From Desulfobacterales bacterium (GTDB lineage Bacteria; Desulfobacterota; Desulfobacteria; Desulfobacterales; JAHDSC01), in NCBI GenBank assembly GCA_018432925.1, contig JAHDSC010000113.1, forward strand, positions 1 through 38,870: a stretch of 38,870 nucleotides of DNA, written 5' to 3'. Below, piece by piece: positions 1 to 38,870 of the stretch. A program made the translations under genes and the position numbers. Under the pieces are notes generated by a model. That model made no database searches. It had not been told where the DNA came from and saw only the letters and a list, made by a program, of their open reading frames with translations. Each line of letters begins with the position of its first letter. The first letter of the stretch is position 1.

Positions 1-2417
1 CAATGAACACCATAAGCAAAATGGTGGATGCGGATCTTTCGATCGATCGAAAAGACGGCTTTTTCAGTCTGGTTTCCGGCGCCCTCTTGCCGATTGACGG
101 CAAAAAAGCAAATAACGGGGCAATCCCATCCGAATCGTTTCATTCAAATTCCGATCATGTGATTTCCAAACTCAAAGGACATAATCACCTGTATTTTATT
201 TCCTCCAGAAAAGATCTGGCCGCGGAAAAAACAAAAGTATCTTTCCTCATCGCCCTGTTTTCCATATCCGGGCTTGCCGTTTCAACCTTGTTGTCTCTGT
301 TTTTAAGCAGGCAGATTGCGCATCCGCTCGATGAGATGGCAACGAAAGCCATTGCGATTTCCGAAGGGAAACAAGACCTCTTTTTTGAAAACAAACCCGG
401 CGATTACCGGGAATTCAAACAGTTGTCGCGGGCATTTAACTCCATGCTGATCAATTTGAAGGCCATGGAGGAAAAAACCCGCTATACCGAATTGCTGGAA
501 AACGTCGATGACGCGGTCTATCTGGTCGATTCGAACGGTAAGATACTGGAAGCAAATGAAGCGACCTATTCGCAACTCGGCTATTTGCCCGAAACGTTCT
601 TTCAATCGAACATACGATCCATCCTTCCCGGAAATGACGCCGAAATTCTGCTTGATCGAATCTCCGGCAGCGCCTTTACAGAGGATCAAGGGAAAATAAC
701 AATTGAAACGTATCATAGAAACAACGAAGGTTTTCTGATTCCATTTGAAATCAACTCCAGAGTGATCACTTACAGGGGAAAAAAGGTTGTCCTGAACGTT
801 GCCCGCAATATCAGCGAACGAAGGGAAGCGGAAAGAGCTTTGCGCGCAAGCGAAGAGCGATTTCGATCGGTAGTTGAATATTCTCACGACGGAATTCTTG
901 TTTTTGACGATTACTCCCGTATCATTTATGTGAACAATAAATTGTGCAGCATATTGGCGTATTCCAGCGACGAAATCGTAGGGATGGATGTCCGGATTCT
1001 TTTCAGGGACGAAAATCATCCGATTCTAAAGGATCGCTCATTGCCGGAAGATGAAAGCAAGGGGTTTCAATCCTTGTTTCAGGCCGTTCTCGTCCGGAAA
1101 GACGGCCGGGAGAGGCACTGTGAAATCAGTGCCAGTCTGATAAAAGGCTTAAATGAAAACGCGACAACAATATTTCAGGTCATCGATATTACCGATCAAT
1201 TGAGGGCCGAAAAAGAAAAAAAGCAACTGGAGGTGCAGCTTCGCCATGCCCAGAAAATGGAGGCCATCGGCACCCTGGCCGGGGGCATCGCCCATGATTT
1301 CAACAATCTGCTCATGGCCATCCAGGGCCGTGTTTCCCTGATGCTCCTTCATACTCCCGCCGATCATCCTCATTATGAACATATCCGGGCGATCGGAAAT
1401 ACCATCAAAAGCGCCGCGAACCTCACCCGGCAGATTCTTGGCTTTGCAAGGGGAGGCAAGTATGAAGTAAAGCCGGCCTGCCCGAACGATCTGGTTGAGA
1501 AAGGCATTCAGATTTTCAGCCGGACGAACAAGGGAATCCGGATCGATAAAAAATATGACCCGGATATCCGGGCCGTCGAGGTGGACCCCGGCCAAATCGA
1601 GCAAGTGCTTTTAAATCTTTTCGTGAATGCCGGGCAGGCGATGCCGGAAGGCGGCTCCCTGTTTCTTCAGACCGAAAACGTCTTTCTCGATGCCGGTTAT
1701 TGCAAGCCGTTTGAAGTTCCCCCGGGCGATTATGTCAAGATATCGGTAACCGATACAGGCATCGGTATCGATAAAAAATTCATGGAAAGGATCTTCGAAC
1801 CGTTTTTCACGACCAAAGAAGTGGGGAAAGGAACCGGACTCGGCCTGGCTTCCGCGTATGGTATCATTAAAAATCATAACGGCATCATCCGTGTGTACAG
1901 CGAAAAAGAGCACGGATCGACTTTCAATGTATATCTTCCGGCCTCGAAAAATCAGGCCGTCCGAAAAACGGAATCCCGGTTTGAACTGATTCGCGGCAAT
2001 GAAACCGTTTTAATCGTCGATGACGAAGAAGGACCGATGGAAGTGGCGGAATTGATGCTGAAAGAGCTGGGCTACATGGTATTGCGGGCCAAAAACGGAA
2101 AAGAAGCGATAGAGGTTGCCAATAAAAATATCAAAAATCTGGATTTGGTCATTCTCGATATGATCATGCCGGAAATGAGCGGCAGTGAAACTTTCGATCG
2201 GTTGCAGGAGATGATTCCCGGGATTAAGGTTCTTTTGTCGAGCGGGTACAGCGCAAACATCCTGACCGAAGATATCATGAAACGCGGTTGCAGCGGCTTT
2301 ATCCAGAAACCATTTGATATCACCCAACTGTCCAGAAAGGTCAGGGAGATACTGGACCTTGGGAATAAAAATTTGCATCCATCGGAAAAAGATCTCAATT
2401 ATCCGAATCCAGCATGA
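1..2417 (+). CDS. Hybrid sensor histidine kinase with HAMP, two PAS and receiver domains (5' partial)
   Basis: Membrane sensor kinase that should autophosphorylate on His and pass phosphate to its own receiver domain. The frame is open to the left edge; the first ATG is at base 3 but a HAMP sensor normally has an earlier membrane helix, so the true N-terminus probably lies outside the window. Numbering from that ATG: periplasmic remnant 1-78, membrane helix about 80-102, HAMP 103-155, PAS about 163-275, PAS about 285-400, HisKA with GGIAHDFNN (His431), HATPase with DTGIGI and GTGLGL, and a C-terminal receiver with VDDEE and phosphoacceptor Asp719. The kinase-receiver half closely resembles the protein at 12691-14625, so the two are paralogues. 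Its 3' end overlaps the convergent OmpA-like gene by 23 bases. The signal is unknown. Confidence 0.9.
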
Positions 2418-3189
2418 TTTCTATCCGCCTGTTCTGGCGGCGGCCTTCTTCCGTGCGGTTGGATGCGATCGGCCGGTAGTAACTGAAACCGCGGGCGGAA
2501 AGTCTCTCCGGCGCCAAACCGCATTCTTCGTGAAGGAAGCGCACCACGGCGATTGCCCTGGCTGCAGATAATTCCCAGTTGGTCGGAAATTTTTCTTTCA
2601 GCGTCGATGCGATCGGCATATCATCGGCGTGGCCTCGGACCTCGATCCGCTGATTCGGGTTCTCCCTTACCGATTCGGCTATTTTCATCAACAGCTCCTT
2701 CCCGCTATCGTTGATCGCCGCGCCCCCTGAATCGAAAACAATCATATCGGCAAAGGTCAGTCCCTGCGTACCTTTATTATCTTCCACGCGAATATTTTCG
2801 GAGGCCAATTTTTCTTTCAGGCTTTTTTCGATCGTCTGCTTGGGATCATCCAGAAGACTGATCACCTCGCCCTGTAATTGAATGACCGATTTGTTTTTCT
2901 TCAATTCGCTCGAAAGCTCCGTCATCTCATTGACAAGCTGCTGATTTTCATTTTCCAGTTCGGCGCATCGGGTCTTAAGAAGCGATAATTCCTCCAGGGT
3001 TCGTTTTTGTTCCTGATACGACTCCTCCATCCTGCGTTCCAGACTTTTCACCTTTTGCCTTTCCTGATCCAACGGACCTTGTGTGTTGAGGGAAGTCGTT
3101 TCGATTTCCAGATAATTTTTTTTGGATGTACAGCAAAAGGCTACAAGACAAATGAGACACAAAACAAAAAATAATTTCTTCCCGCGCAT
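2395..3189 (-). CDS. OmpA/MotB-domain lipoprotein-like protein
   Basis: Probable cell-envelope protein that binds peptidoglycan non-covalently through an OmpA-like C-terminal domain. The 264-residue product begins with a basic-hydrophobic signal (residues 1-18) ending in a Cys-Cys pair at 19-20 followed by TSKK, like a lipoprotein signal although the residue before Cys is atypical. Residues about 40-105 are a heptad-rich coiled coil. Residues 142-262 are the OmpA domain, with VRGHADD (184-190), NWELSAARA and RRIEI near the end. The domain resembles that of MotB, but no proton-channel helix is present, so it is not a stator. ATG at 3189 is preceded by GAGGAG eight bases upstream. It is convergent with the kinase to its left and divergent from the operon to its right. 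Confidence 0.88.
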   Translation of the reverse strand: MRGKKLFFVLCLICLVAFCCTSKKNYLEIETTSLNTQGPLDQERQKVKSLERRMEESYQEQKRTLEELSLLKTRCAELENENQQLVNEMTELSSELKKNKSVIQLQGEVISLLDDPKQTIEKSLKEKLASENIRVEDNKGTQGLTFADMIVFDSGGAAINDSGKELLMKIAESVRENPNQRIEVRGHADDMPIASTLKEKFPTNWELSAARAIAVVRFLHEECGLAPERLSARGFSYYRPIASNRTEEGRRQNRRIEIMLDSDN

Positions 3190-3379
3190 AAAAATTTCTC
3201 CTCAGCAATAAGGTGGGGTCAAAGAGGATCGTGATCGAAAACCCTATAACACAGGGTCCGACCTTTTTAAAAGCGAATCTTCAAAAATTAAAAACCGGAT
3301 GGAAAAGGTGTGTGAAACGCGGCCATCCGAGAAATTGCAGCGGAAATCCATGCGGCATCGGAAACGAATCGGGATGGAA

Positions 3380-3416
3380 GAACCCCGCGGCAAGCCCATT
3401 CCCCGATGCTTGCCGG
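3380..3416 (+). repeat. CAAG-loop hairpin repeat, copy 1 (diverged)
   Basis: Begins with AACCCCGCGGCAAG, the same 14 bases as the copy at 12627. Here the right arm differs: an 8-bp inverted pair CGGCAAGC / GCTTGCCG separated by 12 bases can form instead. It is one of four related intergenic elements in this window (others at 12627, 17671 and 33918). Confidence 0.5.
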
Positions 3417-3440
3417 AAAATTTAATGTCCCAATTTGGTA

Positions 3441-3469
3441 TTGACAGGCCTCTTAAATGCCACTAACAT
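3441..3469 (+). promoter_or_regulatory. sigma70-type promoter for the NIL-ferredoxin-mnmA-mtaB operon
   Basis: TTGACA (3441-3446), a 17-base spacer and TAACAT (3464-3469). This is a perfect -35 box and a 4/6 match at -10. The predicted start of transcription is about 30 bases before the GTG start at 3507. Confidence 0.65.
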
Positions 3470-3506
3470 AAAACGTTTTTTAAATTCGGTATGTTTGGAG
3501 GCTTTC

Positions 3507-3935
3507 GTGCAATCAAAAATTCTTATTCTTCGTTTTCCGAAAACCAAGGCGCAGAAACCGACGGTCTGTCATCTCGCCAAAAATTTCGATCTGACCTTTA
3601 CCATACTCAATGCCGCGATTCTGCCCAGAAAAGAAGGAATCATGGTTCTCGAGCTGACCGGACCCAGAAAAAACTTCAGGGACGGGATTGAATATCTCAA
3701 AAACCAGGGAATCCATGTACAAAATGCGGCTCAGGAAGTAAAACGGGATAAAAATAAATGCACCCATTGCGGCGCATGTACCGCGGTCTGCCCGACGGGA
3801 GCGCTTTCGATTCAAAGACCGGAAATGCGGGTTCTTTTTGATCAGACGAAATGCAGCGTCTGCGAACTTTGCGTGCCCGCCTGCCCTACCCGCGCGATGG
3901 TTGTTCGCCCGGCAAACAACGGCTTTTTCGAATGA
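3507..3935 (+). CDS. NIL-domain ferredoxin with two 4Fe-4S motifs
   Basis: Small cytoplasmic iron-sulfur protein, probably an electron or sulfur-related partner of a neighbouring enzyme. The NIL domain (about residues 2-76) is followed by two 4Fe-4S motifs: CTHCGACTAVC (Cys85, 88, 91, 95) and CSVCELCVPAC (Cys116, 119, 122, 126). The GTG at 3507 is chosen because GGAG lies 6-7 bases upstream and the protein then starts exactly at the NIL domain (142 aa); an in-frame upstream start at 3435 would overlap the promoter. The gene ends in an ATGA overlap with mnmA, so the two are translationally coupled. NIL-ferredoxins are known in sulfur metabolism of methanogens, for example in homocysteine formation. 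A role in tRNA thiolation or in reducing the MtaB clusters is an inference from position only. Confidence 0.88.
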   Translation: MQSKILILRFPKTKAQKPTVCHLAKNFDLTFTILNAAILPRKEGIMVLELTGPRKNFRDGIEYLKNQGIHVQNAAQEVKRDKNKCTHCGACTAVCPTGALSIQRPEMRVLFDQTKCSVCELCVPACPTRAMVVRPANNGFFE

Positions 3936-5038
3936 ATCAGTTAATCGCCGTTGCCGTCAGCGGCGGAATCGATTCGCTGGTGGCGGCGCACCTGTTGAAA
4001 GAACAAGGCAGGCGCATCGTCGGAATCCACTTCATTACAGGATATGAAACCTCTCCCGATTTCCACGTTCCGAAAACAGTTTCAACGGAAGACGGCATAA
4101 AAAACCACCCGGCCGCCATCGATTCCGCGGCCGCTTCCGACCTCACCTCCTGTTTTCAGGACCGGCTCGGAATACAGGTTAAAGTCATCGATTTGAGGGC
4201 GGAATTCAAATCATCGGTTGTCGATTATTTTATACGAACCTACCGGTTCGGGAAAACGCCGAATCCATGCCTGGTCTGCAATGCATCCATAAAATTCGGG
4301 GCGCTCCTGGATGCGGCCCGCGAAATGGGCTCAACCTGTCTTGCAACAGGCCATTACGCCCGAATAACAAATGACGAACAGGGGAAATTCCATCTCCTGA
4401 AAGGTGCGGATCGGGGGAAGGATCAGTCTTATTTTCTGGGCTTTCTGACTCAAAAACAGTTGGCGCATGCTATCTTTCCTCTCGGTGAAATGACAAAAAA
4501 TCAGGTTCTACAACTGGCAAACGAAAAGAAACTCAGACCGATACGGAACCGGGAAAGTCAGGATGTCTGTTTTATCCAGGGAAAAAGCTATGGAGAGTTC
4601 CTGGCTCAGAGCTCGAAAATTGAACCACAACCCGGTATGATCGAGGATTTGAACGGAAACCCGCTGGGGACGCATCCGGGGCTTCACCTGTTTACCGTCG
4701 GCCAGCGACGGGGTATTGATTGCCCTTCCTCGGCTCCCTATTACGTGATCCGAATGGACAGAGAGAAGAACCGTCTGGTGGTTGGACGAAGGAAGGATCT
4801 TCTATCGTCTGCGTGCAGGGTGGAAAAAATAAACTGGATCAATCAGGAACCGACGTCTCCCATCAAGGTCCATACAAAAGTGAGATATCGAAATGAAGCC
4901 GTTGAGTCCGTACTTTTTCCGATCGATGGGGAAACCGTGACGGTCCGCTTTCAAAATCCTCAAATGGCCGTCACTCCCGGTCAGGGGGCCATGTTTTATA
5001 AAGAGGATGAGCTTCTTGGCGGCGGATGGATCGAGTAG
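3932..5038 (+). CDS. mnmA: tRNA-specific 2-thiouridylase MnmA
   Basis: Adenylates and thiolates C2 of U34 in tRNA-Glu, -Gln and -Lys. The 368-residue product has the PP-loop SGGIDS (10-15), an NPCLVCNASIKFG segment with Cys113 and Cys116, and Cys213 in SQDVCFIQGKSY, followed by the usual C-terminal beta-barrel regions. Start at 3932 is set by the ATGA overlap with the ferredoxin gene and by the family N-terminus; the frame opens further upstream at 3851 but only inside the ferredoxin gene. Many MnmA proteins, including the Escherichia coli one, have Asp at the position of Cys113 (DxxC). Here the motif is CxxC, giving three cysteines, the set associated with 4Fe-4S-dependent tRNA thiolases. 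Residues about 38-68 form an insertion relative to standard MnmA. Confidence 0.95.
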   Translation: MNQLIAVAVSGGIDSLVAAHLLKEQGRRIVGIHFITGYETSPDFHVPKTVSTEDGIKNHPAAIDSAAASDLTSCFQDRLGIQVKVIDLRAEFKSSVVDYFIRTYRFGKTPNPCLVCNASIKFGALLDAAREMGSTCLATGHYARITNDEQGKFHLLKGADRGKDQSYFLGFLTQKQLAHAIFPLGEMTKNQVLQLANEKKLRPIRNRESQDVCFIQGKSYGEFLAQSSKIEPQPGMIEDLNGNPLGTHPGLHLFTVGQRRGIDCPSSAPYYVIRMDREKNRLVVGRRKDLLSSACRVEKINWINQEPTSPIKVHTKVRYRNEAVESVLFPIDGETVTVRFQNPQMAVTPGQGAMFYKEDELLGGGWIE

Positions 5039-5042
5039 GAGC

Positions 5043-6374
5043 ATGGCGCTGTTTTCAATTACCACATTGGGTTGCAAAGTCAACCAGGCCGAATCGGAAT
5101 CCATCGCACAGGGTCTGCAAAAATTCGGATGGCTCCCCGCGCGGGACAACGGCAGTGCCGATCTGTGCGTGATCAACACCTGCACCGTCACCCGCAAAGC
5201 TTCGATGCAGTCCAGGCAAGCCGTCCGCCGGGCAATGCGCAACAACCCGGGTGCACGGATCGTTGTAACCGGTTGTTATGCGCAGATCGCACCGGATGAC
5301 ATCCAAACGATCCGGGGGATTCATTACATCGTCGGCAATGCGGACAAACATAAAATCCCGGAGATCATCGAATCGAGCGGGGAAAAAAGTTTCCTTTACC
5401 CGGTCTCCATCCTGCGCGACATTCACCGGGAACGCAGTTTTAATCATATTCCGGCAACGACCTTCAGTCATCGGACAAGGCCTTTTCTAAAAATTCAAGA
5501 CGGATGCGACGCCTTTTGCACCTATTGCATCGTGCCCCATGCAAGGGGCCGAAGCCGCAGCATGGCCATTGAAGAGGTAATTTCCGGCATTCATTCCCTT
5601 AAGACGGCCGGATACCGGGAAGTGGTCCTTTCCGGCGTGAACCTGGGATCCTACGGCCTTGATCTGTCTCCGCGGCCGGTTCGCCTGAAGGATCTCCTGA
5701 ATCGTATCCGGGAGTCGAAGCCGATGGACCGGGTGCGGCTCAGTTCCATAAGTCCCCTTGAACTTACGGCAGATATTATCGAACGAGTCGCGGACTCGGA
5801 CTGCTTCTGCCATCACTTCCATATCTCTTTGCAAAGCGGGGATGACCGGATCCTGAGGAGAATGCGCCGTCCTTATACCGGATCGCTGTTTGCCGAACGG
5901 GTGAGAAAAATTCATGAATGGCTCCCGGATGCCGCCATCGGGGTGGACACATTGATCGGATTCCCGGGCGAAACCGAGGAGGCCTTTAACAAGACGTATG
6001 CGATGATCGAAAAGCTGCCGGTTGCCTATCTTCATGTGTTCCCGTTTTCAGCCCGCGAGGGAACCCCCGCAAGCCGATATCCCGATCCGGTTCCGGCAAA
6101 GGTGATCAAAACGAGATGTCAAAAGATACGAAAGCTCGGCAATGCCAAAAAAAAAGAATTTTTCGGAAAATTTATCGGGAAAAAAGTTGCCGTGCTGATT
6201 GAAACGGGAATGGATCGATCCGCCGGTTTTTATCAGGGAATCACTTCGAGCTATGTTCCGGTTGTTTTAAGAGGGGAAAGCCGCCTGAAAAACACCCTGA
6301 TTACCGTTCGGATTGAAGGTTTACACGAAAACAACGCCCTGTTCGGCACCCTCTGCTCCGGGGATTCATTCTGA
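5043..6374 (+). CDS. mtaB: tRNA (N6-threonylcarbamoyladenosine(37)-C2) methylthiotransferase MtaB
   Basis: Radical SAM methylthiotransferase converting t6A37 to ms2t6A37 in tRNAs. The 443-residue product has the N-terminal UPF0004 cluster cysteines Cys11 (TLGCKVNQ), Cys47 (INTCTVT) and Cys78 (VTGCYAQ), the radical SAM motif CDAFCTYC (Cys155, 159, 162) and a C-terminal TRAM-like region. TLGCKVNQ with the short C-terminus points to MtaB rather than MiaB or RimO. ATG at 5043 fits the family N-terminus. It lies four bases after the mnmA stop, with AGGAG overlapping that stop, a tight spacing; an in-frame ATG at 5007 inside mnmA is the alternative. It is the third gene of the operon, so both tRNA sulfur modifications are transcribed with a ferredoxin. 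Confidence 0.93.
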   Translation: MALFSITTLGCKVNQAESESIAQGLQKFGWLPARDNGSADLCVINTCTVTRKASMQSRQAVRRAMRNNPGARIVVTGCYAQIAPDDIQTIRGIHYIVGNADKHKIPEIIESSGEKSFLYPVSILRDIHRERSFNHIPATTFSHRTRPFLKIQDGCDAFCTYCIVPHARGRSRSMAIEEVISGIHSLKTAGYREVVLSGVNLGSYGLDLSPRPVRLKDLLNRIRESKPMDRVRLSSISPLELTADIIERVADSDCFCHHFHISLQSGDDRILRRMRRPYTGSLFAERVRKIHEWLPDAAIGVDTLIGFPGETEEAFNKTYAMIEKLPVAYLHVFPFSAREGTPASRYPDPVPAKVIKTRCQKIRKLGNAKKKEFFGKFIGKKVAVLIETGMDRSAGFYQGITSSYVPVVLRGESRLKNTLITVRIEGLHENNALFGTLCSGDSF

Positions 6375-6400
6375 ATCGATCCGCCGCAAGACCGATTCCA

Positions 6401-7288
6401 TTATTCACAGTTCCTTAGAAGGATGTCGATAATTTCCGGTATATACCTTTCCGCCAGGCCTGCGGGAAAAGTGCAGGAACCCGCTCCGCCGTGCCCTCCG
6501 CCATTGAACCTGGACAGCATCGCGCCGACGTTCACATTACAATTTCGATTGAAGATACTGTGTCCGACTCCGACCACGATCTTTTCCCGATTGTCATTCT
6601 GATAACGGATTCTAACGTTTACCACCGTCTCGGGAAACAACGAATAAACTAAAAATCGATTTCCGACAGGCGTCTTGTCAAAAGGTCTCAAATCCGTAAT
6701 GGATACCCGTCCTTTTATTTGAGTGTTTTTTTGCAAGATCTTTTTATACCTTCTATTTTGTTCGATGACGTCCGCGCATCGTTTCTCCACTTCCGGATCA
6801 CACTTGACCGATTGTATCGGAAATTTTCCGAGCAGATCCACCAGCCGGTTCCAGTAACGCTCGTCCAGCTCGCTGAAACCGGTAATCGTCATTGAAAGCA
6901 GCAGATAAGGATTGTTTTCCGGATGAAGCACCTCGGTCAGGGATAAATCCGCGGAATCGATTCGGTCCGTTTCTTTTATCAATTCCCGATAATCCCGCTT
7001 CCATCGATTTCCATAATATTCAAAGATGATTCTTGCCGCGGAGGGGCTGATCGTAAACGCGCCCTGAAACGGCTTGTCTGTTTTGTTCGTATAATGGTGA
7101 TCAAACCACAAAGTGCACTTTTCATTAAAAGGCAGATTTGCAATGATATCTCCTTCGCGAATATCCACAAGGCCCATTTGCATATCGTTGGGCTCCACCC
7201 ATTTCACGGGTTCGCTTATATTTTCCGCTTCGCGAAGAAGTACGGCGCATACCACGCCGTCAAAATCAGGCCGTGTCACGATCCTCAT
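6401..7288 (-). CDS. DHH/DHHA1-family phosphoesterase
   Basis: Probable Mn-dependent phosphoesterase of the DHH superfamily (NrnA, RecJ and exopolyphosphatase relatives), so the substrate could be nanoRNA, a cyclic-dinucleotide breakdown product or polyphosphate; the sequence does not decide. The 295-residue product has RPDFDG near the N-terminus (residues 6-11), the WFDHHYTN motif and a DHHA1-type glycine-rich end, GGGHGGAGSC. ATG at 7288 is chosen because GGGGGAG lies six bases upstream; the frame is open to 7366 but that extension has no family similarity. Convergent with mtaB with a 26-base gap and divergent from the HDOD operon. Confidence 0.85.
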   Translation of the reverse strand: MRIVTRPDFDGVVCAVLLREAENISEPVKWVEPNDMQMGLVDIREGDIIANLPFNEKCTLWFDHHYTNKTDKPFQGAFTISPSAARIIFEYYGNRWKRDYRELIKETDRIDSADLSLTEVLHPENNPYLLLSMTITGFSELDERYWNRLVDLLGKFPIQSVKCDPEVEKRCADVIEQNRRYKKILQKNTQIKGRVSITDLRPFDKTPVGNRFLVYSLFPETVVNVRIRYQNDNREKIVVGVGHSIFNRNCNVNVGAMLSRFNGGGHGGAGSCTFPAGLAERYIPEIIDILLRNCE

Positions 7289-7742
7289 GCTGTTCTCCCC
7301 CAAATATTGAGATCCGGTCCAATCGGTTACGCCATTTGCCTTTGCGGACGGTGGAAAAAACGCCATGACATATTCACGGTTCGCCGGAGTCGAAGGCCAT
7401 CCCGGACCGTTTGAACGATTCCGTCAAATGCCGGAATTCGAGTCCTGTTTCAACCGCCCGGCCGCCATTGCCGATTTTCCCCTTCATGGTTTATCTTTGC
7501 GCCGGGAAGCCATTGAATGACGGAAAGGTTATATATCATTTCAACTTTGAATTGTCCTGTCTATTTTTAAGAATCCGATCCGGAACCTTAAAAAACGACA
7601 AACGAATATGGCAAAATATTCACTTTTCAAAGCCGGATATGCAAACCAAAATTCAAGTCATTCCGGGCAAATGTCGATAAACAGGAGCAAAAAAAGACGA
7701 ATCCGAGGAATCGTTTTTCTCCCATTCAAGGAGAGCCGCCCG
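7289..7742. other. Divergent intergenic region, no gene recognised
   Basis: About 450 bases between the DHH phosphoesterase and the HDOD gene. Short open frames on both strands lack family motifs. The part at 7528-7600 is AT-rich and may hold the HDOD-operon promoter, but no well-spaced -35/-10 pair was found. Confidence 0.5.
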
Positions 7743-8594
7743 ATGGTGATCGCCCAATCACTGCTTAAAAAGTATAAAAAATTCAAAACACTGCCTCATC
7801 TGGCAATCCGTCTGTCCCAGCTTATTTCGAACGAACACAGCACGGTGTATCAACTGGAAGAAGTGATTCGACTGGATCCCACGCTGGTGCTGCGCCTGAT
7901 GCGCCTTATAAACAGCCCCTATTATGGGCTTCATCAAAAAGTCGACAACATCTCAAGGGCGGTGATATTCGTTGGAATGAGAAACCTGCGGAATATGATC
8001 GTGATCGAAGCCCTCAAGGATATATTCAAGAATCCACCGGACGAACAAATCTTTTCCAGAAAACAGCTATGGCTTCATTGCGCCGCCGTCAGTATCTGCG
8101 GTCAAATGATTTCGGAACGTATTTTCGGCATCAACGGCGAGGATGCATTCCTGTGCGGCATACTTCACGACGTTGGGATGATCGTGGAAGATCAGGTGGA
8201 ACATGATCTGTTTATCCGGGCCTGCAAAGCTTATCATGCGGAATCCAAGCCGTTTTCCGAATGCGAAAAAGAAATTATCGGTACCGACCATTGCATGGTC
8301 GGTTATTTGCTGGCCCGGGACTGGGAGCTTCCTCCGGAGGTGCAACTGGGAATCAAGCAGCACCACCTGATTTCAGAAAATATTTCCTCATCCCGCCTCA
8401 TCGGAATCATCCAGCTCGCGGAATATATCGTCGGCAAGCTGGGTTATACGGCCCTGCCCGGAATGCATGGAATCCTCTCTCCCCCCTTGATCCGACATAT
8501 CCATGATAATGTGGAGGAATATAAAACCCTGGCGAAAGATCTGCCCGAAGAACTCTCGAAGGCAAAGGAGCTGTATCACCCGGATGAGAGCTGA
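7743..8594 (+). CDS. HDOD-domain signalling protein
   Basis: HDOD proteins are regulatory relatives of HD phosphohydrolases that act in signal relay, often with chemoreceptors, kinases or cyclic-di-GMP enzymes. The 283-residue product carries an HDOD domain over about residues 10-210, with FKTLPHLAIRL, NSPYYGL, an LCGILHDVG segment and a GTDHCMVGYLLA helix. ATG at 7743 has AAGGAG nine bases upstream; an earlier in-frame ATG at 7671 has no ribosome binding site. It is first gene of a compact operon, four bases before the hybrid kinase, which suggests its output feeds that relay. It could be read as an HD hydrolase, but the overall pattern is HDOD. Confidence 0.88.
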   Translation: MVIAQSLLKKYKKFKTLPHLAIRLSQLISNEHSTVYQLEEVIRLDPTLVLRLMRLINSPYYGLHQKVDNISRAVIFVGMRNLRNMIVIEALKDIFKNPPDEQIFSRKQLWLHCAAVSICGQMISERIFGINGEDAFLCGILHDVGMIVEDQVEHDLFIRACKAYHAESKPFSECEKEIIGTDHCMVGYLLARDWELPPEVQLGIKQHHLISENISSSRLIGIIQLAEYIVGKLGYTALPGMHGILSPPLIRHIHDNVEEYKTLAKDLPEELSKAKELYHPDES

Positions 8595-8598
8595 AAAA

Positions 8599-11202
8599 AT
8601 GGATGCGATTGATCAAATCTTCGATTGTTTTACCGATCCTGAGAAAGAACGGAATTCGCTTCTCTCCCTAGTGGAAAAACGCCTTCCGGGCGTCTGTTTC
8701 CAGATCGTTTCCAATGAAAATCCTGTTGTTTTTAAAGGTCAAAAATTTCATCCGCCCCTGGAGGAAGGTGATAAAACCGCCGAAGATCCGGAGAAGAAAA
8801 ACAACGATGTCCGGTTCAAGCTTCCGAGCGGGCAGTCGGCTTATGCAGTGCCTTTGAAGAAGTTCAATGCGTTTCTGTTTTGCGAATTCCCCGCGGAATC
8901 CTCGGATATAAAAACCATCGACAGCGCGATGTCTGTAATCCGGTTATGTATCGATCTGTTTTTTTCTCAAAAAACGGTCCAAGACGAACAGGCATTTTAT
9001 AAAATACAAAGAAAACAGCTCCAGCGCAAATTTCATGTATTGGAAAAGAAATACCAGAAAATCCTGGAGGATAATCATCGCGGCTTTCAAATCATTCAAA
9101 AACAGCAATCGAACTACTCGCGAAAGCTAAAGTTTGAAATTGCCCGCCAGACCAAGGAACTCCGCAGGGCGAACGATCAGTTGAAAGAAAACAGCAACTT
9201 TCAGCAAAAAATCCTGGACAATGCGGCAACCGCCATATTTACGGTCGATCCGCAATGCCGGATCACTGAAGTGAACAAGGAATTCTGCTCCGTAACCGGT
9301 TTTCATAAATTAGAGGTGATTGGAAAGCACTGCGAATGTTTGAAAGGCTCGCCGTGCGAGGATTCCTGCGTTTTTCGGAATTTCAATTCTGAAAAAAAGA
9401 TTTTTAAAAAACAATGCGAAATTTATGCGAAAGACGGACGGAAACTAACCGTTATCAAAAATGCCGACAGAATATACGATAATTCGGGTCGGTTGCTCGG
9501 TGCGGTGGAATCGTTCGTGAACGTAACGGAATTGATAGAGGCGCGCGAATCCGCGGAGGCCGCCAATAAAGCCAAAAGTCAATTCCTGGCTACCATGAGC
9601 CACGAGATTCGAACCCCCATGAACGCGGTCATCGGTTTTACCGATATCCTGCTCGATACCCGCCTGGATGAAAATCAGGCGGATTATGCGTTCACGATAA
9701 AAAAAAGCGGGCAGGTTTTGCTATCTTTGCTCAACGATATCCTTGATTTTTCAAAAATCGAGGCGGGAGAGCTGGAATTGGAAGAAATCGAATTTGATCC
9801 GGAACTTCTGGCCTATGATGTATGCGAACTGATCACACCCCGGATAGCATCCAAACCGATTGAGATTCTTTGCCGCGTCGGCGACAACCTTCCATCCCGG
9901 GTTGTGGGCGATTCCGGACGTTTTCGACAAGTTCTGATCAACTTGATGGGAAACGCCGCCAAGTTTACCGATTCCGGAGAAATCATCCTTTCGCTCGATA
10001 TCCGAGATGAAACGGAAAAACTGGTAAAACTTCATGCAACGATTCAAGACACCGGAATCGGCATTCCTGAAAACAGATTGTCTAGAATATTCAATGCGTT
10101 CCAGCAGGCGGACGATTCAACGACAAGGAAATACGGAGGCACCGGTCTGGGGCTGTCCATTTGTAAGCAGATCTCCAGTCTGATGAACGGCGATGTTTGG
10201 GTGGAGAGCGAAGTCGGCAAAGGAAGTTCTTTTCACTTTACCGCATGGCTTGGAAAATCGAAAAATAACGCGGTTCGGCGATTCGAATTCGGATCCATGG
10301 CTGAAAAGAAGGCGCTTATCGTGGATGACAACCAAAGCAATCTGGATATCCTGAAACACTATCTATCATCCGCCGGCATGGAAATAAAAACGCTGACCGA
10401 TGCGGAGCGGGTCCCGCCGACTCTTCAAAAATCGTTTGATTCCGGCAATCCGTTCCACTTCTGCATTCTCGATATCCGGATGCCTGTTATCAATGGATAT
10501 GAGTTGGCCGAACAGATTCGCAATCCCAACCATCCATTCTCAAATATTCCGTTGATTGCCGTATCTTCACTGCTGGAGCGAGATGCCCTGAAATGCAAGG
10601 AATCCGGATTTGACGGGTTGTTAAGCAAACCGATTCGCAGGGAAAAACTGTTTCAGGCGGTAAGGAAAATATTGGATGACAGAAAAAGTGAAACGAAAAA
10701 AAGCGAAATTCTCGATGATCACGAGATCAACCCCTATTCCTTTTCCATTCCGGAAAAGCTCAGGCGTCCGGCATCGGTTCTTTTGGTGGAGGACAACCCG
10801 GTGAATCAGCAACTGGCAAAAATACTCCTCACAAAAGCCGGATATCAGATAAAGGTCGCCGCTAACGGCCGGGAAGCAATTGAACTTTTCGAGGCATCCC
10901 CCGGAGCGTTCGATTTGATTTTCATGGATCTCCAGATGCCGGAAATGGACGGGTTTGAAGCCGCCCGTTCGATTCGACGGATTGAAAAGAAGTCGGTTGA
11001 CGACGGGCAACCTCCGACCGTCATCGGGCTACCCGCGGGGCATTCTATTCCGATTGTCGCAATGACGGCCAATACAATGAAGGAAGACCACGAAAAATGC
11101 ATCGAAGCGGGAATGAATGATTTTATTACAAAACCGATTAAAAGAGAACTTGTTTTTAAAATACTTGAAAAGTGGGTTTTTAATGAGGAGGAAAGCAAAT
11201 GA
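8599..11202 (+). CDS. Hybrid sensor histidine kinase with cysteine-containing PAS and two receivers
   Basis: Cytoplasmic kinase with no membrane helix. Order in the 867-residue product: unrecognised N-terminal region (1-115), coiled coil (about 120-195), PAS (about 203-312), HisKA with [14 protein letters not shown] (His335), HATPase with DTGIGIP and GTGLGLS, receiver 1 (IVDDN, Asp625) and receiver 2 (VEDNP, Asp777). The PAS domain holds a cluster Cys245-x-Cys247-x5-Cys253-x3-Cys257, which could bind a metal or iron-sulfur centre or be redox-active. ATG at 8599 has GAGAG eight bases upstream; an in-frame ATG at 8584, overlapping the HDOD gene, is the alternative. The stop overlaps the Hpt gene by four bases. 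Architecture of a phosphorelay: His335 to a receiver, then to the next gene's Hpt. Confidence 0.92.
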
Positions 11203-11516
11203 ACATCAAGGAATCGGCGGAAAATTTAGGCCTGGAAGAAGAGGAATATCTGGAACTCCTTGAGTTGTTTATTGATACCGGGACGACAGACCTTGCCGAT
11301 TTGCAGTCCGCCGTTGAAAAAAAACGCACGGAAGAGGTTGCCTGCGCGGCCCATTCCATGAAAGGTGCAGCGGCAAATCTCGGATTGACCTCGATTTTCC
11401 GAATTGCGAAACAGATCGAGGAGATGGCTCATAAGGATATGCTGGATGACGCTTTGGGAGCGATCCGGTCCATAAAAAATGAAATGGATCTGATAACGAA
11501 TATTTCCAAACGGTGA
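11199..11516 (+). CDS. Histidine phosphotransfer (Hpt) domain protein
   Basis: Stand-alone 105-residue four-helix phosphotransfer protein. The motif AHSMKGAAANLG contains the phosphorylatable His52. Its ATG overlaps the stop of the hybrid kinase (ATGA), so the two are translationally coupled, and a receiver-GGDEF gene begins eight bases after its stop. The simplest reading is that it carries phosphate from the kinase's receivers to the receiver of the cyclase next door. Confidence 0.92.
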   Translation: MNIKESAENLGLEEEEYLELLELFIDTGTTDLADLQSAVEKKRTEEVACAAHSMKGAAANLGLTSIFRIAKQIEEMAHKDMLDDALGAIRSIKNEMDLITNISKR

Positions 11517-11524
11517 AATGATTG

Positions 11525-12517
11525 ATGGAAAAAAACCCATCTGAACCCGACCGGGGGGATAAGACCCATCCTTACCCCATATTGGTTGCCGAAGACGATC
11601 TGGTTACCCGGAAGCTTCTGGAAAAAATCCTGACAAAAGCGGGCTATGAAGTCGTGTCCGCGGAAAACGGCGGGAAAGCCCTTGCCCTTTTCGAAAGCAG
11701 GTTTTTCCCGATGGTCCTTACGGACTGGATCATGCCGGAAATGAATGGTCCGGAATTGTGCCGTGCCATTCGGAAACGCGTTACTCCGGGTTATGTCTTT
11801 ATCGTGCTTTTATCCGTCAAGGATTCAAAATACGATACGATCGCCGGACTGGAATCCGGAGCCGATGATTACTTGACCAAGCCTTTTAACCATTGCGAGT
11901 TGATCGCCCGCCTCAAAACCGGCATTCGCATCCTTGAATTGGAAGGATCTCTGAGAAAGGCGAATGAGGAAATCCGGACCTTGTCCATAACCGATCCTCT
12001 TACCGGATGTTATAATCGGACCTATCTTAACGAAAGGATGCTCATGGAACTGAACCGGGCAAAAAGATATAGGCATCCGCTTTCCATGATTTTATGCGAT
12101 ATCGATCATTTCAAGAAAATAAACGACACTTACGGTCATCAGGCCGGAGATCATGTCCTGAAAGAATTTGCCGGTTTGCTCTTAAGATCCATCCGCAATA
12201 CGGTGGATTGGATCGTCCGATATGGAGGCGAGGAATTTCTGATCATACTCCCGGAGTCCGATTGGATCGGCGCCTCGAATTTGGCCGAACGTTTGCGCCG
12301 AATCGTTTCCGAGAAAGTGATCCATATAGAAAAGACCGAAATCCGACTTACAGCCAGTTTCGGTGTAACGGGTTTCCATTCGATCCCGAGGGATGCGGAA
12401 ATCCCGATGGACGCCATCATCAACCAGGCCGACCGGCACCTTTACCTGGCCAAACAGTGCGGGAGAAATATCGTAAAATCCGGAGCTCCGGAGGAATGGG
12501 CGGATTCGAAACGATAA
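11525..12517 (+). CDS. Response regulator diguanylate cyclase (REC-GGDEF)
   Basis: Makes cyclic-di-GMP from two GTP under control of a phosphorylated receiver, PleD/WspR style. The 330-residue product has a receiver (AEDDLVTRKLL, phosphoacceptor Asp67, conserved Lys in LTKPF) and a GGDEF domain from about residue 158, with DPLTGCYNR, DIDHFKKINDTYGH and the active site GGEEF at 234-238. The product-inhibition site normally seen as RxxD just before the active site reads NTVD here, so feedback inhibition may be weak. ATG at 11525 is preceded by an in-frame TTG at 11522. Last gene of the HDOD-kinase-Hpt operon, giving that relay a second-messenger output. Confidence 0.93.
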   Translation: MEKNPSEPDRGDKTHPYPILVAEDDLVTRKLLEKILTKAGYEVVSAENGGKALALFESRFFPMVLTDWIMPEMNGPELCRAIRKRVTPGYVFIVLLSVKDSKYDTIAGLESGADDYLTKPFNHCELIARLKTGIRILELEGSLRKANEEIRTLSITDPLTGCYNRTYLNERMLMELNRAKRYRHPLSMILCDIDHFKKINDTYGHQAGDHVLKEFAGLLLRSIRNTVDWIVRYGGEEFLIILPESDWIGASNLAERLRRIVSEKVIHIEKTEIRLTASFGVTGFHSIPRDAEIPMDAIINQADRHLYLAKQCGRNIVKSGAPEEWADSKR

Positions 12518-12626
12518 ATATTCCGAATATACCGAACGATCCGTCGTCCGATCGATTTTAACGGGAAAACGTTATTCCGGAGATTCGACCGTAAGGACTT
12601 TTTATCTAATTATTGATTCGCTCGCC

Positions 12627-12670
12627 AACCCCGCGGCAAGCCGCGTGGAATGCGCTCGCGGTTGCGTGCC
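12627..12670 (+). repeat. CAAG-loop hairpin repeat, copy 2
   Basis: Left arm CCCCGCGG, loop CAAG, right arm CCGCGTGG (one mismatched position), followed by a conserved tail rich in CGCTCGCGGTTGCG. About 30 of 40 bases match the reverse complement of the copy at 17671-17713. It lies in the 173-base gap before the hybrid kinase gene at 12691. Confidence 0.6.
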
Positions 12671-12690
12671 AAACAAAGGAAAGCAATGAT

Positions 12691-14625
12691 ATGGGAAAAA
12701 AAATCCTGGTGGTTGATAACCACCCCGTCATATTAAAATTCATGAAGAGCCTCCTGGAAAAGGAAGGGCATCAAGTCCTAACCGCCGAAGACGGTATCCG
12801 GGCCTTAGAAATTTTAAAAAACCATGTGCCGGACATCATCTTCGTCGATCTCATCATGCCGAACATCAGCGGGGATAAACTATGCGGAATTATTCATAAA
12901 ACACCGTCTCTGAAAAATGTGTATCTGGTCCTTCTTTCCGCCATTGCGACGGAAGAGGAAATGATGAATATTACCGGCCTGAAGGTCAACGCCTGCATTG
13001 CAAAAGGTCCGTTTGACAAAATGAGGGAACACGTGCTGGATATCATCTCCCGGTCGGACCAGGAAACCCCTCATCCATTTTCCGGCGAAATCATGGGCCT
13101 GGAAGAATTTCGTACTTACGATATCGCCCGTGAACTGCTATCGGTCAAAAGACATTTTGAAACCATCCTGGAGAGCCTGAACGAAGGAATTCTGGAACTG
13201 AATGCAGCGGCGCAGATCGTATACGCCAATCCGGTTGCGTCGTCGCTGTTTGATATGCCCGAAGAGAAGCTGCTTTCTTCAAATTTTATTGACCGGTTTC
13301 ATGAAAACGATCGCCCGAAAGTTGGTGCTCTGCTGAAGCAAGCGAGTCTTACCCCAATGGAAGCCATCGAAGATTTGCCCATAGAGCTCAACGGCAGTCA
13401 GGTAGAATTAAAAATTTTGCCTCTTAAAAAAGAAGACCGCAAAGCCGTTGTCATCCTCAATGATGTGACGGAAAAGAAGCAAAGAGAAGCCCGGATCCGT
13501 CAGGCACAAAAAATGGAGGCCATCGGAACGCTTGCCGCGGGGATTGCTCATGATTTTAACAATCTTCTTATGGGAATACAGGGGAATACTTCCCTGATGA
13601 TCCTTGATATCACCGCCACGCATCCGCACTATGATCGGTTGAAGAATATCGAAAAACAGATCAAGAGCGGAGCCAAATTGACCTCCCAACTCCTCGGATA
13701 CGCCAGAAAAGGGAAATATTCGGTTAAGCCTTTGAATTTAAACGATTTAATAAATGAAACATCCGAAACATTCGGCAGAGCGAAAAAAGAAATCACCATC
13801 CATTTGGCTCTGGCAGATGACCTGTTTGAAATACAAGCGGATCGGGGACAGCTGGAACAGGTACTCTTAAATCTCTATGTCAACGCCGCCAATGCCATGC
13901 CGGAAGGCGGAGGCCTGGCTTTAAAGACCCGAAATACGGTTTCGGATGTAATGAAAGGGAAGCTGTATCAACCGAAGCCCGGAAACTATGTTCTGTTGAC
14001 CGTCAGTGATACGGGAATCGGAATGGAACCGGAAACGCTTCCGCGTATCTTTGATCCATTCTTCACGACCCAACAGATCGGAAAAGGAAGCGGTCTCGGG
14101 CTGGCCTCGGTTTACGGCATCGTAAAGGGGCACGGGGGGTACATCGATGTGGAATCTGAAAAAAACAAAGGCACAACCTTCAACATTTATTTTCCGGCAC
14201 AAGGCCCCGCCGAGAAAAAAATAAACGAAAAAATCCCGGATGAAACCTATCGTTGCCGCGGCAAGAAAATCATCCTGGTGGTCGATGATGAAGAAGTCAC
14301 TCTAGATGTGGCTCAAGATATGTTGAAAGCCCTTGATTATGAGGTCCTATCGGCGAAAAGCGGAAACGCCGCCATTGAAATTTATGAAAAAAATCAGGAT
14401 CGAATTGATCTTGTTATTTTAGACATGGTTATGCCCGATATGGGAGGCGGCCAGGTTTTCGACCGGATGAAAGCAATCAATTCGAACGTTAAGGTCCTGC
14501 TGTCAAGTGGTTACAGCATGAACGGCGAAGCGTCAAAGATCATCGAGCGGGGCTGTAACGGTTTTATTCAGAAGCCGTTCACCATGAACGAATTGTCGGA
14601 AGGTATTAAAAAAATCCGGATATAG
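12691..14625 (+). CDS. Receiver-PAS-histidine kinase-receiver hybrid protein
   Basis: Soluble 644-residue kinase. Order: N-terminal receiver (1-118, phosphoacceptor Asp53, Lys in AKGPF), PAS (about 152-265), HisKA with GIAHDFNN (His287), HATPase with DTGIGM and GSGLGLA, C-terminal receiver (VDDEE, Asp578). In receiver 1 the usual acidic pair is Asp-Asn (VVDNHP), so its metal binding may be weakened. The kinase and C-terminal receiver resemble the gene at the left edge, including [18 protein letters not shown] and LSSGYS. ATG at 12691 has AAGGA ten bases upstream; the frame extends upstream only through the hairpin repeat. It has no membrane helix, so the N-terminal receiver is probably its input, perhaps from the relay just upstream. 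Confidence 0.92.
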   Translation: MGKKILVVDNHPVILKFMKSLLEKEGHQVLTAEDGIRALEILKNHVPDIIFVDLIMPNISGDKLCGIIHKTPSLKNVYLVLLSAIATEEEMMNITGLKVNACIAKGPFDKMREHVLDIISRSDQETPHPFSGEIMGLEEFRTYDIARELLSVKRHFETILESLNEGILELNAAAQIVYANPVASSLFDMPEEKLLSSNFIDRFHENDRPKVGALLKQASLTPMEAIEDLPIELNGSQVELKILPLKKEDRKAVVILNDVTEKKQREARIRQAQKMEAIGTLAAGIAHDFNNLLMGIQGNTSLMILDITATHPHYDRLKNIEKQIKSGAKLTSQLLGYARKGKYSVKPLNLNDLINETSETFGRAKKEITIHLALADDLFEIQADRGQLEQVLLNLYVNAANAMPEGGGLALKTRNTVSDVMKGKLYQPKPGNYVLLTVSDTGIGMEPETLPRIFDPFFTTQQIGKGSGLGLASVYGIVKGHGGYIDVESEKNKGTTFNIYFPAQGPAEKKINEKIPDETYRCRGKKIILVVDDEEVTLDVAQDMLKALDYEVLSAKSGNAAIEIYEKNQDRIDLVILDMVMPDMGGGQVFDRMKAINSNVKVLLSSGYSMNGEASKIIERGCNGFIQKPFTMNELSEGIKKIRI

Positions 14626-14703
14626 GCTCCGGAAACCCTCCGAAAATCAATGACGGAAGAGGAAAACGGGGTATTGGCCGATCGAAACCGGGTGAAAACA
14701 CAC

Positions 14704-15387
14704 TTATGGTGCAAGCTTCAGATAAAACAATGATCTTGCCGCACCCAGGAAGGGAAGCGCATATGTTTTCATATCCATTGAAAAAAGATTCCCGACGGAT
14801 TCCCCTTCCCGCAAATATTTCGAAGTCAATGAACGAACCGATTCTTTCTCCGTTTCCGCAATCGCCCCTCTCAGGGCGATGATCCTGCCGCCTTCGGCCA
14901 ATAAGGGCAACGCCATCGAAACAAAGGCTTCCAGGGAAGAAAGCGCCCGGCTGATAATCACATCATAGACCCGGTCTCTGGGGAGATCCTCCGCCCTCAC
15001 CTGTCCGGCATCCATATTGTCAAGATTTAAACTCCGGATCACATGTTTCAAAAAATTGACTTTTTTGCGGGAGGCATCAATCAGCGTCACCTGCATGGAA
15101 GGGATCAAAACCTTGAGCGGTATCCCGGGAAATCCTCCGCCCGAACCGATATCGAGCATCCTGGCATATGGGGGAATAACAGAGGCAGGCACTATGGAAT
15201 CCAAAAAATGTTTGACCGCGACCTCCAGAGGATCCGTAATGGACGTAAGATTCATCTTTCGATTCCATTTGATCAGTTCCTCGGCATGAATGGCAAATTG
15301 ATCGGTTTTCTTCCGATCCATATCGATATCAAGGGCCTTGGCGCCACTTCTGATCAGACGCTTCCATTTCTCCGAGCCCAGTTCCAC
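14704..15387 (-). CDS. rsmG: 16S rRNA (guanine(527)-N7)-methyltransferase RsmG
   Basis: SAM-dependent enzyme that methylates N7 of G527 in 16S rRNA. The 227-residue product is of family length, with the SAM-binding loop LDIGSGGGFPGIPL (Gly81-Gly88 region), KMNLTSI before it and an ISRALSSLE segment. It starts with GTG at 15387, preceded by AGGAG within the end of the upstream gene, and lies only two bases after that gene's stop, so it is cotranscribed with the CoA-transferase/GNAT gene. It is not beside mnmG or parA here, its common neighbours in other bacteria. Confidence 0.95.
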   Translation of the reverse strand: MELGSEKWKRLIRSGAKALDIDMDRKKTDQFAIHAEELIKWNRKMNLTSITDPLEVAVKHFLDSIVPASVIPPYARMLDIGSGGGFPGIPLKVLIPSMQVTLIDASRKKVNFLKHVIRSLNLDNMDAGQVRAEDLPRDRVYDVIISRALSSLEAFVSMALPLLAEGGRIIALRGAIAETEKESVRSLTSKYLREGESVGNLFSMDMKTYALPFLGAARSLFYLKLAP

Positions 15388-15389
15388 CT

Positions 15390-17273
15390 CTACTCCTTGC
15401 CTTCCTCCTCGACCGAATCCTCGAATTTCATTTGAATTAAAACATCGCTTCCTCCGCTCATGGAAATCTTTGCATTCGGATACCGCTCTTTGAAAATATG
15501 GATCATTACCGCATTTTCTCTTAAAACCGTTGCGTTAAAACCTTTATAGCTGTTTTCTTTTGCGATCTTCTCCAGTACGCCGAGAAGATAGGAAGTGATC
15601 CCCATATTCTGGAAATCTTCCCGAACAACAAAAGCCACCTCGGCGATCTCTTCATCGATCTGCGCATAGGAGCCGATCGCAATGATCTCCTTATGCCCGG
15701 CCTTCTGCACCAGGCCGATGATGGACATATTCTTCCGGTAATCCACCAATGCCCACTGCTGCTGTGCCACCTCATGAGAAAAAACTTTCATTCGATAAAA
15801 AAAGCGGAAGTAAATCGTCTTTTCTTCAAGCGAGTAGAAGAAATTCCTGTATTCGAACTCATCCGAAGGCAGAAGAGGCCGGAACTCCACTCTCTGGCCG
15901 TTTTTCAGTTCCAGCTCGCTTTTGTAACCTTCTATAAACAGGAGATCGTCGCTGGACGGAGGAAGCTGGTCGGAAAAAATATAGTGATGTTTCTTCGCCT
16001 CCTGAATGATCTCCTCGCGGAATTTCGGATGCGCGATTTCGGCCAGCTCCATCACCCGCTGGTAAATTCCTTTTCCCTGAAGCTCCGCGATACCATACTC
16101 GGTCACAACGAAATTGACATCTCCCCGGGTTGTAGCAACGCCGGCACCTTCGCTCAGATGGGAAACGATTCTCGATACCCGCCCGTTGTGAGCCGTAGAT
16201 GGAAGCGCCACGATGGAAAACCCCCCTTTCGACATCGCGCTTCCCCGAAGAAAGTCGACCTGATCGCCGATACCGCTGTAAAAAAAGTACCCAACGGAAT
16301 CCGTGCAGATTTGGCCGGTCAAATCAACTTCAAGAGCCGAACTGATCGAGATCAGATTATCGTTGCGCGCGATGACGGTCGGATCGTTGACAAACTCGGA
16401 AGAACGAAAATAAAATTTTGGGTTGTTATCCACGAATCGGTAAATCTTTTCCGATCCCATACAAAGGGATGCAACCACCCTGCCCGGGAGAAGCGTCTTT
16501 TTTTTATTGGTAATCACATTTTTTTCAAACAGCGGCAGAAAACCATCCGTGATCAGCTGAGTATGTATGCCGAGATCTTTTTTCTTGTCCAGGTATGGTA
16601 AAACGGCGTATGGAAGTCCCCCGAATCCGATCTGAAGCGTTGCTCCGTCATTGATCAGTTGGGAAACGTACATGCCGATTCTTCTGGCGACCTCGGTGTC
16701 GGTAATAGTGGGTAAAACCTCTACTAAAGGCTCTTCGTGCAATACGAAATAATCAATTTCATCGACATGAACAAAGCTGTCTCCCCAGGTTCTGGGCATT
16801 TTCGGGTTTACCTGCGCGATCACGATTTCGGCATTTTCCGTTCCGGATCGGGTGATATCAACCGAGACCCCGAGACTGCAGTATCCGAATTGATCCGGAG
16901 GGCTTACCTGTATTAATGCTACATCGAGGCCGATCCGTTTACTGGAGAAAAGTTTGGGAATTTGTGAGAGATAGGATGGAATATAGTCTATTTTTCCTTC
17001 AAAAGCAGCCTTTCGCATGATTTTACTGATAAAAAAAAGCCGCAAGGAAAACCGCCGGAGAAAAGAAGGATCATCGACATACTGAGCCAAAGTGGAAGAA
17101 AGCATCTGATATACCATGATATCTTGTAAATTCATGTCCTTAACCATGGTACGGATCAAATGCTGGGGTTCCCCGCAGCCGGTACCGATAAAAACCCTGC
17201 TGCCTCTTTTGATCCTGGAAATCGCTTCCTCGGCCCGCATAACCTTATTGGGGCAATACTCCAGCAAATTCAT
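15390..17273 (-). CDS. Acetyl-CoA hydrolase/transferase family protein fused to a GNAT domain
   Basis: Residues 1 to about 440 of this 627-residue protein are an acetyl-CoA hydrolase/transferase (4-hydroxybutyrate CoA-transferase-like) domain, which moves CoA between carboxylic acids. Visible signs are SRVFIGTGCGEPQ near the start, QIGFGGLPYAVL, SALEVDLTGQICTDSVG and VVTEYGIAELQGKG. Residues about 460-610 are a GNAT acyltransferase domain with the acyl-CoA-binding segment VREDFQNMGITSYLL. ATG at 17273 is preceded by AGGAGG six bases upstream; an in-frame start at 17315 is less likely. A plausible role is acyl-CoA recycling in organic-acid metabolism, with the GNAT part perhaps acetylating a protein or itself; this is inference. 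Followed directly by rsmG. Confidence 0.9.
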   Translation of the reverse strand: MNLLEYCPNKVMRAEEAISRIKRGSRVFIGTGCGEPQHLIRTMVKDMNLQDIMVYQMLSSTLAQYVDDPSFLRRFSLRLFFISKIMRKAAFEGKIDYIPSYLSQIPKLFSSKRIGLDVALIQVSPPDQFGYCSLGVSVDITRSGTENAEIVIAQVNPKMPRTWGDSFVHVDEIDYFVLHEEPLVEVLPTITDTEVARRIGMYVSQLINDGATLQIGFGGLPYAVLPYLDKKKDLGIHTQLITDGFLPLFEKNVITNKKKTLLPGRVVASLCMGSEKIYRFVDNNPKFYFRSSEFVNDPTVIARNDNLISISSALEVDLTGQICTDSVGYFFYSGIGDQVDFLRGSAMSKGGFSIVALPSTAHNGRVSRIVSHLSEGAGVATTRGDVNFVVTEYGIAELQGKGIYQRVMELAEIAHPKFREEIIQEAKKHHYIFSDQLPPSSDDLLFIEGYKSELELKNGQRVEFRPLLPSDEFEYRNFFYSLEEKTIYFRFFYRMKVFSHEVAQQQWALVDYRKNMSIIGLVQKAGHKEIIAIGSYAQIDEEIAEVAFVVREDFQNMGITSYLLGVLEKIAKENSYKGFNATVLRENAVMIHIFKERYPNAKISMSGGSDVLIQMKFEDSVEEEGKE

Positions 17274-17344
17274 CTGAATCCTCCTTGGCGTCTGATAAAA
17301 TATAATACATTTCAACTCAAATCGGCTTTTTAGTCAAGAATGAA

Positions 17345-17358
17345 ATATAATATTATAT
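17345..17358. promoter_or_regulatory. 14-bp perfect AT palindrome upstream of the CoA-transferase gene
   Basis: ATATAATATTATAT reads identically on both strands and lies about 72 bases before the CoA-transferase start. It could be an operator or contain a -10 box (TATAAT), but no well-spaced -35 box was found, and AT-rich palindromes arise easily by chance. Confidence 0.3.
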
Positions 17359-17362
17359 GTTT

Positions 17363-17536
17363 TCAAGAAGATAGATGGGTATCCGGAGAAGGTTTCATCT
17401 CATCGTCCCGGATGAAAACGTATTCCGGATTCGACATGAAATCATCGGCAAGGTTTAAATATTCTTTTCTCCCGACGCATTCGATGAGGCCTTCCTCAAA
17501 AAGCGGAATATCGCTTTTCGTACGATATTTTATCAT
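17363..17536 (-). CDS. Small hypothetical protein (57 aa)
   Basis: Not recognised. The ATG at 17536 opens a 57-codon frame whose product begins MIKYRTKSDIPLFEEGLIEC, continues with GRKEYLNLADD and FMSNPEYVFIRDDEM, and ends at 17363. The amino-acid composition (balanced acidic, aromatic and hydrophobic residues) and mostly ordinary codons look like a real soluble protein, unlike the opposite-strand frame. No ribosome binding site is obvious, which lowers confidence. It is in the same orientation as the CoA-transferase gene 89 bases downstream and may share its transcript. Confidence 0.45.
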   Translation of the reverse strand: MIKYRTKSDIPLFEEGLIECVGRKEYLNLADDFMSNPEYVFIRDDEMKPSPDTHLSS

Positions 17537-17670
17537 TCGGCCGGAGAAGCGGATTCAGGCTTTCTTTAAAAAATGAAACCTCATCGATGCGTTTCCGGCT
17601 ACGGCACCCGTCGATTTTTTGGAAAAAGCGGCGGCGGTTTGTCGGCCGGCATCCGATCGGTGATCGCTTC

Positions 17671-17713
17671 AACCGCAACAGCGAGCGGAGGCCCCGCGAC
17701 TTGCCGCGGAGTT
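17671..17713 (-). repeat. CAAG-loop hairpin repeat, copy 3
   Basis: On the minus strand it reads AACTCCGCGGCAAG followed by TCGCGGGG and then a CCGCTCGCTGTTGCGG tail. It matches the 12627 copy along almost its whole length, including the tail, so the unit is longer than the hairpin alone. Confidence 0.6.
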
Positions 17714-17762
17714 CTTCATTTTTCAAGCTTGCATATACCGGTTTTTTCCAAGGTTTTCATCA

Positions 17763-17791
17763 TTGACAGCACCTTGGTTCTCGTCAATAAT
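17763..17791 (+). promoter_or_regulatory. sigma70-type promoter for the DUF401 gene
   Basis: TTGACA (17763-17768), 17-base spacer and AATAAT (17786-17791): 6/6 and 5/6 matches to consensus. It would leave a leader of about 210 bases before the start at 18009. A CCAAGG/CCTTGG inverted pair (17748-17753, 17772-17777) overlaps it and could be an operator. Confidence 0.5.
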
Positions 17792-17832
17792 GGGAAACCA
17801 AAAAAAATGAATAAATGATCGCCGACAAAGTC

Positions 17833-17878
17833 GTGGACACACTTTTCCGTTATTTCGATCGGCGCGGACACTTTTGTT
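17833..17878 (+). repeat. GGACAC direct repeats, possible remnant of an IS21-type end
   Basis: GTGGACACACTTTTCC at 17833-17848 and GCGGACACTTTTG from 17864 repeat about 31 bases apart. Multiple short repeats of this type near element ends are known in IS21-family insertion sequences. No transposase gene or second end is in the window, so only a remnant or a chance resemblance is possible. Confidence 0.3.
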
Positions 17879-18008
17879 GTATCGCATGGATCGGTCAAAC
17901 ATGCCTTCCGGCGTATCGGATTTTTTAAAAACATCCCGGTCCGGTTAGCCGGGCGAGTGTCCCGATCTGCCCGTCGAACCGATTATTAAACCAGAAAATC
18001 TCAACGAC

Positions 18009-19298
18009 ATGACCGATATTTTTCATATTCCGGCTTTGATCAAAATTCTGATCGTCTTTATCTGCATAATTCTTTTGATTCGAAAAAACATTTCGCTGGG
18101 AAACACTTTTTTTGTCGGATCCCTCATCCTGAGTCTCCTGTTCAACTTGAAACCTTCTGAAATGCTTAAATCCATGGGCACATCGATTGTTTACCCGAAA
18201 ACCCTGTCTCTCGCCATAATCGTTTCATTGATTCTGATTCTCAGCAACAGCATGGAAATCGCCGGTCGCATGAAACAGCTGTTAAATAAATTTCAGGGAC
18301 TGATCTCCAATCCCAGGGTCAATATCATTGTCTTCCCCGCGCTGATCGGACTTTTACCGATGCCCGGCGGTGCCGTGTTTTCCGCACCGATGGTCAGGGA
18401 ACTGGGTATGAATTCAAAAATCGCCCCCGATATGCTCAGCTTCATCAATTATTGGTTCCGACATATCTGGGAATATTGTTGGCCCCTGTATCCCGGCGTT
18501 CTGCTTTCAACAATACTTGCCGATATTAACCTCGCATCTTTCATGGCGTTCATGGCTCCGATTACTCTGCTGGCCGTGTCGATCGGATACAGACAGTTGA
18601 GAAAAAATGAATCGCTTTGCAAAAAGGTTGAAAATTATCCGCAACGTCCTTCAGGGCGGCCTTTTTTAAAAGAAATGATCCCGATTCTGATTGTAATATT
18701 TCCGGGGCTGGGAATGGGTGCGCTCTTTTCATTTCTTGACCCTGAGCTCTCAATTGCAAAAGAGATCGGCCTGATCATCGCCCTCCTTTTATCCATCGGA
18801 TGGGTATGGTATGAAAACCGGATGGAGGCTCTCCGCATATGGAAGATGCTCGTCAGTCCCCAGTTGCTGAAGATGTTTTATATGGTTCTGGCGATCCTCG
18901 TATTTAAAGGAATACTTGAAGATAGTCATGCGGTTCAGGCAATCAGCCTCGAATTGACACTGCTGAATATTCCCCTCGTATTTATCGTCAGCATTCTGCC
19001 TTTCATGACAGGGATGGTTTCCGGAATCACCATCGCCTTTGTTGGAAGCACATTCCCCATCTTGATACCGTTGATCCATTCACTTGATCCTGCCGGTCAC
19101 ATGATGCCCTATATCATGCTGGGATTGGTCTGCGGTTTTACAGGGGTATTGCTTTCCCCGGTACATCTATGCTTGATCCTTTCCAACGAATATTTCGGCA
19201 CGACAACAGGGGCTGTGTATAAACGGTTGTTTTTTCCGTGCGGCTGTCTCATAATCTCATCGATTTTTTATTTTTACCTATTGCATCGTATTCTTTAA
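18009..19298 (+). CDS. DUF401 family integral membrane protein
   Basis: Predicted inner-membrane transporter-like protein of unknown substrate. The 429-residue product has about ten or more hydrophobic helices, the family-typical LLPMPGGAVFSAPMV segment around residues 117-131, NYWFRHIWEY near 146-155 and a late GLVCGFTGVLLSPVH segment that mirrors the first, as in ion-transporter-type folds with two inverted halves. The ATG at 18009 has only a weak ribosome binding site. A nitroreductase gene follows after 67 bases in the same orientation; a functional link is not evident. Confidence 0.85.
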   Translation: MTDIFHIPALIKILIVFICIILLIRKNISLGNTFFVGSLILSLLFNLKPSEMLKSMGTSIVYPKTLSLAIIVSLILILSNSMEIAGRMKQLLNKFQGLISNPRVNIIVFPALIGLLPMPGGAVFSAPMVRELGMNSKIAPDMLSFINYWFRHIWEYCWPLYPGVLLSTILADINLASFMAFMAPITLLAVSIGYRQLRKNESLCKKVENYPQRPSGRPFLKEMIPILIVIFPGLGMGALFSFLDPELSIAKEIGLIIALLLSIGWVWYENRMEALRIWKMLVSPQLLKMFYMVLAILVFKGILEDSHAVQAISLELTLLNIPLVFIVSILPFMTGMVSGITIAFVGSTFPILIPLIHSLDPAGHMMPYIMLGLVCGFTGVLLSPVHLCLILSNEYFGTTTGAVYKRLFFPCGCLIISSIFYFYLLHRIL

Positions 19299-19365
19299 CC
19301 CGCCCGAGTACGGGAAAATCAAGGTCGGGACAGCCCGGGTTTCATTCAGAGAAAGGAAATCAACG

Positions 19366-19869
19366 ATGGATTTACTTCAGGGAATATTTACTCGCAGAAG
19401 CATCCGAAAATTTACAAGTCAGCCGGTTGAAAGATCGCATCTGATGGAAATCATGAAGGCGGGAACCTGGGCTCCTTCCGGCCTGAATAATCAGCCGTGG
19501 CGCTTTGTCATTATAACAAATGAACAGCTTCGCTCTAAATTAGCTATCCTGACGCGATATCATCAAACCATAGAAAATGCCCCCGCCTGCATCGCGGTAT
19601 TCGTGGATAAAGATTCGATTTACGATGAGCTGAAGGATCATCAGGCAATGGGCGCCTGTATCCAAAACATGCTTCTCGCGGCCCATGCCATCGGGCTGGG
19701 AACCGTCTGGCTGGGTGAAATACTGAAAAACGGCGATAAGGTCCGGACCCTCCTTGAATTGCCGGAAAATCTGGAGCTTATGGCCGTTGTGGCAATCGGA
19801 TATCCGACGGTTCATGATTCCGCCTCTCACCGCATGGATGTTTCCGAGGTCCTGATCGGAGAATACTGA
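19366..19869 (+). CDS. Nitroreductase family protein
   Basis: FMN-dependent NAD(P)H oxidoreductase of the nitroreductase superfamily; the natural substrate cannot be told from sequence. The 167-residue product is short for the family. It starts with RRSIRKF (FMN phosphate contacts, residues 9-15), APSGLNNQPWRF (about 37-48), and a C-terminal GLGTVWLGEIL and VAIGYP segment. ATG at 19366 is preceded by AAGGAA with good spacing. It probably works as a homodimer, as is usual. Convergent with the Gate-domain pair on the minus strand. Confidence 0.92.
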   Translation: MDLLQGIFTRRSIRKFTSQPVERSHLMEIMKAGTWAPSGLNNQPWRFVIITNEQLRSKLAILTRYHQTIENAPACIAVFVDKDSIYDELKDHQAMGACIQNMLLAAHAIGLGTVWLGEILKNGDKVRTLLELPENLELMAVVAIGYPTVHDSASHRMDVSEVLIGEY

Positions 19870-19934
19870 TTACGAATACCCCCGCAAGTCAGCCGAATCC
19901 GATCCTTTCGAATAATTTTTTCAAGCCTTTTTCT

Positions 19935-20393
19935 TTATGAACGATTCAGCAGAGTTCTTTTTTTTAATAGAATGGATACCGTCTTTACAATGATAAAGGC
20001 AAATGAAACTCTGATAACGACGAGAACCCACCATTTGGCGCCGATCGCGGCAAAAATCATTGTATCTTCAATCATGCCGTGGCAAATCGCCAGAAAAACG
20101 CACAATAGAATAATGTCTTTTTTTTTCAGGGATCCGTCATTTGTAAAAGCCAATATCACTCCGGAACCATAGGTGATCCCTAAAAAAATGCCGGCAAGCA
20201 TGGGATATGCCCCTTCTTTCGGAAGATCCAGAACCCGCATAAGCGGCTGGATAACTGCGGCGGCTCGATCTAACAATTTGATTTCCTTAATTAATTCCAG
20301 TCCAATCATCAGAAGCAACAGAATCGCCGTGATCAGAACCATTATTTTACATACCCCGCAAATAATCTCCTGCAGAATCGAAAACCAATCCAT
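19935..20393 (-). CDS. Nucleoside-recognition (Gate) domain membrane protein, SpmB-like
   Basis: Small inner-membrane protein (152 aa) of the Gate family, the group that includes spore maturation proteins SpmA/SpmB of Firmicutes and parts of nucleoside and ion transporters. Four or five hydrophobic helices are visible, with a GIFLGITYGSGVILAFTNDG stretch and an acidic ICHGMIEDTMIF helix. ATG at 20393 is chosen because AGGGA lies seven bases upstream; an in-frame ATG at 20426 overlaps the upstream gene and lacks a site. Paired with the gene at 20410-20838 just upstream, so the two are likely subunits of one transporter-like unit. Function in a non-sporulating context is unknown. Confidence 0.78.
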   Translation of the reverse strand: MDWFSILQEIICGVCKIMVLITAILLLLMIGLELIKEIKLLDRAAAVIQPLMRVLDLPKEGAYPMLAGIFLGITYGSGVILAFTNDGSLKKKDIILLCVFLAICHGMIEDTMIFAAIGAKWWVLVVIRVSFAFIIVKTVSILLKKRTLLNRS

Positions 20394-20409
20394 TTCTTCG
20401 TCCCTTGTC

Positions 20410-20838
20410 CTAAAATCGACATCCAATCAGGTTCATCAAAGCTCCTGCCAGGAATGCGTTCATCAAACGCATCGCTGCAATGGGCCATACGATAATTCCC
20501 GTTTTTTTTAAAACGGCCGATTCAATAAACAGTTCATGAGAAAGATTGAGCATGATGGCAAGCGTGGTCACTTCCCATGGCGAGAGGTGAAGGGCAATCG
20601 TGATTCCAATGGCAACATAAATATTTACAAACGCTCCCGTGACGAAGGCAATGGCGGCCTCGCCCGGCAGACCCACAAAATTCATGATCGGTGTAAACAA
20701 CCTGGATAACCATGAAATCACCGGCGTATGGCCTAAAATTGTAACCGCGGCAAAAACAGGAAGAATAATTTTTAAAAGCATCCAGGAGGTTTTTAAGCCA
20801 TTGAAAGCTCCCCTTTTCCAGGTTTCAAGTGTGATCAT
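20410..20838 (-). CDS. Nucleoside-recognition (Gate) domain membrane protein, SpmA-like
   Basis: A 142-residue membrane protein forming a pair with the gene downstream. Hydrophobic helices cover most of the length, with VISWLSRLFTPIMNFVGLPG, then FVTGAFVNIYVAIG and a HELFIESAVLKKTG segment near the C-terminus. The two-gene arrangement of complementary Gate domains is common in anaerobic bacteria. The start has only a weak GGA upstream. A role in solute export or membrane energetics is guesswork. Confidence 0.78.
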   Translation of the reverse strand: MITLETWKRGAFNGLKTSWMLLKIILPVFAAVTILGHTPVISWLSRLFTPIMNFVGLPGEAAIAFVTGAFVNIYVAIGITIALHLSPWEVTTLAIMLNLSHELFIESAVLKKTGIIVWPIAAMRLMNAFLAGALMNLIGCRF

Positions 20839-21103
20839 CGGATAAAATTCCAGCAGACGTTCGGGCTACAAAAAAATAACGATTAAAAAAACATGGTCGA
20901 AGGGCTCCCGGCTTTTTTCATGCAAATCTCAACAATCAATGACGCGCCGGAAGCCGGCGGCAGATTTTCTGCAAATTTAATCGTGAACGATCGATGGGAA
21001 TGCCCGGACAACCGAGAAAAAAACCGTTCACTACGTTCACGAAACGATCGTCAAGAAGTAAAGGTGGATTCTATATCAAACCCGTCTGTTTTAAAAAAGC
21101 AGA

Positions 21104-21274
21104 ATGTTTTTATGGATCAAGGGCCTGAAATACGGGCGGGGTGCTTTCCAGCCCGATGAACAATATTTCAAGCCGTGGGAAATCTTCGACCGTGAGGCAT
21201 TTCCATCATTTTTATTCATGGGAAAGTGCCATATATTTTATGGATATCGGATATGTATGAAATTATTTTTTTGA
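21104..21274 (+). CDS. Doubtful small hypothetical protein (56 aa)
   Basis: A frame from ATG at 21104 to TGA at 21272-21274 encodes a product with LKYGRGAFQPDEQYFKPWE and IFDREAFPSFLF. The amino-acid composition and GC-rich third positions in the first two thirds look protein-like, but there is no ribosome binding site and no family is recognised. It may instead be the tail of a decayed gene, since another frame just upstream (GGFYIKPVCFKKAECF) also looks protein-like. Confidence 0.25.
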   Translation: MFLWIKGLKYGRGAFQPDEQYFKPWEIFDREAFPSFLFMGKCHIFYGYRICMKLFF

Positions 21275-21299
21275 CTCAACCGAATCTTTCGATTATGCT
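21271..21299 (+). promoter_or_regulatory. sigma70-type promoter, probably for mscL
   Basis: TTGACT (21271-21276), 17-base spacer and TATGCT (21294-21299), 5/6 and 4/6 matches. The nearest downstream gene is mscL, whose ATG is 283 bases past the -10 box. Confidence 0.45.
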
Positions 21300-21581
21300 A
21301 ATTTTTAATCAATCCGAGTGATCCGCCGTCGATACCGCGAGTCTGATAACGCCCATCGTGATTGGGTTTATTCCTTACGAATAAACGTTCTTATTGATTC
21401 TCAAAAAAAAAGCGGCGGTGCCTTTTCGCCTTTTACCCGACGATTTCATTGAACCATACGTGCCGGCAAATGCACGCTTTGTTCTTAATATTTCTTCTTT
21501 TTGAATGACTTTTTTAGCTCAGGGTTTTGGTATTTGTTTTTAGAATGGGATTATGTTCTTCAAACGGAAAAGGAGAAACAC

Positions 21582-22010
21582 ATGGGCTTAATTCAAGAAT
21601 TCAAGGAGTTCGCGGTCAAGGGCAACGCCGTGGACATGGCGGTTGGCATCATCATCGGCGGGGCGTTTGGAAAAATCGTCAGCTCTCTGGTCAACGACGT
21701 AATTATGCCTCCCATCGGAAAACTCCTGGGAAATGTCGATTTCACCAGTTTATTTATCAACCTCGGAGGCACCGGTTATAAAACACTCGCGGAAGCGCAA
21801 AAGGCGGGAGCACCGACACTGAATTACGGCAATTTTGTTCAAACGGTATTCGACTTTATCATCATTGCATTTGCCATTTTCATGATGATCAAGGCAATGA
21901 ACTCGGTCCGCAGAAAAGAAGAAGCAAAACCGGAGGAGCCGCCGCCGCCGAGTGCGGAAGTACAGTTATTACAGGAAATCAGGGATTCTTTGAGAAGCGG
22001 CAAACCATAG
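21582..22010 (+). CDS. mscL: Large-conductance mechanosensitive channel MscL
   Basis: Homopentameric inner-membrane channel that opens under high membrane tension to release solutes during hypo-osmotic shock. The 142-residue product has family length: the amphipathic N-terminus and TM1 with [20 protein letters not shown] and [16 protein letters not shown], a periplasmic loop, TM2 around [19 protein letters not shown], and a proline-rich linker leading to a charged C-terminal helix. ATG at 21582 is preceded by AAGGAG with ideal spacing. Confidence 0.96.
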
Positions 22011-22427
22011 CATCTCATTATGATCGCATTCGAGCATGAAAAAATAAAGTGGAAGCTCACACGTTATGGAGAAACAATCTTTTTGAAGACAGCTTGTGGT
22101 TGCCGAGCTTTTAATATTCCCGGCAAAACGGATAGGAGTATTCCGGCTGGATCACAATGGGTTTCCCGGAAGCGGTGTCTCTCGGTACGGCGGAGGGTGC
22201 CGGCAAAATCCACCCGACGATGTTTTAATTTTCTCATCGGGCATATCGATCCGGAGGAGCAAGCCTCCTTCCTTTCCATTACCTATGCAAACGGAAACGG
22301 TGTCGTGGTGGTTTGACTCTTCCTGAACGGAATGCTATGGAATGGTTTTGTTTGAACGCGGCCATTTCGAGTTGTATGTTTGGTGTCCCCAATCAATTGC
22401 ACCACCCGGTTGCCGGCAGCAGCGAAA
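22011..22427. other. Intergenic region between mscL and the stress protein gene, no gene recognised
   Basis: About 420 bases. A short hairpin with GGAGG / CCTCC arms at roughly 22253-22268 may slow or end mscL transcription but lacks a T-run. Open frames on both strands (up to 98 codons) show no family motifs. No clear promoter for the downstream gene was found. Confidence 0.45.
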
Positions 22428-23342
22428 ATGTCAAGAATAAAAAAAATCCTGGTTGCCAGCGATCTTTCAAAACGGACGGAATATGCTTTGGCTCGAGCCT
22501 TTCTGCTTGCCGGTGAACTCAACGCGAACCTGGAGGCGCTGCATGTGGTTCCGGCTTCCGGACTTGAGGATCATTCGGGGCCCCCGTCTTCCGAGGAGTC
22601 GGAACCGTTTGTCGGGCAGTTGATGGAACCGGCCCAAAAAGAACTCGGCAGGCAGGTATCGGTTCTGGGAGGGAAAATCCCGGTTCAAGCGAATATTCAC
22701 GTCGAACCCGGCAAAGATTTTGTATCCATTATACGATATGCCCGAAGGATTCACGCCGATCTGATTATCATCGGAGCTCATGGGAAGGGGTTTATTAAAG
22801 AGGCATTTCTGGGAACCACCGCTGAAAGGATTATCCGCAAAGGAGACCGTCCGATTCTGGTGGTGAAACGGCCTCCGGAGGCAACGTATCGTCGCGTTTT
22901 GGTGCCGGTGGATTTTTCGGAAGCTTGCCGCGAGGCGTTCCGGCATGCACTTCTTCTCGCTCCAGGCGCCCGTTTTCATATTTTGCATGTCTATGAAATA
23001 CGGGGAGAAAAACGCGCCGGAATCCCCGGAACGAAAAAAGATATCATGGCAATGTACCACAAAATGGCGGTCGAACATGCTCACGATCAGATCGACCGGT
23101 TTCTCCAGGAGTGTCATTCAGACTCCCGCCGCATCGAAAAAAGCGTTGAAAACGGGCAGGCCGCTTCGCAAATCCTGAAGAAGGCTCTCCAATGGAGAGC
23201 CGACCTCATTGCAATCGGAACTCACGGCCGCACCGGTTTGCCCCATATTCTGCTGGGCAGTGTGGCGGAACACGTTCTTCGCCGGACCAAATGCGATATC
23301 CTTACCGGACGGCCGGAAGTTTTTCGCTTTGAACCGGTCTGA
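22428..23342 (+). CDS. Tandem universal stress protein (UspA family)
   Basis: Cytoplasmic stress protein of 304 residues built from two Usp domains. Domain 1 (about 2-145) begins KKILVASDLS and has the nucleotide-binding loop GAHGKGFIKEAFLGTTAE; domain 2 (about 148-300) begins RRVLVPVDFSE and has GTHGRTGLPHILLGSVAE. Both keep the G-x2-G-x9-G-[ST] type pattern of ATP-binding Usp proteins. ATG at 22428 matches the family N-terminus, though the site before it is weak; an upstream in-frame start at 22380 has no support. It is followed by the NUDIX and sirtuin genes in the same orientation. Confidence 0.92.
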   Translation: MSRIKKILVASDLSKRTEYALARAFLLAGELNANLEALHVVPASGLEDHSGPPSSEESEPFVGQLMEPAQKELGRQVSVLGGKIPVQANIHVEPGKDFVSIIRYARRIHADLIIIGAHGKGFIKEAFLGTTAERIIRKGDRPILVVKRPPEATYRRVLVPVDFSEACREAFRHALLLAPGARFHILHVYEIRGEKRAGIPGTKKDIMAMYHKMAVEHAHDQIDRFLQECHSDSRRIEKSVENGQAASQILKKALQWRADLIAIGTHGRTGLPHILLGSVAEHVLRRTKCDILTGRPEVFRFEPV

Positions 23343-23383
23343 TACAAATCTTTTGCAGACTGCTTTGCGGGAAAGAAATCACC

Positions 23384-23923
23384 GTGGATAACCATGAAAA
23401 AAATTATCCGAAAAACATTTTCAAGTACTGCCCCGGATGCGGGTCCGCCGACTTTATTTTTCAAACCGACCATTCCTTTAAATGCCTTGACTGCGGCCTT
23501 CATTATTACATCAATTCTTCGGCTTCCGTGGCCGCTTTGATTGAAAACGCCGATGGAAACCTTCTGCTGACCCGAAGATTAAAAGATCCGATGAAAGGCA
23601 GTCTGGATTTGCCCGGTGGATTTGTGGATGTTCTTGAAACAGCGGAAGAGGCCTTGAAAAGAGAAATTAAAGAAGAATTGAACCTGGAAATAAAGGAATT
23701 TCAATTTTTTGCTTCCTCCCCGAACAGGTACCGGTTCGACGGTATTGTATATTTCACGCTGGATCTGGCTTTCCTGTGCAAGATCGTAAGCTTTGACGAT
23801 ATCAAGCCGGATGATGATGCAGCGGATTACATTTTCCTGCCGCCGGCTCAAATCAACCTTGAAGAGGTCGGATTCGAATCGATAAAAAATATCATCGCAT
23901 CCTACAGAAAACAAAAATCATGA
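23384..23923 (+). CDS. NUDIX hydrolase with N-terminal zinc ribbon
   Basis: Hydrolyses a nucleoside diphosphate linked to another group; NAD(H), ADP-ribose and dNTPs are typical substrates of the family. The 179-residue product has a zinc ribbon with CPGC and CLDC (about residues 16-37) and the Nudix box at about 85-107: GGFVDVLETAEE then REIKEEL, with all catalytic Glu/Arg residues present. The zinc ribbon recalls NudC-type NADH pyrophosphatases but the protein is shorter. It starts with GTG at 23384; a nearby ATG is out of frame. The sirtuin gene begins 12 bases after the stop, so an NAD-related role is attractive but inferred. Confidence 0.9.
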   Translation: MDNHEKNYPKNIFKYCPGCGSADFIFQTDHSFKCLDCGLHYYINSSASVAALIENADGNLLLTRRLKDPMKGSLDLPGGFVDVLETAEEALKREIKEELNLEIKEFQFFASSPNRYRFDGIVYFTLDLAFLCKIVSFDDIKPDDDAADYIFLPPAQINLEEVGFESIKNIIASYRKQKS

Positions 23924-23935
23924 AAAGGAATTCTC

Positions 23936-24643
23936 ATGCAAGTATTTGATCCAAAAAATTATCAGCGCATTCTTTTTTTCACCGGCGCCGGAATGTCGGC
24001 CGAAAGCGGGGTTCCCACCTATCGAGGGAAAGGAGGCATCTGGGACCAGTATGATTGGAATAATTACGCTTGCCAGTCGGCATTTGATCGAGATCCGGAA
24101 AAGGTACTGAAATTTCACGAACTCAGACGGAAGGCGGTCCTGGAATGTCAGCCGCATGCCGGACATTTTGCGATTGCCGAATTAGAGAAACAGCATCCGG
24201 GGGTAACCGTCGTAACGCAAAATATAGACGGTATGCACCAGCGCGCAGGCAGTGAAAACGTGGTTGAACTGCATGGCAGCCTGTGGCGGATGAGATGCCC
24301 CATCCATGGCACTTTTGAGGATATCGGCGAGAAATATACCGATTATGCCTGCAAAAAATGCGGCAACTGGCTCCGACCGGATATCATCTGGTTCGGCGAC
24401 ATGTTGAATCCGGATGTGATCAATTCGGCTTTGACCGCGATTGAGCAATGCGAACTTTTTATCAGCATCGGAACCTCCGGTGTGGTCTGGCCAGCGGCGG
24501 GTTTTCCTGAGATTGCCAGAAATAAAGGCGCCCTTTGCATCGAAATAAATCCAGAAGCTTCTGAAATGTCGAAAATGTACGATGATACCATTCGTTCCAC
24601 CGCGGGCAAAGCGTTACCGCGGCTTTTTCAAAAAAATGAATGA
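23936..24643 (+). CDS. Sir2-family NAD-dependent deacylase (sirtuin, CobB-like)
   Basis: Removes acyl groups from protein lysines while consuming NAD. The 235-residue product shows GAGMSAESGVPTYRG (17-31), TQNIDGMHQRAG with Asn96 and Asp98, the catalytic His113 in VELHGS, a zinc site with C121PIH and C139KKC, and WFGDML. The CobB/SIRT5 acid-pocket signature Tyr-x2-Arg reads His61-x2-Arg64 here, so preference for succinyl or malonyl lysine is uncertain. ATG at 23936 has AAGGAA upstream. Probably cotranscribed with the NUDIX gene. Confidence 0.92.
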   Translation: MQVFDPKNYQRILFFTGAGMSAESGVPTYRGKGGIWDQYDWNNYACQSAFDRDPEKVLKFHELRRKAVLECQPHAGHFAIAELEKQHPGVTVVTQNIDGMHQRAGSENVVELHGSLWRMRCPIHGTFEDIGEKYTDYACKKCGNWLRPDIIWFGDMLNPDVINSALTAIEQCELFISIGTSGVVWPAAGFPEIARNKGALCIEINPEASEMSKMYDDTIRSTAGKALPRLFQKNE

Positions 24644-24842
24644 CCGCGGAAAAATTCTGCTTATGATATGGATTATTTAAAAACAGGAATCTTCGAAACT
24701 ATTTTTCCGATTATCTTCCCAATCGACTCTCATTTCATCCAATCGACCCAATGATGTCGGAGAGGCCTTCAGGCTCGGGCCGCCGCTCGCGTGAACCATA
24801 TTTCAGGTGGAGTGTAACGAATTCAGTCCGGTTTTTCCGCCA

Positions 24843-24870
24843 TTTCGATTGACAAATTTTACAATCGAAA
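24843..24870. promoter_or_regulatory. Perfect 9-bp inverted repeat upstream of the J-domain/HEAT genes
   Basis: Arms TTTCGATTG (24843-24851) and CAATCGAAA (24862-24870) are separated by ten bases. A TTGACA hexamer (24849-24854) overlaps the left arm. The repeat ends 47 bases before the start at 24918 and could bind a dimeric regulator or form an RNA hairpin; no good -10 box follows at the right distance. Confidence 0.5.
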
Positions 24871-24917
24871 CCCGATCGCCGGAGAAACTGAACTTTGGGA
24901 ATTTATTTTAAGCCGCG

Positions 24918-25709
24918 ATGGACGGATATTTAACAAAAAGTCGTTCGCCCGATCCAAAGGAAGCCGAATTAAAACGTCTGGAGCTTGCCCGGTTATCCAG
25001 CCTTCTGGCTGATAAGGAAATGGAATTGGTAGAACTCAAGCTTGCGCTTGCACGTTTTGAGCACCGCTATTTTTCCATCATCGCCGAAAAATACGTTGAA
25101 CTGGATGCATTAAAAGCGCGTTTATCGGAAATGAGATACCGCGAAAACCCCTATGATCCCGAATTGATCCGGCAGGCATCGGAAGCCGGACGGAATGCGG
25201 AAAAAAGCGCGGGGGAATATAAATCTTATGAATCCCGTACGGAAACTTTCAATGAAAAAATAACCGTTTCCCCGGAAGGGAAACAACTGTATCGGAAGAT
25301 CGCGGCGTTGATCCATCCGGATAAAGCGGACGATAAACGATCCGGCGACTTTCGAACCCGCCTGATGGCCGCCCTGAACGATGCATACGCAAGGGGGGAT
25401 ATACAGAAAATGCAGGATATACTGGCGGAGTGGGAATTAAGCCCTGAAGCGGTAAGTGGTTATGGAGCGGCGAGCGAAATCATTCGATTGACCCGAATCG
25501 TCGCCCAGCTGAAACGCAGGATCCGATCCCTCGATGATAAAATTCTACAAATCAAGGCTTCGGACATGTATATCCTCATGAATCGAGTGAATGAAGCCGA
25601 GGCCGAAGGAAGAGATCTTTTGAAGAAATTGGCGGAGGCAATCGATTTGCAGATTCAACAGGCGAAGATCGAACTGGCGGAGAGAACGCGACCACACTCA
25701 AATGTCTGA
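24918..25709 (+). CDS. J-domain-like coiled-coil protein
   Basis: A 263-residue soluble protein. Residues about 15-75 and 190-255 are helical and heptad-rich. Between them a divergent J-domain-like segment contains YRKIAALIHPDKADD with the HPD tripeptide at 133-135 and helices of the right length on each side, so contact with an Hsp70 (DnaK) is plausible. It lacks the Gly/Phe-rich region and zinc domain of DnaJ itself. No ribosome binding site is visible before the ATG at 24918. The last eight bases overlap the HEAT-repeat gene. Preceded by a perfect inverted repeat. The function is unknown. Confidence 0.78.
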   Translation: MDGYLTKSRSPDPKEAELKRLELARLSSLLADKEMELVELKLALARFEHRYFSIIAEKYVELDALKARLSEMRYRENPYDPELIRQASEAGRNAEKSAGEYKSYESRTETFNEKITVSPEGKQLYRKIAALIHPDKADDKRSGDFRTRLMAALNDAYARGDIQKMQDILAEWELSPEAVSGYGAASEIIRLTRIVAQLKRRIRSLDDKILQIKASDMYILMNRVNEAEAEGRDLLKKLAEAIDLQIQQAKIELAERTRPHSNV

Positions 25710-26883
25710 AATCGAGAAAATCGGCCAAATCGTAAAAGCCGGGACCGTCGGCTTGCAAAAGCCGATTTCAGGTTTGGCCCGGAGGAGCCTTGCAGACCTG
25801 ATCAAGCTGGACAGAGATCCGGAACTTCTGCGTCTTGTCGAAATCATCAAACGTTCCAACCGCTGGGAAGAACGCGTGCGGGCATGGCAAAAAGTTCGTA
25901 AGATGGGACCTTTAATCAGGGGATGGGAAGCGTCGCTGAAGGATTTGATAAACAATGCCGATGGATGGGCCGGCATCTTTGCGGCAGAATCGTTTTCCGC
26001 ACATGTCTGTTGTGAAGAAGAGGCAGTGCCGGTGCTTATCGCCACGCTGGAAGCTACCCTCGACCTGCGCAGGTATGATTGGGCCCGAATGGCCTGTGGC
26101 GCCATCGGTCAGTATATCCGTCTTTCAGGCAAACTTATCGAAAAAGCGGTTCCTGTTTTAATTCGCGCATTGGACTCGGATGATCATAATGTGCGAGGCT
26201 ATGCAGCCCGTACACTGGGGAAATGGGGTCCCTTATCAAGGGCGGCGATATATAAACTCTGGAAGTTGTTGAACCGGACGGACGATCCGATGAAAGCCTC
26301 CTATTTCGAAGTTCTTCAAAAAATCGACCCGTCCATTAAAAATTCACTGGACGCCCTGACCGCGGCACTGCGGGACCCCGACCCCGACATTCGAATAAAA
26401 ATTTTGGCGGACGTCGCCTCGAAAGGGAAAGCAGCCGCCAAAGCGTTGCCGCGCCTTCTGATACTCTCCGGAGATGACAGTCCTTCCGTTAGAAGGTTCC
26501 TCGCGTTTTCGCTGGGGCAGATTCGGTTCGCCACCAGCGAAGTGATAGCGACACTTCGAACGCTGGCAAATGACATCGAACCGTCTGTCCGACTCGCGGC
26601 CTCACACGCTCTCATCCGATTCGGTGTAGATACCGAACATCATTTGAATTTTCTGATCCTCGGTTTGAACAGCAAGGATCGAACCCTGCGTTTAATGAGT
26701 GCGGGCGCACTGAGAGAAACAGGGCATTTGAACAGAAGACTTTCGATATCTTCTTTAAAGAAGGCTCTAAAGACAGAAAATGATGAAGAAATTCAAGAAA
26801 CCATCAAACGTGCAATCAATCATTTAAAAAAAGGATGGCCCAAGTTTCTGAAAATGCTTTCGAATCGGGAGCAATCTCCTTGA
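25702..26883 (+). CDS. HEAT-repeat protein
   Basis: A 393-residue alpha-solenoid scaffold likely. From about residue 90 on, repeating pairs of helices occur every 35-40 residues with motifs such as PVLIRALDSDDHNVRGYAAR, LTAALRDPDPDIRIKILADV and LRTLANDIEPSVRLAASHAL, typical of HEAT repeats. No catalytic motif was seen. The ATG overlaps the end of the J-domain-like gene, implying coupled translation and a shared process. The C-terminal repeat ends in a basic HLKKGWPKF segment. What it binds is unknown. Confidence 0.85.
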   Translation: MSEIEKIGQIVKAGTVGLQKPISGLARRSLADLIKLDRDPELLRLVEIIKRSNRWEERVRAWQKVRKMGPLIRGWEASLKDLINNADGWAGIFAAESFSAHVCCEEEAVPVLIATLEATLDLRRYDWARMACGAIGQYIRLSGKLIEKAVPVLIRALDSDDHNVRGYAARTLGKWGPLSRAAIYKLWKLLNRTDDPMKASYFEVLQKIDPSIKNSLDALTAALRDPDPDIRIKILADVASKGKAAAKALPRLLILSGDDSPSVRRFLAFSLGQIRFATSEVIATLRTLANDIEPSVRLAASHALIRFGVDTEHHLNFLILGLNSKDRTLRLMSAGALRETGHLNRRLSISSLKKALKTENDEEIQETIKRAINHLKKGWPKFLKMLSNREQSP

Positions 26884-26928
26884 AACCGCATCCCGTTTTT
26901 TTTAAAAAATGATGTTCGCCGGACGGGA

Positions 26929-27393
26929 TCATTTCCCGATCATCTTAATAATCGCTTCAATATCAGGAATTTCAAGAATTTCATAAACTTTAATGAATTC
27001 TATTTTCCCTTCCGAATCAATCAAAATGTTCGCTCGTGCTGAAAATCCTTTTTCTTCGATAAAAACACCGTATTTCTTTGCCGCCTCTCCATGGGGCCAG
27101 AAATCCGCCACAATATCCGTTTGTTTCAGGCCCATGTGTTCCGCCCAAGCCTTCTTGCAGTAAACGCTGTCCACACTGATACCCAGAGCCACCGTATTCA
27201 GCTTGTCAAAAACAGGCTTTTTGAGTTCGAGTGTTCGCATCTGTATTTCACAGACGGAGGTCCATGCCAGCGGATGAAATGAAAGAAGCACATTTTTGCC
27301 TTTCAATGAGGCGAGTGAAACTTCTTTTTCATTCTGGTTCACGAGCGTAAACAGTGGTGCGATATCACCGGCTTTCAATAGAATCTCTTTCAT
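26929..27393 (-). CDS. Peroxiredoxin (AhpC/TSA family)
   Basis: Thiol peroxidase reducing hydrogen peroxide or organic peroxides. The 154-residue product has the peroxidatic motif Pro41-x3-Thr45-x2-Cys48 (HPLAWTSVC) and the conserved Arg120 in FSARANIL. A second Cys at 79 (VYCKKAW) might resolve the disulfide but is not in a standard position, so an AhpE-like or one-Cys mechanism is possible. ATG at 27393 has GGGAGG five bases upstream. It lies 151 bases downstream of the Na/Pi cotransporter gene on the same strand. Confidence 0.92.
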   Translation of the reverse strand: MKEILLKAGDIAPLFTLVNQNEKEVSLASLKGKNVLLSFHPLAWTSVCEIQMRTLELKKPVFDKLNTVALGISVDSVYCKKAWAEHMGLKQTDIVADFWPHGEAAKKYGVFIEEKGFSARANILIDSEGKIEFIKVYEILEIPDIEAIIKMIGK

Positions 27394-27544
27394 GATTCCC
27401 TCCCTTGTTTTTTTGACGGATTCCTAAAAAGCAGCCATTATCGAACGTCTTCACGAATATACCGTGAAAACATAAAGGCGATCGGAAATAACAACGGTTT
27501 CATGAGGAAAAGACAATCTGCCGGATGATTTGAGAACCGGAGAT

Positions 27545-29158
27545 TTATTTCAGACCTACAGCCGCCTCTGCAATGTTGAGGGCATGGGAACGGATATTTT
27601 GGTATGCGGTAAGAATGTCGGTATAAAGAAGCCCCGCAACAACGTTGCATTCTTCACGATTCAGCCGATCAATGTGAGCGGCTCGGAGCTGTTTCATCAT
27701 CTTCTGCAGAGATTTGCCTTTCGAGTTGATCTCGGTGAGTATTCTTTCTTTTTCTTCAATAAAACAGAGCGTGCAAAGCTCGATATACTTGAGCAGTTCG
27801 TGATGGGCGTTACTAAGCCCCACGGTGGCCTCTTCGCTGAAACTGACCATCTGCTGTTCCTTGCGAATCCCGTATTTTGCCAGCCTCTCGCAGTAATCGC
27901 CGATGGATTCATATTCGTCAACGATGCGGAGGTAGCGTCGGGTGCCCTCCGCCACCTCCGCCCCCGGTGAACTCTGAAGAAGCCGCGCAAGAAAACGTGA
28001 AATTTCATGTTGAATTTCATCCGTAATGTTTTCGTATTTAAACAACCGGTCATACAGTTCACGATTGGATACCGGCTCGAATATCAGGTTTTCCGTCCAC
28101 TTGAACATATTTGTAACAATCTGAGACATCTTGATGGTTTCTTTTTTCGCCTGCCCGAGCGCGATCGGCGGAGTTGAAATGAATGTATAATCGATGAATT
28201 CAAGATGTTTTTCAATGGGCGCTTTCTCCCCGGGAACCATCCATGTTGCCAACCGGATCAATACTCCGGCGAATGGAACCAGGATGATCGTATTAAAAAT
28301 ATTGAATATGGAATGTCCCGCCGCAATGTGCGCCGCAATGTAAGGCTTCGTGCCGTCATCGGTTATGAGATCCATTCCTCCCGGCACGACAAAATCCACA
28401 AACTGCACAAACCAGTGAAACGCGATGATCATGTACGTAACACCGATGAGGTTGAACAGCGAGTGAGCTCTTGCGGCTCGCTTGGCCATCAGATTCGTTC
28501 CAATCGAAGCCAGTTCCATCGTGATGGTGGTCCCGATATTTTCCCCGAGCACCAGCGCAGCCGCTGCCGGATAGGTGATCAGTCCCTGATTCGCAAGCGC
28601 GATCGTAATCCCGATGGTGGTGGAGCTTGATTGAACGATCGCCGTCAAAAGAAATCCGGCAAAAACACTTCTTAGAATCTGACCGATATTATCCGCGCCG
28701 AATTGTGCAAAAAACGGCACGAAGGTCGGACTGTTGCGGAGCGGATAGAATGCCGTTTCCATCAGCTTCAATCCGAAAAACAACATTCCGAATCCCAGAA
28801 GGATCTGGCCCCAGGTGTGCATTTTCCGGTTTTTTGAAAACAGATACATGGCAACGCCGATACCAAGGATAGGAAGCGCATAACGGGTGACCTTGATCAC
28901 AATAATCCACGAAGTGATCGTTGTCCCGATGTTGGCGCCCATAACGATGCCTACCGCCTGGGAAAGCTCCATGAGGCCGGCATTTAAGAAACCGACAAGC
29001 ATGACGGTAGTCGCCGAACTGGACTGGATGAGCGCCGTGACGGATAGACCGGTAAAAACTCCCAACACGCGGTTATTCGAAACCATATCGAATATGCGCT
29101 TGATTCGGCTCCCGGCAAGCTCCTGCAAACCACTCGACATCTGCTTCATTCCGTACAT
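27545..29158 (-). CDS. Na/Pi cotransporter family protein with PhoU-like domain
   Basis: Sodium-phosphate symporter-type membrane protein. Two repeats of the NaPi motif are present, QSSSATT (45-51) and QSSSTT (176-181), in about eight membrane helices, followed by a cytoplasmic PhoU-like helical domain (about 345-530). The coordinates use the only standard start, ATG at 29158, but the protein then lacks part of its first helix. The frame is open upstream to 29236 and encodes family-like SDINWTDILFNLLGGLGVF just before that ATG. A possible ATT start at 29218 has AAGGA eight bases upstream. Confidence 0.9.
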   Translation of the reverse strand: MYGMKQMSSGLQELAGSRIKRIFDMVSNNRVLGVFTGLSVTALIQSSSATTVMLVGFLNAGLMELSQAVGIVMGANIGTTITSWIIVIKVTRYALPILGIGVAMYLFSKNRKMHTWGQILLGFGMLFFGLKLMETAFYPLRNSPTFVPFFAQFGADNIGQILRSVFAGFLLTAIVQSSSTTIGITIALANQGLITYPAAAALVLGENIGTTITMELASIGTNLMAKRAARAHSLFNLIGVTYMIIAFHWFVQFVDFVVPGGMDLITDDGTKPYIAAHIAAGHSIFNIFNTIILVPFAGVLIRLATWMVPGEKAPIEKHLEFIDYTFISTPPIALGQAKKETIKMSQIVTNMFKWTENLIFEPVSNRELYDRLFKYENITDEIQHEISRFLARLLQSSPGAEVAEGTRRYLRIVDEYESIGDYCERLAKYGIRKEQQMVSFSEEATVGLSNAHHELLKYIELCTLCFIEEKERILTEINSKGKSLQKMMKQLRAAHIDRLNREECNVVAGLLYTDILTAYQNIRSHALNIAEAAVGLK

Positions 29159-29479
29159 GAAGACGCCGAGTCCACCCAGAAGATTAAAAAGGATATCTGT
29201 CCAGTTAATATCTGAAATCGTCGGATTCCTTGTTGTTTTCCGTTAATTGAAATTTATGGGACGCTTTTTGACCGCGCCCGAGGAATCTTGACCCATTTTT
29301 CCTGCATTTGCGATCACCCGGCGAACCACCATGAAAACCGGGTTTGATATACACCTTGCCTCATGGCAATTTAGACTGGAGAGGTTTTAACCTTTGATCC
29401 GCTTTTTGCTTGATCTCATTGATATGGCACCCATGAAACCCGAAACCGCTTGATGCATGCGGAACCATACCGGCCGGAA

Positions 29480-30337
29480 TCATTCTTCCACAAGAGTTTT
29501 TCGATGTCGTAAATAGGCATCCCGAAAGGCTTCATATGGTTCGATGGCGGCTTCCTTGAAATCCTCGTAATCCCCGATGCGAAAGGAGGTAGCGTTTACC
29601 GTCTGGTAAGCCCGGATCGCCAAAGCCGCTTCCGTGGGACGGATATAAAAGGTTGGGCGTAAAAATCCATCCCCGACCCATCCCACGGTATCACGCAGGG
29701 TGGAAAGCCCCAGAAAAGGCCATACAATGTAGACGCCGTTATCGATTCCATAAGAGCCGAGAGTCTGCCCCAAATCTTCCTCGCTTGGCTCCATTTGGGG
29801 GAAACTCGTGCTTGCGGGGTCTGCCAAGCCCAGGACACCGACCGTGCTGTTGATGAAAAATCTTGAAAATTCCGCCCAGGCCCCACCCCACTTTCCCTGC
29901 AGAAGTGAATTTGCCACCCGGATGGGGGCGGCAAGATTGTTAAAGAAATTTTTTACACCCACCCGGATATCTTCCGGTATAACAAATCGATACCCCTGTG
30001 TCACCGGTTTTAGTACCCAGAAATAAAACTTGTCATTGAAATGAAACATGGCCCGGTTCCATGGTTTCAGCGGATCCGCTACCTGCACGGTCTCTTCTTC
30101 CGCCTCTTCTTCCAAAAAATCAAGATCTTCATTGAAAAAATCTTCCTCAATTTCCCCGGAATTTGAAGGGGGCCGAACCGCTTCCGCCAAAATCAATTTC
30201 CGGTCCGTTTGGAAATGCCGTTCCGCGGTCTCGGAAAAGGAGCCTGCAACCGATTCGTTTTCGCAGCAAACCGAAAGAACAGCCAAAAGCATTACAATCC
30301 GGGAGAAGATTTTCACAGAATTTTTCCTTGTTCTCAT
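29480..30337 (-). CDS. mlaA: MlaA (VacJ) family outer-membrane lipid asymmetry protein
   Basis: Outer-membrane component of the Mla pathway, which removes phospholipid from the outer leaflet and hands it to MlaC. The 285-residue product has a hydrophobic signal (about residues 10-25), a very acidic segment around 55-80 and the MlaA domain beginning DPLKPWNRAMFHFND, with FFNNLAAPIRV and SFPQMEPSEEDLGQTLG. Cys residues at the end of the signal do not make a classical lipobox. ATG at 30337 is chosen over a GTG at 30373; AAGGGA lies very close to it. Last gene of the mla operon, about 100 bases after mlaC. Confidence 0.92.
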   Translation of the reverse strand: MRTRKNSVKIFSRIVMLLAVLSVCCENESVAGSFSETAERHFQTDRKLILAEAVRPPSNSGEIEEDFFNEDLDFLEEEAEEETVQVADPLKPWNRAMFHFNDKFYFWVLKPVTQGYRFVIPEDIRVGVKNFFNNLAAPIRVANSLLQGKWGGAWAEFSRFFINSTVGVLGLADPASTSFPQMEPSEEDLGQTLGSYGIDNGVYIVWPFLGLSTLRDTVGWVGDGFLRPTFYIRPTEAALAIRAYQTVNATSFRIGDYEDFKEAAIEPYEAFRDAYLRHRKTLVEE

Positions 30338-30436
30338 GGTCCCTTGGCCAACGCGGTGCCGCTTGTTTTCCACCCGGAAGGTCTCAAGCGGAGTGCAGAA
30401 CCGTCTTTAAAATCGCACCCGCTTTTTCCCGTTGTT

Positions 30437-31039
30437 TTACGGTTGATTCTTGTTCCTCAGTCGTTCGATCAACTGAGCGGGGGACTCTTTTGAAAGGGTT
30501 TGATTGAACTGGGTGCGGTAGTTTTGTACAAGACTGACCCCTTCGATATTCACATCATAGATCTTCCATCCGTCGTTATTTTTTAACATGCTGTAGTTCA
30601 TCGGAATTTCAGCGGTTTTCCTGATTACCGTGGTTTTAACCAGGGCCTTGGAATCCGAAACCATTTCCTGACCGACATATACAACTTTTTCGTCTTGGAA
30701 CTCACCCTGCAACTTGTCAATGTAAATTTCGCCCAGAAAGTCACCGAAAACCTCAGTAAATTCCTTTCTCTCCTTCGGCGTAAAAACCAGCCAGTTCCGA
30801 GCCAGAGAGCGTTTGGAAATCTCCAGAAAATCGAAATGGGTTCGGATAACATCCCATATCTTCTCCCGCTGCAACTTCTTCTTTGCTTCGTCCCGGTACA
30901 AAGGGTCTCTCAGAATTTCTATCACCTTGTCGATCGGTTGCTTGAGTTCATCCAGCGGCTCCTTTCCGGAGGCCGGGGATGCCGTACCGATCCAAACCAT
31001 GACCATCGCAACGATAACCGGTTTAAAGAATGTATCCAT
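30437..31039 (-). CDS. mlaC: MlaC/Ttg2D family periplasmic phospholipid-binding protein
   Basis: Periplasmic carrier that shuttles phospholipid between MlaA and the MlaFED complex. The 200-residue product has a signal peptide ending about residue 25 (TASPASGKE) and the Ttg2 fold, with PLYRDEAKK, ARNWLVFTPKERKEF, LVKTTVIR and the DGWKIYDVNIEGVSLVQNYR signature. ATG at 31039 has GGGA seven bases upstream; an in-frame start at 31087 would overlap mlaD and add a non-signal tail. Lies 28 bases after mlaD. Confidence 0.92.
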   Translation of the reverse strand: MDTFFKPVIVAMVMVWIGTASPASGKEPLDELKQPIDKVIEILRDPLYRDEAKKKLQREKIWDVIRTHFDFLEISKRSLARNWLVFTPKERKEFTEVFGDFLGEIYIDKLQGEFQDEKVVYVGQEMVSDSKALVKTTVIRKTAEIPMNYSMLKNNDGWKIYDVNIEGVSLVQNYRTQFNQTLSKESPAQLIERLRNKNQP

Positions 31040-31067
31040 AAAAAATCCCTGTCGAAGCGCTGTTCGG

Positions 31068-31514
31068 TTAAACCTTGCCGAAGACATATTTTCTGATCAG
31101 ATCCTCCAGGTCCAGCGCCGATTCCGTCTCTATAATCTGATCCCCGGGTTTGAGAATCTGATCGGAACCTCCCGGGGAAAGGCTCAAATATTTATCACCG
31201 ATCAGCCCCGATGTCTTAATGGAGGCAATCACGTCATCGGTCAAGACCACACCCTTTTTTATCTTCAACCGGACGACCGCCACCTGCCGTTGCGGGTCTA
31301 AGGTGATCGAATCAACTTTTCCGATCTCAACACCCGCCATTTCCACCTGCGTTCCATCCCTGAGGCCCGCCACCGAATCGAACCGCGCAAAAAGAGGATA
31401 ATATTTATCCCCAAGCCATTCCATCTTCCCAAGCTGGATGGTGAGGTATCCCACACACGCAATTCCAATAAGCACAAAGATTCCGACCGCCGTTTCAATC
31501 CACGATCTTTTCAT
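31068..31514 (-). CDS. mlaD: MlaD (MCE domain) phospholipid transport protein
   Basis: Membrane-anchored MCE-domain subunit that forms a hexameric ring on the periplasmic face of the transporter. The 148-residue product has one membrane helix (about 8-28, VGIFVLIGIACVGYLTIQL) and one MCE domain, with FDSVAGLRDGTQVEMAGVEIG and GLIGDKYLSLSPG. AGGAG lies just before the ATG. Gene order E-F-D-C-A and short gaps show one operon. Confidence 0.94.
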   Translation of the reverse strand: MKRSWIETAVGIFVLIGIACVGYLTIQLGKMEWLGDKYYPLFARFDSVAGLRDGTQVEMAGVEIGKVDSITLDPQRQVAVVRLKIKKGVVLTDDVIASIKTSGLIGDKYLSLSPGGSDQILKPGDQIIETESALDLEDLIRKYVFGKV

Positions 31515-31529
31515 ATCTCCTCACATATT

Positions 31530-32741
31530 TCAGCATACCCGGAATTCGGACAACTGGTTCTGACTCAATTCAGCATTTGCAATAAGATCCTCTATATGAT
31601 TTTCCTTTTTCACTTCGGCGAAACCGGCGCTGATTGAAAGACAAAACCCCGGGGCGGGGCCTATTCCCATTGTTTCGTTTTGGGCCAATTCATCGGACAA
31701 CTTGCCGCAGAACATCCGGGCCTGTTCCAGGTTGGTATGAGAAAGAAAAATCAGTATCTTGTTCAAACCATACCGGGAGCAGGTATCGGTAACACGCATA
31801 TACTGCTTTACCTTTTCCGCTAAATTTTTAAGCACGATCTGCCCTTTTACATGGCCTATTTTTAGGTTGATTTCGTCCATGTTCCGCACGGTCAGAAGAA
31901 TCAGGGAAAAAGCGATTCGGAACCGCCTCAGCCGATCCATTTCTTCCTTAAACCTTTCTTCTCCCATTGGCCTGGGAACCATGCCGGTCAGACCGTCGCG
32001 CCTGGTTTCAAGCCCTTGAATAAACTCCCTTATCACCGGATCCGTAGTCTGCTGAATCTCTTTCGGCGTTCCTTGAAAAATGATGCGGCCTTCATCCAGC
32101 ATGGCAATTCGTTGAGAAATATAAAAGATATCCGGTAATTCATGGCTCACCGCTATGCCTGTGAATCCGAATCGCTTCTGGTAGTCGGAAATCATGCTGT
32201 GCACAGCATTCTTTCGGATCGGATCAAGTCCTGTGGTTGGCTCGTCGAATAAAACAATTTCCGGATCCGTGACCAGGGCTCTGGCCAGAGCCACTCTTTT
32301 TTTCATTCCCCCGGAAAGCTGTGAAGGATACTTGTCGTCGATGTCCTGCAGATCCAGATCGCTCATCTTGTTATGAACGCGTTCTCGAATTTCCGCGTCT
32401 TTCAATTCTGTTTTTTCCTTCAGCGGAAGGGCGATATTTTCAAAAACGGTCATTGAGTCGAAAAGAGCGGTGCCCTGAAACATATAACTGATCTTTTTTT
32501 TAAATGCGCGTTTTTCGGCCTTTTTTATTTCGGAAAGAGGTCGGCCTTCAAACAGGATTTCTCCGGAATCAGGCAGAATCAGTCCAATGATATGCTTAAG
32601 CAGCACGCTTTTTCCCCCACCGCTCTTTCCGATAATGGTGGTGATCTCTCCCCGGTAAATAAGGAGATCAACGCCGTTTAGAACCTGGTTCGCGCCGAAA
32701 CGCTTATAAACCTTTTTAAATTCAATCAGCGGTGCATTCAT
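31530..32741 (-). CDS. mlaF: MlaF-type ABC ATPase fused to a degenerate GGDEF domain
   Basis: ATPase subunit of the MlaFEDB-type phospholipid transporter. Residues 1-240 are a normal ABC ATPase: Walker A GKSGGGKS (38-45), signature LSGGM (142-146), Walker B IVLFDEP (162-168) and the switch His200. Ordinary MlaF proteins end near residue 270; this one runs to 403. Residues about 249-400 resemble a GGDEF domain (DGLTGM, EERFKEEMDRLRRF, FSLILLTVRNMDEIN, GHVKG, SRYG) but the active-site motif is GLNKI (325-329) and metal-binding acids are missing, so it cannot be a cyclase. It may bind a nucleotide or substitute for the absent MlaB regulator; both are inferences. Confidence 0.93.
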   Translation of the reverse strand: MNAPLIEFKKVYKRFGANQVLNGVDLLIYRGEITTIIGKSGGGKSVLLKHIIGLILPDSGEILFEGRPLSEIKKAEKRAFKKKISYMFQGTALFDSMTVFENIALPLKEKTELKDAEIRERVHNKMSDLDLQDIDDKYPSQLSGGMKKRVALARALVTDPEIVLFDEPTTGLDPIRKNAVHSMISDYQKRFGFTGIAVSHELPDIFYISQRIAMLDEGRIIFQGTPKEIQQTTDPVIREFIQGLETRRDGLTGMVPRPMGEERFKEEMDRLRRFRIAFSLILLTVRNMDEINLKIGHVKGQIVLKNLAEKVKQYMRVTDTCSRYGLNKILIFLSHTNLEQARMFCGKLSDELAQNETMGIGPAPGFCLSISAGFAEVKKENHIEDLIANAELSQNQLSEFRVC

Positions 32742-32747
32742 GGACTG

Positions 32748-33551
32748 TTACAGCAAAAACGTTGTCAAAATATAATCGGTTATAAGAATCAGAACACAGG
32801 AAATAACCACCGCCGAGGTAGTGGCGAGGCTCACACCTCTGGCACCGAAGCCTTCGGCCCGGGTATGGGTGTAGTATCCCTGGAAACAGCATATGGTTGC
32901 AACCACGGCGGCAAAAACGATCGATTTGAGAAAACCGCCCGTAACATCTTTCATTAAAACGCTCGATTCAACCCGTGAAAAAAAAATTCCCGGATTAATC
33001 CCGAGCAGAAGCGAACCCGACAAATAACCCCCAACGATACCCACGACGTCAAAAATGGCGGTAAGAAGCGGAAAACTGATCAAAGCGGCCAGAAGACGGG
33101 GACTGAACAGGAAACGAATGGGATTGATATCCATTGTTTCCAATGCATCGATTTGTTCGGAAATCCGCATGATACCGATTTCAGCAGCCATGGCCGATCC
33201 GGCTCTCGCGGTAATCATGATGGCGGTAAGCACCGGCCCCAGCTCACGGATCAGCGAAAGTGCAACGGCGGAACCGAGCAGTCCCTCGGATCCAAACTTT
33301 ACCAGGGTGTAATATCCCTGAAGCCCCAGAACCATCCCGGTAAACGCCCCCGTCAGGCAGATCACAAAAACGGATTTCATGCCGATGAAATAAACCTGAT
33401 TGACGGTTTTAAATATCTGAAAGGGAATTGAAAAAATGAAAACAATCCCCCGGAACATGAATAAGGCAATCCGTCCTATTTCCTGGATCTGGAAAATTGT
33501 CCATCTGCCGACCGCAGATAAAAAATGGGTTGATCTGACGAATGGAACCAT
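32748..33551 (-). CDS. mlaE: MlaE family phospholipid transporter permease
   Basis: Inner-membrane permease of the Mla lipid transporter. The 267-residue product has an N-terminal interfacial helix and about five membrane helices, with the MlaE signature around GMVLGLQGYYTLVKFG, SLIRELGPVLTAIMITARAG and SAMAAEIGIMRISEQIDALE. ATG at 33551 has AGGA eight bases upstream. It is the first gene of the operon, six bases before mlaF, and lies about 80 bases downstream of a near-consensus promoter. Confidence 0.95.
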   Translation of the reverse strand: MVPFVRSTHFLSAVGRWTIFQIQEIGRIALFMFRGIVFIFSIPFQIFKTVNQVYFIGMKSVFVICLTGAFTGMVLGLQGYYTLVKFGSEGLLGSAVALSLIRELGPVLTAIMITARAGSAMAAEIGIMRISEQIDALETMDINPIRFLFSPRLLAALISFPLLTAIFDVVGIVGGYLSGSLLLGINPGIFFSRVESSVLMKDVTGGFLKSIVFAAVVATICCFQGYYTHTRAEGFGARGVSLATTSAVVISCVLILITDYILTTFLL

Positions 33552-33633
33552 TACGGGAATCCTGTTTCAAATTGCTCGAATGCCGCTTAAATACAGTGAG
33601 TTGCGAACCCGTTTCTTTTTTAAAAGACAATTA

Positions 33634-33662
33634 CTTATAGTGGGATAAAACTCGCATGTCAA
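33634..33662 (-). promoter_or_regulatory. sigma70-type promoter of the mla operon
   Basis: On the minus strand TTGACA (33662-33657), a 17-base spacer and TATAAG (33639-33634): 6/6 and 5/6 matches to consensus. The expected 5' untranslated leader is about 75 bases. Confidence 0.75.
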
Positions 33663-33917
33663 GCATTAAGGGTCGGCCGGTTTTGAATCTGAATTCACCA
33701 GGAACGGCTGGAATATTCTTGACCTGAAAACTGTGAAGTGTTGATAAACCATTTAAAATACGGTAAGTGGAATTTATCCGACAAAGGATCGTCATGGATC
33801 GGAATAAAAAAACTCCCGAAAGTGTTAGAAAAAAACTTTACTAAGAATCCGGCTTTTCTTTTTTATTGTTATTTTTACAATTTCGGAATATTCAAATCGA
33901 AAAACCGGCTGATAGAA

Positions 33918-33942
33918 ACTCCCCCCTGCAAGCAGCAGGGAA
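33918..33942 (+). repeat. CAAG-loop hairpin repeat, copy 4 (variant arms)
   Basis: Reads AACTCCCCCCTGCAAGCAGC then AGGGAA: arms CCCTGC and GCAGGG around a short loop. It keeps the AAC start, the central GCAAGC and the GGAA end of the other copies while both arms have changed together, which suggests the stem is maintained. Confidence 0.45.
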
Positions 33943-34039
33943 TTTTCGGCCTCAAGGACTCTTGATCGATGTCAGGTTTACTCATTAACCACGGGAGAAT
34001 TCACTCTCTGTGCGGTTCATGATGATGGAAGGAGGCAAA

Positions 34040-35005
34040 ATGAAATTTGAAGAAGTTAAACTGGAAGAACTGCATACCGAGGAATTTATAAACCGGAAGA
34101 CGGAGGAAATTTCTTCCATGGTCGGGGACGGTTTGGCGGTCAACGCATTATCCGGCGGGGTGGATTCTTCGGTTGTCACGATGCTTGCCCACAGAGCATT
34201 GGGCGACCGGCTGAAAAGCTACTTTATTGACAGCGGATTAATGAGAGCCGGGGAACCGGAACATATCGTCGGTTTATTCAAAAAACTGGGTGTTCGTGTA
34301 GAGAACATCGATGCGAAAAAACAGTTTTTTGGCGCGCTCAAGGGTAAAACCGATCCCGAAGAAAAGCGGGAAGCCATTACACAGACCTTTTACCCGATTG
34401 TTTTTGCCCGTTTGGCAAAAAAAAGCGGTGCAACCTATGTCTTTCAGGGTACCAATTATACGGATATCGAAGAAACGGTGGCCGGGATTAAAAGACAGCA
34501 TAATATTATTGAACAGCTGGGAATTGATCCCCAAGAAGCATACGGATATAAGATCATCGAACCATTAATACAGCTCAGAAAACCCGCAATCCGGGTAATC
34601 GCGGAAGCACTTGGTTTGCCGGCTGAAATTTATAATCGACCGCCGTTTCCCGGACCCGCCTTGGCGGCCCGAGTGATCGGAGAAGTCACGCCGGAAAGGG
34701 TGAAAACCGTAAGAAAAGCGACTCAAATCGTTGAAGCACTCTTGTGCGATACCAACGCGTTTCAATACCTTGCAATTCTGCATCAGGATCGAGTGACCGG
34801 CATCCGGAACGGCAAAAGGGATTACGGTATGCAAATAGAAGTCCGATGCTGGGATAGTGAAGATGCGAAAACGGGACGTCCCACGGCGCTTCCCCATGAT
34901 ATTTTAATCCGGCTGGCGGAAAGAATCACATCGGAAGTTCCCGGAGTGGTCAGCGTTACCTATAATATTACCCCGAAACCGCCTTCTACCATAGAAGCGG
35001 TCTGA
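34040..35005 (+). CDS. GMP synthase ATP-pyrophosphatase and dimerisation domains, no glutaminase domain
   Basis: Amidates XMP to GMP after adenylation, using ammonia. The 321-residue product covers only the ATPase and C-terminal dimerisation parts of GuaA: PP-loop SGGVDSS (38-44), IDSGLMRAGEPEH, QGTNYTDIEE, PPFPGPALAARVIGE and the terminal KPPSTIEAV. The usual N-terminal class I glutaminase (about 190 residues) is absent, as in the two-subunit archaeal enzyme. No glutaminase gene adjoins, so it either uses free ammonia or a partner elsewhere. ATG at 34040 follows AAGGAGG; the in-frame ATG at 34010 is less likely. A specialised paralogue of GuaA is an alternative. Confidence 0.88.
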   Translation: MKFEEVKLEELHTEEFINRKTEEISSMVGDGLAVNALSGGVDSSVVTMLAHRALGDRLKSYFIDSGLMRAGEPEHIVGLFKKLGVRVENIDAKKQFFGALKGKTDPEEKREAITQTFYPIVFARLAKKSGATYVFQGTNYTDIEETVAGIKRQHNIIEQLGIDPQEAYGYKIIEPLIQLRKPAIRVIAEALGLPAEIYNRPPFPGPALAARVIGEVTPERVKTVRKATQIVEALLCDTNAFQYLAILHQDRVTGIRNGKRDYGMQIEVRCWDSEDAKTGRPTALPHDILIRLAERITSEVPGVVSVTYNITPKPPSTIEAV

Positions 35006-35159
35006 TTTGAAAACAATCTTATGTGAAAACGAAAAATCGATGGATGATTTCAACCGGATTCCAGTTGAAAAATTCGGTTTTCGGATCAATTCATATCCGC
35101 AGACAGCGCAGACGAATCACATTTACTAACGATCCCGGCGAAATACTTCTCCTCAGGGC

Positions 35160-36365
35160 ATGGGATTTATGGAAGAAACAGGCAGAACCCTTGTGATATT
35201 GGGAAGCCTTTTACTGCTCGGCCTTGCGACGGATGCGATCGGTCATCGCAGCCGACTGCCTCGCGTAACATTATTATTAATATTCGGTTTTATTGTCGGT
35301 CCCGGAGTCTTGGATTTCATATCTCCGACAGACAGCCAATGGTTTTCCGTTGTCGGAGACATGGCGCTGGTTATGATCGGATTTCTTCTCGGCGAGAAAC
35401 TAACCGTCTCTTCGCTTCGGAAGATCGGCAAGTTCGTGATCTGGATATCCATAGCAGAGGTAATCATAACGGCAATCGCGGTGATGGCGGGGCTTCTTCT
35501 GATCGGTGTGCGGATCGACATCGCCTTTCTACTTGCCGGAATCGCAACCGCTACCGCCCCGGCTGCAACCGCTGCCGTGGTTCATGAAATGAGAGCGAAC
35601 GGCAGATTCACTCGGACTCTGCTGGGAATCGTCGCCGTTGATGATGCATGGGGGCTGATCGTTTTCAGCATCATGTTTACCGCATCCGAAATCGTCGGTG
35701 GGCAAGGCAATGCGATTGCCCTGCTGCTCACCAGCACCTGGGAAATCGGAGGTGCTCTTTCCGTCGGTCTTTTTTTGGGTATACCAATGGCCTATTTAAC
35801 CGGCCGGCTTAAACCCGGAGAGCCGACCCTTGTCGAGGCCCTGGGAGGAGTTTTCCTTTGCGGCGGGATCGCCATCTGGCTGAAAGTTTCTTATTTATTG
35901 GCTTCAATGGCACTCGGATGTGTGGTCGCAAACATGGCACGCCATCATACCCGCCCTTTCCATGCCATTGAAAACATCGAATGGCCGTTTATGATCCTGT
36001 TTTTTGTTTTAGCAGGGGCTTCGTTCCATCTGCAGGCACTTTACCACATTGGACTCGTCGGAACCGTCTACATCATCTGCCGAACCATCGGTCGCTTCCT
36101 GGGCGCATGGGCGGGGGGAGTGATCAGCCATTCGGACCCGCTGATGCGACGTTGGATGGGTATGGCATTGATACCGCAGGCAGGAGTCGCACTGGGTATG
36201 GCCCTTGTTGTAACCCATCGTCGACCGGATCTTGGTGAAACCATCCTGCCGATCGTCATTGCGGCGACCGTGATATTTGAATTGATCGGACCGGTTTTAA
36301 CCCGGTGGGCAATCGTTCGCGCTGAAGAAGATCGGTCCGGTTTGTCTGATGAATATAACAAATGA
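35160..36365 (+). CDS. Cation/proton antiporter (CPA2 family)
   Basis: Predicted Na+ or K+/H+ antiporter in the inner membrane. The 401-residue product has about 12-13 hydrophobic helices without the C-terminal RCK/TrkA-N domains of KefC-type proteins. Characteristic segments are RLPRVTLLLIFGFIVGPG, LAGIATATAPAATAAVVHE and the VDDAWG motif whose Asp161-Asp162 are at the ion-binding site of CPA2 exchangers. Two closely spaced ATGs (35160 and 35169) could start it. The gene ends 52 bases before the PpsR-like gene; linkage is only positional. Confidence 0.88.
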   Translation: MGFMEETGRTLVILGSLLLLGLATDAIGHRSRLPRVTLLLIFGFIVGPGVLDFISPTDSQWFSVVGDMALVMIGFLLGEKLTVSSLRKIGKFVIWISIAEVIITAIAVMAGLLLIGVRIDIAFLLAGIATATAPAATAAVVHEMRANGRFTRTLLGIVAVDDAWGLIVFSIMFTASEIVGGQGNAIALLLTSTWEIGGALSVGLFLGIPMAYLTGRLKPGEPTLVEALGGVFLCGGIAIWLKVSYLLASMALGCVVANMARHHTRPFHAIENIEWPFMILFFVLAGASFHLQALYHIGLVGTVYIICRTIGRFLGAWAGGVISHSDPLMRRWMGMALIPQAGVALGMALVVTHRRPDLGETILPIVIAATVIFELIGPVLTRWAIVRAEEDRSGLSDEYNK

Positions 36366-36417
36366 TGTTTTCAGATTCTCCGCTTCGTGCAAAAAATCCA
36401 GGAACCGAAAAAACTCC

Positions 36418-37245
36418 ATGTCCCCTTCCCCAATATACATCGTATCCGGCGGCGCGGGAGCCAGCGGGGAGCAACTCGTTCACACGGTCCTGGCCCAGTT
36501 TCCTGAAAGCCCGGTTCCGGTAAAAACCGTGGCCCACATACGGCAGATCGAACAGATCGAAGAGGTTGTAGAGAAGGCTTCCGTAACCGGCGGCACCATC
36601 GTTCACACCCTGGTTGATGCCCGGTTGCGAAAGGCGCTGATCCGTTTATCGAAAAAGCGAAACGTTGCAGCCATTGACCTGATGGGGCCCCTGATATCCA
36701 GATTCTCCGATCTCCTGGGAAAGGAGCCTCTTGGGCACCCCGGCCTGTACAGACAACTGCACAAGGCTTACTTCGATCGGGTAGCTGCCATTGAATTCAC
36801 GGTGGCCCACGACGACGGCAAGAATCCCGAAGACTTGCCCCAGGCGGAAATCGTGCTGATCGGCATATCGCGCACCGGTAAAACCCCTTTGAGCATGTAC
36901 CTCTCCATGCTGGGATGGAAGACAGCCAACGTTCCCCTGGTTATGGGGCTTTCTCCTCCGTCGGAGCTTTTTCAACTTGACCCCCGCCGGGTGATCGGCC
37001 TGGTAGTGGAGCCCGGGCAGATTCTTGCCCATCGTCTGCATCGACAACGTCGTTTGGATCGTTTGGGTAAAATCGAATCATCATTCTATGTAAATCCCAA
37101 GGCCGTTTATGAAGAGGCGGAAGCAGCGCGTCAGATATTTAAACAGGGCGGATTCACCGTCATTGATGCCACCGATAAGCCCATCGAAACCAGCGCCGAT
37201 CAAATCGTTGAACTCATGACCCAACGGAAATTAAACCGTATTTAG
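36418..37245 (+). CDS. PpsR-type kinase/pyrophosphorylase (PEP synthase or PPDK regulatory protein)
   Basis: Bifunctional regulator that ADP-dependently phosphorylates, and Pi-dependently dephosphorylates, a Thr on PEP synthase or pyruvate phosphate dikinase. The 275-residue product has a family N-terminus (PIYIVSGGAGASGEQ), the segment LMGPLISRFSDLLG and a P-loop GISRTGKTPLSMYLS with Gly149 to Thr156, all typical of the DUF299 family. Which partner it controls cannot be told here. ATG at 36418 fits the family; the frame is open to 36349 with no support. A strong terminator follows. Confidence 0.92.
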   Translation: MSPSPIYIVSGGAGASGEQLVHTVLAQFPESPVPVKTVAHIRQIEQIEEVVEKASVTGGTIVHTLVDARLRKALIRLSKKRNVAAIDLMGPLISRFSDLLGKEPLGHPGLYRQLHKAYFDRVAAIEFTVAHDDGKNPEDLPQAEIVLIGISRTGKTPLSMYLSMLGWKTANVPLVMGLSPPSELFQLDPRRVIGLVVEPGQILAHRLHRQRRLDRLGKIESSFYVNPKAVYEEAEAARQIFKQGGFTVIDATDKPIETSADQIVELMTQRKLNRI

Positions 37246-37265
37246 ACATATTTTAGCTAAAAAAC

Positions 37266-37303
37266 AAGGGGTTAGACAGATTGTCCAACCCCTTATATTT
37301 TTT
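37266..37303. terminator. Bidirectional intrinsic terminator
   Basis: Stem 37266-37277 / 37283-37294 (12 bp with one A-C mismatch, AAGGGGTT arms) and a five-base loop, followed on the plus strand by a T-rich run to 37303. On the minus strand the stem is followed by TTTTTT (complement of 37259-37264). It ends the PpsR gene and the phage-side operon coming the other way. Confidence 0.88.
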
Positions 37304-37341
37304 CCTGCTACCGTATTGATACCCTGTTAAAAATTGCTACC

Positions 37342-37917
37342 TCATGCCGCCGCAAACAAAGCCTCGTATTTATCGCATAGCCTTTTTACCTTTTTGTTGA
37401 CAGCGTCCCTGTTTCTCTTGAACATCCGGGCAACTTCGGCTTGAGGGAATCCAAAAACATGGGATAACAGAAAAAACTTTTGATCCTCGGTGAACCGATC
37501 CGCTTTCATTGCCTTGATCCCCTCTTTCCGCGAATCCATTTTCTCAACTATTTTTTCAAGCTGTTCAACCGCTTGCTGATACATACACAGGATTGTATTT
37601 TTTTTCACACCAAACCGATCAGCCAGGACCTTGCAGGGGGTTTTATTGAAAAATCTTTCCACAAAAACGATGGTTTTTCTCAAACGCAAATCACCAGAGC
37701 TCCACGGGATGACATCCATCGTGGTAAAATTATCGATTTGTTCCTGGGAGATCTCGGAAAACCGCACCTCGTTTTTTTTTGGATATGTTACAATCCGGTT
37801 ATAAGCTTTCTTTTCCATGACTCGATTGTCTTTCCAGAGTAATGCATTGACTTTTTTGCAGGATTTTTTGCACCTGTCTCGTTTTTCGCATTTTTCGCAT
37901 ATGGTTTTTTTATTCAC
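37342..37917 (-). CDS. Phage-associated zinc-finger HTH protein (sigma-like)
   Basis: A 191-residue probable DNA-binding regulator. The N-terminus has Cys7-x2-Cys10-x5-Cys16-x3-Cys20, a possible zinc knuckle in a Lys-rich context. Two helix-turn-helix-like segments follow: CKVLADRFGVKKNTILCMYQ (about 94-113) and FPQAEVARMFKRNRDAVNKK (about 156-176), reminiscent of sigma region 4 or small terminase N-termini. GTG at 37917 follows GAGGTGA; it starts eight bases after the portal gene. Precise function unknown; late-gene regulator or DNA-packaging adaptor are both possible. Confidence 0.7.
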   Translation of the reverse strand: MNKKTICEKCEKRDRCKKSCKKVNALLWKDNRVMEKKAYNRIVTYPKKNEVRFSEISQEQIDNFTTMDVIPWSSGDLRLRKTIVFVERFFNKTPCKVLADRFGVKKNTILCMYQQAVEQLEKIVEKMDSRKEGIKAMKADRFTEDQKFFLLSHVFGFPQAEVARMFKRNRDAVNKKVKRLCDKYEALFAAA

Positions 37918-37925
37918 GATTCACC

Positions 37926-38870
37926 TCATTTTGATGTTTCGTAAACGTCTCCGCCCTCGACACTGTTCATATTTTCAAGCTGCCGGATCTCGTTGACAGA
38001 TAAGAATCCGGCATCCCTTGCAATCTTATATGCCTCAAACCTTTCTTGGGTGTTTGCCTTCAAAAAATTAGCCGTTAAATGCTCGACAAAATACCTCTGT
38101 TTTTCGGATTCAGTCAGCAGGCTCTTATGAATCGCCTGTTCAATCCGTTCCATCCAAGGGGTCAGAGTGTGAGTCAAAAAGGATCGGTTCTGCTCGGTTA
38201 CGTTTGAGTAAGTGCTTCGCTCGTAATCCATGATGAGATTCAGAGGCACCCGGAAACATCGGGCAATCTCAACGACAGAAAATTTTTGGCTCTCGATCAT
38301 TTGAGAGTCTTCCGGGGAGATTCCGACAGACTGCCATTTTAAATCACTATCCAAAATCGCAACCCGGTGATGATTCCCTTTCCCCTGATGGCCCTTTTGC
38401 CATACCTCCCTCAGATTTGAAATCGCCTCCGGTTTCAGTGCGTTCGGAGTGCTCAGAATGCCACCCGGAGAGGCATCGTTTTTGAAAAAATTGGCCGAAT
38501 AATCGGAAATGGCTTTTGCATGTCCGAAAGAATCTCTTAGCAGGGCAAGAGGTGAATATCCGATGATCCCATCAGAGGACAGCCCCCGGATATGAAGGAT
38601 GTCCTCCATCCTGTATTTCTCCTCTTTACCATCAGACTGATAAATATAGAGGAGCTCTCGACCATCGGCCTCAACCGTCACCCGGTCCGGATGCAAGGGC
38701 CACAATGCCACCACCGCGCCGGCATCTCTCTCAATCAGGCAATAGCTATTACCTCTTAGGCATAGATGCCCCATGAGGAGCTCACGGAGTTCAAGACTCG
38801 TCATGATCGGGTTCGGGAGGTCATGCAATATCGGATATAAAGAAAACCCCGTTGCCCGTTGCTTGTCACC
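37926..38870 (-). CDS. HK97-type phage portal protein (5' partial)
   Basis: Portal subunit forming the dodecameric ring through which DNA enters the capsid. The frame is open to the right edge; an in-frame TTG at 38828 would give 300 residues but family-like sequence (DKQRATGFSLYPIL) continues to the edge, so the true start is outside. Signs are ELRELLMGHLCLRGNSYCLI, DILHIRGLSSDGIIGYSPL, NFFKNDASPGGIL and VVEIARCFRVPLNLIMDYE, typical of HK97-like portals. The C-terminus is complete. Part of a prophage or remnant extending to the right. Confidence 0.88.
   Translation of the reverse strand, partial: GDKQRATGFSLYPILHDLPNPIMTSLELRELLMGHLCLRGNSYCLIERDAGAVVALWPLHPDRVTVEADGRELLYIYQSDGKEEKYRMEDILHIRGLSSDGIIGYSPLALLRDSFGHAKAISDYSANFFKNDASPGGILSTPNALKPEAISNLREVWQKGHQGKGNHHRVAILDSDLKWQSVGISPEDSQMIESQKFSVVEIARCFRVPLNLIMDYERSTYSNVTEQNRSFLTHTLTPWMERIEQAIHKSLLTESEKQRYFVEHLTANFLKANTQERFEAYKIARDAGFLSVNEIRQLENMNSVEGGDVYETSK

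Follow-up and report, generated by a model that had tools for sequence, protein, structure and literature searches.

An MlaF-type ABC ATPase of Desulfobacterales fused to a GGDEF domain without catalytic residues

We analyzed a contig of 38,870 nucleotides from a Desulfobacterales bacterium (GenBank JAHDSC010000113.1, assembly GCA_018432925.1), hereafter referred to as the window. It contains an mla operon in which a single gene encodes an MlaF-type ABC ATPase followed by a C-terminal domain whose sequence and predicted structure confirm a complete GGDEF fold without the catalytic residues. Our best guess is that this domain has a regulatory role.

An MlaF-type ATPase followed by a degenerate GGDEF domain

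The fusion gene (positions 31530..32741, minus strand) starts with ATG and encodes a protein of 403 amino acids with Pfam matches to ABC_tran and GGDEF. The ATPase domain comprises residues 1-243 (32013..32741, minus strand), of which residues 21-170 match ABC_tran (E 1e-36). The set of ABC ATPase motifs is complete: the Walker A motif GKSGGGKS (residues 38-45; 32607..32630), which is almost invariant in our alignment, the signature motif LSGGM (residues 142-146; 32304..32318) and the Walker B motif including the catalytic Glu167 (residues 161-167; 32241..32261; D166 and E167 invariant), all encoded on the minus strand, and the H-loop His200. MlaF is the best-scoring NCBIfam model, but the score of 196.8 lies under the cut-off of 441 of this E. 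coli-type equivalog. The top structural matches of the ATPase part are MlaF chains from solved MlaFEDB complexes (6xbd_I, Z 30.2 over 246 residues). With MlaF of E. coli, Pseudomonas and Acinetobacter (6xbd, 7cha, 7d06), the protein shares the ATPase fold, LSGGM, 35-37% identity and the operon partners mlaE, mlaD and mlaC (plus mlaA) that are expected of an MlaF ATPase. Thus, its closest known relative is MlaF, including the Met following LSGG that is typical of Mla-type ATPases (PMC7367683). This agrees with the first-pass annotation, which had read the N-terminal part as a normal MlaF-like ATPase.

The degenerate GGDEF domain spans residues 248-391 (31569..32000, minus strand) and matches the Pfam GGDEF model with an E value of 1.2e-17 and a bit score of 64.5 (cut-off 23.8). 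A GGDEF scan across the genome of the window recovered the same site (4.2e-18), and a phmmer search of this part against PDB chains matched mainly cyclases (best 3ign, 2.4e-13). Structures were predicted as single chains from 22-25 sequences. In the prediction for the isolated domain (pLDDT 76.7, pTM 0.74), the elements follow the GGDEF order and include the hairpin; each of the 50 PDB entries listed as resembling it is a GGDEF domain or contains one (best Z 16.3, 141 residues, rmsd 2.8). A fold unlike GGDEF, which would have spoken against the original idea, was thus not what the prediction gave. In the full-length model, a helix (residues 235-249) leads from the ATPase to the DxLT start of the GGDEF domain; the pTM of this model is 0.58, which makes its relative placing of the two domains unreliable.

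GGDEF domains have a conserved DxLT motif at their N-terminus, which reads DGLT here (residues 249-252; 31986..31997, minus strand; within the window's own family, D in 79% and T in 81%). Where GG[DE]EF is expected, the alignment places GLNKI (residues 325-329; 31755..31769, minus strand). Five residues before this motif, at the exact position and spacing of the c-di-GMP I-site (RxxD), lies RVTD (residues 316-319; 31785..31796, minus strand). The metal-binding Asp (284) is replaced by T, the guanine-binding Asp (301) by Q, the Lys of 'FK' (289) by D and the late Lys (391) by E, so that neither GG[DE]EF nor the metal and guanine residues of a diguanylate cyclase are present; the first-pass annotation had noted GLNKI at the place of the catalytic motif. 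The domain thus resembles the GGDEF domains of cyclases (WspR, PleD, DgcR, 3ign) in its whole fold, DxLT and RxxD, with 15-25% identity over 140-150 residues, but differs from them in lacking GG, the metal and guanine Asp and the late Lys, and in having an ABC ATPase as its partner where the cyclases have a sensor. An intact diguanylate cyclase is encoded elsewhere in the window, as had been noted, at about 11987-12469 (plus strand). We also observed a recurrent GGDDF variant (L007, own genome, C27:13139-13432; L228; L232), in which the Pfam match covers the first two thirds only and the N-terminal parts differ.

Distribution, conservation and history of the fusion

A search for other MlaF proteins with this extension, suggested at the outset, yielded 143 distinct MlaF-GGDEF fusions across Thermodesulfobacteriota. 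The same fusion in sequences from many assemblies rules out an assembly artefact or a chance match. They fall into family I, to which the window protein belongs (n=87), and family II (n=56), which are about 43% alike. Counting from listed rows, and with genes drawn from draft genomes, full-length family I relatives (51-70% identity) are present in 75 of the 194 sampled genomes of the order; family II (about 40-47% identity) raises the number of fused genomes to 83, and 34 further genomes have a close MlaF without the GGDEF domain. Several genomes contain both families, in separate operons. In a phylum-wide sample, about 50 of 395 genomes have the fusion. The named records are mostly Desulfobacterales, with one from Syntrophales, and all belong to Thermodesulfobacteriota, outside of which the search consisted of one pattern-based scan. 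We found no description of an MlaF or MCE ATPase with a GGDEF domain in the open-licence PMC literature.

None of the 143 fusions has GG at 325-326 or the catalytic acid set, and the metal Asp at 284 is present in only one; GADEF in L199 is the closest relic of the GG[DE]EF motif. Family I mostly has G(L/M)NK(I/L) at the motif position and family II mostly N-E-(I/F/Y). Because no member retains GG[DE]EF or the acid set, cyclase activity was lost at or near the origin of the fusion; the catalytic loss is old, and the domain was kept afterwards. The GGDEF-derived domain is under purifying selection: its dN/dS is mostly 0.04-0.35 in informative close pairs, versus about 0.02-0.18 for the ATPase part, and the values of 0.47-0.69 for three pairs with dS near 0.1 or below are unreliable. 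Common to both families are T/S284, Q301 (86% in family I, 73% in family II), N/D327 and A372-G373, to which family I adds F278 (98%), D319 (99%), C321 (94%), R323 (93%) and K/R328 (87%). A conserved set shared by two families that are only about 43% alike points to a new constrained function and not to decay. A functionless relic is ruled out, as every member has an open frame, dN/dS stays far below 1 and new residues are conserved. Cysteines are also present in the domain at positions 321, 345, 367 and 403 (window 31533-32009), and all four occur together in 39 of the 87 family I members.

A tree built on the ATPase part alone (180 rows, with low deep support) places all fusions within one group of 170 rows, in which domain-free sequences are nested. 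Five domain-free genomes have a congeneric fused member as their neighbour (branch 99), and a further one is placed with two fused genomes (branch 100). At least 6 changes between the fused and domain-free states follow from the well-supported branches, and the best tree requires 18. In two domain-free proteins (L206, L220), the C-terminus is what is left of a truncated DxLT start. One old gain followed by several losses is the simplest reading of these sequences, and it fits the tree. In the ATPase part, identity to the domain-free relatives reaches 74%. Since the domain was apparently lost several times without an obvious replacement, it would not be essential for the transporter. We also attempted to map a docking site through ATPase positions freed in domain-loss relatives; the raw differences in conservation between fused and domain-loss sequences at positions 182, 179, 230 and 245 had no support after allowing for relatedness, and this approach was abandoned.

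The mla operon and the absence of mlaB

The operon is located on the minus strand (33551-29480) in the order mlaE-mlaF-mlaD-mlaC-mlaA, with, in this order, a 6-base gap, a 15-base gap, a 20-base overlap and a 63-base gap between the genes. It encodes the permease MlaE (32748..33551; 267 aa, without a STAS domain; Pfam MlaE 1.9e-79), an MlaD of the short single-MCE type (31068..31514; TIGR04430 above cut-off), MlaC (30437..31087; Pfam MlaC 7.8e-44) and MlaA (29480..30373; Pfam MlaA 4.6e-69), all on the minus strand. This order is kept in relatives with or without the GGDEF domain. Upstream and divergent lies a gene (34010-35005, plus strand) for what reads as the synthetase part of a GMP synthase-like protein without the glutaminase part. 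A second MlaE-type permease is encoded at a separate locus of the same genome (L163; C192:5489-6106). In several relatives, a gene for a cyclic-nucleotide-binding-type protein lies at the upstream end of the mla operon or close to it (L042:740-1177, L043:4296-4805, L044:2840-3349, L124:5892-6569, L128:2289-2951 and L129:5603-6265).

The genome of the window (97.8% complete) gave no match to the mlaB profile NF033618. Its sole STAS protein is RsbV-like and encoded on another contig, adjoining an RsbW-like kinase and a cyclic-nucleotide-binding protein; this locus is an anti-anti-sigma-type unit. None of 52 genomes, whether fused, domain-free or outgroup, passed the mlaB cut-off, which one control genome did (the control list includes E. 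coli), and 72 small open reading frames in or beside mla operons contained no STAS match that would indicate a hidden MlaB. The E. coli-type subtype of MlaF, with its clasping tail and MlaB, is excluded for the window protein, which leaves its membership of MlaF unaffected. A normal mlaB and an MlaB-binding tail, which would have spoken against the first-pass annotation, were not found: mlaB is missing from the genome and the GGDEF domain occupies the position of the E. coli-type tail.

The further suggestion that the domain replaces MlaB is not supported. Docked on the helical subdomain of the ATPase where MlaB binds in E. coli, it would stabilise MlaF, and the lack of mlaB in a genome whose lone STAS protein is RsbV-like and encoded elsewhere fits such a role. 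However, mlaB is missing not only from the fused genomes but likewise from the domain-loss relatives and the never-fused outgroup operons, so the absence of mlaB does not track the domain. MlaB is moreover mostly confined to Proteobacteria and rare outside them (survey in PMC10665443), and the strongest differences between fused and domain-loss ATPases lie outside the helical subdomain. In addition, mlaF is accompanied at four fused loci by genes for an RsbW-like kinase and an RsbV-like STAS protein. We consider replacement of MlaB quite improbable. The minimal MlaEFD system of Veillonella parvula also lacks MlaB, and its MlaF works without it (PMC10665443); V. parvula differs in having a long MlaD, a short MlaF tail and neither MlaA nor MlaC.

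The four loci form a variant operon: mlaF-GGDEF, a gene for an RsbW-like kinase (HATPase_c_2; L108:3585-4160, L110:5208-5795, L114:3601-4023, L118:3714-4145), mlaE, mlaD and mlaA, followed just downstream by a convergent RsbV-like STAS gene (L108:703-1128, L110:8020-8361, L114:655-1203, L118:6617-6970). This organization suggests a phosphorylation partner switch acting on the lipid transporter, an idea raised earlier for E. coli MlaB (PMC7367683). The same kinase (44% identical) is encoded directly downstream of another mlaF-GGDEF gene (L164:37-453), on a 12 kb contig that also contains a second fusion, of family II, at 4731-6062.

Possible roles of the GGDEF-derived domain

GGDEF domains commonly act as dimers, as in the cyclases. 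MetN, MalK and ModC resemble the fusion in that a small folded domain, able to set ATPase pairing, immediately follows the ATPase; these domains have other folds, ACT-like and TOBE-like. A GGDEF-type C-terminal regulatory domain on an ABC ATPase was not found in open-licence PMC papers. E. coli MlaF, which needs MlaB, has a 25-residue extended C-terminal tail where the fusion, without mlaB, has a GGDEF-type domain of 150 residues. This tail clasps the neighbouring subunit and its removal abolishes function, which is largely restored by a GCN4 dimerisation domain in its place; in other ABC ATPases, regulatory domains at the C-terminus associate with each other beneath the ATPase (PMC7367683).

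Because the position of the tail is taken by a fold that is dimeric in cyclases, we propose, by analogy, that the pseudo-GGDEF domain serves as a C-terminal dimerisation and regulatory domain of the MlaEFD ATPase in place of the 'handshake' of E. coli MlaF, a proposal to which we give somewhat less than an even chance. The repeated loss of the domain and the lack of support for the differing ATPase positions count against this proposal. On this view, the GGDEF fold gave up cyclase catalysis at about the time it was fused, and was kept as a regulatory or pairing part. Located directly after the last ATPase helix, where the neighbour-clasping tail would be, the two domains of an MlaF dimer would meet and favour or limit ATPase dimerisation, and their pairing may set the assembly or the rate of the transporter. 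If a ligand is sensed, the remodelled old active site (T/S284, Q301, N327) would be the likeliest pocket.

It is possible, though doubtful, that the pseudo-GGDEF domain senses a ligand and in much of the phylum links a nucleotide second messenger, or some other signal from the cytoplasm, directly to the ATPase driving phospholipid movement between the two membranes, which would provide an MlaB-independent, post-translational control of outer-membrane lipid asymmetry. GTP, one of the signals originally envisaged, is unlikely to be bound in the classical way, since the fusions throughout have other residues at the guanine, metal and phosphate positions. The other, c-di-GMP, would act as in PelD, whose degenerate GGDEF domain is a c-di-GMP receptor acting on its own partner and, like the present one, is catalytically dead and kept as a regulatory part: binding at the retained I-site would change ATPase activity. 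This may apply to the window protein, in which RVTD is at the exact I-site position and whose genome encodes active-type cyclases, and RxxD is present in 58 of the 87 family I members. However, in a third of family I another residue, mostly Y, N or S, takes the place of R316, and family II has G for both RxxD residues (0 of 56), so c-di-GMP sensing cannot be the general role; besides the different host protein, this lack of conservation sets the fusions apart from PelD. In the two sampled genomes devoid of GGDEF proteins (G050, G098), MlaF is domain-free, but domain-free genomes are often rich in GGDEF proteins, and with 0 to 26 per genome these counts neither separate fused from domain-free genomes nor link domain loss to c-di-GMP capacity. 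Genome G558, moreover, retains the fusion with only GGDDF and GGGDF variants as its other GGDEF matches. Altogether, a c-di-GMP receptor is an unlikely explanation.

Also unlikely is a sensor of another small molecule, a guanosine nucleotide such as (p)ppGpp or a metabolite, in the remodelled active-site cleft. The polar set T/S284, Q301 and N327 in the old active site of both families, joined by K/R328 in 87% of family I, is consistent with such a pocket, and structures of PleD, a GGDEF protein, in complex with ppGpp and pppGpp are available (9g85 and 9g86, by their titles), but the known GTP residues (the metal and guanine Asp and, in family I, the late Lys) are replaced almost everywhere. 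A redox or metal switch in these anaerobes through C321, C345, C367 and C402/403 seems very improbable. These cysteines are well conserved (in family I, C321 94%, C345 82% and C367 74%; in family II, C402 94% and C367 71%). C367 tends to occur together with the C-terminal Cys in family I (Fisher p 1e-8), and the strands that bear these two residues are expected to lie side by side, but in this raw test relatedness may explain the signal, and we discarded co-variation as independent support. C321 and C345 occupy positions that are normally hydrophobic or small, and may for that reason be core packing.

How Mla transporters are controlled from inside the cell is an unsettled question even in E. 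coli. The old, conserved domain borne by the ATPase across a phylum, together with the domain-free relatives, offers a clean natural comparison of the effect of the domain. GGDEF-derived folds would extend the few known kinds of regulatory domain on ABC ATPases. In sulfate reducers and related bacteria, the ATPase that powers lipid transport towards the outer membrane bears a domain derived from a signalling enzyme, long without catalysis and kept probably as a regulatory or pairing part.
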